Source: Bacillota bacterium
GTDB taxonomy: Bacteria; Bacillota; Clostridia; Lachnospirales; Lachnospiraceae
Reading direction: 5' to 3'
Length of the DNA: 50,028 nucleotides
NCBI GenBank assembly: GCA_029224465.1
Contig: JAQXUQ010000034.1
Location: 1-50,028 of the forward strand
In this document: piece by piece, positions 1 to 50,028 of the stretch
Layout: the number at the start of each line of letters is the position of its first letter
How positions within the stretch are numbered: position 1 is the first letter of the stretch
Position numbers and translations under genes: made by a program
Notes under the pieces: generated by a model
Told to the model about the DNA's origin: nothing
Seen by the model: the letters and a program-made list of their open reading frames with translations, nothing else
Databases searched by the model: none

Positions 1-98
1 GTTCCTTCCGCCACTCGTTAGCAGTTGGTGTAAATCTGCATCCGACTCGAACTACCGTCAAAATTTCAAAATTCTCTCCGGCGGCAGGAAGCCTTCTT

Positions 99-138
99 CT
101 TAGGAGGCGGACGCTCTATCCAGCTGAGCTACAGAGAC
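99..138 (-). tRNA. tRNA-Arg(CCT), 5' half only
   Basis: Read on the minus strand from 138, the sequence gives a 7-nt acceptor strand (GTCTCTG), TA, a 4-bp D stem (GCTC/GAGC) with a normal D loop, G26, the 5' anticodon strand TCCGC and a seven-base loop CTCCTAA with anticodon CCT. Beyond the loop the next five bases are GAAGA where GCGGA is needed. No T arm with a proper stem and no 3' strand CAGAGAC follows before the window edge. The 5' half is textbook and the 3' half is missing or displaced. It could be the junction of an element integrated at the anticodon loop, a decayed gene, or an interrupted gene. A GCGGA that would complete the stem lies at 11-7. Confidence 0.45.
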
Positions 139-167
139 ATATTCTGCGGTCAAAGCCGCAGAGATTA

Positions 168-1115
168 TTATACTATTGTTTCCTGATTATTTCCAGCCTC
201 TTTCTCTGCAGGCTCCTGATCAATAAAATTCACTTTCCCCTGCATCCAGATGATTCCCTTGAAACGCCTTCCAGGCTCCGGAACACCAAAAAGATCCTTG
301 CTGTTAATCGCAAGATCCAGATACAAACCGTTGCAGCTGAGCGTCAGAATCAGAATCTCCTCACCGGTCAGAAAATTCCTTGCGCGGCGGACCTTTTTGA
401 TATCCGCCATAATCGAGTACAAATCGCATTCCGCACCATACGGCATCAGATAAGAATCCACCATGGAATAGACATCTTCATACTGAATATGCGAGAGAAT
501 ATTTGCGTAAGTCTCCATTTCAGCCGATGAAAGCGTCCTTGCCGCCTCTTCGTCTCCGTCCCGCGCCTGCGTCATCAGCTTTCTGCGCTTGATTTCCGTC
601 GACTTTTTACTCTTACGTTCCACTTCCGACTCGTAAATCGGCATCAAAACAGACCCTTCCAGAGAAAGCGCCGACAAACTGCACGAGCTGACAATCCGTC
701 CGTTTTCCGGGTTCTGGCTCTGGCGGTCTTTGTTTTTCAGATATTCGATATAATTGCGCAGCCTGAAAATAAGCGTTACACCGACCCGCAGGTCATCGCA
801 GACGCCGGCATAAGAATTATTATCCAGACGTTTCTCGAAGGTTACATCCTCCGCCGAGCTGATTCTGTCCGTGTCCAGATACGGATAATAGTATTCCGGA
901 TAGAACTCATCATCGTCGTCAAACTGTCCGCATACGCAAAGTCCGAAATTCTTGCCAAGCGGCAGATCAAACTGAGCCAGCAGACTGTCCGGATCCGCCT
1001 CATTCGTGGTATACGCGCGGTAAGCAGGCTTCTCCAGCCCGCTTTGTATGAAATTAAATATTTCTTTTCTGGTTGGCGTTTTGGAAAAGCCCACCGCCCG
1101 TAAATACTTGTGCAA
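168..1115 (-). CDS. DUF3881 family protein
   Basis: A 315-residue soluble protein starting MHKYLRAVGFS, the N-terminus I associate with the DUF3881 family of Lachnospiraceae. Its biochemical role is unknown. There is no signal peptide or membrane segment. Residues 160-200 are a charged, probably helical stretch rich in Lys, Arg and Glu, and the C-terminus (about 255-315) looks like a small beta-rich module. The start is TTG at 1115, preceded by AAAGGG at seven bases; no ATG nearby fits the conserved N-terminus. It lies 44 bases downstream of serS and is probably the last gene of the parAB-serS transcript. A 6-bp inverted repeat at 144-161 follows its stop but has no T tract. Confidence 0.8.
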   Translation of the reverse strand: MHKYLRAVGFSKTPTRKEIFNFIQSGLEKPAYRAYTTNEADPDSLLAQFDLPLGKNFGLCVCGQFDDDDEFYPEYYYPYLDTDRISSAEDVTFEKRLDNNSYAGVCDDLRVGVTLIFRLRNYIEYLKNKDRQSQNPENGRIVSSCSLSALSLEGSVLMPIYESEVERKSKKSTEIKRRKLMTQARDGDEEAARTLSSAEMETYANILSHIQYEDVYSMVDSYLMPYGAECDLYSIMADIKKVRRARNFLTGEEILILTLSCNGLYLDLAINSKDLFGVPEPGRRFKGIIWMQGKVNFIDQEPAEKEAGNNQETIV

Positions 1116-1159
1116 CTATAAACCCTTTCAGCAAATTACCCGGTTGTCGTAATTGTTTT

Positions 1160-2446
1160 TCAGTTCTTGGGAATCAGCTCCGTCTGGCCGCCCATGTACG
1201 GCTGCAGAGACTTCGGAATCGCGACACTGCCGTCCGCGCGGAGATTGTTTTCCAGAAGAGCGATCAGCATTCTGGGCGACGCAACGACCGTATTGTTCAA
1301 TGTGTGCGCGAGATAGAGCTTGCCATCCTCTCCTTTAATACGGATTCTGAGGCGTCTTGCCTGCGCGTCTCCGAGGTTCGAGCAGCTGCCGACCTCAAAG
1401 TACTTCTTCTGTCTGGGCGACCACGCCTCCACATCGCAGGACTTTACCTTCAGATCCGCAAGGTCACCGGAGCAGCATTCGAGCTGCCGGACCGGAATAT
1501 CCATGCTGCGGAACAGCTCTACTGTATATCTCCAGAGCTTTTCATACCAGTCCATCGACTCTTCCGGCTTGCAGATGACGATCATCTCCTGCTTTTCGAA
1601 CTGATGGATACGGTAAACGCCTCTCTCTTCGATACCATGCGCGCCTTTTTCCTTACGGAAGCAAGGAGAATAAGATGTCAGCGTCTTGGGCAGCTGCGCT
1701 TCCGGCACGATCTGATCGATGAAGCCGCCGATCATGGAGTGCTCCGAGGTTCCGATCAGATAGAGGTCTTCTCCCTCGATTTTATACATCATCGCGTCCA
1801 TTTCGGCAAAACTCATAACGCCGTCAACGACTGCGGATCGGATCATGAACGGCGGAATCGTATACTCAAATCCCTTTCCGATCATGAAATCCCGCGCGTA
1901 AGACAAAACAGCAGAATGGAGTCTCGCGATATCTCCCTTGAGATAATAGAAACCGTTTCCGGCAACACGGCCTGCCGCATCAAAATCGACGCCATTGAAG
2001 CGGTTCATGATATCTACATGGTACGGGATTTCAAAATCCGGCACTTTCGGCTCGCCGAAACGCTGCAGCTCCACATTTTCGCTGTCGTCTTTTCCGATCG
2101 GAACGGACGGATCAATGATGTTCGGGATCGTCAGCATATCCCTGCGCACAATTTCCGATGCTTCCTTCTGGATTTTATCCAGCTCTTCCAGACGGGAATT
2201 GTCTCCGACCTGCTCTTTGAGTGCCATGGCTTCTTCTTTTTTTCCCTGCGCCATAAGAGCGCCGATCTGTCTGGAGATTTTCTTCTTCTCCGCGCGGATC
2301 TGGTCAGCTTCATTCTGTGCCTCACGGGCCTTTTTGTCATTCTCGATGACTTCATCTACCAGCGGAAGCTTTTCATTCTGGAATTTCTTCCGGATGTTTT
2401 CTCTGACTGCTTCCGGATTTTCCCGTAAAAACTTAATGTCTATCAT
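1160..2446 (-). CDS. serS: Seryl-tRNA synthetase
   Basis: Class IIa aminoacyl-tRNA synthetase that charges tRNA-Ser with serine in the cytoplasm. At 428 residues it has family length. The N-terminal 100 residues (MIDIKFLRENPEAVRENIR onward) form the charged tRNA-binding coiled coil. Motif 2 (CFRKEKGAHG, then YRIHQFEK) and motif 3 (LNNTVVASPRMLIALLENN) follow. These motifs differ from the E. coli type (CFRSEAGS, NGSGLAVGR) and match the divergent clostridial SerRS subgroup. The start overlaps the upstream DUF4446 gene by four bases (ATGA) and has a GGGAGGAAC ribosome site. A tRNA-Ser(GCT) gene lies at the other end of the window. Confidence 0.97.
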   Translation of the reverse strand: MIDIKFLRENPEAVRENIRKKFQNEKLPLVDEVIENDKKAREAQNEADQIRAEKKKISRQIGALMAQGKKEEAMALKEQVGDNSRLEELDKIQKEASEIVRRDMLTIPNIIDPSVPIGKDDSENVELQRFGEPKVPDFEIPYHVDIMNRFNGVDFDAAGRVAGNGFYYLKGDIARLHSAVLSYARDFMIGKGFEYTIPPFMIRSAVVDGVMSFAEMDAMMYKIEGEDLYLIGTSEHSMIGGFIDQIVPEAQLPKTLTSYSPCFRKEKGAHGIEERGVYRIHQFEKQEMIVICKPEESMDWYEKLWRYTVELFRSMDIPVRQLECCSGDLADLKVKSCDVEAWSPRQKKYFEVGSCSNLGDAQARRLRIRIKGEDGKLYLAHTLNNTVVASPRMLIALLENNLRADGSVAIPKSLQPYMGGQTELIPKN

Positions 2447-2967
2447 TTGTTGTTCCTCCCATATAAGAGTGCCTTGTCAAGTGCTTCAGCTTCTTCTTTA
2501 CTGAGCTCAACATCGGCTTTTCCATCCTTGATGATCTTCAGATAAGAATATCCTCCGCCATCCATTCCCTGCACGTTGTTAATCAGAACGCCGTCATCGT
2601 TTTCATCAAGAAGCACGAGCGCGGAACTCATCTGCCCTCCCATCTTCCTGAACGCATTGTACTTGACGATGCCGACCTTCTGAATGACGGTCTGAAGTCT
2701 GTCATAGATATCATCGATATCCTGCGTGTTTCTGTCAAGGACTTTGTGAAGTCCTGCGTATTCCCGGAAGATCTTCAGCATCGTGTCTTCCAGGCTTTCG
2801 CCGTCGGTGCCGGAGGTAAGCTGATCGAGCCTTCGCTCCAGCTTTTTGCGTCCAGAAATGTCTGTGATGACAAGAATCAGTACGACAATAAACAGTGCGA
2901 AAAGGACCAGAATCAGAATACCCGGATCCAGGAAACCCAGTCCTATCGAATTAAAAAAGTCACTCAT
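2443..2967 (-). CDS. DUF4446 family membrane-anchored protein
   Basis: 174 residues with one N-terminal transmembrane helix (about 15-36, rich in Leu, Ile and Val), a probable coiled coil (about 40-110) and a compact C-terminal domain containing IGIVKYNAF-like and ALVLLDENDDG segments typical of DUF4446. Function is unknown. The family often sits directly downstream of parB in Clostridia, as here (14-base gap), so a role at the membrane connected with chromosome organisation is conceivable but unproven. It is translationally coupled to serS through a four-base overlap. Confidence 0.85.
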   Translation of the reverse strand: MSDFFNSIGLGFLDPGILILVLFALFIVVLILVITDISGRKKLERRLDQLTSGTDGESLEDTMLKIFREYAGLHKVLDRNTQDIDDIYDRLQTVIQKVGIVKYNAFRKMGGQMSSALVLLDENDDGVLINNVQGMDGGGYSYLKIIKDGKADVELSKEEAEALDKALLYGRNNK

Positions 2968-2981
2968 CTATTCTGTCTCCG

Positions 2982-4028
2982 TTAAATCATCAGTCTGGAC
3001 ATCAGCTTTTCCAGATCATCATTGGAAGTGAACTGGATTTCAAGCCTGCCGCCGTTTTTACTCTTATGGGAAATCGCGACTTTCATGCCAAGAGACTGAT
3101 TCAGCTTAGTCTCGATATCCTGATAAATTGCTTCCAGCGCCGGATCATCCGGCTTTTTCTGCGGTTTGCTCTTTCCAAGGTTCTTTACAAGGCGTTCGAC
3201 TTCTCTGACCGAGAGGTTCTCCGCGACAATTCTGTCCGCCAGAGACTTCTGCTGCTGCGGATCCATAACAGGAAGCAGCGCTCTTGCCTGTCCCATGGAC
3301 AGAATTCCCTGCGCAACCATATCACGGACATCCCCGGAGAGTTTCAGAAGCCGCAGTGCATTCGTAATCGTTGAACGGTTTTTCGACACCTTTTGCGCTA
3401 CTTCTTCCTGCCGGAGCTGGAATTCATCAATCAATCGCTGATACGCTTCCGCCTCTTCGATCGGATTCAGATCTTCCCGCTGCAGATTGTCAATCAGGGA
3501 GATAACTACCTTCTGTGTATCATCATAGTTTTTAATAATAACCGGAACTTCGCGAATGCCAGCGATCTTGCAGGCTCTCCAGCGGCGTTCTCCGTTGATT
3601 ATCGAATAATGGGTGCCGTTGTCCTGCACAGTTAGCGGCTCTATCAACCCGTGCTCTTTAATCGACTGCGCCAGCTCTTCGAGAGATTCTTTATTAAAGT
3701 TTTTTCGCGGCTGATTCCTGTCCGGCTCGATCTTGCTGACCCGGACAAGCCGGACCGTTCCGACGCCCTTGATCTCTGCTCCGGAAGCAGGTTTATTGGC
3801 CGCTTCTGCCGGTTTTACGGGTGCCGCGGCAGAGAGCGCACTACCTGCAGTCTTTTTTCCGACAGCCGGATTTATCTGTTCATTATTTGCAGTTCCGGAT
3901 TCTGTTGTTCCGGACGCCTCCGCGCCTTCTTCCGGCTTCGAAGCGGAACTGTCTTCTGTCTTTTCCTTTGCCATTGGGATCAGCGCATCGAGTCCTCTCC
4001 CCAATCCCCTGTGTTTTTTACCTGCCAT
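2982..4028 (-). CDS. parB: Chromosome-partitioning protein ParB (Spo0J)
   Basis: Centromere-binding CTPase that loads on parS, spreads as a sliding clamp and recruits SMC. With the start at 4028 (AAGGTG six bases upstream) it has 348 residues; an in-frame ATG at 4055 lacks a ribosome site. It begins with the conserved KKHRGLGRGLDAL patch that stimulates ParA ATPase. This is followed by an unusually long Ala/Ser/Glu/Pro linker (about 20-88), the CTP-binding N domain with GERRWRA at 146-152, the helix-turn-helix around SKNRSTITNALRLL, and the dimerisation domain at the C-terminus. It lies 20 codons' length or less from parA, and its parS targets lie just upstream of parA. Confidence 0.97.
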   Translation of the reverse strand: MAGKKHRGLGRGLDALIPMAKEKTEDSSASKPEEGAEASGTTESGTANNEQINPAVGKKTAGSALSAAAPVKPAEAANKPASGAEIKGVGTVRLVRVSKIEPDRNQPRKNFNKESLEELAQSIKEHGLIEPLTVQDNGTHYSIINGERRWRACKIAGIREVPVIIKNYDDTQKVVISLIDNLQREDLNPIEEAEAYQRLIDEFQLRQEEVAQKVSKNRSTITNALRLLKLSGDVRDMVAQGILSMGQARALLPVMDPQQQKSLADRIVAENLSVREVERLVKNLGKSKPQKKPDDPALEAIYQDIETKLNQSLGMKVAISHKSKNGGRLEIQFTSNDDLEKLMSRLMI

Positions 4029-4075
4029 GTCCGCACCTTCCCTGACCGAACCCATGCGGGTCTGTTTTGCCGATA

Positions 4076-4843
4076 TTATTGCCCGGCACTTCTGATCACC
4101 TCATCCGCCAGATCTCTGTACGCATCTGCGCCCGCGGATTTCGGATCATACATTGTGATCGGCTCCCCATAGCTGGGTGCCTCCGCGAGTCTGACATTTC
4201 TGGGAATCATTGTATCGTAAATCTTCTGTGTAACATTCGCGCGGACATTGTCCACCACCTGCTGGCTGAGGTTGGTTCTGGAATCATACATCGTAAAAAC
4301 AATTCCCTCAATGTCCAGCTTCTCATTCAGTCTCTCCCGGACCAGGTTGATCGTATGAATCAGCTGACTGAGTCCTTCCAGCGCGTAATATTCACATTGA
4401 ATCGGAACCAGTACGGTGTCCGATGCTGTCATGGCGTTGACGGTCAGGACATTCAATGAAGGCGGGCAGTCCAGCATGATGAAGTCATAGTCGTCTCGGA
4501 TATAATCAAGAGCATCCCGCAGGATGAATTCCTTGTGGTCGATGCCGATCAGGTCAATTTCTGCAGCCGCGGTATTAATATTGGAAGGAATCAGGTCGAT
4601 GTTCTCATAGACATCATGCTTGATGGCCTCATTGATCGAGCAGTCATCCAGCATCAGCTGATAAATGGTATTCTCTTCCTGATTTTTATCGATACCAAAA
4701 CCGCTTGTGGTGTTTCCCTGCGGATCGATATCAACAACCAGAACTTTTTTGCCTTTTTCAGCTAGAGCTGCCGAAAGATTGATCGTCGTCGTAGTCTTTC
4801 CGACGCCGCCTTTCTGATTTGCTACAGAAATGATCTTGCCCAT
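4076..4843 (-). CDS. parA: Chromosome-partitioning ATPase ParA (Soj)
   Basis: 255-residue Walker-type ATPase that cooperates with ParB in origin segregation and influences DnaA. The deviant Walker [10 protein letters not shown] is at 11-19, the A' motif DIDPQGN follows, and the Walker B segment [10 protein letters not shown] is mid-protein. There is no N-terminal HTH extension, so this is the chromosomal Soj type rather than a plasmid type Ia ParA. The ATG at 4843 is preceded by AAAGGA. The gene heads the parA-parB-DUF4446-serS-DUF3881 unit. Confidence 0.97.
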
Positions 4844-4880
4844 GAATTTTTCCTTTCACTGCCATGGTGACAGCGGTTTT

Positions 4881-4909
4881 ATAGTAGCATTTTCGGGCTG
4901 TTTAGTAAA
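4881..4909 (-). promoter_or_regulatory. Predicted promoter of parAB
   Basis: Minus-strand -35 TTTACT (4909-4904), a 17-base spacer and -10 TACTAT (4886-4881), placed about 40 bases upstream of the parA ATG. The spacing is ideal and the hexamers moderate. The three nearest parS-like sites lie just upstream. Confidence 0.5.
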
Positions 4910-4933
4910 GTGTACCGCCGCATGGGGAACTCA

Positions 4934-4949
4934 TGTTTCACGTAAATCA
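4934..4949. promoter_or_regulatory. Degenerate parS site (14 of 16)
   Basis: TGTTTCACGTAAATCA matches the 16-bp consensus parS TGTTTCACGTGAAACA at 14 positions; the left half is intact. It is 28 bases from the next perfect site and directly upstream of the parA promoter. Confidence 0.5.
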
Positions 4950-4976
4950 TTGTCTCCGGGGCTGCGTTTGTAAAAA

Positions 4977-4992
4977 TGTTTCACGTGAAACA
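4977..4992. promoter_or_regulatory. parS: parS centromere site, perfect
   Basis: Exact 16-bp TGTTTCACGTGAAACA in the parA-rsmG gap. This is the canonical ParB/Spo0J target, next to the parB gene that encodes its binder. Confidence 0.95.
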
Positions 4993-5017
4993 TTTTGCCG
5001 GTTTTCTGACTTAGAAA

Positions 5018-5033
5018 TGTTTCACGTGAAACA
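5018..5033. promoter_or_regulatory. parS: parS centromere site, perfect
   Basis: Second exact TGTTTCACGTGAAACA, 41 bases (about four helical turns) centre to centre from the first, so both would lie on the same face of the DNA. Confidence 0.95.
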
Positions 5034-5050
5034 TTTCTCGCACATAATGA

Positions 5051-5091
5051 AAGCAGGCTGAAAAACAACTACTGTGTTCTTCGGCCTGCTT
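5051..5091 (-). terminator. Putative terminator hairpin after rsmG
   Basis: AAGCAGGC (5051-5058) and GCCTGCTT (5084-5091) form an 8-bp outer stem. Inner arms 60-67 and 75-82 extend it with one wobble in the minus-strand RNA. It lies directly beyond the rsmG stop codon. The U tract after it is weak (TCATTATG), so it may pause or terminate only partly. Confidence 0.5.
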
Positions 5092-5095
5092 CTGA

Positions 5096-5845
5096 TTATA
5101 CATTTTCCAATCCCAATGGCTGTTTGGAAGGCGTACCGGCTTTTCTGGGATATTTAAGCGGAGTCGGCTTGATCTTCTGAATTATCAGCAGCGTTCTCCC
5201 GTAATCCGTACCCGGCAGCCGGAATTCACGGCTTTGCTTCAGTTTTCCGCCCAATATCCGGATTGCTGTCTTTCCGCTCTTCAGCTCTTCCTCCGCTTTT
5301 TCCGATTTGTACGCGGTAAATATACCGCCGGTTCTTACAAAAGGGAGATCATACTCGCAAAGTGTTGCGAGGTTCGCGACAGCTCTCGAAACTGCCATGT
5401 CATACTTCTCACGATGATTCTTGTCACGGGAAAGCTCTTCCGCCCTCGCGTGAATTGTAACCACATTGGAAACTCCGGTTTTCTGAATTGTATCATCCAG
5501 AAAACGGATTCGTTTATTCAAAGAATCCATCAGCGTCACCTGTAATTCCGGAAATGCGATTGCAAGTACAAGGCCGGGAAAACCCGCTCCGGTCCCAATA
5601 TCGATGATCTTTCTGTATCTGCCGATCTCCGTCCTGTCCATGACTTCAAGTATGGAAAGGCTGTCCAGAAAATGTTTCACATAGACATCCTCTTCTTCCG
5701 TAATGGCAGTCAGATTCATGATCTTGTTCCATTCTATGAGGTTTTCAAAGAAAATGCGGAGCTGACGAAGCTGCTCTTCTTCCAGACTGACAGGATGAGC
5801 CAGTCCGGATAGTCCTTCGTTCAGAAGCTGTTCTGCTTTTGTCAT
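5096..5845 (-). CDS. rsmG: 16S rRNA (guanine-N7) methyltransferase RsmG
   Basis: SAM-dependent enzyme that methylates G527 of 16S rRNA in the 530 loop; loss gives low-level streptomycin resistance in other bacteria. 249 residues, close to the usual 235-240 with a short C-terminal extension (GTPSKQPLGLENV). The Rossmann SAM motif is IDIGTGAGFPGLVLAI, followed by VTLMDSLNKRIRFL and AVSRAVANLATL, all hallmarks of GidB. The ATG is at 5845. It follows mnmG by 75 bases, a gap that contains part of a parS-centred palindrome. Confidence 0.96.
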   Translation of the reverse strand: MTKAEQLLNEGLSGLAHPVSLEEEQLRQLRIFFENLIEWNKIMNLTAITEEEDVYVKHFLDSLSILEVMDRTEIGRYRKIIDIGTGAGFPGLVLAIAFPELQVTLMDSLNKRIRFLDDTIQKTGVSNVVTIHARAEELSRDKNHREKYDMAVSRAVANLATLCEYDLPFVRTGGIFTAYKSEKAEEELKSGKTAIRILGGKLKQSREFRLPGTDYGRTLLIIQKIKPTPLKYPRKAGTPSKQPLGLENV

Positions 5846-5879
5846 TGTAAGTAACCTGCCTCAAAATAAATTGCTTTTA

Positions 5880-5923
5880 TAAGTCATGAGGAATGTTTCA
5901 CGTGAAACATTCCTCATGACTTA
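5880..5923. repeat. parS: 44-bp perfect palindrome centred on a parS site
   Basis: Positions 5880-5923 are a perfect inverted repeat with no central spacer. Its middle 16 bases (5894-5909) are an exact parS, TGTTTCACGTGAAACA. The outer arms (AAGTCATGAGGAA and its complement) are not part of the parS consensus. The mnmG stop codon (5921-5923) is the last triplet of the palindrome. In RNA either strand could fold into a long stem. The sequence supports ParB binding; whether the extra arms serve DNA binding, cruciform formation or mRNA-end structure is unknown. Confidence 0.9.
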
Positions 5924-7852
5924 CTCTATTTCATACTTTTCAAGATATACAAGAAGAACCGATATATCCGCCGGCGTTACACCCGACATTCTTGATGCCT
6001 GCCCGATCGATGACGGGCGGAGCTGCTTCAGTTTCTGTCTGGCTTCCAGCCGCAGACTCAGCACTTTATCGTAGTCAATATTCTTCGGTATTTTCTTGTT
6101 TTCCAGTTTGTTGAACTGCTCGACTTGTTTTTTCTGACGTTCAATATAGCCTTCGTACTTGATATTGATTTCTACCTGCTCCGTAACTTCATCCGGAAGC
6201 CTGGGCCTCATCGGATCAAGACCGACCATATTTTTATAGTTAATCTCCGGACGGCACAGAAGATCCGCCAGTGAGATGCCTGTCCGGATGGCGCTTGAAC
6301 CAATGCTCTGCAGATATTCCTGATTCACGCCGGCCGCACCGATTCTGGTATTCTTCAGTCGCAGGATTTCCGCGTTAATTGCTTCCTGTTTCCATACGAC
6401 ATGGTCATATTGTTCTTTTGAGATCAGACCGACGCGGTATCCGTACTTGCGAAGGCGCAGATCCGCATTGTCCTGCCGGAGGAGAAGTCTGTACTCCGCG
6501 CGGGAAGTCATCATACGGTAGGGTTCCCGGTTGTCTTTGCTGACAAGGTCATCAATCAGAACGCCGATATAGCTTTCCGAACGCTTTAAAACCAGCGGCT
6601 CCTCTCCTTTGATTTCCATGGCGGCGTTAATACCGGCAATCAGTCCCTGTGCGGCAGCTTCTTCATATCCGCTGCTGCCGTTGAATTGTCCGGCGCAAAA
6701 CAGTCCTTGCACCGCCTTTGTCTCCAGCGTCTGTTTCAGAGCGTTTGCGTTGATGCAGTCATACTCAATCGCGTAAGCGTTGCGGACAATGCAGCAGTTT
6801 TCAAGCCCCGGTACCGTTCTGTACATCTTCTGCTGCACATCATCCGGCATGGAAGAAGACATTCCGTCGATATACATCTCATTGGTGTATCTTCCTTCAG
6901 GTTCAATAAAGACCTGATGCCTTGTCTTTTCGCTGAATTTAATCACCTTGTCTTCGATTGAAGGACAATAACGCGGTCCGGTGCCTTCAATGATACCGGC
7001 ATAAATCGGAGAACGGTCTATGTTTTCTCGGATGATCTCATGGGTCTGTTCATTCGTATAGGTAAGATAACACGGCACCTGCTCAATCTGCACTTCTTCC
7101 TCTTTTGTAGAATAGGAAAACGGAACGACGTGCGGATCACCGTACTGTGCTGTCATTTTGGAAAAATCAATGGAACGTTTGTCAATTCTTGCGGGTGTTC
7201 CTGTTTTGAAGCGTCTTGTATGAATTCCAAGAGTCTCGAGCGCGTCTTTCAGATATGTCGAGCGCTGCATGCCGCCGGGGCCGGTCTCCGTAATGGCTTC
7301 TCCCACAAGGCACCGCGCGTTCAGGTAGGTACCGGTACAGATTATGACAGCCTTGCAATGGTAGACCGTACCGGTGTTCAGACGGACGCCGGTAATCTTC
7401 TTTAAGGACTTGCCGTCCGCATCTTCCATCTCCTCCGTGCACAGGTCAACAACCTCGCCCATCCGGATTTCCAGATTTTCCTGATTCTCCAGCGTATGGC
7501 GCATCTGTCTGCTGTACTCGGCTTTATCCGCCTGTGTCCGCAGAGAATGCACCGCCGGACCTTTGGAAACATTCAGCATCTTGGACTGGATGAAGGTTTT
7601 ATCGATATTTTTAGCCATTTCGCCGCCGAGCGCGTCGATTTCCCTGACAAGGTGTCCTTTGGAAGAGCCACCAATATGCGGATTACAGGGCATCATCGCG
7701 ATGCTGTCGGTATTCATCGTGAAAATCACCGTTTGAAGGCCTAGTCTTGCGGCCGCAAGCGCGGCTTCGCAGCCGGCATGGCCTGCGCCGATGACACAGA
7801 CATCCGCCTGCAGCTGATAAGAATTATTATTAGTATAAATCGTATTGCTCAT
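5921..7852 (-). CDS. mnmG: tRNA uridine-5-carboxymethylaminomethyl modification enzyme MnmG
   Basis: FAD protein that, with MnmE, installs (carboxymethyl)aminomethyl groups at wobble U34 of tRNAs reading split codon boxes. 643 residues, standard length. The N-terminal dinucleotide-binding motif GAGHAGCE is at 22-29, the GIDA signatures [20 protein letters not shown] and the [19 protein letters not shown] region are intact, and the helical C-terminal tRNA-binding domain ends in [13 protein letters not shown]. It lies 15 bases downstream of mnmE and belongs to the mnmE-mnmG-rsmG unit. Confidence 0.98.
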
Positions 7853-7867
7853 TTGAATAAGTAGTAA

Positions 7868-9388
7868 TCATTTGCCCATGCAGAATCTGGAGAAAATCTC
7901 TTCGACCAGATCGTCTTCGACCGCTTCTCCTATGATTCTGCCAAGCGCTGTATAGGCATTCATCAGATCCACCGAGAAAAATTCCTCGGTCAGACCGTCC
8001 GCAATGCTCTTCCGGACCAGTCCCAGAGAGTCCCGTGCCTTCTGCACTTCCTGTATCTGCCGTACATTAGAAAGAAAAACTTCATTCTTTGCGTAAATCT
8101 CTCCGGTCCGGAACATCTCGCTGATCCGCTGCACGAATACCTGCATGCCGTCTCCGGTGGAAAGCGAGCAGGTGCAGAAGGAAATTTTCCGGTAATTAAC
8201 AATCGGAGCACCCGCATCTGTCTTTTCAGAAAGGTTCATCCGGAAAAGATTTTTGACTTCCTCGTCTTTCATATGGGAAGGAAGATCCGATTTATTGAGT
8301 AAAACAATACAGCGCTTGCCCATCCGGAGCTGTCTTGAAATCATGTCTGCGATTGATATGTCTTCCTCGTCGATTCCTGCGTTCGTATCCAGCAGAAAAA
8401 CAATCAGGTCCGCACTCTCCATCGCGCGTTTTGCCCTGTCGACGCCGATCTTCTCCACGACATCCTCTGTGTGATGAATGCCCGCCGTATCTGTCACGTT
8501 CAGCAGTACATTTCCGACACGCACGGTCTCTTCGAGCGTATCCCGCGTTGTCCCGGCGACATCGGTGACAATGGCCCTTTCCTCTCCTGTCAGAAAATTA
8601 AGAAGAGAAGATTTGCCGGCATTGGGTTTTCCGACAATGACCGTATTGATACCGTCTCTCATGATACGGCCGTTTCTTGAAAAATCAAGAATACGGTCCA
8701 TCTCATCCATAAGATCAAGGCATTTTTTATCGAGCTTCTCCGGATAGCCGTCCAGCGAATAGTTTTCTGGATCATCCAGCGCGGATTCAATAAACGCTGT
8801 CTCGTAGAGAATGGCTTCCCGGAGCTTCCGGATTTTCGCGGTGACCTGACCTTCCAGCTGGTTGATTGCTGTTTTTCTTGCAAATTCGTTTTTCGAGGAA
8901 ATCAGATCCATGACGGCTTCCGCCTTCGAAAGATCAATCCGCCCGCCGAGGAAAGCGCGTTTTGTAAATTCTCCCGGCTCCGCAAGCCGCGCTCCGTTTG
9001 CAAGCACCAGCTCCAGCACGCGGTTCATGACGTAAATACCGCCGTGCGTATTGATTTCAATCGTATCCTCTGTCGTATAACTGTGCGGACTGCGCATGAT
9101 CGAAACCATGACTTCATCAATTACACCGGCTCCGGGTTCCCGGCTTCCACTCATATCTGCGGAAGGGATGTTTTCCCTGACAGACGGATCTACAATATAT
9201 CCGAAATGAATAGTGTTACTCTTCCATGTTGAAAAATCAGCCTTCCCGTTTCTGCCCCGGTAAAGCTTTTCTCCGATTTCCAAGGCGGAAGGTCCGCTAA
9301 TCCGTATAATGCCGATTCCCGATTCCGTAATTCCGGTCGCGATCGCGGCAATTGTATCTTCGCCGGAAAATTCTGAATGCAAAGCCAT
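7868..9388 (-). CDS. mnmE: tRNA modification GTPase MnmE
   Basis: Potassium-dependent GTPase and formyl-THF-binding partner of MnmG for U34 modification. The start is set at 9388 (MALHSEF, with GGAGG six bases upstream) rather than an in-frame codon at 9424 lacking support, giving 506 residues. The N-terminal THF-binding domain covers about 1-120 and the helical domain follows. The G domain has G1 at 253-260 (GKPNAGKS), AGTTRDT and NKSD. The catalytic C-terminal Cys motif is FCMGK rather than the usual CIGK. There is a 37-residue acidic/Ser-rich insertion near residues 60-90. Confidence 0.97.
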   Translation of the reverse strand: MALHSEFSGEDTIAAIATGITESGIGIIRISGPSALEIGEKLYRGRNGKADFSTWKSNTIHFGYIVDPSVRENIPSADMSGSREPGAGVIDEVMVSIMRSPHSYTTEDTIEINTHGGIYVMNRVLELVLANGARLAEPGEFTKRAFLGGRIDLSKAEAVMDLISSKNEFARKTAINQLEGQVTAKIRKLREAILYETAFIESALDDPENYSLDGYPEKLDKKCLDLMDEMDRILDFSRNGRIMRDGINTVIVGKPNAGKSSLLNFLTGEERAIVTDVAGTTRDTLEETVRVGNVLLNVTDTAGIHHTEDVVEKIGVDRAKRAMESADLIVFLLDTNAGIDEEDISIADMISRQLRMGKRCIVLLNKSDLPSHMKDEEVKNLFRMNLSEKTDAGAPIVNYRKISFCTCSLSTGDGMQVFVQRISEMFRTGEIYAKNEVFLSNVRQIQEVQKARDSLGLVRKSIADGLTEEFFSVDLMNAYTALGRIIGEAVEDDLVEEIFSRFCMGK

Positions 9389-9429
9389 GTTTTTCCTCCA
9401 TAAGAAACGGATGCGATCATCCATAACCT

Positions 9430-9459
9430 ATAATACGGCATTCCCGGAGGGATGCGCAA
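9430..9459 (-). promoter_or_regulatory. Possible mnmE promoter
   Basis: Minus-strand -35 TTGCGC (9459-9454), 18-base spacer and -10 TATTAT (9435-9430), between the jag terminator and the mnmE start. The -35 is poor, but a promoter is expected here because a terminator precedes it. Confidence 0.35.
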
Positions 9460-9464
9460 TCCAT

Positions 9465-9517
9465 ATGAAAAGAGAGCGCGCAGGCACATCCATTTCGAAT
9501 GTCACCTGCCGCTCTCT
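9465..9517 (-). terminator. Rho-independent terminator after jag
   Basis: On the minus strand, AGAGAGCGGCAGG (9517-9505) pairs with CCTGCGCGCTCTCT (9484-9471) with a single bulged base, and TTTTCAT follows. The stem is GC-rich and lies 25 bases past the jag stop. It closes the rpmH-rnpA-yidD-yidC-jag transcript. Confidence 0.75.
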
Positions 9518-9541
9518 TCCTGACTGATCTTATGGTCCGCT

Positions 9542-10600
9542 TTATTTCCTGAGTGTCACAACAACTTTTCTGTAAGGATCCTCACCCTCCGAATAAGTTG
9601 TCACATATTTGTCTCCCTGCAGCGCAGAATGGATAATTCTGCGTTCATAAGGATTCATCGGTTCAAGCGCTACAGAACGTCTCGTCGTCTTTACCTTGGA
9701 CGCGATGTTCCTGGCAAGCGCTTCGAGTGTCTTCTTTCTTCTCTCCCTGTAGTTCTCGGTATCTGCCTTGACATGCACATACCCTTCAATATCTCTGTTT
9801 ACAATCAGAGAAACCAGGTACTGGATCGAATCGAGTGTCGCCCCCCTCTTTCCGATCAGAACGCCCATGTTCTCTCCCTCAAAATCAAGAAGAAGAACAT
9901 TCTCTTCTCTGTCAAAATCCGTATGGACCGTAACTTCCATGCCCATAGCCTTAAAAACAGAATCAAGGAACGTCTTCGCCGCAGACTCAAAATTCTGAAT
10001 CTGCTCATCTGTATAATCGATGTGCGGCTCCTCTTTTCTTACGGTGCTCTCCGGAATGACTTCGGGAGTATCTACAATTTCATATTCTCTTTCGGGAACC
10101 CGCCTGCCGCCGCGCCGCTCATTTCTGCCGCGGCCGCCCCGTCCGCCGAAATCATCGCGTGCCCCGCGGGAATTTCTTCCGCCGTACTCTTTTCTGCGAC
10201 GCTCGTCACGGCCTCGTCCGTAAGATTCTTTTCTGTCTTTCTCCGGTCTTCTTTCCTCTTTGTCTTCTTCCGGCTGATTTGCTCTTGCGAGCGCTGCGGC
10301 TTCCGCCTTTGCGTCAATCTCATCGAGTGTCAGTACATGATCTTCCGAAAACTTTGCAGCTTTGGAGATTCCGGCGGGCGCCTGTGTCAGGACATCACCC
10401 TGCTGCTTGCCGCCTTCCGCATTCGCCTTGACTCTCGCCTTGATCACGGCTTTTCTGGCATTGAACCCAAGGAATCCGCTGCTTCCCTGATCTACAACAA
10501 CATATTCAAGCTTGTCACTGGTAACCGAAAGTCTGCGGCATGCCGCTGTAATGGCATCATCCAGTGTCTTTTCCGATACCTCTATATATTCCTCTGCCAT
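9542..10600 (-). CDS. jag: RNA-binding protein Jag (KhpB/EloR), with an RGG-rich linker
   Basis: Cytoplasmic RNA-binding protein linked in other Firmicutes to cell elongation and small-RNA function; it pairs with KhpA. 352 residues. Jag_N domain at 3-52; KH domain around 205-275 with the GKRG loop at 250-253; R3H domain near 310-335 (RRSVALEPMNPYERRIIHSAL spans the motif). Between Jag_N and KH is a long linker. Its 126-167 part is packed with Arg and Gly (GGRGGRGRN, ERRGGRR), like an RGG RNA-binding tail and much richer than in B. subtilis SpoIIIJ-associated Jag. It follows yidC by seven bases. Confidence 0.95.
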   Translation of the reverse strand: MAEEYIEVSEKTLDDAITAACRRLSVTSDKLEYVVVDQGSSGFLGFNARKAVIKARVKANAEGGKQQGDVLTQAPAGISKAAKFSEDHVLTLDEIDAKAEAAALARANQPEEDKEERRPEKDRKESYGRGRDERRRKEYGGRNSRGARDDFGGRGGRGRNERRGGRRVPEREYEIVDTPEVIPESTVRKEEPHIDYTDEQIQNFESAAKTFLDSVFKAMGMEVTVHTDFDREENVLLLDFEGENMGVLIGKRGATLDSIQYLVSLIVNRDIEGYVHVKADTENYRERRKKTLEALARNIASKVKTTRRSVALEPMNPYERRIIHSALQGDKYVTTYSEGEDPYRKVVVTLRK

Positions 10601-10607
10601 GACTTCC

Positions 10608-11939
10608 TCACTTTTTATCGTTCTTCTTCGCGTCGTTGAACTGGCTTACCATGTTTGCCTTCGACGCGAGGGAACCGCTTCTGAATTTTCCATTTTCATA
10701 GTACTTCTTCGCGTTTTCAAGCTGTTTTTGTTTTTCCGCGTCCGAAACAGAGGCTGCCTTCGAGGAAGGATTGACGTTTCTTGTATTCATGGCCGCATTT
10801 TCCTTTAAAAGACGCTCGGTCACAGTCGGCTTTCCGCCTCTTCTCTCCTCTTTCTTTCTGGCCTTCTCAACATTGCGGCGGATATATTCATCCATATCCA
10901 TCCTGTTGATGCTCTTGTTGATCGCGATCTGCTGGATACTGCGGATCACGGAACCGGCAATCCAGTAAAGGCCCATGCCGGCAGGCAGGGTAAAACAGAA
11001 CCATGCCGACATCACCGGCATGATATAGTTCATGGTCTTCATCGAATTCGCCATCTGCGAAGCCTGATCATTTCCGGAGGTCTGCGGCTGCGGCATTAAC
11101 GCGACGTTAATAAGCTGCGTTACGGCTGCAAGAAGCGGCACAGCGACAGCGGCAATAACACCGATGACCGATGCTGTCTTGACCGCCTGCTGCAGCGCGT
11201 ACCACGGAGAGTTGCCGATATTAAGACCGAGGAAGAAGTTATACTTTTCCAGAAGATCCTGCGTACCTGTATGCTGCGCGTTTGTAATCAGATTGGAAAG
11301 ATCCGGGAACTTCGCCGAAAGATCGGCCCATTCCGATGTCGAAAACCGGTTCAGGACATCAATAAACGTATTGGCAACCGTATTTCCTACATTGCCTGTA
11401 AAGTTTGCACTGGTAAAATGCTTGGCAAACTGCGCGCCGGCCTTGGTTGCCTGCAGATATTCCGCCGCGCCTTTGGTTGCGGCAAGTTTTGTCACAAGCG
11501 GTGTGAAAGCAGAATATACCTTTGTGACGTAAGCCGGAATATTATAGATAACCTGATACAAGGCGAACAGAATCGGAAGCTGGATTGCCATCTGCAGGCA
11601 GCTGCCGGTTGGAGACACGCCGTACTTCTTATAGACCAGCTGCGTTTCCTCGTTCATCTTCTGCAGGGAAGCCTGATCCTTGCGGTCCTTGTATTTCTTC
11701 TGAATTGCCTGCAGCTCCGGGTTCATGATGTTCGAGAGCTTGGAGAACTTCTGCTGCTGGATTGTCAGAGGCATGAGCAGCATATAAATCACCAGCGTGA
11801 ACAGAATGATGGCAAGACCGATGTTCGGAATGCCGATTTTATCCAGAACCCAGAAAATGCCGTTCATCAGATAGCCCAGAAGAGAAGCAATCGGGCCGAG
11901 AAGAAACTGGCTGGATTTGGTAAGAAGGAAAGGATTCAT
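10608..11939 (-). CDS. yidC: Membrane protein insertase YidC
   Basis: Inserts and folds membrane proteins alone or with Sec. 443 residues of the five-helix YidC/SpoIIIJ type, but without a lipobox Cys, so a multispanning start rather than a lipoprotein. TM1 is near 20-60 (GLAIILFTLVIYMLLMPL), followed by the cytoplasmic coiled-coil hairpin (FSKLSNIMNPELQAIQKKY) and TM2 after GVSPTGSCLQMAIQLPILFAL. An insertion of about 120 residues (about 130-250), rich in Ala, Thr and Asn, separates TM2 from the last helices. A long basic C-terminal tail (from about 345) could contact ribosomes. Confidence 0.95.
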   Translation of the reverse strand: MNPFLLTKSSQFLLGPIASLLGYLMNGIFWVLDKIGIPNIGLAIILFTLVIYMLLMPLTIQQQKFSKLSNIMNPELQAIQKKYKDRKDQASLQKMNEETQLVYKKYGVSPTGSCLQMAIQLPILFALYQVIYNIPAYVTKVYSAFTPLVTKLAATKGAAEYLQATKAGAQFAKHFTSANFTGNVGNTVANTFIDVLNRFSTSEWADLSAKFPDLSNLITNAQHTGTQDLLEKYNFFLGLNIGNSPWYALQQAVKTASVIGVIAAVAVPLLAAVTQLINVALMPQPQTSGNDQASQMANSMKTMNYIMPVMSAWFCFTLPAGMGLYWIAGSVIRSIQQIAINKSINRMDMDEYIRRNVEKARKKEERRGGKPTVTERLLKENAAMNTRNVNPSSKAASVSDAEKQKQLENAKKYYENGKFRSGSLASKANMVSQFNDAKKNDKK

Positions 11940-11978
11940 CTCTTTAGTATTCTCCTTTAATTGTGTGTCCGCAGATTA

Positions 11979-12194
11979 TTACGGAACAGGATCATAGCCG
12001 CCGTGAGAAAACGGATTGCAGCGCAGAATTCTCCAGAGCGCAAGAAGTCCCCCCTTCAGCGCGCCGTACTTCTCAATCGCTTCGAGTCCGTATTCGGAAC
12101 AGGTCGGCGTATAAGGGCACCGCGTCGTTTTCAGAGGAGACAGATATTTCCGGTAAAATTTGATAAGCGCAATCAGAATCTGTTTCATGATCAT
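11979..12194 (-). CDS. yidD: Membrane protein insertion efficiency factor YidD
   Basis: 71-residue amphipathic protein that aids YidC-dependent insertion. The three conserved Cys and the core [15 protein letters not shown] and [14 protein letters not shown] segments are present. It lies between rnpA (nine-base gap) and yidC, its normal place. Confidence 0.95.
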
Positions 12195-12203
12195 CCGGCT
12201 TTC

Positions 12204-12554
12204 TCAAAGGGTCTGTTCAGATGAAGTCATAAGAAGAAGGCCGGACTTTTTCATAAGACCAAGGAGCGATGTTTCGATCTCTTTATAAGTGGCACCGTTA
12301 GCCGATCTCCGCGCTACAACCGCAATATCAAAGCCGCTTTCGAATTCATTCTCATGCAGTCTGCAGCATTCCCTGACAAGTCTCTTGATTCTGTGACGCA
12401 CAACGCTGTTCCCGATTTTCCTGCTGACGGATACCCCGATTCTGTTCTTGTCCTGTCCGTTTGGAACGTGGTACAGGACCAGGTATCTGTTGGCGGCAGA
12501 CCTGCCTGTCTTATAACAGTTTTTGAAGTCTTCGTTCTTTTTTAAAGATTCCAT
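12204..12554 (-). CDS. rnpA: Ribonuclease P protein component
   Basis: Basic protein cofactor of RNase P, for tRNA 5' maturation. The RNR signature RIGVSVSRKIGNSVVRHRIKR and the C-terminal FDIAVVARR are present. I place the start at the ATG at 12554 (MESLKKNEDF, the family N-terminus), giving 116 residues. An in-frame TTG at 12566 would add MCIK. Neither start has a strong Shine-Dalgarno, which fits low translation relative to rpmH. A hairpin lies directly between rpmH and rnpA. Confidence 0.96.
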   Translation of the reverse strand: MESLKKNEDFKNCYKTGRSAANRYLVLYHVPNGQDKNRIGVSVSRKIGNSVVRHRIKRLVRECCRLHENEFESGFDIAVVARRSANGATYKEIETSLLGLMKKSGLLLMTSSEQTL

Positions 12555-12567
12555 CTTTATACACAAA

Positions 12568-12591
12568 GAGCCGGCATCCAGATGCCGGCTC
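12568..12591 (-). terminator. Hairpin between rpmH and rnpA, probable attenuator
   Basis: GAGCCGGCATC (12568-12578) and GATGCCGGCTC (12581-12591) form a perfect 11-bp inverted repeat with a 2-base centre. On the minus strand it is followed by TTTGTGT. It sits 9 bases after the rpmH stop and ends next to the rnpA start, so it could reduce read-through or protect the rpmH mRNA end. Confidence 0.6.
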
Positions 12592-12600
12592 CATTTCAGC

Positions 12601-12738
12601 TTACGCTGATAATTCTTTTCTACCTTTTGCTCTTCTGGCTGCGAGAACCTTACGTCCGCCGGCGGTCTTCATTCTTGCTCTGAAACCGTGAACCTTGGAA
12701 CGCTGTCTCTTCTTGGGCTGGAAAGTCATCTTTGCCAT
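12601..12738 (-). CDS. rpmH: 50S ribosomal protein L34
   Basis: 45-residue, highly basic protein with the invariant L34 core [19 protein letters not shown] and [13 protein letters not shown]. The ATG at 12738 has a strong AGGAGGT eight bases upstream; a second Met is the fourth codon. It is the first gene of the leftward operon from the origin. Confidence 0.97.
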
Positions 12739-12844
12739 GTCAAAACACCTCCTTTATCCGCTTAACGTTATATCAACTGTTATCGTCTTTGTTCATAATA
12801 CAGAATCGTCAGTCTATACTGACTGTTTATAGAACAGCTTTTTC

Positions 12845-12873
12845 ATTATATGCTACGCGCAAACCTCCGTCAA
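12845..12873 (-). promoter_or_regulatory. rpmH operon promoter
   Basis: Minus-strand -35 TTGACG (12873-12868), spacer of exactly 17, and -10 TATAAT (12850-12845). The predicted transcript starts near 12838 and has a leader of about 100 bases containing a small hairpin, GTCAGT-CTAT-ACTGAC (12808-12823). Confidence 0.8.
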
Positions 12874-12921
12874 GTCCCTGAAAGCCTTATTTTTCAACGA
12901 TTTTCGGCTCTTTCAGGGGAC
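12874..12921. repeat. Inverted repeat beside the rpmH promoter
   Basis: GTCCCTGAAAGCC (12874-12886) and GGCTCTTTCAGGGGAC (12906-12921) are complementary apart from small bulges, around a 19-base T-rich centre. It abuts the -35 box of the rpmH promoter on the upstream side, so it may be an operator or an origin structure. Confidence 0.4.
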
Positions 12922-13197
12922 ACTAAATGTTGATGAAATAAATAATTTTCGGCCATATCTAGTAGCCGTTTTTTATCCACGAAGCGCGAATTGCGTTATA
13001 ACCTGTCCACAATTTGTGGATAACTTGTGGATAACATGCTGAAAATGAGGCAAACATACTTTCGAACCCTGACAAAATTTCATTTTGGAATCGGCATTTT
13101 ATGGTCTGGTGGAAATGTGCAAACAAGCTTTCCACATTTCCACATCCGCTTTGTGGAAATGTGGGTTATTCACATGCCGTTGTGGACAGCGGGAAGT
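12922..13197. other. oriC: Chromosomal replication origin, upstream DnaA-box cluster
   Basis: Non-coding AT-rich stretch between rpmH and dnaA. Two perfect DnaA boxes in direct repeat (TGTGGATAA at 13015-13023 and 13026-13034, 11 bases apart), one 8/9 box TTATCCACG at 12973-12981, a weaker CTGTCCACA at 13003-13011 and TTATTCACA at 13166-13174. A further group of TTTCCACAT/GGAAATGTG half-related motifs at 13111-13164 is arranged as inverted repeats. Genes diverge from this point on both sides. This is the expected oriC position. The exact unwinding site is not resolved. Confidence 0.85.
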
Positions 13198-13226
13198 TTG
13201 AAAGAAAAGACAATTTATATTAAGAT
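13198..13226 (+). promoter_or_regulatory. dnaA promoter
   Basis: -35 TTGAAA (13198-13203), 17-base spacer, -10 TAAGAT (13221-13226), about 45 bases before the dnaA ATG. DnaA boxes and box-like motifs directly upstream suggest autoregulation. Confidence 0.6.
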
Positions 13227-13234
13227 ATTGTAAG

Positions 13235-13251
13235 TTCGCCAAATTGGCGAA
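13235..13251. promoter_or_regulatory. Possible operator downstream of the dnaA promoter
   Basis: TTCGCCAA-A-TTGGCGAA, a perfect 8-bp inverted repeat around one base, located at about +3 to +19 of the predicted dnaA transcript. The position fits a repressor site or a 5'-end hairpin. The binding protein is unknown. Confidence 0.45.
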
Positions 13252-13278
13252 ATCTTTCTGAATGAGGAACAGGGGTTC

Positions 13279-14646
13279 ATGGACAGAGCAAAATTACAGA
13301 AGGAATGGACGGCGATCAAGGAAGGTATGAAAGAAGAATACCTTCTTTCCGACGTTTCCTATAATACGTGGATCAAGGATCTGCAGCTTGGAACCGTAAA
13401 CGGCAGTGTCGTTACGATCTGCATTCCGCAGGAAAGCAGCCTGATGCTTCCTTATTATAGTAAAAAATATAAAAAGCCTTTTGAGATGACACTCTCCGAC
13501 AGAATGAATGAGGAGTGCAGTGTTGTTTTCACGCTCTCCGAAGGAAAAATTCCAGAAGAAGCTGCCGAGGAAATGCAAAAGCATAATGAGTATGCCGTTC
13601 TGTCCGAGACCGCGAACCTCAATCCCAAATACCGTTTCGAGACTTTTGTCGTCGGCACGAACAACAAGCTCGCGCACGCCGCCTGTGTCGCTGTCGCGGA
13701 ATCTCCCGGAGATGTTTATAACCCTCTGTTCTTATACGGCGGTGCGGGGCTTGGCAAAACACACCTGATGCACTCGATCGGCCACGCGGTTCTCGAGAAA
13801 GATCCGGACAAAAAAGTCATCTACGTCACCAGTGAACAGTTTACAAATGAAGTCATCGAGTCTATTCGAAGCGGTAACGCGGCGTCGATGTCGAGGCTCC
13901 GGAACAAATACCGTACGGTCGATGTGCTTCTGATCGACGATATTCAGTTCATTATAGGAAAAGAATCCACCCAGGAAGAGTTTTTCCACACGTTCAATGA
14001 ACTGCACGCGGCAGGCAAACAGATTGTATTGTCTTCCGACAGACCTCCCAGAGAGATGGAAACACTCAACGAACGTTTCCGTTCGCGGTTTGAAATGGGC
14101 CTGATTGCGGATATCCAGCCGCCGGACTACGAAACAAGGATGGCAATTCTGCAGAAAAACGAAGAAGTCCAGCATAAACAGCTCTCTGCGGATGTCCTCG
14201 AATACATCGCGACGAATATCAAATCGAATATTCGTGAGCTGGAAGGTGCCTTCAACAAAATTATCGCATACTCCAAGTTAAATAATGTGGATGAAATTAC
14301 GATTGACGACGCGCGGGAAGCGCTCAAGGACATCATTTATCCGGAGGAGTCCCAGAAAGTCACGCCCAAAATGATCGCGAACATCGTCTGTGAGCACTAC
14401 GGCGTCAAGATGACAATGGTTGCTTCCCGCAAGAAAAATGCCGAGCTCGTTGTGCCGCGTCAGGTCATTATGTATCTTTGCCGCGAGTACACGGACGCGA
14501 CGCTGGATTCGATTGCCTCGCTTCTTGGCAAAAAGGATCATTCCACAATTATGTACGGCGTGAAGAAGGTGCGGGATGACATGACGGTAAATGAAGAGCT
14601 GCGCCACAACCTCGAACTGATCCGCAAAAAGCTCAATATCAAATAA
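13279..14646 (+). CDS. dnaA: Chromosomal replication initiator DnaA
   Basis: AAA+ ATPase that binds DnaA boxes and melts the origin. 455 residues. Domain I covers about 1-85 and a short linker to 110 follows. The AAA+ core has Walker A GGAGLGKTHL at 154-163 and Walker B LLIDDIQF. Domain IV carries the DNA-binding signature KDHSTIMYGVKKV near the C-terminus. The ATG at 13279 follows AGGGG. Its recognition sites lie on both sides of the gene. Confidence 0.99.
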   Translation: MDRAKLQKEWTAIKEGMKEEYLLSDVSYNTWIKDLQLGTVNGSVVTICIPQESSLMLPYYSKKYKKPFEMTLSDRMNEECSVVFTLSEGKIPEEAAEEMQKHNEYAVLSETANLNPKYRFETFVVGTNNKLAHAACVAVAESPGDVYNPLFLYGGAGLGKTHLMHSIGHAVLEKDPDKKVIYVTSEQFTNEVIESIRSGNAASMSRLRNKYRTVDVLLIDDIQFIIGKESTQEEFFHTFNELHAAGKQIVLSSDRPPREMETLNERFRSRFEMGLIADIQPPDYETRMAILQKNEEVQHKQLSADVLEYIATNIKSNIRELEGAFNKIIAYSKLNNVDEITIDDAREALKDIIYPEESQKVTPKMIANIVCEHYGVKMTMVASRKKNAELVVPRQVIMYLCREYTDATLDSIASLLGKKDHSTIMYGVKKVRDDMTVNEELRHNLELIRKKLNIK

Positions 14647-14698
14647 CAGTTATGTCTTCCGGTTAAAAAAACGGGGTTTTAAACAGCTTTCGATCCGT

Positions 14699-14773
14699 TT
14701 ATCCCCAATCGCCATTTAGCGGTTTTATTGCTTAAATGGCGGAAAATTGCTATAATTTAACAGGTTATCCACA
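14699..14773. promoter_or_regulatory. dnaA-dnaN spacer: DnaA boxes, inverted repeat and dnaN promoter
   Basis: Contains a near box TTATCCCCA (14699-14707) and an inverted repeat GCCATTTA(GC) at 14711-14720 with its partner at 14730-14740. A candidate promoter follows: TTGCTT at 14728-14733, 17 bases, TATAAT at 14751-14756. A perfect DnaA box TTATCCACA lies at 14765-14773, right at the expected transcript start. In Bacillus the downstream half of oriC occupies the same position. The T-rich part is a candidate unwinding element. Confidence 0.65.
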
Positions 14774-14853
14774 TTTCCACAACCCTTAAGAATAAAGACG
14801 ACGAATCTTAACTTTGCTTTTACAGCGCGGACGCGCGAGAGGAATATTACAGA

Positions 14854-15957
14854 ATGAAGCTGATTATTGCAAAAGAGAATCTGATGAGCGCGGTCATGAC
14901 CGTTTCCAAGGCAGTGCCTTCCAAAACGACGATGCCGATTCTCGAGTGCATTCTCATAAATGCAGAAACCGAGAAAATCAAACTGACGGCCAATGATACA
15001 GAACTCGGTATTGAAACGACCGTAGCCGGTGAAATTGCAGAGCACGGAGTCATCGCCGTGCCCGCCGACATTTTCACGAATATTGTAAGAAAGCTTCCGG
15101 ACGGAGATGTCCGGATTGACACAAAAGACGAAACCGTTACGATCCGATGCGGACAGTCCCGTTTTACGATTCAGGGAAGAGACGGTCAGGACTTTACGCA
15201 GCTTCCGGAAGTCGACCGGGAATACGCGGTTGAGATCACACAGTTCACACTGCGGGACATCATCAACAAGACGCTGTTTTCCGCTTCGACAAATGACAGC
15301 AACAAGATCATGACCGGCGAGCTTTTTGAAGTCAGGGACAAAACACTCCGGGTCATCGCGCTCGACGGACACCGCATCGCGATCAGGAGTGTGGAGCTTC
15401 GCCAGTCATACGATAACGAAAAAGCCATTATTCCCGGCAAGACACTTTCCGAAATCAGTAAGATATTGGGAGGCGATACCGAAAAGACCGCGAAGATTTA
15501 TTTTTCGGACAAGCATGTCCTGTTCGCTTTTGATGAAACCATCGTTGTTTCAAGACTGATCGACGGAGAATATTTCATGGTCGATCAGATGCTCTCCAAG
15601 GATTACAGCACGCATATCCGCATCAAACGACAGGATCTTCTGTCTTCTCTGGACCGTTCGGTTCTTCTTGTCAAAGAGGAAGACAAGAAACCGATCATTT
15701 TCCTGATCACGGACGGAAATCTGGAACTTCGTATTTCCTCGACCATCGGCAGCATGGATGAAAATCTTGCGATCGAAAAAGACGGACAGGATCTGAACAT
15801 CGGCTTCAACCCGAAGTTCCTGATTGATGCGCTGCGGGCCATTGACGAAGAGGAGGTTGACATTTATCTGCAGTCGTCGAGAGCGCCGGCCTTTATCCGG
15901 GATGACAGCACGTACTGCTATCTCGTGCTTCCGGTGAACTTCATTTCAATTGACTGA
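14854..15957 (+). CDS. dnaN: DNA polymerase III sliding clamp (beta)
   Basis: Ring-shaped processivity clamp. 367 residues, three clamp domains. The start MKLIIAKENL follows AGAGGAA. The C-terminus reads YCYLVLPVNF, the conserved end that forms part of the clamp-binding pocket (consensus P(M/V)R/N). It is the first gene after dnaA, with its own predicted promoter. Confidence 0.98.
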   Translation: MKLIIAKENLMSAVMTVSKAVPSKTTMPILECILINAETEKIKLTANDTELGIETTVAGEIAEHGVIAVPADIFTNIVRKLPDGDVRIDTKDETVTIRCGQSRFTIQGRDGQDFTQLPEVDREYAVEITQFTLRDIINKTLFSASTNDSNKIMTGELFEVRDKTLRVIALDGHRIAIRSVELRQSYDNEKAIIPGKTLSEISKILGGDTEKTAKIYFSDKHVLFAFDETIVVSRLIDGEYFMVDQMLSKDYSTHIRIKRQDLLSSLDRSVLLVKEEDKKPIIFLITDGNLELRISSTIGSMDENLAIEKDGQDLNIGFNPKFLIDALRAIDEEEVDIYLQSSRAPAFIRDDSTYCYLVLPVNFISID

Positions 15958-16021
15958 TAGGGCGATCGCGGCACGCGTGTTAAGATGTCCGGCAGAAAGA
16001 GAATGGACTGGAAAGGCAGTT

Positions 16022-16258
16022 ATGAAAGTTACAATCCGGGACGAATATATTAAACTCGGGCAGGCGTTAAAGCTTGCGGGCTTTGTGCAGAGCGGCGTTG
16101 ACGCCAAATACGAAATCGAAAACGGTAAGGTTCTCGTAAACGGCGAAGTGGAAACGCGCCGCGGAAGAAAGCTGCGCGACAGTGATGAAGTAATGCTGGA
16201 CGGCAGGACATTTACGATCGCGGCGCCGCAGGCCGATTCCGGTGCAGGGCTGCAGTAA
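16022..16258 (+). CDS. yaaA: S4-domain RNA-binding protein YaaA
   Basis: 78-residue single S4 domain (IKLGQALKLAGFVQSGVDAK, then VLVNGEVETRRGRKL), a small RNA-binding fold. The ATG at 16022 is preceded by GGAAAGG; a longer reading from 15950 lacks a ribosome site. It always sits between dnaN and recF in Firmicutes. Its exact target is not settled, and a ribosome-assembly role has been proposed for relatives. Confidence 0.9.
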   Translation: MKVTIRDEYIKLGQALKLAGFVQSGVDAKYEIENGKVLVNGEVETRRGRKLRDSDEVMLDGRTFTIAAPQADSGAGLQ

Positions 16259-16259
16259 C

Positions 16260-19410
<3,151 letters not shown>

Positions 19411-19534
19411 TGTCTCCAGGCAACATACGAAGTATTGTTGCATGAAGATTAATGTCTCCATATAGCACACGCAGTGCTGCTATATGAAGACGCTTGTCTT
19501 CAAACAGTAACACTTCGTGTACTGTTTGGAGACA
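19411..19534 (+). repeat. Three tandem 40-nt stem-loops between gyrB and gyrA
   Basis: Units at 19411-19450, 19453-19492 and 19495-19534, each 40 bases with 2-base spacers (period exactly 42). Each begins TGTCT(C/T)CA and ends with its near complement (TGAAGATT, TGAAGACG, TGGAGACA), giving an 8-bp basal helix with wobble and compensatory changes. Each has a different 24-base interior that again folds: 6-7 bp, a single bulged base, 3-4 bp, and a triloop (GAA, GCA, TTC). The first unit starts at the base after the gyrB stop. The third ends 20 bases before gyrA, leaving its SD (CAGGAG) free. Shared architecture with different sequence implies selection for RNA structure. Function is unknown. Confidence 0.85.
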
Positions 19535-19554
19535 TATACTCAGGAGTTTAATGA

Positions 19555-22092
19555 ATGGAAGACAACACTTTTGACAGAATTCATGATGTCGACCTGAACA
19601 AAACCATGCAGAAGTCGTACATCGATTACGCGATGAGTGTTATCGCCTCGCGTGCCCTGCCGGATGTCCGGGACGGTCTGAAGCCCGTACAGAGAAGAAT
19701 TCTCTGGGCGATGAGCGAACTAGGCAATACACCTGACAAGCCGCATCGTAAGTGCGCGCGTATCGTCGGTGATACGATGGGTAAATACCATCCGCACGGC
19801 GACAGTTCCATTTACGGTGCTTTGGTTTATATGGCGCAGAACTGGAACATGCGCTACTGTCTGGTAGACGGACACGGCAACTTCGGCTCGGTCGACGGCG
19901 ACGGTGCGGCTGCCATGCGTTATACCGAAGCCAGAATGACAAGGATCGCGACGGAGCTTCTGGCGGATATCAATAAAGATACCGTGGATTTTGTCCCGAA
20001 CTTTGATGAAACCGAAAAAGAGCCTTCGGTACTGCCTTCCCGTTTTCCCAATCTTCTGGTCAACGGCACGACCGGTATCGCGGTCGGCATGGCAACGAAT
20101 ATTCCTCCGCATAATCTGCGGGAAGTCATAGATGCCTGCACGCTGATGATCGATAACCGGATTCGCGAAAACAGAGATACCACGATCGATGAAATCATGA
20201 CGGCCATTAAGGCTCCGGATTTTCCGACCGGCGGCATCATCATGGGAATGAACGGCGTCCGGGAAGCGTACACAACCGGAAAAGGAAAGATTGTTGTCCG
20301 CGCCGTAACCAGCATTGAGCCTCTGCCGAACGGCAAGAGCCAGATTATCGTTACACAGCTGCCGTACCTTGTAAACAAGGCAAACCTGATCAAATACATT
20401 GCCGATCTCGCGAAGAACAAAAAGATTGACGGCATTGTCGATGTCAACGATGAGTCCGACCGCGAAGGCATGCGCATCCGGATCGAGCTGCGGCATGACG
20501 CGAATCCGACCATTGTTCTGAATCAGCTGTTTAAGCATACGCAGATGCAGGACACATACGGCTGCATCATGCTTTCCCTTGTAAATGGGGAACCTAAAGT
20601 ATTAAATCTTCTCGAGATGCTGCAGTGCTACATGAAGCATCAGGAAGATGTCGTAACCAGAAGAACGCAGTTTGATTTAAAGAAAGCGCAGGAGCGGGAC
20701 CATATCCTGCAGGGTCTGCTCATCGCGATCGACAATATCGACGAAGTCGTTCATATCATCCGTTCGGCGCCGAATGTCACCGAAGCCAAGGCAAAACTGA
20801 TGGAACGGTTCGGTCTGGACGAGGTGCAGGCGCAGGCAATTGTCGATATGCGGCTGCGGGCTCTGACAGGTCTCGAAAGAGATAAAATCGAGGCTGAGCA
20901 TCAGGAGCTTTTGAAGACAATCGCGCGGCTCAAGGCAATTCTTGCGGACCGTAATCTCCTGCTTGGCGTTATCCGTGATGAAATGCAGGTTATCGCGCAG
21001 AAGTACGGCGACGAGCGCAAAACGCAGATCGACTATCACGCGGATCTGTCCGAGTTCGAAATTGAAGATCTGATCGAAAACGAAAACTGCGTCATCACAA
21101 GAACCAATCTCGGCTACATCAAGAGAATGACAGCCGACGAGTTCAAGGCGCAGAACCGCGGCGGCCGCGGCATCCGCGGACTGCAGACGATCGAAAATGA
21201 CTATATCGAAGACCTTCTGATGACCAGAGTGAAGGACACGATTCTGTTTTTCACGAACAAAGGCCGGGTTTACAAGATGAAGGCCTACCGGATTCCCGAA
21301 GCGTCGAGAACGTCAAGAGGTACCGCAATTGTCAATCTTCTGCAGCTTGATCCGGAAGAAAAGATCTCCGCGCTGATTCCGGTCAGTGAGTACGATGAGA
21401 ATAAGGATCTGTTTTTCGTTACAAGGCAGGGTATCGTCAAGAAGACAAGCAACGCGGACTTCGCGAATATCCGTAAGACAGGTATCATCGCCATCGATCT
21501 TCGCGACAATGACGAGCTGATCGAGGTAAAACAGACCACAAAGGACGACGACATCATTATTGTTACGAGAAAGGGCATGGCGATCCGTTTCCGCGAAGAC
21601 GAGGTCAGAAATACCGGCCGTTCTTCGATGGGCGTTGTCGGTATCCGTCTGCAGGAGGGCGATGAAGTCATCGGCATGCAGCTCTCGAGTCAGGGCGATT
21701 CTGTTTTGATCGTTTCGGAGAAAGGTATCGGAAAGAGAACCGAGTTCGACAAGTTCAAGATTCAGCACAGAGGCGGCCGCGGCGTCAAGTGTTACAATAT
21801 CAAGCCAAAGACCGGCGAAGTCGTCGGCGTGAAGGCAGTGAACGACGATCATGAAATCATGATGATCACCTCCGAGGGCATCATCATTCAGATCCGTATG
21901 AGCGAAGTTTCGATCCGCGGGCGCGATACGAGCGGCGTCAAGCTGATCGACCTAAAAGACGGCGTAAAGGTTGTCGCGATTGCGAAGGTCCGTGACGCTG
22001 TGGAGGACGAAACGCAGGGCAATGCGGACAGCACTTCGGAAGACCAAACGCAGGGTGAAGCGGATGACGCTTCGCAGAACGGACAGGAATAA
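19555..22092 (+). CDS. gyrA: DNA gyrase subunit A
   Basis: DNA-cleaving subunit of gyrase. 845 residues. Catalytic Tyr is Y123 in RYTEARM. The quinolone-resistance region reads HPHGDSSIYG (79-88): Ser at the E. coli Ser83 position (S84), but Gly at the Asp87 position (G88). The C-terminal beta-pinwheel has the GyrA box QNRGGRG, which defines gyrase rather than topoisomerase IV, and ends in an acidic tail with a repeated DxxxEDxTQG pattern. The start at 19555 follows AGGAG at eight bases; the ATG at 19551 is out of frame. Confidence 0.98.
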   Translation: MEDNTFDRIHDVDLNKTMQKSYIDYAMSVIASRALPDVRDGLKPVQRRILWAMSELGNTPDKPHRKCARIVGDTMGKYHPHGDSSIYGALVYMAQNWNMRYCLVDGHGNFGSVDGDGAAAMRYTEARMTRIATELLADINKDTVDFVPNFDETEKEPSVLPSRFPNLLVNGTTGIAVGMATNIPPHNLREVIDACTLMIDNRIRENRDTTIDEIMTAIKAPDFPTGGIIMGMNGVREAYTTGKGKIVVRAVTSIEPLPNGKSQIIVTQLPYLVNKANLIKYIADLAKNKKIDGIVDVNDESDREGMRIRIELRHDANPTIVLNQLFKHTQMQDTYGCIMLSLVNGEPKVLNLLEMLQCYMKHQEDVVTRRTQFDLKKAQERDHILQGLLIAIDNIDEVVHIIRSAPNVTEAKAKLMERFGLDEVQAQAIVDMRLRALTGLERDKIEAEHQELLKTIARLKAILADRNLLLGVIRDEMQVIAQKYGDERKTQIDYHADLSEFEIEDLIENENCVITRTNLGYIKRMTADEFKAQNRGGRGIRGLQTIENDYIEDLLMTRVKDTILFFTNKGRVYKMKAYRIPEASRTSRGTAIVNLLQLDPEEKISALIPVSEYDENKDLFFVTRQGIVKKTSNADFANIRKTGIIAIDLRDNDELIEVKQTTKDDDIIIVTRKGMAIRFREDEVRNTGRSSMGVVGIRLQEGDEVIGMQLSSQGDSVLIVSEKGIGKRTEFDKFKIQHRGGRGVKCYNIKPKTGEVVGVKAVNDDHEIMMITSEGIIIQIRMSEVSIRGRDTSGVKLIDLKDGVKVVAIAKVRDAVEDETQGNADSTSEDQTQGEADDASQNGQE

Positions 22093-22116
22093 TTTACGGA
22101 CGGGAAGGAGGCACAA

Positions 22117-23292
22117 ATGAGAAGTAAAAAGACAAAAGTTACAGCGGCACTCTGCGCGGTACTCTCCGCTTTTCTTCTTGGTGCCTGCGCTTCCCCTTCC
22201 GCGCTGAAAGAAAAGGCATTTGAAACGCCGGTTGCTGCTGAAGAAAAGAAAACGGAAGAAGCGTCTGTCGCTGATACGGACCCTGCAAAGGAAGAAACGG
22301 AAGCTGCGGAAACAAGTGCCGCGGCAGATACCTCAGAAGGTGAAGTTTCCAATCTTCCGCAGGGCATACCCGGTGCGAAAAGCGGAACACGGCGCGTTCT
22401 GCCGCATGAAGAAAAGACTTCCGAAAGCACCGCAAAGAGCAATGAGAATCCATATCCCGAGCTGCATGAAGTCAAGGCGCCGGCGGAGATTACCGGAAAT
22501 TCGGTGATGTTCGTTGAGAAGCAAAAGACCGCAGAGAAGAAAATCAAGGCTGCGGACGATTCCTTCCCGGACAGTGAGGAAGACGTACAGCAGATTCTCG
22601 GAAATCTTGCGGACTACTGGTCTAAATCCGATATGCAGGCCGTGGACTATCTTCTGCGGATGGACAAATACCGCTACCTTTCGCAGATGCTGGCCGGAAC
22701 AGACGACTATTTCTATTACGGCGCATCGGATTCGGACGGGAAACCGGACGGCACAGGTCTTTGCGTCTATGCCGGCAATCAGTACTACTACGGTCACTTC
22801 AAAAACGGCAGCCGTGAAGGAACCGGCTTCTGGTATCAGATTTTTGAAAAAGACGGCGCTTACAGCAAGGCAAATGAGGGAATCTACGCTCATACTTACA
22901 ACGGAGACTGGGCGGACGACCTTCCAAACGGCAAAGGGCAGGAACATCTGGATATTGACGTTCAGTATCTTGACAGGGAAATCATCACCAATGTGATCGG
23001 CACATTTGCGAACGGTTACTATTCGGGAGATGAGACGCTGACATCTCTTGATCCGCAGAGCGGCCAGAAAAACTGGGTCGGAACCGCGGTCAACGGCACA
23101 TGGAAGCCATTCGCGGAGCCGTCCGATGTTCCGGGCAGCACAAAAAAACAAATCCCTTTTCTGCGCAATGTCGACAATCCGGAAAACTGGTTCTGGATGT
23201 ACACAGACGAAAATATGGGACAGGGAATCAGTGCTTTTGTACCCGCGCCAGGAAGCGAAAATAAAACCGGTTCGGAGAAAACAGCAAAATGA
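22117..23292 (+). CDS. MORN-repeat lipoprotein
   Basis: 391 residues with a lipoprotein signal peptide (lipobox LGAC, Cys24), so anchored to the outer face of the membrane. Residues 30-150 are a low-complexity Glu/Ala/Thr/Lys linker. The C-terminal part has MORN-like repeats: DGTGLCVYAGNQYYYGHFKNG at 211-231, REGTGFWY, YNGDWADDLPNGKGQ at 261-275, and another degenerate repeat near 297-305 (GTFANGYYSG). MORN repeats often bind lipids or proteins; the role here is unknown. The start has GGAAGGAGG. Its end overlaps the LysR gene by four bases (ATGA). Confidence 0.8.
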   Translation: MRSKKTKVTAALCAVLSAFLLGACASPSALKEKAFETPVAAEEKKTEEASVADTDPAKEETEAAETSAAADTSEGEVSNLPQGIPGAKSGTRRVLPHEEKTSESTAKSNENPYPELHEVKAPAEITGNSVMFVEKQKTAEKKIKAADDSFPDSEEDVQQILGNLADYWSKSDMQAVDYLLRMDKYRYLSQMLAGTDDYFYYGASDSDGKPDGTGLCVYAGNQYYYGHFKNGSREGTGFWYQIFEKDGAYSKANEGIYAHTYNGDWADDLPNGKGQEHLDIDVQYLDREIITNVIGTFANGYYSGDETLTSLDPQSGQKNWVGTAVNGTWKPFAEPSDVPGSTKKQIPFLRNVDNPENWFWMYTDENMGQGISAFVPAPGSENKTGSEKTAK

Positions 23293-24194
23293 CCTTACAG
23301 CAGCTTCGTTATGTTGTGACAGTAGCCGAGCTGGGGAATATTACGGAGGCGGCGCGTTCGCTTTTCGTATCCCAGCCCAGCATTACAAACGCGGTGCATG
23401 ATCTGGAAAAGGAAATGCAGCTGACGATCTTCAACCGCACGAACAAAGGCGTGGTTGTTTCGAGAGAAGGTGAAGTTTTTCTGGGATACGCGCGGCAGGT
23501 GCTGGAACAGGCGAATCTTCTGGAAGAAAAGTTCAAGAATACGGCACAGGCAGTGCCGCACTTTTCGGTTTCGTGTCAGCATTACTCTTTCGCGGTTAAT
23601 GCGTTTGTTGATGTCATCCGTAAATTTGACGCGTACAAATACGATTTTACGCTCCGTGAAACGCAGACCTACGAAATCATTGATGATGTTGCCAACTTAA
23701 AAAGCGAAGTCGGCATCTTGTATTTATCTTCGAAAAACACGGAAGTACTTACCAAACTGATCCGTTCCGCAAATCTTGAGTTCAGGGAGCTGTTTACGGC
23801 GAAGCCGCATGTTTTTCTCTCGGCGTCGCATCCTCTCGCGAAAAAGGATGCTGTCACACTCGAAGAGCTGGAAGACTATCCGTTTCTTTCTTACGAACAG
23901 GGAGAATATAATTCGTTCTATTTTTCGGAAGAGCTGACCAGTACGATGGACCGGAGAAAAAATATCCGCGTCCGCGACCGCGCGACCCTCTTCAATCTGG
24001 TCATCGGACTGAACGGATATACGGTCTGCTCCGGTGTCATCAGCCATGAGCTGAACGGGCCGGGCATCATCTCCAAACCGCTTCTGATTGATGAATATAT
24101 GAAACTCGGGACACTTACCCACAAAGGCATGACACTCAGCAGATACGGAGAAGCTTATCTGCAGGCGCTGCAGAATCACATTCCGAAAGAATAA
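23289..24194 (+). CDS. LysR family transcriptional regulator
   Basis: 301 residues. Winged HTH at 1-60 (MTLQQLRYVVTVAELGNITEAA, SLFVSQPSITNAVHDLEKE), linker helix, then a periplasmic-binding-like effector domain (about 90-295). The ligand is not predictable. The ATG lies inside the last codons of the MORN lipoprotein gene, so the two are translationally coupled. This is unusual, because LysR genes are normally divergent from their targets. Confidence 0.9.
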   Translation: MTLQQLRYVVTVAELGNITEAARSLFVSQPSITNAVHDLEKEMQLTIFNRTNKGVVVSREGEVFLGYARQVLEQANLLEEKFKNTAQAVPHFSVSCQHYSFAVNAFVDVIRKFDAYKYDFTLRETQTYEIIDDVANLKSEVGILYLSSKNTEVLTKLIRSANLEFRELFTAKPHVFLSASHPLAKKDAVTLEELEDYPFLSYEQGEYNSFYFSEELTSTMDRRKNIRVRDRATLFNLVIGLNGYTVCSGVISHELNGPGIISKPLLIDEYMKLGTLTHKGMTLSRYGEAYLQALQNHIPKE

Positions 24195-24201
24195 CATACG
24201 A

Positions 24202-24242
24202 ATCAACGGGCCGGAACATCATAAGAGTTCCGGCCCGTTGAT
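24202..24242. terminator. Convergent hairpin between the LysR gene and dacA
   Basis: A perfect 16-bp inverted repeat (24202-24217 with 24227-24242) around a 9-base loop. It sits exactly between two convergent genes and includes the first base of the dacA stop triplet. Neither side has a T tract. It probably acts as a bidirectional terminator or mRNA-end stabiliser. Confidence 0.6.
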
Positions 24243-25942
24243 CAGTGATCCCAGCTGCTGTCATCAAAATCATAGTTGGAATCGTAGGCGTCATCATAAT
24301 TTCTGTCATACCGGTGGTTCTCATAATAATCGGTGTGACCCTGGCGGCGGTAGAGTCTGGAGCGCCGTCTTCTGTCCTTGTGGACAAAGCTGTAATTGTA
24401 AGAGCGAATCAGCCGGATGAAAAGGCAGATCAGAAGAACCAGAAGTCCCGCGCCGCAAATTGCAATCAGAATCGGAACAACACGGATATAAATGGTTCCC
24501 CGTGAACCTACGGTATAAAAGAGACTCCGGAGACGTTGAAGGAAAGAAGTGTTCGCGGAGCCACTCTGCGCCGCGACATTTGTCTTTGCGGAATCCTTAC
24601 CGCTATCTGCTGTTTTTGCGGCAATGAAAAGGGCGGCTTTGCCGACAACGGTGGTGTTCTGTCCGCTGCCGAACGAATATGTAATAACATTGTCACTGCC
24701 GATGTCGGAAGAGAGATCCCTGAACGAAGTGCCGGATGGCAGATCGACAAGGCTTCCTTCTGCTATCGAAATCGCGGGAACGCTGCTCCCCAGAATGTCT
24801 TCTCCTTCGGTCAGAAATTTCGCGCCCGCAAGAGAAAACGACGTATCTTCATCAGCCGGACTTACCTGCGTGAAATTCGAGTAACCGTAATCAAACAAGG
24901 TCACGGTATCCTCGAACTGTTTCGGGTCGTCTTCTTTCATGACAACGCAGACAAGACGCATTCCGTTTCGCTCGCAGCCGGTCACGAGTGTTCTGCCGGA
25001 CTGATCGGTATACCCTGTCTTGCCACCGATAATACCCGCGCAGGAAATCTGCCCGTTGATGAGCAAGTTATGATTTTCAACCCAGAAATCGTCCGGCTGG
25101 GTCGCGGTCTTTTCGAAATGATAACGCGGTGTGTTGCCGATTTTCAAAAGGTTTTTGTTTTCAAAGAACGCCTTGCCGATCAGGGCAAGATCGTGTGCGC
25201 TCGTGTAATGATCTTCGCGGAAAAGCCCGTTCGCGTTGGCAAAATGCGAATCGGTACAGCCAAGTTCCTTTGCCTTTTCGTTCATCAGGTCCGTGAAAGC
25301 GTCAACCGAACCGGCAACTTTTTCGGCAATCGCGCTTGCGCATTCGTTCGCGGAGCCGACCATGATGCCGTACAGACACTGTTCAACCGTAATCGTCTCG
25401 CCTTCATCCATACCGACATTGGAACCATCGGCGGGCACATCGTGTACAGCACTGTGGCTGAAGGTGACTGTGTCATCCATCTGCAGTTTTTCGGCCGCGA
25501 TCAGACAGGTCAGCATCTTCGTTGTGCTCGCGGGATACATTTTCTGATGGATATTCTTCGCGTACAAAACAGCGCCGGTGTTCGCGTCCAGCAGGATCGC
25601 GGTTTCCGCGGAAATGACAGGGCCTTGCGGCCAGCCGGGAATCTGATTGCTCTGCACGGGTTCTTCCTGCCGCGCTTTTTCCGCGTGGGAAACCGGCGTG
25701 TCGTCTGTGCCGGCTGCCGAGCCTTGCGCGCCGGCTGCCGCATCAGTTACATCGCCGGCGGTCACGTCATTCACACCGGCTGCCGCATCGTCAGTATCCC
25801 CGGAAACGCGCGCATCAGAAGAAACGACTGCCGCCATAACGGGAGCAGTCGTTCCTGAATAAACAGATATGCAGATTGCCGCCGCTCCTATTGAAGCGGC
25901 TGTTCGGGAAAAAACCCTGTTTCTGAAAATCTTATTTAGCAA
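24242..25942 (-). CDS. dacA: D-alanyl-D-alanine carboxypeptidase (PBP5/DacA family) with C-terminal membrane anchor
   Basis: Serine peptidase S11 that trims the terminal D-Ala from peptidoglycan stem peptides outside the cell. 566 residues. Signal peptide (about 1-38), then an Ala/Gly/Asp/Thr low-complexity segment (50-85). Active-site motifs: STTK at 139-142, SAN at 197-199, KTG at 308-310. A beta domain is followed by a transmembrane helix (487-510) and a cytoplasmic tail, first basic (HKDRRRRSRLYRRQG) and then rich in Tyr, Asp and Asn. A true TM anchor plus a 55-residue tail is longer than the usual amphipathic helix. The start appears to be TTG at 25942, overlapping trxA by 11 bases, with GGAAG close upstream. 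Confidence 0.92.
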   Translation of the reverse strand: MLNKIFRNRVFSRTAASIGAAAICISVYSGTTAPVMAAVVSSDARVSGDTDDAAAGVNDVTAGDVTDAAAGAQGSAAGTDDTPVSHAEKARQEEPVQSNQIPGWPQGPVISAETAILLDANTGAVLYAKNIHQKMYPASTTKMLTCLIAAEKLQMDDTVTFSHSAVHDVPADGSNVGMDEGETITVEQCLYGIMVGSANECASAIAEKVAGSVDAFTDLMNEKAKELGCTDSHFANANGLFREDHYTSAHDLALIGKAFFENKNLLKIGNTPRYHFEKTATQPDDFWVENHNLLINGQISCAGIIGGKTGYTDQSGRTLVTGCERNGMRLVCVVMKEDDPKQFEDTVTLFDYGYSNFTQVSPADEDTSFSLAGAKFLTEGEDILGSSVPAISIAEGSLVDLPSGTSFRDLSSDIGSDNVITYSFGSGQNTTVVGKAALFIAAKTADSGKDSAKTNVAAQSGSANTSFLQRLRSLFYTVGSRGTIYIRVVPILIAICGAGLLVLLICLFIRLIRSYNYSFVHKDRRRRSRLYRRQGHTDYYENHRYDRNYDDAYDSNYDFDDSSWDH

Positions 25943-26246
25943 AAGCTTCCAGCTTCTCCTGCAGAGTCTCTTTGGTGATGAGACCGACGCTTGTCTCTAC
26001 CGGCTGACCATTCTTGAAGAAGATCAGTGTGGGAATCGACATTACATTGTATTTCTCGGCAATGTCGGAGTTATCATCAACGTTGAGCTGGCCGATCTTT
26101 ACCTTTCCCTCAAAAAGAGCTTCCATTGCCTTGACGGAAGGTCCGAGCATCTTGCAGGGGCCGCACCAGTCAGCATAGAAGTCTACCATAACCGGAAGAT
26201 CGCTCTTTAATACCTCAGATTCAAAATTATCAGATGTGAAAACCAT
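25932..26246 (-). CDS. trxA: Thioredoxin
   Basis: 104-residue cytoplasmic disulfide reductase. Active site WCGPC in FYADWCGPCKMLGP, cis-Pro in MSIPTLIFF, and full family length. Strong SD (AAAGGAG) before the ATG at 26246. Its last codons overlap the TTG start of dacA, so the two are probably co-transcribed. Confidence 0.97.
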   Translation of the reverse strand: MVFTSDNFESEVLKSDLPVMVDFYADWCGPCKMLGPSVKAMEALFEGKVKIGQLNVDDNSDIAEKYNVMSIPTLIFFKNGQPVETSVGLITKETLQEKLEAFAK

Positions 26247-26276
26247 ATCAGTGAACTCCTTTCTTCAACTGAAATC

Positions 26277-26282
26277 ATTATA
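26277..26282 (-). promoter_or_regulatory. -10 element of the trxA promoter
   Basis: Minus-strand TATAAT (26282-26277), about 30 bases upstream of the trxA start. The hexamer 17 bases upstream, TTCTTA, is a weak -35. The surrounding 26283-26332 is very AT-rich. Confidence 0.5.
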
Positions 26283-26332
26283 ACATAGCGTTTTTCATTT
26301 AAGAATAAAGAAAAAATAAAAATTGTACGCAA

Positions 26333-26977
26333 TTAAATCTTTCGAATTAAAATGTACTTGCAGATTTTATTTCCCTTCGCGGAAAAGCGCTCTTCATACT
26401 CTGTCATGATATTTCCTTCATTCAGAACGGGGTCTGCGTGCAGGTCATAGGTGATCGCGCTGATCCGGAAATTGCTGATTTCTATCTCTTCTACCCCGAA
26501 GTCGAAGAGTTCTCTGTTGTCTGTTTTGAATTCAACAGATCCCTGCGCAGAAAGAATCTGATCGTATCTTGCAAGAAACTCATGGGAGCAGAGTCTTCGT
26601 TTCGCCGTCCGTTTCTTCGGCCAGGGATCGGAAAAATTCAGATAAATCCGGTCAATCTCGCCGGGCGCGAAATATTCGGTGATAATCTCCGCCTCCCCGC
26701 GGATGAAGCGGAGGTTCGGGAGCTCCAACTCGTTCTGCCGCTCTACGCCGCGCAGCAGAACACTTGAAAATTTCTCAATTCCGATATAGTTGATTTCCGG
26801 ATGTCGCTGCGCAAGTTCCAGAATAAATCTTCCCTTGCCGGTGCCGATTTCCAGATGCAGGGGGTGTTTATTCTGAAAAACATCCTGCCACGCGCCCTTG
26901 TGCGCTTCCGGATCATGGATAACCCACGGGCTTTCCGCGATTACATCGCGTGCCCTTGGAATGTTTCGTAATCTCAA
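26333..26977 (-). CDS. trmB: tRNA (guanine-N7-)-methyltransferase TrmB
   Basis: Makes m7G46 in the tRNA variable loop using SAM. 214 residues. Family features: MRLRNIPRARDVI start, LEIGTGKGRFILELAQRHP SAM motif, YLNFSDPWPKKRTAKRRL catalytic motif, and TEYEERF near the end. The start is TTG at 26977 with a strong AAGGAGG. It is divergent from the downstream plus-strand gene. Confidence 0.96.
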   Translation of the reverse strand: MRLRNIPRARDVIAESPWVIHDPEAHKGAWQDVFQNKHPLHLEIGTGKGRFILELAQRHPEINYIGIEKFSSVLLRGVERQNELELPNLRFIRGEAEIITEYFAPGEIDRIYLNFSDPWPKKRTAKRRLCSHEFLARYDQILSAQGSVEFKTDNRELFDFGVEEIEISNFRISAITYDLHADPVLNEGNIMTEYEERFSAKGNKICKYILIRKI

Positions 26978-27022
26978 ACGGTATCCTCCTTGTTTTAGCA
27001 GGCTTATTTTACCATATCATGC

Positions 27023-27035
27023 TATAATCTTGCTT
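27023..27035 (+). promoter_or_regulatory. -10 element abutting the start codon at 27036
   Basis: Consensus TATAAT (27023-27028) ends seven bases before an ATG, the normal distance to a transcription start. No clear -35 and no Shine-Dalgarno are seen. This suggests a leaderless mRNA. Confidence 0.4.
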
Positions 27036-27833
27036 ATGAACCGTGATGTTTTGAAAAATAACTGGAAAAAAATAGTTCTGGCTGCGGGTGCAGCCGTAAT
27101 TATAACGGCACTGGCCGCTCTGCGCCTTTCCAGAATCGCGATTCTGCCCGAAACCGCGCATGACGCTGGCGCCAGTGAGCAGCTTGTCTGCACGGACGGC
27201 GAAAACTGGCGTACGGTGCATGAACTTTCTTCGAAGGATGCAGATAAACTTACGCAGCTTGTCACCGAAAAAGACGGAAATGGAAAGATTCCGATCTTCG
27301 TTACAAAAAGCGGAATTGTCACGAAGAGTCTGTATGACCTGAATATGACGATTTCCGATGCCGCGGACCTGTATCAGGACGCAAAGGAAGCGAAGGGAAA
27401 GGACGCGGCTGTTTTTACAAAGACGGAAAAAAGCAGCTCCGTTGAGCAGGCAACCGTGTATCTTAGCAGATACCGTGTGCCATGGAATGAGAACAAGCTG
27501 AAGCTCCACGACAGAAACCTTTTGAGCATTGCTTATGACAGGGAGAATGACCACGCCATTTTCTGCAGCGACGCGCTCCTCATGACGGGAATTGAAGGCG
27601 CGCAGCTGAGCCGGTACATGCAGGATGCCGTTGAGAACGGGACAATCCGCGGAGAAATTGAAGAAACCGACATGCAGGGCTTTCATATAACGGATGATCT
27701 GCAGGTGGATCAGATCTATATGAAACTGAAAGTTCGTGAAAAAGACACAGAGGAGTCAGTGGAAATGTTCTATAATTTTAATCCTAAGACACATGCGCTG
27801 ACGCGAATGGATTTTCCGGATGGAAGGACATAA
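27036..27833 (+). CDS. Membrane-anchored protein of unknown function
   Basis: 265 residues from the ATG at 27036. One N-terminal transmembrane helix (about 13-33, KIVLAAGAAVIITALAALRL) with the remainder probably outside the cell. I recognise no family. The ectodomain is Lys/Glu/Asp-rich, with a beta-like C-terminal half (GFHITDDLQVDQIYMKLKV, then VEMFYNFNPKTHALTRMDF). A frame open from 26898 overlaps trmB on the other strand, but its first 46 residues look non-coding. It is followed 29 bases later by ftsH, so a link to membrane protein quality control is possible by position only. Confidence 0.7.
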   Translation: MNRDVLKNNWKKIVLAAGAAVIITALAALRLSRIAILPETAHDAGASEQLVCTDGENWRTVHELSSKDADKLTQLVTEKDGNGKIPIFVTKSGIVTKSLYDLNMTISDAADLYQDAKEAKGKDAAVFTKTEKSSSVEQATVYLSRYRVPWNENKLKLHDRNLLSIAYDRENDHAIFCSDALLMTGIEGAQLSRYMQDAVENGTIRGEIEETDMQGFHITDDLQVDQIYMKLKVREKDTEESVEMFYNFNPKTHALTRMDFPDGRT

Positions 27834-27862
27834 ACATAAGACAACAAAGAAAGGAAAGACCT

Positions 27863-29815
27863 ATGGATGAAGTCAAAACACCAAAACGGCCGATCGTGAC
27901 ATTCTATATCATCGCGATGATCCTGCTGCTCATACTGAATCTGATTGCCGTTCCGCTCTATCAGAACCGTCAGGTCAAGCTGACGGACTACGGCACCTTT
28001 ATGAAGATGACGCAGGATAAGAAAATCGGCAAGGTGGAAATCACCGAGAATAAAATTCTGTTCACGGACAAGGATTCCGGCCAGATATACGAGACCGGCA
28101 AATTTGATGACAACGATCTGGTACAGCGTCTCTATGATTCCGGCGCGGAATTCTCGAGCGAGATTGTCGAGCAGCAGTCTCCGTTCGTAACGCTGCTGTT
28201 GTCCTGGGTGATCCCGATTGTTATTTTCATGCTGATCGGATATTTTATCCGCCGGCAGCTCCTCAAGCAGATGGGCAGCGACGACTCCATGATGTTCGGC
28301 GGCGGCATGGGAGGACTCGGCGGCTTTGGCAAGAGCGGCGCCAAGGTCTATGTCAAGTCCAGCGACGGTATCAAGTTTTCCGATGTAGCCGGCGAGGAAG
28401 AGGCCAAGGAAAATCTTGCGGAGATTGTCAACTATCTGCATGACCCGTCCAAATATAAGGAAATCGGCGCGTCCATGCCGAAGGGCGTTCTGCTTGTAGG
28501 GCCTCCCGGCACCGGCAAAACAATGCTTGCCAAGGCCGTCGCCGGGGAAGCCAATGTACCGTTCTTCTCGATGAGCGGCTCCGAGTTCGTGGAAATGTTC
28601 GTCGGCATGGGCGCTTCAAAGGTGCGTGACCTGTTCAAGCAGGCGAAGGAAAAGGCACCCTGTATTGTTTTTATTGATGAAATAGACGCAATCGGACAGA
28701 AGCGTTCCGGCGGCCAGTACGGCGGAAATGATGAGCGTGAGCAGACGCTGAACCAGCTTCTTACCGAGATGGATGGTTTTGAGGGTAATACAGGCGTTAT
28801 CATTCTGGCCGCGACCAACCGTCCGGAGTCGCTGGATCCGGCGCTTACAAGACCCGGCCGTTTTGACAGGCGTGTGCCTGTCGAGCTTCCCGATCTCAAG
28901 GGCCGTGAGGATATTCTGAAAGTTCACGCGAAGAAGATCAAGGTTGCCGACGACGTTGATTTCTCGAAGATCGCGCGGATGGCAGCCGGCGCGTCCGGTG
29001 CGGAACTCGCGAACATCGTTAACGAGGCAGCACTTCGCGCGGTCAGAAACGGCCGCAAGTTCGCAAACGAGTCCGATATGGAAGAATCCATAGAAGTTGT
29101 CATTGCGGGTTATCAGAAGAAGAACCAGATTCTGACAGACAAGGAGAAGCTGCGTGTATCGTACCATGAAGTCGGCCACGCGCTTGTCGCGGCAATGCAG
29201 AATCATTCTGCTCCGGTTCAGAAGATTACGATTATTCCCCGTACATCCGGCGCGCTCGGTTATACGATGCAGGTGGACAAGGGAAATCATTATCTTGTGA
29301 CCAGAGAAGAACTGCTTGACGAAATTGCTACGCTGACCGGCGGCCGCGCGGCAGAGGAAGTCGAGTTCGGCAGCATTTCGACCGGCGCTTCGAATGATAT
29401 TGAAAAAGCAACCAAGCTCGCGAGACAGATGATTACCCAGTACGGCATGAGCGACAACTTCGGTATGGTTGCGCTTGAGACCGTACAGAATCAGTATCTT
29501 GGCGGTGATGCGTCGCTTGCATGCTCCGCGGAGACGCAGGCGGAGATCGACAGAGAAGTTGTGGACCTTGTCGATCAGATGCACAGGAAGGCACTGCAGA
29601 TTCTCCGCTCGAACAAATCGAAGCTGGATGAGATTTCCCAGTACCTGTATGAGAAGGAAACAATCAGCGGCGATGAATTTATGAGTATTCTTTCGAAACC
29701 GCCGAAGTATCATCCGACATTGCCGACAGGCCCCGCGGTTGTCCCGTTGGAGGGCGGAGCGGCTGCTGCTTCTCCGGAAGAGAAAACGGAGAATACAGAC
29801 AGCACGGACAAATAA
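27863..29815 (+). CDS. ftsH: ATP-dependent zinc metalloprotease FtsH
   Basis: Membrane AAA protease that degrades misfolded and regulatory proteins. 650 residues: TM1 (12-33), extracytoplasmic domain (34-107), TM2 (108-128), Gly-rich linker, and AAA domain with Walker A GPPGTGKT at 213-220, Walker [12 protein letters not shown] and the second region of homology [20 protein letters not shown]. The zinc motif is HEVGH at 435-439 (Val for the usual Ala). An acidic/Ser/Thr tail follows. SD AAAGGAAAG. Confidence 0.98.
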
Positions 29816-29833
29816 AGGATGGAGGAAACCCCT

Positions 29834-30148
29834 GTGGAGCATAAAGAAGTAATTGAATTCCGCTATGATACCCAGCTGCTTCTGGATGTCTATGGTCTGG
29901 ATGACGATCAATGTGACGATCTTGTTGATGAGATCCGGGATCATATCATCGACACATTCAAAGGAGACAGTCTGATTGTCGCCGGCGATACCGGTGAGGA
30001 TGATTTTGGCGGTGAGAAGGCGACGATCAAACTGCACTATCATACAAATGAGCCCTGGCTGGTTCTTGCCTACTGCAGAACGCTTGGCGAGATTTATGAC
30101 ATTGTGGTTGAGGACATGCAGAGACAGACAGACGGGCTGCATGGCTGA
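29834..30148 (+). CDS. Small acidic conserved protein downstream of ftsH
   Basis: 104 residues, strongly acidic (LDDDQCDDLVDEIRDHI, GEDDFGGEKATI). No family recognised and no signal or membrane segment. The likely start is GTG at 29834, eight bases after GGAGG; an in-frame ATG at 29819 lies only four bases after the ftsH stop and contains that SD within its codons. It is probably co-transcribed with ftsH and closed by the terminator at 30176. Confidence 0.65.
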   Translation: MEHKEVIEFRYDTQLLLDVYGLDDDQCDDLVDEIRDHIIDTFKGDSLIVAGDTGEDDFGGEKATIKLHYHTNEPWLVLAYCRTLGEIYDIVVEDMQRQTDGLHG

Positions 30149-30175
30149 AGATCCATACAACTGAAGATATCTGTA

Positions 30176-30213
30176 AAAACCGGACCGGCCGCAGCTGATC
30201 CGGTTTTTATTAT
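30176..30213 (+). terminator. Rho-independent terminator
   Basis: AAAACCGGA (30176-30184) pairs with TCCGGTTTT (30199-30207), with an inner GGCCGC/GCAGCTG region and a downstream TTTTTATTAT tract. It ends the unit containing ftsH and the small acidic gene. Confidence 0.8.
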
Positions 30214-30300
30214 GGGCAAGTACGTCTCCCGGGGTGTGAGCGGTGTCCGGTGCAGACCGGCTGCTTTTCATTGTATTTCATATTTTCGGAAAAATTTTTC

Positions 30301-30357
30301 TTGCAATATACCCTATGTGGGTATATGATAACAATCAAAGGATACCCCATGGGGGTA
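30301..30357 (+). promoter_or_regulatory. csoR-copA promoter with two CsoR-type operators
   Basis: -35 TTGCAA (30301-30306), 17-base spacer, -10 TATGAT (30324-30329). The spacer itself contains TACCCTATGTGGGTA (30309-30323), and a second site TACCCCATGGGGGTA lies at 30343-30357, just after the expected start. Both are the G/C-tract inverted repeats typical of CsoR operators (TACCC...GGGTA). They are 34 bases apart centre to centre. Repressor on the first blocks both promoter elements; copper would release it. Confidence 0.85.
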
Positions 30358-30385
30358 CATAACACAGATCAGACAGGAAAAGATT

Positions 30386-30808
30386 ATGAAGCAGGACAGG
30401 AATAAGATGCAGAATGATATAAAAAACGCGGTGCCGGAGAAAAATCAGCTGCTATGCAGTGATTTCGAACAGGCGCAGGCGGACGAACAGGAAGTTGAAC
30501 AGGAAGAAGTCTCCTGCTGCTGCGGAAGCGGCCGCAGGAAAGACCGCGGCATGGAGGAAAAGAAGAATCTGATCCACCGGCTGAACAGGATCGAAGGACA
30601 GATCCGCGGAATCCGCCGCATGGTAGAAGAAGACGCTTACTGTGTGGATATCCTGACACAGGTGTCAGCGACTTCGTGCGCCATGAACAGTTTCACAAAA
30701 GAACTGCTGGCCGAACATATCAAAGGCTGTGTTACGGAAGATATTAAGGAAGGTCATGAGGAAAAGGTAGATGAGCTGGTCAAGTTGATCCAGAAGCTAT
30801 TGAAATAA
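30386..30808 (+). CDS. csoR: Copper-sensing repressor CsoR, with a Cys-rich N-terminal extension
   Basis: Four-helix CsoR/RcnR family regulator. 140 residues. The core (about 56-140) begins EEKKNLIHRLNRIEGQIRGI and has the copper ligands C86, H111 and C115, exactly the +25 and +4 spacing of CsoR (Cys36, His61, Cys65 in the M. tuberculosis numbering). The first 55 residues are an acidic extension with C24 and a CCC run at 44-46, absent from ordinary CsoR. The start at 30386 has an AGGAAAAG SD; a shorter start at Met56 has only a distant one. It precedes copA by 58 bases. Confidence 0.9.
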   Translation: MKQDRNKMQNDIKNAVPEKNQLLCSDFEQAQADEQEVEQEEVSCCCGSGRRKDRGMEEKKNLIHRLNRIEGQIRGIRRMVEEDAYCVDILTQVSATSCAMNSFTKELLAEHIKGCVTEDIKEGHEEKVDELVKLIQKLLK

Positions 30809-30866
30809 TTTCAAGGCAACGGGAATCAGCTGTTCCGGCAGATGCGATTTTTAGGGAAAGGAATCT

Positions 30867-33518
30867 ATGGAACAATATAAAATCACGGGAATGAGCTGCG
30901 CCGCCTGCCAGCAGAAAGTCGAGAAGGCCGTTTCACGGCTGGACGGTGTCACATCCTGCAGCGTGAGCCTTTTGACAAACTCGATGGCGGTCGATGGAAG
31001 CGCGGCGCCGAAAGAGATCATCAAGGCAGTTGAGGCTGCGGGCTACGGAGCTTCGCCACTTGTGGCAGCGAATAAGGCAGCCGGCAGTATGAGCGCGAAA
31101 ATCGCGGCGGAGGAAGAAATGCTTGCCGACAAAACAACGCCGCTCATGAAAAAGCGTCTGATTGCGTCGATTGTTTTTCTGCTGGCTTTGATGTACTTTT
31201 CCATGGGCGTGCATATGTGGAACTGGCCGGTGCCGCCGTTTATGAGGGGCAATCACGTAGCAATGGGGCTGATGCAGCTGTTGCTGTCCGGCATCATTAT
31301 GGTGATCAACCAGAAATTCTTTATTTCCGGTTTCCGCAGTCTCTTCCACGGCTCTCCGAACATGGACTCGACGATTGCGCTTGGTTCGGCTGCGGCATTT
31401 GCCTACTCGACCGTCATGCTGTTCGCGATGACGACGGCGCAGATGAAGGGTGGAAGTGCCGCGGCCGCGCCGTATATGAACGAGTTTTACTTCGAATCGG
31501 CAGGTATGATCCTGACGCTGATCACGATCGGCAAGACACTCGAAGACTATTCCAAAGGCCGTACGACCGACGCTTTGAAGTCCCTGATGAAGCTCGCGCC
31601 GAAGACCGCAAATCTTCTTCGGGATGGCAAAGAGGTTACGGTAAACATCGATGAAGTACAGGCAGGTGACGTCTTTCTGGTTCGTCCGGGGGAAAATATC
31701 CCCGTTGACGGCATCGTTCTTGAAGGCAGTTCCGCGGTCAATGAGTCAGCACTGACCGGCGAGTCGATACCGGCAGACAAGGCGCCCGGGTCTCATGTGT
31801 CTTCCGCGACCTTCAACCAGTCCGGCCTTTTAAAGTGCCGCGCAACCAGAGTCGGCGAGGATACAACACTTGCGCAGATTATTTCGATGGTCAGCGACGC
31901 CGCGGCAACCAAAGCACCCGTGGCAAAGCTTGCCGATAAAATTTCCGGAATCTTTGTTCCGGCCGTCATCGCGCTTGCGGCCATTACTTTGGTCATCTGG
32001 CTGCTTGCCGGTGCCGATGTCGGTTTCGCGCTCGCGCGCAGTATCTGCGTACTGGTCGTCTCCTGCCCCTGCGCTCTCGGTCTTGCAACACCGGTTGCGA
32101 TTATGGTTGGCAACGGGCTTGGAGCGAAGAACGGCATCCTCTTCAAAACAGCACAGTCCCTGCAGGAAACCGGCAGTATGCAGATTATAGCGCTCGATAA
32201 AACCGGAACGATCACGTCCGGCGAACCGAAGGTTACAGATTTGCTGCCTGCGGACGGCGTATCAGAGGAACAGCTTGTAACGCTTGCAGCCGCTCTGGAA
32301 GCCGGTTCCGAACATCCGCTTGCGAAAGCGGTAACAGCATATGCCGCGCAGCAGAATGCAGGCATTGGCTCCGCAAACAGTGAAGCGGCAATCGCAAGCA
32401 CAGAAACTGCAGGTGCAAGTCTCGATGCTTCTTCCATAGTTGTGAAAGATTTCCTTGCTCTTCCAGGAAACGGACTGCAGGGAACGGTGGATGGAAGAAA
32501 AATGATCGCGGGAAGCGCGAAGTTCATCAGCGGTAAAATTACAGTATCCGAAGAGATGCAAAGCCGCGCGGCCGCATTTGCCGCGGATGGCAAGACGCCG
32601 CTCTTCTTCGCCGCGGATGGAAAGTTCCTTGGAATGATCGCGGTCGCTGATACAATGAAAGAAGATTCGGCGCAGGCGATCAGAGAACTGCAGAAGATGG
32701 GAATTCATGTTGTCATGCTGACCGGAGACAATAAAAGGACCGCGGAGGCAATCGGCCGCGCGGCCGGTGTGAATGAAGTTGTCGCCGGCGTTCTTCCGGA
32801 AGGAAAGGAAGCAATTATCCGTAAGCTGCAGGAAAAGGGAAAAGTTGCCATGGTCGGCGATGGAATCAATGATGCGCCGGCGCTCACAAGAGCGGATATC
32901 GGAATCGCGATCGGCGCGGGAACGGATGTCGCGATTGATGCGGCAGATGTTGTTTTGATGAAAAGCAGACTTACGGATGTATTCGCCGCCGTCCGCCTTT
33001 CGAGAGCAACTTACAGGAATATCGTAGAGAACCTGTTCTGGGCACTCTTCTACAATGTGCTGCTGATTCCTCTCGCGGCAGGAGCTTATCAGCATCTGTT
33101 TGGCCTGACGATGAATCCGATGTGGGGAGCTGCGGCGATGAGCTGCTCGTCCATCTTTGTAGTAGGAAACGCACTGCGGCTGAATTTGTTCCGGCTGCAT
33201 GACGCGTCAAAAGACAGACCGCAGGTGCACCCTGTCGTGGCCGATGCCGATGGATTTGTACTTGAACAGAATGATCAGAAGGACATAGAGTCCGGAAAGG
33301 ATGTTATAATGACTAAAACAATCAAAATCGAAGGAATGATGTGCAATCACTGCGAAGCAACTGTAAAGAAGGCGCTGGAATCGCTGGATGGTGTGGAAAG
33401 TGCGGCAGTTTCCCACGAAGCCGGAACGGCGGTCGTGGAGCTTTCTAAAGAAGTTGCGGATACAGAGCTTACAAAAGCCGTCGAAGATAAGGACTACAAA
33501 GTAACCGGAATTCAATAA
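30867..33518 (+). CDS. copA: Copper-exporting P1B-type ATPase CopA with C-terminal CopZ-like domain
   Basis: Pumps Cu(I) out of the cytoplasm. 883 residues. N-terminal heavy-metal-associated (HMA) domain with CAAC at 11-14; about eight membrane helices from residue 97; actuator TGES at 297-300; CPC ion site at 400-402; phosphorylation DKTGT at 444-448; GDGIND near 670. After the last helices a linker (about 785-814) leads to a second HMA domain with CNHC (826-829), sequence-like a CopZ chaperone. The linker is followed by an in-frame ATG (33309, Met815) preceded by GGAAAGG at eight bases, so a separate 69-residue chaperone could be made. SD AAAGGAA for the main start. Confidence 0.96.
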   Translation: MEQYKITGMSCAACQQKVEKAVSRLDGVTSCSVSLLTNSMAVDGSAAPKEIIKAVEAAGYGASPLVAANKAAGSMSAKIAAEEEMLADKTTPLMKKRLIASIVFLLALMYFSMGVHMWNWPVPPFMRGNHVAMGLMQLLLSGIIMVINQKFFISGFRSLFHGSPNMDSTIALGSAAAFAYSTVMLFAMTTAQMKGGSAAAAPYMNEFYFESAGMILTLITIGKTLEDYSKGRTTDALKSLMKLAPKTANLLRDGKEVTVNIDEVQAGDVFLVRPGENIPVDGIVLEGSSAVNESALTGESIPADKAPGSHVSSATFNQSGLLKCRATRVGEDTTLAQIISMVSDAAATKAPVAKLADKISGIFVPAVIALAAITLVIWLLAGADVGFALARSICVLVVSCPCALGLATPVAIMVGNGLGAKNGILFKTAQSLQETGSMQIIALDKTGTITSGEPKVTDLLPADGVSEEQLVTLAAALEAGSEHPLAKAVTAYAAQQNAGIGSANSEAAIASTETAGASLDASSIVVKDFLALPGNGLQGTVDGRKMIAGSAKFISGKITVSEEMQSRAAAFAADGKTPLFFAADGKFLGMIAVADTMKEDSAQAIRELQKMGIHVVMLTGDNKRTAEAIGRAAGVNEVVAGVLPEGKEAIIRKLQEKGKVAMVGDGINDAPALTRADIGIAIGAGTDVAIDAADVVLMKSRLTDVFAAVRLSRATYRNIVENLFWALFYNVLLIPLAAGAYQHLFGLTMNPMWGAAAMSCSSIFVVGNALRLNLFRLHDASKDRPQVHPVVADADGFVLEQNDQKDIESGKDVIMTKTIKIEGMMCNHCEATVKKALESLDGVESAAVSHEAGTAVVELSKEVADTELTKAVEDKDYKVTGIQ
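33309..33518 (+). CDS. Possible internally initiated CopZ-like copper chaperone
   Basis: In-frame ATG inside copA, giving 69 residues (MTKTIKIEGMMCNHCEATV start) that match a free-standing CopZ in length and in its MxCxxC motif. A ribosome-site-like GGAAAGG is at 33294-33300. The sequence shows only the potential; the fused form is certainly encoded. Confidence 0.35.
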   Translation: MTKTIKIEGMMCNHCEATVKKALESLDGVESAAVSHEAGTAVVELSKEVADTELTKAVEDKDYKVTGIQ

Positions 33519-33521
33519 TTT

Positions 33522-34265
33522 ATGAGTACAACGATTCAGAAATCAACTGTTTTGTCACCGGGAATGCTGGAAAACAACAGAAAACTGGAGACTGCTCTGA
33601 TGAGCAGTCTTCTGTTCGATGAAATGAGCGTATCGGATATTGAAGGATGTCTGACATGCAGCAGGTCGAGAATTGTCGCCTATGAAAAGGGCGAACCGGT
33701 TTTCTTTATGGATGATAAGCCTTCCAAGGTGATGGTACTTCTCGAGGGAAGCGTCATTGTCGGACGGGATACACCGGACGGCCGGCGGATTATCATGAAC
33801 ACGTTCGACCGGCCGGGCGATCTGTTCGGAGAGGTCTATCTGTTCGTCAACAAAAAGACATACGGTCATTTTGCCGAAGCGGCCGAAAAGACACAGATTC
33901 TGCAAATCCCGAAGGAATTTCTATTTCATACCTGCGGAAACGGCTGCGCGTATCATTCGAAGCTGATTTCCAACACGTTGAGCGTACTGGCACAGAAAGC
34001 GGATTATCTGAATGAACGGCTGGATATCATGGCCAGCATTTCTCTACGGCAGAAAATAGCGAAGGTACTGCTGCGGTACGATTTGCAGCACCCCGGAAAA
34101 CCATATACAGCTACACGGGAAGAACTGGCACAGTATATTGCAGCGACCAGACCTTCGATCTCAAGAGAACTGATGAATATGCAGGATGAAGGTCTGATTC
34201 GCGTAGGAAAAGAGGGCATTCAGATCGGAAAACGGAATGATCTGGAGGACGCGGCGGAGCTGTAA
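33522..34265 (+). CDS. Crp/Fnr family transcriptional regulator
   Basis: 247 residues. Cyclic-nucleotide-binding-like sensor domain (about 35-150, with GEPVFFMDDKPSKVMVLLEG and RPGDLFGEV) and a C-terminal winged HTH (TREELAQYIAATRPSISREL). There is no N-terminal Cys cluster of the Fnr Fe-S type; single Cys residues occur at SDIEGCLTCSRS and HTCGNGCAYH. It starts three bases after copA. A palindrome for such a regulator lies just downstream, before the DUF1858 gene. HcpR, the nitrosative-stress member of the family, is a reasonable guess but not shown. Confidence 0.88.
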   Translation: MSTTIQKSTVLSPGMLENNRKLETALMSSLLFDEMSVSDIEGCLTCSRSRIVAYEKGEPVFFMDDKPSKVMVLLEGSVIVGRDTPDGRRIIMNTFDRPGDLFGEVYLFVNKKTYGHFAEAAEKTQILQIPKEFLFHTCGNGCAYHSKLISNTLSVLAQKADYLNERLDIMASISLRQKIAKVLLRYDLQHPGKPYTATREELAQYIAATRPSISRELMNMQDEGLIRVGKEGIQIGKRNDLEDAAEL

Positions 34266-34285
34266 TGGAATATCACTGCAGATAA

Positions 34286-34301
34286 TGTAACATTTGTTAC
34301 A
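34286..34301. promoter_or_regulatory. Palindromic operator, Crp/Fnr-type
   Basis: TGTAACA-TT-TGTTACA, a perfect 7-bp inverted repeat around two bases, centred about 54 bases upstream of the predicted start of the DUF1858 transcript. It is dyadic and TGT-led, as for Crp/Fnr/HcpR sites, and the Crp/Fnr gene ends 20 bases upstream. Confidence 0.65.
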
Positions 34302-34312
34302 GAACAATATAA

Positions 34313-34341
34313 TTGACAATGGTAAGGTAATAGCGTATAAG
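34313..34341 (+). promoter_or_regulatory. Promoter of the DUF1858 gene
   Basis: Perfect -35 TTGACA (34313-34318), 17-base spacer, -10 TATAAG (34336-34341). Confidence 0.75.
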
Positions 34342-34412
34342 AAACAGATATGAAGATAGTAATGTCTACTGTTTACGGAGAAGATCCGCATAGATCTATG
34401 AAGGAGGCCACC

Positions 34413-34667
34413 ATGGCAGAAGAAAAGACAATGAATACCGAAGAAACAAACAAGAATCCGATTGAGGGCGATATGCTTGTCAGAGACGTAATTCTGGCGC
34501 ATCCTGACGCGGCGGAAGTATTAATGAGAATCGGCATGGGATGCATCAGCTGCCCTGCCGCTCTTATGGAGAGCCTTAGTGACGCCTGTGCGGTTCACGG
34601 ACTTGATGGCGATGAAGTTGTCAAGTATCTGAATCAGGAGCTGAATCTGACAGCTGCAGAGGCATAA
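34413..34667 (+). CDS. DUF1858 (hybrid-cluster-associated redox disulfide) protein
   Basis: 84 residues from the ATG at 34413 (AAGGAGG upstream). The DUF1858 domain starts at DMLVRDVILAHPDAAEVLM and has the GMGCISCPAA CxxC. Such small domains are found beside or within hybrid-cluster (prismane) systems and redox enzymes, with the Cys pair proposed to be redox active. No prismane gene is in the window. It has its own promoter and a Crp/Fnr-type operator. Confidence 0.85.
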   Translation: MAEEKTMNTEETNKNPIEGDMLVRDVILAHPDAAEVLMRIGMGCISCPAALMESLSDACAVHGLDGDEVVKYLNQELNLTAAEA

Positions 34668-34678
34668 GAGAGGTATCT

Positions 34679-35290
34679 ATGAGCGCATTCCTGGCACCAA
34701 TCCACTTCTGGTTATATAACAAGATCGCACTGCAGGAGGAGCTGATCAATGATATCATTGACTGCGCCAGGCTGAACAAATGGGATGAGCGCCTTAACGG
34801 CGAAAACGTAGAGTCGTATTCCTGCGGTGAGCTGCCGGCGCTGGAATCTGTGATTGATACCGATAATATTCACGGATGGCTTCAGAGCAGAATCCGCGAC
34901 TGCGAATCCCGTTACGCAAGGCTCCTGATCGGTCTTCTTGCGATTGACCCGGAGCGGCTGAACCAGCTTAAACAGATTGCCTATGACTTCGGAACACACC
35001 ATGCTGTCGATGCAGACGCTAACGCGCAGGACGCGTTTAAAGCGATGAATGATTCCCTGCTTGATGGTATGCCTTGTGATCATGTAAATTCTCTGCTTAC
35101 GGATTCACCGGAAGAGGTCTCCTGGGAGAGAACACAGAATCTGCATGCGCAGTACTGGACAAATGCCGGTGGAGACGCGAGATACTATGATGTATTCCGG
35201 ACGCAGATTATCTATGGCCTGATTTCCCATACAAATCTGCGTTATCTTTGCCTGACGGACGATAAATATGCGTTCACCAGCCAACAGTAG
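34679..35290 (+). CDS. Conserved-looking protein of unknown function, coupled to the DUF1858 gene
   Basis: 203 residues, soluble, probably all-alpha. I recognise no family. His and Trp recur in short motifs: PIHFWLYN at the N-terminus, NIHGWLQSR, FGTHHAVD, and NLHAQYWTNAGGD in the C-terminal third, which could be metal or cofactor ligands. The start follows AGAGGTATCT, 11 bases after the DUF1858 stop, so both belong to one transcript under the operator-promoter at 34286-34341. Confidence 0.7.
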   Translation: MSAFLAPIHFWLYNKIALQEELINDIIDCARLNKWDERLNGENVESYSCGELPALESVIDTDNIHGWLQSRIRDCESRYARLLIGLLAIDPERLNQLKQIAYDFGTHHAVDADANAQDAFKAMNDSLLDGMPCDHVNSLLTDSPEEVSWERTQNLHAQYWTNAGGDARYYDVFRTQIIYGLISHTNLRYLCLTDDKYAFTSQQ

Positions 35291-35314
35291 GGAAGATGAG
35301 TCAAAGGCCGGCGT

Positions 35315-35938
35315 TTACCGCGGATCAACAAGAATGCATTTCCAAGCCTCTATAAGTTTGGGAAGTGTCCATGCCGCATTCGCGGGGCTTGTTGATGGGA
35401 GAGAGAGAATCTCCGGCACCGGGCGCCCGGTGCTCTGACAGTACGCTTCAACCGAAGGAAAGGCGTATTTCATAAACAGCCGGTAGGAAGCGGCACCATT
35501 GCAATAAATGTTTCCAATTGAACACTTAGACATCAGATCCGGGAAGTTACTCACAGTAACGTCCCGGATACTTGCGTCCTGAGAACCGGTAATTGTGCAG
35601 GAATCAATCGTATCCCACAGCGCCAGATGATGCCGGAGGATCAGCTGCGTTTTCAGGCGGATATCCTCTTCTATGTCCAGTGCCATATGCCGGCGGTCCA
35701 TGGGAAGACCTGCGGCCTCTGCGGGCAGAAGAACCGGCTTTCCTGCCATAGCCTCTTCCATCACGGCGGGATCATCAAGCGCGCGGATAATCCGCCAGAA
35801 ACGGTTCTGCGGATGTCCGTAATAAAAGCGGGCTTCCCGGGATTTGACGGAAGGAAAACTTCCGAGAATCAGCTTTCCGGATTCATTGTTGTATAACGGG
35901 CCGAAATCCCGGTGATCCAGATGTGAAGTGGCTGCCAC
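35315..35938 (-). CDS. DNA-deoxyinosine glycosylase (uracil-DNA glycosylase superfamily)
   Basis: Removes hypoxanthine (deaminated adenine) from DNA. 207 residues. The N-terminal motif LILGSFPSVKSREARFYYG and then HPQNRFWRIIRAL are characteristic of this Mug-like family, as is the C-terminal LPSTSPANA. The start is GTG at 35938, eight bases after GAGG. It is convergent with the upstream unknown gene; no terminator is evident in the 24-base gap. Confidence 0.85.
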   Translation of the reverse strand: MAATSHLDHRDFGPLYNNESGKLILGSFPSVKSREARFYYGHPQNRFWRIIRALDDPAVMEEAMAGKPVLLPAEAAGLPMDRRHMALDIEEDIRLKTQLILRHHLALWDTIDSCTITGSQDASIRDVTVSNFPDLMSKCSIGNIYCNGAASYRLFMKYAFPSVEAYCQSTGRPVPEILSLPSTSPANAAWTLPKLIEAWKCILVDPR

Positions 35939-35950
35939 TGCTTCTTCCTC

Positions 35951-36388
35951 TTATTTCGTCAGTTCCGCGACAACGGCGCTGATATCCTTTCCATCCGCCT
36001 TACCTTTTAAAAGCGGCATAACGGTCTTCATAATCATACCCTTATTCTTCGAAGCAATTACATCAGCGCACTCCGTTTCAAGGAAGCTGCGGATTTCATC
36101 CCGGGACAGCATCTTCGGAGCATACTCTGCAATCAGATTGTAGCGGTACGTATACTCTTTAATCAGATCTTCCCGCGACGAGGGACAGGTCTCAAGAGAT
36201 TCCTTTGCGGCACGCAGCTCTTTCGTGAGTGCCCGTGCAACCTGATCTTCCGTGATATTGTCTCTGGATCCCTCATCAATCGCGAGCTTTTTAACGGCAC
36301 CGTACATTGCGGACAGAACCAGCTTCTTCTCCTTGTCGCCGGCCTTGGCAGCAGCGATCATATCATTCTTAATCTGTTCAGCAGTCAT
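35951..36388 (-). CDS. GatB/YqeY domain protein
   Basis: 145 residues of the YqeY family, related to the tail domain of the GatB amidotransferase subunit. Typical segments: IKNDMIAAAKAGDKEKKLVL at the start and KGMIMKTVMPLLKGKADGKDISAVV at the end. It may act in tRNA-dependent processes; the function is not established. SD GGAGG. Confidence 0.9.
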   Translation of the reverse strand: MTAEQIKNDMIAAAKAGDKEKKLVLSAMYGAVKKLAIDEGSRDNITEDQVARALTKELRAAKESLETCPSSREDLIKEYTYRYNLIAEYAPKMLSRDEIRSFLETECADVIASKNKGMIMKTVMPLLKGKADGKDISAVVAELTK

Positions 36389-36402
36389 AATTAAACCTCC
36401 GG

Positions 36403-36879
36403 TTAAATAAATCCCATGGAACCGCAGACGACAAATCCCATGATGATTCCAAGAACAGCGCCGATCAGAACCTGAAGCGGCGTATGTCCGACGAGTTCCT
36501 TGAACTGATCCATCGGATCCCGTGTCTGCAGCGTCTTGCCCATGTCGCGGAAAGCAGTGAGCATTTCATTGAGTACCTTAGCCTGTTCTCCGGTTTCCCT
36601 TCGTACGCCCATGGCGTCATACATAACAATGAATGCGAAGAAGACAGCCATTGGCAGTTCGAAACCGCCGGGTCCGTAGACAATTGCCGTTGCCGCCACA
36701 AGCGCACAGACCGTTGCCGAATGGGAACTCGGCATGCCGCCGGCCCCCATCAGGCGCTCTGGATTGAACTCCTTATGAATAATGATATAGATAATTGTCT
36801 TGATAAACTGCGCGCTGAACCATCCGACGGCAGCAGACAGGAACAGCGGATTGCGGATCAGATCAGATAGAAAACCCAT
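36403..36879 (-). CDS. Divergent PAP2 family membrane protein (DUF212)
   Basis: 158 residues with about four hydrophobic segments. The motif AGGMPSSHSATVCAL is the PAP2-like phosphatase signature (SHS) of the DUF212/YuiD group, followed by MYDAMGVRRETGEQA. Probably an integral membrane lipid- or isoprenoid-phosphate phosphatase, substrate unknown. It lies 14 bases downstream of the RmlD stop. Confidence 0.88.
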   Translation of the reverse strand: MGFLSDLIRNPLFLSAAVGWFSAQFIKTIIYIIIHKEFNPERLMGAGGMPSSHSATVCALVAATAIVYGPGGFELPMAVFFAFIVMYDAMGVRRETGEQAKVLNEMLTAFRDMGKTLQTRDPMDQFKELVGHTPLQVLIGAVLGIIMGFVVCGSMGFI

Positions 36880-36881
36880 TG

Positions 36882-37748
36882 TTACGCCTTATATCCCTGT
36901 TCGGTCATGTAATCATCGAGCGCTGCCTGCCAGTCCTTATACATGAAATCGGTTGTCAGCCGGAACATGTAGTTGTCAAGGATTGAATAATGCGGTCTGG
37001 GAGCAGCCTGCGGATTCTTTTCTTGATACTGCGCGGTCGTCACGCTGTTCACCTTCGTTGTCCTGCCGGCCAGCCGGAAGATCTCCCTTGTAAATTCATC
37101 CCAGCTGGTCGAGCCTTCGCAGGTGCCGTGGAACAGACCGTAATTATCCGTCGGCAGAAGGCACTCGATTGCCTTCGCGAGTTCTGCTGTGCTGGTCGGC
37201 GAGCCGAACTGGTCATTTACGACGCTTACCTCTTCATGTGTTTCTGAAAGACGAAGCATCGTCCTTACAAAGTTCTTGCCCTCGCCGTAGAGCCAGGCGG
37301 TACGGATAATGAAGTAATTCCTTGCAAAATCCTTTACAAAGTTCTCTCCGGCGAGCTTGGTAATGCCATATACGCTCCTGGGACCTACAGGGTCAAACTC
37401 TGTCAGCGGCTTCGGATTATCTCCCGGAAAAACATAATCCGTCGAGATATGAACCAGTTTTGCACCGGTCTCTGCCGCGGCAATCGCAAGGTTTCTCGGG
37501 CCGAGCGCGTTGATCTTATAGTTCAGATCGAGGTGCTCTTCTGCCGCATCCACTGCGGTATATGCCGCGCAGTTGATAATCGCGTACGGCTTCACTTTCC
37601 TTGCGAGTTCCAGAACCCTGTCTACCTTTGTTATATCGAGTTCAGCTACATCCGTATTAATCAGATGATAGTCTTCCCGGCTGCCGAGAAGCTTGTTGAC
37701 TGCTATGCCCAGCTGACCATGACAGCCGGTGACGATGATATTCTTCAT
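36882..37748 (-). CDS. rfbD: dTDP-4-dehydrorhamnose reductase (RmlD/RfbD family)
   Basis: NAD(P)H-dependent reductase, last step of dTDP-L-rhamnose synthesis. 288 residues from the start at 37748 (MKNIIVTG, AGGAG nine bases upstream); an in-frame upstream extension from 37847 is not protein-like. Nucleotide motif GCHGQLG, catalytic Tyr/Lys in YGITKLAGE and STDYVFPG are present. No other rhamnose genes are nearby, so it may be a stand-alone reductase. A -10-like TATAAT lies at 37796-37791. Confidence 0.93.
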   Translation of the reverse strand: MKNIIVTGCHGQLGIAVNKLLGSREDYHLINTDVAELDITKVDRVLELARKVKPYAIINCAAYTAVDAAEEHLDLNYKINALGPRNLAIAAAETGAKLVHISTDYVFPGDNPKPLTEFDPVGPRSVYGITKLAGENFVKDFARNYFIIRTAWLYGEGKNFVRTMLRLSETHEEVSVVNDQFGSPTSTAELAKAIECLLPTDNYGLFHGTCEGSTSWDEFTREIFRLAGRTTKVNSVTTAQYQEKNPQAAPRPHYSILDNYMFRLTTDFMYKDWQAALDDYMTEQGYKA

Positions 37749-37882
37749 AAACACTAACTCCTTCGCAAACAATGTTTCAAAACCAATCTCATTATAGCGT
37801 TTTTGCTTCGGACGTGGGCAAGAAAATTCGGCCGCAGCTTTGGGCAAAGTTTATGAAAATCGTTTCCGGTTCTTTTTTTCGT

Positions 37883-37950
37883 TTGAAAAAGAGACGGCGC
37901 AGGACTATAGTCATGATTACAAACCGTTCGAAGACCTTTCCGTGGTCTTC
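37883..37950 (+). promoter_or_regulatory. Promoter and leader hairpin of the Tad locus
   Basis: -35 TTGAAA (37883-37888), 17-base spacer, -10 TATAGT (37906-37911). The leader holds a 7-bp hairpin GAAGACC-TTTCCGT-GGTCTTC (37930-37950), which ends at the base before the SD (AAGGGAGGTGA) of the first gene and could tune initiation at its TTG codon. Confidence 0.65.
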
Positions 37951-37967
37951 AAGGGAGGTGACAATTC

Positions 37968-38381
37968 TTGCAGCTGATCCTTGCAGCGCTCGTTCTGGGC
38001 GCGGCAGTGACGGATCTGACAACGGGTAAAATCTATAATTCTTTTCTGCTTCCGGTGTTTCTTGCCGGTCTCCTGCTTCGGATTGATTCCGCGGGAGTAC
38101 AGATTCTTCCGGAAATTCATGCGTCCATTGGGATAACCGCGGCAATTCTTCTGCCATTCTGGTTTTTACACGGAATCGGGGCGGGAGACATCAAACTTCT
38201 TGCTGCCGTCAGTTCTTTTCTTTCACCGGAGGACGCGTTCCATTGTTTTGCCGCGTCTTTTCTGATCGGAGCCTGTTTTGCGCTGCTCCGCTACCGGAAA
38301 ACCCACAACCGTAAATCTTCAATTCATTTCGCGCTGCCGGTCTGCATCGGCGTTCTCGCGCACGTGGGAGGTCTTATTTGA
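37968..38381 (+). CDS. Tad prepilin peptidase (TadV/CpaA-like, A24)
   Basis: Membrane aspartyl peptidase that cleaves prepilin leader peptides. 137 residues, four or five hydrophobic segments. Catalytic Asp pair: the N-terminal AAVTDLTTGKIYN and the GxGD-type GIGAGDIKLLAA. It lacks the methylase domain, as usual for TadV. The TTG start at 37968 is nine bases after GGAGG. First gene of the locus, and one of two such peptidases here. Confidence 0.88.
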   Translation: MQLILAALVLGAAVTDLTTGKIYNSFLLPVFLAGLLLRIDSAGVQILPEIHASIGITAAILLPFWFLHGIGAGDIKLLAAVSSFLSPEDAFHCFAASFLIGACFALLRYRKTHNRKSSIHFALPVCIGVLAHVGGLI

Positions 38382-39511
38382 AAACTGCCAGATTCATGAT
38401 AGCCATTTGTGATAAGGAAATGGATTACGCCTGCCGCCTGATGGAATATCTTCGGAACTTCAGTGGAGTCCGTTATCCCGTCAGCGTGTATTCGAGCGCG
38501 GAAAACCTTGCCTGCATGGTGCGTCCGGAGGAAGTCGCGGTACTTGTGATCTCTTCCTCCGAATACTCCATGGAAATTCAGAGGATTCCGTTTGAAGCCG
38601 TACTGACGCTGCAGGAAGACGCCGTGAATAAAACCGCGAAGACGTATTCGCCGGCCTCTTCCGGTGCTTCTTCCGGGGTTTTCGAGCGTACAGCCTGCTA
38701 TTTTCCGGATCTGGAGTACGAGCCGGATGGTGCCATACGGAAAGGGCCGCTCCGCAGCGTTCTTTCCAAATACTGTTCGATGGAAATGATTTCCCGGCAG
38801 ATTCTGTCCATGTGCGCGCAGCTGGAGGACTGCGCGGCCGCGGAGGAAGCAGTGACCGGTTCCATGCGTGTTCTCGGCTTTTACACGCCGATTACGCGCT
38901 GCCTGCAGACGACCTTTTCTCTGACGATGGGAGAGCTGCTCGCAAGGCGCGGCCGGACACTCTATCTGAACTTCGAAAACTATTCGGGGTTCGACCGTCT
39001 GACCGGTCAGATGAACGAGGGCAGCATTGCCGATCTTCTTTATTATAACGAGTGCGCGGAGAACAAGGTTGCTCCGCAGCTCGCGGCAATGGTCGGACAC
39101 CTCGGAGATCTGGATTATGTCCCTCCGGTAAGGTCATTTCTGGATATGCATGACGTGCGGCCGGAGCAGTGGCTGCGGCTGATTGATACGATCGGCAGGG
39201 TGAGCACGTACGAATATCTGCTTCTGGATCTGTCGGAGTCGGTAAACGGGTTGTTTGAGCTTCTACGCAGATGTGATCATGTCTTCATGATTGAACGGGA
39301 CGATCCGGTATCCCGGGCGAAGCTGCAGAATTACGAGAGTATTATGCGGGAGCTCAGCTATGAAGATGTTTTCGCCAAAACAAGCCGCACCAGATTTCCC
39401 ATATTCACTGCTCTGCCTGCTTCTCTTGACCGGATGACCTGCGGAGAGCTTTCCGATTACACGAGAAATCTTCTGGATGAGCTGCTTCCCGCGGAAGGAG
39501 GAAGACAATGA
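38378..39511 (+). CDS. TadZ/CpaE-like protein with degenerate P-loop
   Basis: 377 residues. N-terminal receiver-like domain (1-110: MKTARFMIAICDKEMDY, VAVLVISS) followed by a MinD/ParA-like domain (about 163-370). In place of the GKGGxGKT P-loop is GFYTPITRCLQTTF (167-180), and YLLLDLSESV stands at the Walker B place. TadZ localises Tad pili in other bacteria; ATP binding here looks lost or altered. The TTG start overlaps the previous stop (TTGA) behind GGGAGG. Confidence 0.75.
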   Translation: MKTARFMIAICDKEMDYACRLMEYLRNFSGVRYPVSVYSSAENLACMVRPEEVAVLVISSSEYSMEIQRIPFEAVLTLQEDAVNKTAKTYSPASSGASSGVFERTACYFPDLEYEPDGAIRKGPLRSVLSKYCSMEMISRQILSMCAQLEDCAAAEEAVTGSMRVLGFYTPITRCLQTTFSLTMGELLARRGRTLYLNFENYSGFDRLTGQMNEGSIADLLYYNECAENKVAPQLAAMVGHLGDLDYVPPVRSFLDMHDVRPEQWLRLIDTIGRVSTYEYLLLDLSESVNGLFELLRRCDHVFMIERDDPVSRAKLQNYESIMRELSYEDVFAKTSRTRFPIFTALPASLDRMTCGELSDYTRNLLDELLPAEGGRQ

Positions 39512-40719
39512 ATCTGCAGGACAGACAGCAGCTGCTGCTGGAACGCGTCATGGAAAGAATCGATTTTTCCGGTGAAATCAGCGACGGAATGGTTCTGGAT
39601 CTGATTGACGATGAAATGGCCGGAAGGACGCCGGGCGTACCTTTGCAGGACAGGCTGCGCATGCGGCAGGAAATTTTTCACTCGATCCGGAAGCTGGATA
39701 TCCTGCAGGATCTTCTGGAAGATCCCGCAATTACGGAAATCATGATCAATGGAGATGACAGCATTTTTATTGAAAAGGACGGAGTCATCCGGCAGCTGGA
39801 ACAGAGATTTGTGTCAATGGAAAAGCTGCATGACGTAATTCAGCAGATCGTCGCGAACTGCAACCGCGTTGTAAATGAGGCGTCCCCGATTGCGGACGCA
39901 AGGCTTGCGGATGGCGCGCGCGTAAGTGTGGTGCTTCCGCCGGTTTCACTCGGAGGACCGGTTGTCACGATCCGAAGATTCCCCAAAGAACCGATCACGA
40001 TTCGAAGACTCATCGAACTCGGCTCTGTTTCCGAAGAGATTGCCGGTTTTTTAGGCAGGCTTGTCGCAGCGGGATACAACATTTTCATCAGCGGCGGAAC
40101 GGGCTCCGGAAAGACCACCTTTCTGAACGCGCTTTCCGAATTTATACCTGCCGGTGAACGAGTCATTACCATTGAAGACAATGCGGAGCTCCAGATCCGG
40201 CACATCAGGAATCTGGTCCGCCTGGAAGCGCGGGGCGCGAACGTCGAAGGCTGCATTCCGGTCACAATCAGGGACCTGATCCGCGCGTCTCTGCGGATGC
40301 GGCCGGACAGAATCATTGTCGGAGAGGTCAGAGGCGCGGAAACCATTGACATGCTTCAGACCCTGAATACCGGGCATGACGGGTCGATGAGTACCGGACA
40401 TGCCAACTCTGCCAGAGATATGCTTTCGAGGCTGGAGACGATGACACTCTTTGCCATTGATCTGCCGGTTGCCGCCATCCGCGGACAAATCGCCGGCGGT
40501 ATTGACATCATTGTTCATCTGGGGAGGCTGCGGGACCATTCGAGAAAGGTGCTCGAAGTCTGTGAAGTGTGTGGTATGGAAGAAGGGAAGGTGAAGCTTG
40601 AAACACTTTACAGATTCGTTGAAGAAGGAGGGCATGGAGACAAAGTCAAAGGCAGCTGGAAGAAAGAGAATGAACTTTGTCATACTGAAAAGCTTGTTTT
40701 TACGGGGACAAACCTATAG
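39508..40719 (+). CDS. cpaF: Tad pilus assembly ATPase (CpaF/TadA)
   Basis: Hexameric secretion ATPase that powers pilus extension and probably retraction. 403 residues. Walker A GGTGSGKTTF at 196-205; Asp box ITIEDNAELQ; Walker B RPDRIIVGEVRG; His box HDGSMSTGHANS. The C-terminus LETLYRFVEE and then KGSWKKENELCHTEKL is standard for clostridial CpaF, so the overlap with the next gene is not a frameshift. It starts at ATGA, overlapping the TadZ-like gene. Confidence 0.95.
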   Translation: MNLQDRQQLLLERVMERIDFSGEISDGMVLDLIDDEMAGRTPGVPLQDRLRMRQEIFHSIRKLDILQDLLEDPAITEIMINGDDSIFIEKDGVIRQLEQRFVSMEKLHDVIQQIVANCNRVVNEASPIADARLADGARVSVVLPPVSLGGPVVTIRRFPKEPITIRRLIELGSVSEEIAGFLGRLVAAGYNIFISGGTGSGKTTFLNALSEFIPAGERVITIEDNAELQIRHIRNLVRLEARGANVEGCIPVTIRDLIRASLRMRPDRIIVGEVRGAETIDMLQTLNTGHDGSMSTGHANSARDMLSRLETMTLFAIDLPVAAIRGQIAGGIDIIVHLGRLRDHSRKVLEVCEVCGMEEGKVKLETLYRFVEEGGHGDKVKGSWKKENELCHTEKLVFTGTNL

Positions 40720-41446
40720 AAAGCACGGGCGCGGCACAGGAGAGCGCCTGCTGTTTCTGGCAGAGGGTCTGTTTTTTACTGCCGTCGTGGCCAAAGTTTT
40801 TTATGGTACTTTTGCCGCTGTTTTGTTTCTGCTGCCCCTTCTGTATCCGATGTGGAAAAGGTTTCAGAGAAGGAGAAGAGAGAAATACAAAAGGAAAATG
40901 AATGATCAGTTCAAAGAGCTTCTTTCGAGCCTTCTGTCTTCCATGAAGGCCGGATATTCGGCAGAAAATGCTTTCCGCAGCGCGTATGAGGATATGGCGT
41001 TTCTATTCGGAGAGAAAAGTCATATCTGCAAGGCACTTACCAGAATCTGCGGAGGACTTGACAGCCACATACCGCTTGAAACGCTGCTTGGCCGGTTTGC
41101 CATGGAAAGCGGAACGGAGGAAATCCGAGAGTTTGCCGACGTATTCGCAATCGCGAAAAGAAGCGGCGGCAGAATGAGCGAAATCCTGCTTCGGAGCGCT
41201 TCCCTGATTCAGGACCGCATCGACGTGGAGAAGGAGATTGGTATTCTGATCAGCGCGAAGAAAATGGAACAGGTCATTATGGACATCGTGCCGTTCGCGA
41301 TTATTGTCTATATCAGCGTTACATCCAGAGGGTTCTTTTCTGTTTTGTACCGGAGCCCGGGCGGAATCATTCTGATGTCTGTCTGCCTTGGAATTTATCT
41401 GACAGCGTTTATTATTTCGGAAAAAATTGTGGATATCAAAGTGTAA
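40670..41446 (+). CDS. tadB: Tad platform protein TadB
   Basis: Type II secretion F-domain inner-membrane platform. 258 residues from the ATG at 40670, with two N-terminal hydrophobic segments and two near the C-terminus, and the cytoplasmic helical T2SF domain between (LLSSLLSSMKAGYSAENAF, FADVFAIAKRSGGRM, GILISAKKMEQVIM). The start is uncertain: TTG 40598 and ATG 40634 also have SD-like sequences but would overlap cpaF by 122 and 86 bases. The chosen start still overlaps by 50. Confidence 0.85.
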   Translation: MNFVILKSLFLRGQTYRKHGRGTGERLLFLAEGLFFTAVVAKVFYGTFAAVLFLLPLLYPMWKRFQRRRREKYKRKMNDQFKELLSSLLSSMKAGYSAENAFRSAYEDMAFLFGEKSHICKALTRICGGLDSHIPLETLLGRFAMESGTEEIREFADVFAIAKRSGGRMSEILLRSASLIQDRIDVEKEIGILISAKKMEQVIMDIVPFAIIVYISVTSRGFFSVLYRSPGGIILMSVCLGIYLTAFIISEKIVDIKV

Positions 41447-41457
41447 AGGAGCTTCGC

Positions 41458-42825
41458 ATGTGGATAGTTATCTGTGGCGCGGGGGTTTTACTTTCAGCGC
41501 TGATTCTGCTGATTTCCGGAAAAACAAAACTTCCGGCAGCCTGCCGCCGCCCCGGTATCGCCGAGCTGTTTCAGAAGGCGGCCTACAGACTCCTTTTTTA
41601 CTTCGGCAAACGGGGGAAGCCTTCTGCGGACGCGGTTAACAGGCTAAGCCTTTGTCTGCTTCTATTGAATGTCTCGAATCTTCTCGCGTTTTCGGCTGCC
41701 GTCTACGGAAGACTTCACCCCGCAGTCTCAAACGGACGGATAGAAAGAGGAGACTATCTTTCCGGAGAGCGGGAGCTCACCGTCAGTGAAAAAGACTTTG
41801 GGACATTTCAGGTAAATGTACAGCCAAGGCACTATACGGAAGAAGAGACACGGGAACTGGCGCGGAAACTGAAAAGAAGCCTTCCGGATAAAATGCGCGG
41901 TGAAAACCCGTCCCTGCAGGAGGTGTCACAAAATCTGATACTGCCGCGACAGGTGGAAGGATACCCGTTTGAAATCACATGGGACAGCAGTGACTATGAA
42001 CGGATGGATGACAGCGGCAGGATCCGGAATCCGGGAGGAGGAGAGCTGCAGCTGACAGCGCACTTTTTCTATGAAAACTATCAGGATTCCGCACAGTTTT
42101 CCGTACAGCTCGTTCCGGAGAAAAAATCCGTGGAAGAAGCAGTAAGGGACGCGATTGAAAGCGCGATCCGGGAAAGTGAAGGCCGCAACCTCTCCGACAC
42201 TTATCTGCAGCTTCCGGAGAGCGCGGGGAATATTCCACTGCACTGGAAAGAACAGACCGGAGAACAGAGCCCGAAAATACTGGGAGCGGGGCTGCTTTGC
42301 TGTTTTGCCGTCTGTCTTTTGTACGACAGCCGGCGCAGAAGCGCGGAGCAGGCAAGGCAGCGGCAGCTGATGGCGGATTATCCGCAGATTGTCAGCAAAA
42401 TGGTCCTTTATCTGGGTGCAGGAATGAGTATCCGCGGTATTTTTTACAAGCTGTCGCAGGATGATCAGCGGCGGCTGCAGGAGGGAGGTGAAAAACGCTA
42501 TGCATATGAAGAAATCAGAATGCTGTGCAATGAAATGAACAGCGGTGTACCTGAAGCGAAAGCGTATCTGCATCTTGGGGAGCGCTGCCGGCTCCGGCAG
42601 TACACAAAGCTGTGCGCTCTGCTTACGCAGAATCTCCGGAAAGGCAACAGTACAATCCTTTCCGCGCTGCAGCGCGAAGCGGAGGACGCGTATGAGGAGC
42701 GTAAGAACATTGCGCGCAGACTCGGGGAAGAAGCGGGGACAAAGCTTTTACTTCCCATGATTATGATGCTGGTGGTCACGCTAGTGATTATCATTGTCCC
42801 CGCGTATCAGGGATTTCAGATGTAA
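41458..42825 (+). CDS. tadC: Tad platform protein TadC with an inserted Ig-like domain
   Basis: 455 residues, against about 300 for ordinary TadC. TM at 1-20, TM at 64-84, an extracytoplasmic region of about 185 residues (88-272), TM at 275-289, T2SF domain (LMADYPQIVSKMVLYLGAGMS onward) and a last TM (430-450). The insert has ILPRQVEGYPFEITWDSSDY at 161-180 followed by a glycine turn and LQLTAHFFYEN, the pattern of the 'atrophied bacterial Ig' domains. It is flanked by helical stretches. TadB and TadC form the platform; an exposed domain here could touch the pilus or the wall. Confidence 0.85.
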   Translation: MWIVICGAGVLLSALILLISGKTKLPAACRRPGIAELFQKAAYRLLFYFGKRGKPSADAVNRLSLCLLLLNVSNLLAFSAAVYGRLHPAVSNGRIERGDYLSGERELTVSEKDFGTFQVNVQPRHYTEEETRELARKLKRSLPDKMRGENPSLQEVSQNLILPRQVEGYPFEITWDSSDYERMDDSGRIRNPGGGELQLTAHFFYENYQDSAQFSVQLVPEKKSVEEAVRDAIESAIRESEGRNLSDTYLQLPESAGNIPLHWKEQTGEQSPKILGAGLLCCFAVCLLYDSRRRSAEQARQRQLMADYPQIVSKMVLYLGAGMSIRGIFYKLSQDDQRRLQEGGEKRYAYEEIRMLCNEMNSGVPEAKAYLHLGERCRLRQYTKLCALLTQNLRKGNSTILSALQREAEDAYEERKNIARRLGEEAGTKLLLPMIMMLVVTLVIIIVPAYQGFQM

Positions 42826-42841
42826 GAAAGGGAGGAACGGA

Positions 42842-43036
42842 ATGTCTGTCACAACAATGAAAAGAAAGTTTATGGATTTCGCAAGAGATGAAAGCGGAAT
42901 GGGAACCGTGGAGGTAGTCCTGATCATGGTCGTGCTGGTAGGACTTGTGGTCATCTTCAAAGGGCAGGTAAAGGGAATTGTCGAGAAGGTATTCGGAACA
43001 ATTACAAAACGGCAGGATACGATTATCGCGGACTGA
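42842..43036 (+). CDS. flp: Flp-type pilin
   Basis: 64 residues: a short basic leader ending ...RDESG, then MGTVEVVLIMVVLVGLVVIFK, a type IV prepilin N-terminus with Glu at +5 after cleavage following Gly. The C-terminus is short (about 20 residues after the helix), typical of Flp1. This is the presumed major pilin. GGGAGG lies upstream of the ATG at 42842. Confidence 0.88.
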   Translation: MSVTTMKRKFMDFARDESGMGTVEVVLIMVVLVGLVVIFKGQVKGIVEKVFGTITKRQDTIIAD

Positions 43037-44462
43037 TATCCGTAAAGGTGCGTATCTGACAGTATTTCTGTCTTTATGCCTTCCGGTTATTCTGTCACTG
43101 ATTCTGTCCATGCTTTCCGCGGCAAGGAGAAATGCGGTCCGTATGGAAGCGGAGTGCGCGGCTGACGCGGCGGTATCTTCCGTGCTTGCCGAATTTCATC
43201 AGGAATTACTGCGCCGGTATGACCTGCTGTTCGTCGACCCTTCCTATGGGAGCGGGGATCCTTCGATCGAAAGAACGAAGTCGCACCTGATCCGATATGC
43301 CGCCGGAAATCTGCAGGGAGATGCGTTGTCCGTTCTCGCGGGAAGCAGGACGATGACCGCCGTGAAGTGCGAAAGCGCGGAGCTTTCTGGTGTCCGCCGC
43401 ATTTTTGATGATAAGGCAAAGCCTTTGAAGGAACAGATTCTTGCGTATATGACCGCGGAACCGCTTGGAGAAGCGGCAGCAGGCATCACGCAGAAGGTAA
43501 ATGCATGGAAGGGAATCGGACCGGATGCGTCCGAATGGCACAGAAAGAAGGAAGAAAATGAAAGAACGCTGCAGGAGGAACTTTCCCGCAGAAGAGAAGA
43601 AGAGCCGGAGGAACCGGAAATAGAAGATCCTGCCCGGGAAATAGAGTCTTTCCGGCTGCGGCCGGCGCTTCTTCAGATCTTCGGGACGACATCCGGCATA
43701 TCCAGAGAGCGGATGGAGGCTTCCTGCCCGTCACGCAGAGAAATTCATCGGGGAAGCGGCGGTGAAGCTTCAAATTCTCATCATTACCGGCCGGCGGATC
43801 CTGTTTTGCTTGACGAGTATTTACTGGAAAAATGCGGAGATTATACGAAAATCAAAGAAGAAAGCCGCCTTCAGTATCAGCTGGAGTATATCCTGTTCGG
43901 AAAAGAGTCGGATACCGACAATCTGGAAGCGATGCTTGGGACATTACTCCTTGCGCGCGAGGCCGCGAACTGCTCCTTTGCGTTTTCGGATGCTTCCATG
44001 AAAGCGACAGCCGGCACCGTCGGCGGCATTCTGGCGGCGGTAACATTTTCGCCGGAGCTTGCGGAGGCGTTTACGACAGCCGTGTTATTTGCCTGGGCAT
44101 ATGCGGAAAGCATTCAGGACGTCAAAACACTCGTAAGCGGAGGCCGCGTCCCTTTCCTCAAGGACAGGGAGAGCTGGAGAACGCCGGTCCGCAGCATTCT
44201 TGCGCCGTATCATTCCACACATGCGCAGGACTACGGACGCGGCTGGGATTATCGCACTTATCTGCGGGTGCTGCTGTTTCTTGAAAATGAAAATACTAAG
44301 TGCGGACGACTTCTGGATATCATCGAGTCGGATATCCGAAAGACAGATGGGAACGCGGCATTTAAGGTGGATTACTGTTTTGATACGTTTGCGGTAAATG
44401 TGAAGTTTTCCAGCGGATTCGGATATAACTGCGAGGTTCAGAGGACGGTTACTTACAATTAA
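42978..44462 (+). CDS. DUF5702 domain protein (Tad-associated)
   Basis: 494 residues. N-terminal hydrophobic helix after a short basic leader (RKGAYLTVFLSLCLPVILSL), similar to pseudopilin/TadE-TadG starts, then a large extracytoplasmic domain with a Glu/Arg-rich segment (about 195-225) and a second hydrophobic stretch (about 335-375, ATAGTVGGILAAVTFSPEL). DUF5702 proteins occur with clostridial Tad systems; the function is unknown. The best start I find is TTG 42978 (AAAGGG upstream), which overlaps flp by 59 bases; the next ATG lies past the helix. Confidence 0.75.
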   Translation: MSRRYSEQLQNGRIRLSRTDIRKGAYLTVFLSLCLPVILSLILSMLSAARRNAVRMEAECAADAAVSSVLAEFHQELLRRYDLLFVDPSYGSGDPSIERTKSHLIRYAAGNLQGDALSVLAGSRTMTAVKCESAELSGVRRIFDDKAKPLKEQILAYMTAEPLGEAAAGITQKVNAWKGIGPDASEWHRKKEENERTLQEELSRRREEEPEEPEIEDPAREIESFRLRPALLQIFGTTSGISRERMEASCPSRREIHRGSGGEASNSHHYRPADPVLLDEYLLEKCGDYTKIKEESRLQYQLEYILFGKESDTDNLEAMLGTLLLAREAANCSFAFSDASMKATAGTVGGILAAVTFSPELAEAFTTAVLFAWAYAESIQDVKTLVSGGRVPFLKDRESWRTPVRSILAPYHSTHAQDYGRGWDYRTYLRVLLFLENENTKCGRLLDIIESDIRKTDGNAAFKVDYCFDTFAVNVKFSSGFGYNCEVQRTVTYN

Positions 44463-44467
44463 AGGAT

Positions 44468-44567
44468 ATTCGCAGGTAAGCATTTTTCACAGGGCATAAA
44501 ATCATCCGCAGGGTAAGCGGTTATTCGCGGGCATCATATCATCCGCAGGGTAAAATCCCTGCGGATG
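44468..44567. repeat. Degenerate 37-bp direct repeat and 11-bp hairpin
   Basis: ATCATCCGCAGGGTAA occurs at 44501-44516 and 44538-44553, with related flanks (CACAGGGCATAAA and CGCGGGCATCATA). The second copy continues into a perfect hairpin: 44540-44550 with 44557-44567 (11 bp, loop TAAAAT). A more diverged copy starts at 44468. It lies in the 137-base gap inside the Tad locus, just before the SD of the next gene. There is no T tract, so it is a processing or stability element more than a terminator. Confidence 0.7.
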
Positions 44568-44599
44568 CTGACGGAAAATGCAGGAAGGAGGCGGAAACA

Positions 44600-45523
44600 A
44601 TGCCCTTTTTGCCGGGCGCCCGGCCACCGCGGCCGGATAAAATGAACAGAAAAGGGCCTCTCCTGCCGTTTGCAAAGAGGACATTGTCTGCGCCTCTTTT
44701 TTGGTTTTCAAAAGAATGTGCTTCTGCTAAAGCGCGGGCCAGTATGACAGTGGAAGCTGCCCTTGTACTTCCGATCTTCATCTTCTTTTTATCGAACATA
44801 TTGTATTCGTTCGAGATTCTGCGTTTTCAGTGCAATATGAAAGCGGCACTGCATGATACGGGTACGCAGATTTGTGAATACGCTTGTTGCGAGCGGTTTG
44901 GAGCGCAGGGGGAAGACGCGCACGCGGCAGCCGCCATATTATCAGCAGCCTATGTGCCTGTCAGAGTCAAATCTTATCTTGGAGATTCTTATCTTCGGAA
45001 AGGACCGGTTTCCGGCGGAAGTGGCGGCATTTCTTTCCTGCGATCAAAGATTTTATCAGAAGATGACAATGTACGCCTGACAGCAGATTATAAGGTCCGG
45101 CCGTTTATTCCGTTTCTCGCTCCGAAAGAAATACGGATGGAGAATCATTTCTTTGCGCATGCCTTCGTGGGTTTTGATCTGTCGAAGTATGCCGAGACCG
45201 GAGAGCGGGAAAAAGACGAAGAGATGGTTTTCATAACACCTGCAGGCACGGTCTACCATAAAGACAGAAACTGCACCTATCTGAAGCCGTCTGTTCACAG
45301 CATTCCCGCGCAGATGCTGGATCAGTCAAGAAGTGCGGATGGAAGTAAATACTATCCTTGTGAGTCATGTCACCCTTCAAGAACAGGGCTGGTTATTATT
45401 ACGAATGAGGGAAACCGTTTTCACGCGAATGCGGACTGTCCCGCGATCCGCAGAACGGTGCAGGAAGTTCCGCTGAGAGAAGTTGAAGGGCGTCTCGGAC
45501 CATGTTCCAAGTGCGGGCGATAG
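44600..45523 (+). CDS. TadE-like pseudopilin with two C-terminal zinc-site-like repeats
   Basis: 307 residues. A long basic leader (1-48) precedes ASMTVEAALVLPIFIFFLSN, a type IV pseudopilin-like helix with Glu at +5. After an ectodomain come two similar modules: H220-x4-C225 with C254-x2-C257, and H275-x4-C280 with C302-x2-C305. This H...C...CxxC pattern (GTVYHKDRNC, YYPCESC; NRFHANADC, GPCSKCGR) is that of the small Ada-like metal-binding domain. Placing zinc sites on a minor pilin outside the cell is unusual. GGAGG lies nine bases before the ATG. Confidence 0.82.
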   Translation: MPFLPGARPPRPDKMNRKGPLLPFAKRTLSAPLFWFSKECASAKARASMTVEAALVLPIFIFFLSNILYSFEILRFQCNMKAALHDTGTQICEYACCERFGAQGEDAHAAAAILSAAYVPVRVKSYLGDSYLRKGPVSGGSGGISFLRSKILSEDDNVRLTADYKVRPFIPFLAPKEIRMENHFFAHAFVGFDLSKYAETGEREKDEEMVFITPAGTVYHKDRNCTYLKPSVHSIPAQMLDQSRSADGSKYYPCESCHPSRTGLVIITNEGNRFHANADCPAIRRTVQEVPLREVEGRLGPCSKCGR

Positions 45524-45564
45524 GAGGCAGCCGCTTAATCGGAGGTTTTTATCCGGAGGTAGCA

Positions 45565-46020
45565 ATGGAAAATATTTTGGACGACGTCATGAGTGCCGGC
45601 GCGCTGGTTATGCTTCTTCCGTTTGCGGTGGCGGATTACAGACGTAAGGCTGTATCTGTCCGCGTAACTGTGTTCTGCGGCGTGGCGGCATTGCTTTTGG
45701 CCATGGTACTTGTTTTGCATGGCCGGATGAATGGGACAGAACTCATCGTCGAACTGATTCCTGCGGTGAGCTTTCTCTGCCTTCACATTCTGTGCCGGGA
45801 GCAGGTCGGCGCGGGCGATGGAATGGTTCTTCTGCCCTGCGGCATTTTATTGGGCGGCCTTCGGGCTTTCGCCGCGCTGACTGCAGCGCTCTTCCTATCC
45901 GGTGGTTATGCGGCGTATCTGCTGCTTTGGCATAAGGGGACGAAAAACAGCAGAATCGCGTTTCTTCCATTTCTTCTTCTTGGAACAGCCGCGGTTCTTA
46001 TTATACAGAGGTGTTTATGA
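45565..46020 (+). CDS. Second prepilin peptidase-like protein (A24)
   Basis: 151 residues, about five hydrophobic segments. Catalytic-like Asp in FAVADYRRKAVS and the GxGD-type motif in QVGAGDGMVLLPCG. It resembles the TadV-like protein at the start of the locus but is divergent, so it may process different substrates, for example TadE-like proteins versus Flp. The start at 45565 follows CGGAGGT; a longer reading lacks support. Confidence 0.78.
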   Translation: MENILDDVMSAGALVMLLPFAVADYRRKAVSVRVTVFCGVAALLLAMVLVLHGRMNGTELIVELIPAVSFLCLHILCREQVGAGDGMVLLPCGILLGGLRAFAALTAALFLSGGYAAYLLLWHKGTKNSRIAFLPFLLLGTAAVLIIQRCL

Positions 46021-46514
46021 ACAGAAAAATCACGCATCAGCGGACGGGAGCCTATATGACAGTCGAAGCATCTTTTATTGTGCCCGCGGTACTGTGCATT
46101 TTATTAATCGTGATATACTGCTGCTTTTATCAGTACGACAGAAGCTGTCTCGATATGGACGCGTATATTCTGTGTCTGCGGGAAAGTCATAGAAAAGACG
46201 CGTCTTTATGGCGCGCTCCGCAGGCATCCAAAGTAAAAGAAGCTTCCGGAAAGATGTTTGAAAACAAATATTTTCTGATCAGTGATCTGGATATGCAGGC
46301 AAAAACAAAGGGACGGGAGATCAGATGCTATGGCAGCGCGGATGTCTGCCCAGAAGGCTTTCGCGGATTCTATCTGATGCCGGAGGATATCTGGAGCCTG
46401 CGCTATGCGGGTCGGGCGACACAGACCGATCCCGCACTGCGTCTTCGAAGGCTCAGACGGCTCTTGTATTTGAAAAACGAGGTGGAAAAGAAGCTGCAGG
46501 ACAGCCGCGGATGA
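46017..46514 (+). CDS. TadE-like minor pilin
   Basis: 165 residues. Leader MNRKITHQRTG then AYMTVEASFIVPAVLCILLIVI, a pseudopilin-type helix with Glu at +5. Ectodomain with Cys at several places (DRSCLDMDAYILCLRES, IRCYGSADVCPEG). The ATG overlaps the previous stop by four bases (ATGA). Confidence 0.8.
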   Translation: MNRKITHQRTGAYMTVEASFIVPAVLCILLIVIYCCFYQYDRSCLDMDAYILCLRESHRKDASLWRAPQASKVKEASGKMFENKYFLISDLDMQAKTKGREIRCYGSADVCPEGFRGFYLMPEDIWSLRYAGRATQTDPALRLRRLRRLLYLKNEVEKKLQDSRG

Positions 46515-46531
46515 CAGACAAGGAGGTATTC

Positions 46532-47587
46532 ATGGCACAACTGAGCTGCCGCTTCTACAGTGATTCAATGCACAATTATCTGGCAGCAGACTGCAGCAGC
46601 GGCGCGGAAGGTTACCAGTACAAGATGCTGGCCGCCAATAAAATTAACGGGATTCTTCCCTGCAGTCTTCGGGTCATCGATGCGCGGACGTATCTGTATT
46701 ATGACATCACTTCCATGCAAAGCCTTTCGGAGCGGTGCGAGTCCGGACAGCAGGAAATAGATGTGCGGTTTCTTCTATATGAAATCGCACGCGCGGGAAA
46801 GTCGCTTTCGGAGTATCTGCTGGATGGGAACAGACTGCTTCTGGATGCGCATTACATATATGTAGATCCGGTGAGCGGACGCTATGGCTTTCTGTATTAT
46901 CCGGAACCGGTGGAAGGAATGACACTTAACGGGCTTCTTGTGTATCTGAGTGCGCATCTGGATCTGCGCGACAAAACAACCGCCTCCGCGATTTTCCGCC
47001 TGATCCCGCTCTCTTCCGGCACGAACTTTATTCTGCGGGAGGAGCAGCTGGATCTCCTGTTTCATCTGCCGCGGCAGGAAACAGCGGATTCCGGTGAAGA
47101 TGAGGAAGAAAGTGGAAAGGCGCATATATATGAAGAAGAGCAAGTTGCCGGAACTGTTTTGCCGGCAGAAGCCGGGCGGGGCACGGAACCTTCAGAAGAA
47201 GGGACTGGAGAAAAGGGCAGCAGTCTGTTATGGTCACTGCTGGTTATGGCTGTAGTTTTTCTACTGGCAGCAGTCTCGCTGGCTGTTCTGCCGCGCTTTT
47301 ATGCCTTTGATTCGATTATGCTGATACGTGTACGCGTATTTATGCTGATTTCTTTCGGCGGCGCAATTATGAGCGCATCGGCAGGAACGATTATCAGCTT
47401 TACAGGAAGACGGGAGAAAAAATCCACGGGTGGATCCGCAGATGAGGCAGAAGAAGCTCCTTTGATGCGAAAAACACTCGAGTATCCGGCAGATTATCTT
47501 TCCGCTGCGGAAGAAGAGAAGGCGCACGTTAACAGCACGCTCTCCGGAGACATAGACATTCGTTCGGTACGGAAAAAACAAATGTGA
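46532..47587 (+). CDS. DUF6382 domain protein lacking an FHA domain
   Basis: 351 residues. N-terminal DUF6382 domain (1-190: LAADCSSGAEGYQYKMLAAN, LLYEIARAGKSLSEYLLDGN, IYVDPVSGRYGFLYYPEPV), an acidic Glu-rich linker, two transmembrane helices (about 232-255 and 264-290) and a cytoplasmic tail of about 60 residues ending VRKKQM. Family members I know of usually end in a phosphothreonine-binding FHA domain; none is seen here. The start at 46532 has AAGGAGG; the ATG at 46511, overlapping the previous stop, is an alternative. Last gene of the Tad locus. Confidence 0.72.
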   Translation: MAQLSCRFYSDSMHNYLAADCSSGAEGYQYKMLAANKINGILPCSLRVIDARTYLYYDITSMQSLSERCESGQQEIDVRFLLYEIARAGKSLSEYLLDGNRLLLDAHYIYVDPVSGRYGFLYYPEPVEGMTLNGLLVYLSAHLDLRDKTTASAIFRLIPLSSGTNFILREEQLDLLFHLPRQETADSGEDEEESGKAHIYEEEQVAGTVLPAEAGRGTEPSEEGTGEKGSSLLWSLLVMAVVFLLAAVSLAVLPRFYAFDSIMLIRVRVFMLISFGGAIMSASAGTIISFTGRREKKSTGGSADEAEEAPLMRKTLEYPADYLSAAEEEKAHVNSTLSGDIDIRSVRKKQM

Positions 47588-47600
47588 TATGATAATTACT

Positions 47601-47621
47601 GCAGCATAAACAGGATGCTGC
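47601..47621 (+). terminator. Hairpin after the Tad locus
   Basis: GCAGCAT-AAACAGG-ATGCTGC, a 7-bp stem 14 bases after the DUF6382 stop and before the SD of the next gene. No T tract. Weak terminator or mRNA-end structure. Confidence 0.35.
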
Positions 47622-47644
47622 CCATCGGAAGGAGGCTGAACACA

Positions 47645-48055
47645 ATGAAAGATGATCAGTGCATTTTCTGCAAAATCGCAAATGGAGAAATTCCGTCGAG
47701 AACGATATATGAAGACGAACATTTCCGCGTAATTCTAGATAATGGCCCGGCTACAGACGGACATGCGCTTGTCTTGCCGAAAGACCATTATCGCGATCTT
47801 TTCGAGATGCCGGAGGATCTTGCCGCGCAGGCTATGAAAACAGCGAAAAAAACAGCTGAACTGCTTAAAGAGAAGCTTCATGCGGATGGCTTGAATCTAG
47901 TTCAGAATAATGGAGAGGTTGCCGGACAGACGGTACCGCATTTTCACATTCATCTGATTCCGAGGTACAAGAATGACGGCCAGACAATTGCCTGGAACGC
48001 AACGCACCCGGACGATGCGCAGCTGGATGCCGTTCTTGATAAGGTTACAAAGTGA
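47645..48055 (+). CDS. HIT family nucleotide hydrolase/transferase
   Basis: 136 residues, Hint branch. Zinc-ribbon-like start CIFCKIANGEIPS, substrate segment LVLPKDHYRDLFEM, and the catalytic histidine triad HFHIH. Probably hydrolyses AMP-amine substrates. GGAGG upstream of the ATG at 47645. It ends nine bases before fumA. Confidence 0.93.
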   Translation: MKDDQCIFCKIANGEIPSRTIYEDEHFRVILDNGPATDGHALVLPKDHYRDLFEMPEDLAAQAMKTAKKTAELLKEKLHADGLNLVQNNGEVAGQTVPHFHIHLIPRYKNDGQTIAWNATHPDDAQLDAVLDKVTK

Positions 48056-48063
48056 GGAAGAAA

Positions 48064-48927
48064 ATGCAGGACACGCAAAGTGCCATCCGGGATTTGGATG
48101 TACATAAGATAACAGACGCAGTCAGACAGATGTGTATTGACACGAATCATACGCTGTCCGCAGATATGCGGGAGAGGCTGCAGAAGGCACAGGAAACCGA
48201 AAAATCCGAACTCGGCAGAAAAGTGCTGGAACAGCTCGAGCTGAATTTGAAAATTGCCGGTCAGGACCAGATACCGATTTGTCAGGATACCGGTATGGCA
48301 GTTGTTTTTATGGAAATTGGTCAGGATGTGCATCTTTGCGGCGGAGATCTGACAGAGGCTGTTAATGAAGGCGTCAGGCAGGGATATGTAAATGGCTATC
48401 TCCGAAAATCGGTTGTCAGTGATCCTCTGGTCAGAAAAAATACCGGCGATAACACGCCTGCTGTTCTGCATGTCAGCATTGTACCGGGAACAAAGGTCCG
48501 CATTACAGTTGCACCGAAAGGGTTTGGCAGCGAAAACAAAAGCCGCATTTTTATGCTGACGCCTGCGGATGGGGAAGACGGTGTGATCGCAGCTGTTGTT
48601 CAGGCGGTGAAGGACGCGGGACCGAATGCGTGTCCGCCTATGGTCATCGGTGTCGGGATCGGCGGGACATTCGAACGCTGCGCCCTGCTTGCCAAAAAAG
48701 CGCTCACGCTGAACACGCAGGAGCATTCAGAAGACGAGCACATCGCAGCGCTGGAAAAGACCATTCTTGAAAAAATAAACCGGACAGGGATCGGTCCTGC
48801 AGGACTTGGCGGGACAAACACAGCGCTTTCCGTCCGCATTCTTACGTATCCGACGCATATTGCCGGCCTTCCGGTTGCGGTAAATATCTGCTGTCATGTA
48901 AATCGTCATGAAACTTGTGAACTGTAA
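48064..48927 (+). CDS. fumA: Fe-S fumarate hydratase (or tartrate dehydratase), alpha subunit
   Basis: Class I two-subunit hydro-lyase that interconverts fumarate and malate (or acts on L-tartrate), using a [4Fe-4S] cluster. 287 residues. Cluster Cys candidates: PICQDTGM, CPPMVIGVGIGG, and Cys after GTFER. Sequence alone does not separate fumarase from tartrate dehydratase; the fumarase role is the default in Clostridia. The ATG at 48064 follows GAGGAAG; GTG 48052 would overlap the HIT stop. The beta subunit follows. Confidence 0.92.
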   Translation: MQDTQSAIRDLDVHKITDAVRQMCIDTNHTLSADMRERLQKAQETEKSELGRKVLEQLELNLKIAGQDQIPICQDTGMAVVFMEIGQDVHLCGGDLTEAVNEGVRQGYVNGYLRKSVVSDPLVRKNTGDNTPAVLHVSIVPGTKVRITVAPKGFGSENKSRIFMLTPADGEDGVIAAVVQAVKDAGPNACPPMVIGVGIGGTFERCALLAKKALTLNTQEHSEDEHIAALEKTILEKINRTGIGPAGLGGTNTALSVRILTYPTHIAGLPVAVNICCHVNRHETCEL

Positions 48928-48937
48928 GGGGGACAGA

Positions 48938-49492
48938 ATGGACAGGCATTTTGAAACGCCACTGACAAAAGACAAGCTTTCATCGCTGCATGCCGGAGAT
49001 ATGATTTATTTAACAGGAACCATCTATACAGCCAGAGATGCGGCTCATAAGAGAATGGATGATGCACTGAACCGCGGAGAAGCATTGCCGTTTGATATCA
49101 AAGATCAGACGATCTACTATATGGGACCTTCACCGGCAAGCGGTGGAAGACCTATAGGAGCAGCAGGACCGACAACAGCGGGAAGAATGGATAAATACAC
49201 CCCAAGACTTCTGGATCTGGGCCTGAAAGGCATGATCGGAAAAGGAAGACGAAGCAGTGAAGTAAAAGAGGCTGTAGTTAGAAACGGCGCTGTTTACTTT
49301 GCAGCCATTGGAGGAGCGGGAGCTCTTCTGTCCAAAACAATTAAAGCAGCGGAAGTAATTGCATATGAAGACCTTGGAACAGAAGCAATACGCAAACTTA
49401 CGGTGGAGGATTTCCCTTGTATTGTTGTACTGGACGCCTATGGCAATGATTTGTACCAGCAGGTAGAAAACCGTACTACATCTTGCGATTGA
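48938..49492 (+). CDS. fumB: Fe-S fumarate hydratase (or tartrate dehydratase), beta subunit
   Basis: 184 residues, partner of the alpha subunit: in split class I enzymes alpha carries the cluster and beta completes the substrate site. Family segments: AGDMIYLTGTIYTARDAAHKR, YYMGPSPASGGRPIGAAGPTT, GLKGMIGKGRRS, and FPCIVVLDAYGNDLY near the end. AGGGGG before the ATG at 48938. The last codons overlap the -35 box of the tRNA-Ser promoter. Confidence 0.93.
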   Translation: MDRHFETPLTKDKLSSLHAGDMIYLTGTIYTARDAAHKRMDDALNRGEALPFDIKDQTIYYMGPSPASGGRPIGAAGPTTAGRMDKYTPRLLDLGLKGMIGKGRRSSEVKEAVVRNGAVYFAAIGGAGALLSKTIKAAEVIAYEDLGTEAIRKLTVEDFPCIVVLDAYGNDLYQQVENRTTSCD

Positions 49493-49517
49493 CAAAGCCT
49501 TCGCATGTCCGTATAAT
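49489..49517 (+). promoter_or_regulatory. tRNA-Ser promoter
   Basis: Perfect consensus: -35 TTGACA (49489-49494), 17 bases, -10 TATAAT (49512-49517). The -35 overlaps the fumB stop. Transcription would begin about 45 bases before the tRNA. Confidence 0.88.
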
Positions 49518-49570
49518 ACAATATACTTGCTGAAAAGCGAGAACTTATTATTTACATTTAATGAGGCATT

Positions 49571-49660
49571 GGAGAAATACTCAAGTGGCTCAAGAGGCGC
49601 CCCTGCTAAGGGTGTAGGTCGGGTTAAACCGGCGCGCGGGTTCAAATCCCGCTTTCTCCG
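49571..49660 (+). tRNA. tRNA-Ser(GCT)
   Basis: 90 bases. Acceptor GGAGAAA (49571-49577) pairs with TTTCTCC (49653-49659), discriminator G. D arm with GTGGCTCAAGAGGC. Anticodon loop CTGCTAA (anticodon GCT, reads AGC/AGU). Long variable arm (GTCGGGTTAAACCGGC). T arm GCGGGTTCAAATCCCGC. CCA is not encoded. Confidence 0.95.
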
Positions 49661-49708
49661 CTTGAATGCAGCGTCAAATAAAAATTCGAAAGAAATTTAA
49701 ATTTGTGC

Positions 49709-49736
49709 TTGACATTCGATAAGACTTTGATATAAT
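49709..49736 (+). promoter_or_regulatory. Strong promoter P1 of a downstream stable-RNA operon
   Basis: -35 TTGACA (49709-49714), 16-base spacer, -10 TATAAT (49731-49736). First of two tandem promoters; no gene starts between them and the window end. Confidence 0.75.
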
Positions 49737-49740
49737 ACAT

Positions 49741-49768
49741 ATTGCTGTCGCAAAAAATCGACAGCAAT
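49741..49768 (+). other. 10-bp hairpin at the start of the P1 transcript
   Basis: ATTGCTGTCG (49741-49750), loop CAAAAAAT, CGACAGCAAT (49759-49768): perfect stem. It covers the expected P1 start, so it would be the 5' end of that RNA. No T tract. Confidence 0.55.
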
Positions 49769-49843
49769 CGTGAGGTTTAATTCGAATAACAGCAATGAGA
49801 ACAAATTGAAGTTGGTTCTTCCAAAAAGTTCTTGAAAAAGCTG

Positions 49844-49872
49844 TTGACAAAGAGTAAACCAAATGGTATTAT
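49844..49872 (+). promoter_or_regulatory. Strong promoter P2 of a downstream stable-RNA operon
   Basis: -35 TTGACA (49844-49849), 17-base spacer, -10 TATTAT (49867-49872). Together with P1 this tandem layout is that of Firmicute rRNA operons. The RNA would start near 49879. Confidence 0.8.
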
Positions 49873-49880
49873 AAACGAGT

Positions 49881-50028
49881 TGCGTCCCAAGGACGCAGGG
49901 CTTCGAAAGAAGCTTCTGAATCTTCCAAATCAAATATTGACAATCAAACAGAAATGCAACCCTGAATACATTCTAATGAATTTATTCAGAACATTCCAAG
50001 AATGTTCGAAGGACATCGGAAGATGTCC
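49881..50028 (+). other. Structured leader: five short hairpins up to the window edge
   Basis: Stems: TGCGTCC/GGACGCA (49881-49897, loop CAA); GCTTC/GAAGC (49900-49913, GNRA loop GAAA); 49962-49989 (7 bp, one mismatch, 4 bp, loop TAAT); GAACATTC/GAATGTTC (49989-50007, loop CAA); GGACATC/GATGTCC (50011-50028, GNRA loop GGAA). No reading frame with an SD is seen. Probably the 5' leader of an rRNA or other stable-RNA transcript; what follows is outside the window. Confidence 0.55.

Follow-up and report, generated by a model that had tools for sequence, protein, structure and literature searches.

A REP-like palindromic repeat array between gyrB and gyrA, probably a lineage-specific insertion, in a Lachnospiraceae genome

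The BIME-2 elements of Escherichia coli are clusters of REP-type palindromes that lie, in both orientations, downstream of genes. In one survey (PMC3733652), REPs are described as carrying a GTAG or a CGTC tag and as lying for the most part 3' of ORFs, frequently no more than 20 bp from a stop codon which the GTAG end itself often supplies. The tagged REPs are described there mostly in proteobacterial groups; the same survey reports families with few units, families with no tag, and bulged families which may have escaped detection. The GTAG REPs, and the REPINs with their RAYT enzyme (TnpAREP), are small imperfect hairpins with a basal stem, a 1-nt bulge, an upper stem and a short loop (PMC3733652, PMC6006769, PMC8266576). 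They are intergenic at ORF 3' ends, have a foot that can provide a TAG stop, and occur in clusters and in inverted pairs able to form larger hairpins (PMC3733652). Members of the class also have the tag 0-2 nt 5' of the hairpin, a high copy number and a cognate RAYT (Y1_Tnp) gene, often with the repeat on its flanks. A long-hairpin rule is given in PMC6006769: a basal stem of 7-20, a bulge of 1-3, an upper stem of 1-10, a loop of 2-5 and a stem GC of at least 50%. The CGTC-tagged REPs have an unpaired tag, reported to vary to TGTC, a stem of 8-9 bp and a loop of 4-5, and they have no associated transposase (PMC3733652). Finally, the E. coli TnpAREP requires the bulge of the single-stranded REP plus a preceding conserved motif, according to PMC8266576.

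Here, we examine a hairpin array that lies between the gyrase genes of a member of the Lachnospiraceae (genome G000; 96% complete, 4.4% contamination), within a window that is the whole stretch of DNA analysed, 50,028 nucleotides in length. Downstream of an ORF that we take to be recF-like, gyrB (17377..19410, plus strand, 677 aa; PF00204 and PF00986) is followed by gyrA (19555..22092, plus strand, 845 aa; PF00521 and PF03989). The gap between them is 144 nt, or 20 nt once the array is subtracted. The array (19410..19535, no strand being assigned to the whole) has inverted arms that permit larger folds, and it spans, exactly as originally predicted, from the gyrB stop (TAA, 19408-19410), which abuts it, to 20 nt short of the gyrA start at 19555. 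The probable ribosome-binding site of gyrA, an AGGAG at 19542..19546 (plus strand) assigned by inspection, is outside the array and unpaired in the predicted MFE structure.

Unit 1 (19411..19450, better-pairing strand minus) is directly 3' of the gyrB stop and is composed of a basal stem, a 1-nt bulge, an upper stem and a triloop. Unit 2 (19453..19492, better-pairing strand minus) is its direct repeat at a 42-nt offset, and unit 3 (19495..19534, better-pairing strand plus) is inverted with respect to both, with 18 pairs, a bulged A and the triloop TTC. The original prediction of three units with a 42-nt period was right in its coordinates and register, as it was in giving each unit a single bulge and the triloops GAA, GCA and TTC; it was wrong in making the three a same-direction tandem, as unit 3 is inverted. 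The 8-bp basal helix that it proposed falls short of the full 8 bp in units 1 and 2 on the gyrBA mRNA strand, where a C·A mismatch interrupts it; the opposite strand has T·G at this place. Its statement that the interiors share little sequence has to be abandoned: when the units are put in a common orientation they are identical at 28-32 of 40 positions overall and at 13-16 of the 24 interior positions, and the interiors are therefore related. On the better-folding strand all follow the plan GTCTTCA - variable 6 - bulged A - ..CTnCG.. - variable 6 - TGGAGAC, and the family consensus is an imperfect hairpin of 40 nt, in which 13 bp form the basal stem and 4 bp the upper one, with a single bulged A and a triloop. 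The pattern TGTCTYCA-gap-TGRAGA has four matches in the window versus 0.08 expected, with unit 3 counted on both strands. A covariance model, R2, was built from the seven units of this genome, the three of the window and four on contig C12; the window units, which thus belong to its training set, score 58.3 bits (unit 1, 19410-19449), 55.5 bits (unit 2, 19452-19491) and 59.6 bits (unit 3, 19496-19535). The window also has palindromes of other sorts. Three perfect ones (4973-4996, 5013-5038 and 5880-5923, the third extended to 44 nt) are centred on TGTTTCACGTGAAACA, presumably the parS (ParB-binding) consensus, and a 41-nt imperfect, terminator-like palindrome is located between convergent ORFs at 24202-24242.

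The array region folds far better than its composition would predict (MFE -65.6 versus -35.5 kcal/mol in dinucleotide shuffles; z = -7.8, 0/200 shuffles). The original claim that all the units fold is correct for the region and weaker for unit 1 taken singly, which 13% of all 42-nt stretches in the window equal or better; units 2 and 3 are among the best 0.5% and 0.05% of these, respectively. Runs of three consecutive 42-nt stretches, each at -11 kcal/mol or lower, are not rare in the window (302 starts on the plus strand and 144 on the minus strand, many of them adjacent), so that foldability alone is little proof, and the case for the array rests on the repeat and its family. The MFE fold predicted for the mRNA strand is one long hairpin (-62.3 kcal/mol) with unit 1 paired to unit 3 and unit 2 at its apex, which is about 9 kcal/mol more stable than three separate hairpins (-53.5 kcal/mol summed); the fold predicted for the minus strand joins units 2 and 3 and leaves unit 1 as a hairpin of its own. 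Such a long mRNA fold could stall nucleases or attract RNase III. The array might then be a selected RNA element of the gyrBA mRNA, whose hairpins or unit 1-unit 3 duplex block exonucleases or form an RNase III site, with the result that the gyrB and gyrA messages are processed and expressed unequally. The predicted advantage of the long fold and the accessibility of the gyrA ribosome site within it are in keeping with this explanation, as is the position of an array with no terminator-like site between two genes on the same strand, only 144 nt apart. The placement of the hairpins directly after stop codons would also be expected of intrinsic transcription terminators or attenuators; however, a terminator scan of both strands found neither a site inside the array nor a T-tract, and at two other arrays of the family (C12 and C10, below) inspection reveals a separate strong hairpin followed by T residues further downstream. 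We consider it extremely improbable that the units are themselves terminators.

Inspection of the gyrB-gyrA gap in relatives had been proposed as a check. Thirty loci of the genus were parsed (the best 30 of 61 genomes, the window's own included), with gaps of 10 to 454 nt. None of the 29 congener loci among these (own excluded) has an R2 match in its gap, which is shorter than 40 nt in 12 of them; weak matches of 11-12 bits in L101 and L109 are outside the gap. The eight loci that come next after the window by GyrA score (L097-L104) have gaps of 60, 24, 12, 12, 25, 16, 10 and 36 nt, seven of which, at 10-36 nt, resemble the 20 nt of the window gap without its array. From this residual gap and the lack of a match in the 29 congener gaps, the window array is most simply an insertion in one lineage. 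The gyrA loci of 80 named relatives (662 kb), in 65 of which the gap was parsed and 15 of which were dropped as unparsable, contain no R2 match at E <= 1, and the gyrA gene of the sister species (G029) is missing from its 87% complete assembly. Among the relatives examined, then, there is no orthologous gap with such units; a second observation that had been named in advance as damaging to a local role, many scattered copies elsewhere, is borne out only weakly, the copies being few. The suggestions that the array sets gyrA:gyrB stoichiometry or senses supercoiling at this locus are left unsupported by the 0/29 result.

The gap is not otherwise featureless in the genus. Strongly structured inserts of other kinds, none with an R2 match, are found in 7/29 congener gaps (z < -3, 60 shuffles each; L105, L107, L111, L112, L121, L122 and L124), an observation that can be counted in favour of an RNA element. 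The gaps of L117 (G052) and L124 (G026) contain the GGGACGGTTC core that is also found in the inverted repeats on either side of the RAYT-like gene of G001, the L124 gap being strongly structured (z -5.3) and that of L117 not (z -1.2). A dispersal search with the hairpin-rich L112 gap in G011, G015 and G000 found it only in its own place, plus a 31-nt piece at G015:C42, which is that genome's own gap; thus, not every insert of this kind is a dispersed repeat. The gyrB-gyrA gap of this genus is a place where structured elements of different kinds settle. A further reading is that of a DNA supercoiling device, in which the palindromes would form cruciforms or be bound by gyrase, as is reported for BIME-2, and thereby tune the gyrase genes. 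Cleavage of the E. coli BIME-2 by gyrase is reported, and the inverted symmetry of the array is strong. Nonetheless, the array is not conserved at gyrBA and the genes that precede the remaining copies encode a DUF6056 protein and a HAD-type hydrolase, and we believe that such a device is very unlikely.

These other copies support the interpretation of the array as a mobile repeat. A search of G000 with R2, in which 150 of 352 candidates were scored, gave seven strong units at two unrelated loci (three in the window, four on C12), all of them training units, together with two reverse-strand shadows and four weak matches (one with E 0.004, three with E > 3). The C12 array (472-649 of the contig) has four units and directly adjoins the stop codon of a gene matched by DUF6056, with no spacer. 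Among 62 genomes of the genus, three have a match at E <= 0.001: G000, G029, which is about 89-92% identical to G000 around C12, and G038. The covariance-model search proposed at the outset thus places the family in these two genomes at three loci, plus a doubtful match in G038 (28.6 bits), which to the eye is a lone hairpin with a different core and was left uncounted. A match on G000:C31 (L163:5834-5879; 24.1 bits, E 0.004) was also left uncounted, since it is part of a longer repeat. In a search of 397 genomes across the bacterial family, only G000 has matches at 1e-5, under stricter filters and with 16 candidates scored per listed genome, so that weak copies may escape. The unit pattern has 13 matches in G000, of which four are in the window array (unit 3 twice), one is in the C12 array and eight are elsewhere; these last have the feet only, and as their listed interiors look unrelated they were rejected as copies. 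A viral or plasmid origin finds no support: one unit pattern has no exact match in viral_contigs, and blastn at E <= 1 gives nothing in phages or plasmids. At the Rfam gathering score the window contains only a tRNA and the loci L160-L162 contain nothing, with five sub-threshold matches to eukaryotic miRNAs or snoRNAs.

In the sister species, the orthologue of the C12 array (on C10) has three units after the same stop codon, versus four in G000; these are outside the training set, score 58.0, 53.6 and 49.3 bits and are nearly identical to one another. Between the stop-proximal units of C12 and C10 there is a paired stem change from CG to TA. A further G029 array, on C27, separates a gene for a HAD-type hydrolase from the gene that comes next. 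Its two units diverge more: one scores 29.1 bits, and the other (C27b) was positioned by eye beside a partial match (18.8 bits). In G000 the orthologous site is without the array: two flanking matches (90-91% identity) leave query positions 1000-1122 (123 bases) unmatched, with six G000 bases between them. There the HAD ORF extends nine residues beyond DRIN (EVIKNDLSE), so far as to overlap the gene that follows; the G029 ORF has DRLN and then a TAG stop, and the hairpin foot opens with the G of that TAG. This sharing of the G of a TAG stop with the foot is seen at C12 and C10 as well as at C27. We infer that the difference is an insertion in G029; as the HAD gene was not found beside the neighboring gene in the other 14 of the 16 loci fetched, a deletion in G000 would be a possible alternative. 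Every array, of two to four units, lies directly at a stop codon; in the window the distance from it is 0 nt. The genome has a second, longer repeat family, with copies of 74-222 nt bearing TGCAATA/TATTGCA motifs, at L163 (C31) 5534-7072 and L162 (C12) 267-421. The start of contig C12 (L162, 1-135) has no Rfam match at the gathering score; to us it resembles the 5' end of a group II intron immediately behind a terminator hairpin.

The available units (12, from four arrays at three loci) support a genuine covariation of the stem. Standard pairs occupy 87% of the cells, as compared with 28-57% when the partners are slid by one to three columns, and two-sided changes are present at 9 of the 17 pairs. 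The covariation score, which is not a probability since copies within one array are related, is 0.425 versus 0.237 in shuffles, with 0/500 shuffles as high; counting further pair types (15) gave no excess over shuffles (471/500). Four units (C12a, C12b, C10b and C10c) carry an extra base near the foot that puts them out of register and lowers the paired percentage at the foot pairs. Amid these changing pairs two irregularities are fixed: the bulged A is invariant in 12/12 units, and a T·G pair is equally constant (12/12), with some uncertainty of register there in the same four units. In 11 of the 12, the T·G strand runs antisense to the gene beside it (2/3 in the window, 4/4 at C12, 3/3 at C10 and 2/2 at C27), and the mRNA strand has the poorer C·A version in these 11. 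This asymmetry suggests that what is recognised is the DNA rather than the mRNA. The original prediction had taken compensatory changes in the basal stem to mean that the structure is selected. The covariation is real, but it spans copies at unrelated loci and the better-pairing strands are mostly antisense, and it therefore does not show selection on the gyrBA mRNA. With the array unconserved in the congener gaps, the same repeat also present after unrelated genes and C·A on the mRNA strand of nearly every unit, a selected RNA element of the gyrBA mRNA appears to us improbable.

Compensatory changes could also arise by mutation alone. A non-mobile palindrome might be made and homogenised by template switching during replication, together with tandem slippage, and would then acquire such changes with no selection; template switching can create and repair stems (PMC8794818). 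The near-identity of the C10 units is a sign of local homogenisation. Against this mechanism, one consensus is shared by three unrelated loci, and in none of the 12 units has the bulged A or the T·G been corrected, as would be expected of template-switch repair. An enzyme that reads one folded strand should retain the bulge and the wobble, while template-switch repair alone should lose them, and we judge the non-mobile palindrome an unlikely source of the family.

The interpretation as a mobile repeat can now be set against the REPs. The consensus has the geometry of the long-hairpin rule (basal stem 13, bulge 1, upper stem 4, loop 3), with mismatches in some units, such as unit 1, so that not all are fully paired. 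The position, within 20 nt of an ORF 3' end and with a foot that may give the TAG, agrees too. No GTAG or GTGG tag is present in the last six flanking bases of any of the 12 units on either strand; the units nearest the stop in C12, C10 and C27 do show a CTAG or TTAG. The stem GC of the window units (0.44, 0.47 and 0.44) is below the 50% rule, and it reaches 0.50 or more in 5 of the 10 units measured (C12d, C12c, C12b, C27a and C27b), two 41-nt units being left out. From the GTAG REPs the family thus differs in its lack of a tag, its few copies (seven units at two G000 loci) and the low GC of the window stems, and no Y1_Tnp gene was found in G000 or G029. With the CGTC-tagged REPs (PMC3733652) it shares the lack of an associated transposase, and 9/12 units begin with GTC, preceded by T in eight and by C in one; here, however, the GTC pairs with GAC inside a stem of 17 pairs plus a bulge, and the loop has three bases. 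BIME-2 is similar in its both-orientation clusters of palindromes after genes and different in copy number and tag. Closer at hand, a congener (G001:C166, locus L148) has, at 430-2263, a RAYT-like ORF (251 aa, 1401-2156) amid three inverted pairs of a hairpin with the core GGGGACGGTTCTCT, a REPIN-like layout. These repeats of the same genus are also inverted hairpin pairs, but they have a different core and flank a RAYT-like gene; R2 matches them weakly (20.7 bits) through a similar outer arm, a level at which homology is not established. By analogy, our element may work like a REP, since its geometry and position fit, and is best called REP-like, given that tag, copy number, RAYT and window GC do not. 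Among the papers listed in the literature searched, which mostly excluded subscription journals, none treats a gyrB-gyrA hairpin element or this repeat family. The earlier statement that no element of such form is known at this locus holds as regards Rfam (at the gathering score) and those papers; the general kind, small palindromes between genes that abut a stop codon, is well described (PMC3733652).

We conclude that the array is probably a lineage-specific insertion of a REP-like palindromic repeat and not a conserved gyrase regulator. The hairpin array itself is real, its first description being partly confirmed; of the interpretations offered with it, which as a whole are partly supported, the mobile hairpin repeat is the one favoured by the copies at other loci, the filled and empty orthologous site and the absence of a match in the gaps of relatives. 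To these observations are added the orthologous array of the sister species and the strand-specific irregularities that remain fixed amid covarying stem pairs. It looks as if the hairpins are copies of a rare repeat that arrived, apparently recently, in one lineage of gut bacteria. The repeat may have spread non-autonomously, its folded single strand of DNA being recognised by the strand-specific bulge and wobble. The mobilising enzyme would be HUH/Y1-like, or of another hairpin-recognising type, and now absent from the genome or not found in it: a RAYT-type enzyme since lost, one acting from outside, or some other enzyme. No Y1_Tnp gene was detected in G000 or G029, in assemblies of the completeness given above; such a gene is present in 44/62 genomes of the genus, IS200-type and RAYT-like both counted, and the G001 locus provides an example of a RAYT-like gene flanked by inverted hairpin repeats in the same genus. 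The repeat would be placed at stop codons and its units then multiplied locally in tandem; no clear target duplication is seen at the arrays. In the gyrBA transcript the array would be at most a passive stable structure after gyrB. Against the mobile repeat count the very low copy number, the tag missing from all 12 units, the lack of a clear target duplication, a Y1_Tnp gene found in neither genome, the possible deletion at the C27 site, the gyrA gene missing from the G029 assembly, the undispersed L112 insert and the fact that template switching could also give compensatory changes. A more ambitious proposal, which we put forward as a long shot, is that this is an orphan strand-asymmetric hairpin element, mobile now or recently in Lachnospiraceae with no Y1/RAYT enzyme involved, that some enzyme recognising single-stranded DNA hairpins moves it exactly to stop codons, and that the gyrB-gyrA gap is a recurrent landing site in the genus for unrelated hairpin elements that change the GyrA:GyrB output.

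The case shows that tandem stem-loops in a core operon, even strong ones that truly covary, can owe their presence to a recently inserted repeat and need not be a regulator of the riboswitch kind, and covariation across copies is not to be taken as selection at one locus. The family is a small, clean REP-like case, with a filled and an empty site and no RAYT found, outside the proteobacterial groups in which tagged REPs are mostly described (PMC3733652). As such, it bears on how palindromic repeats that lack a RAYT spread.
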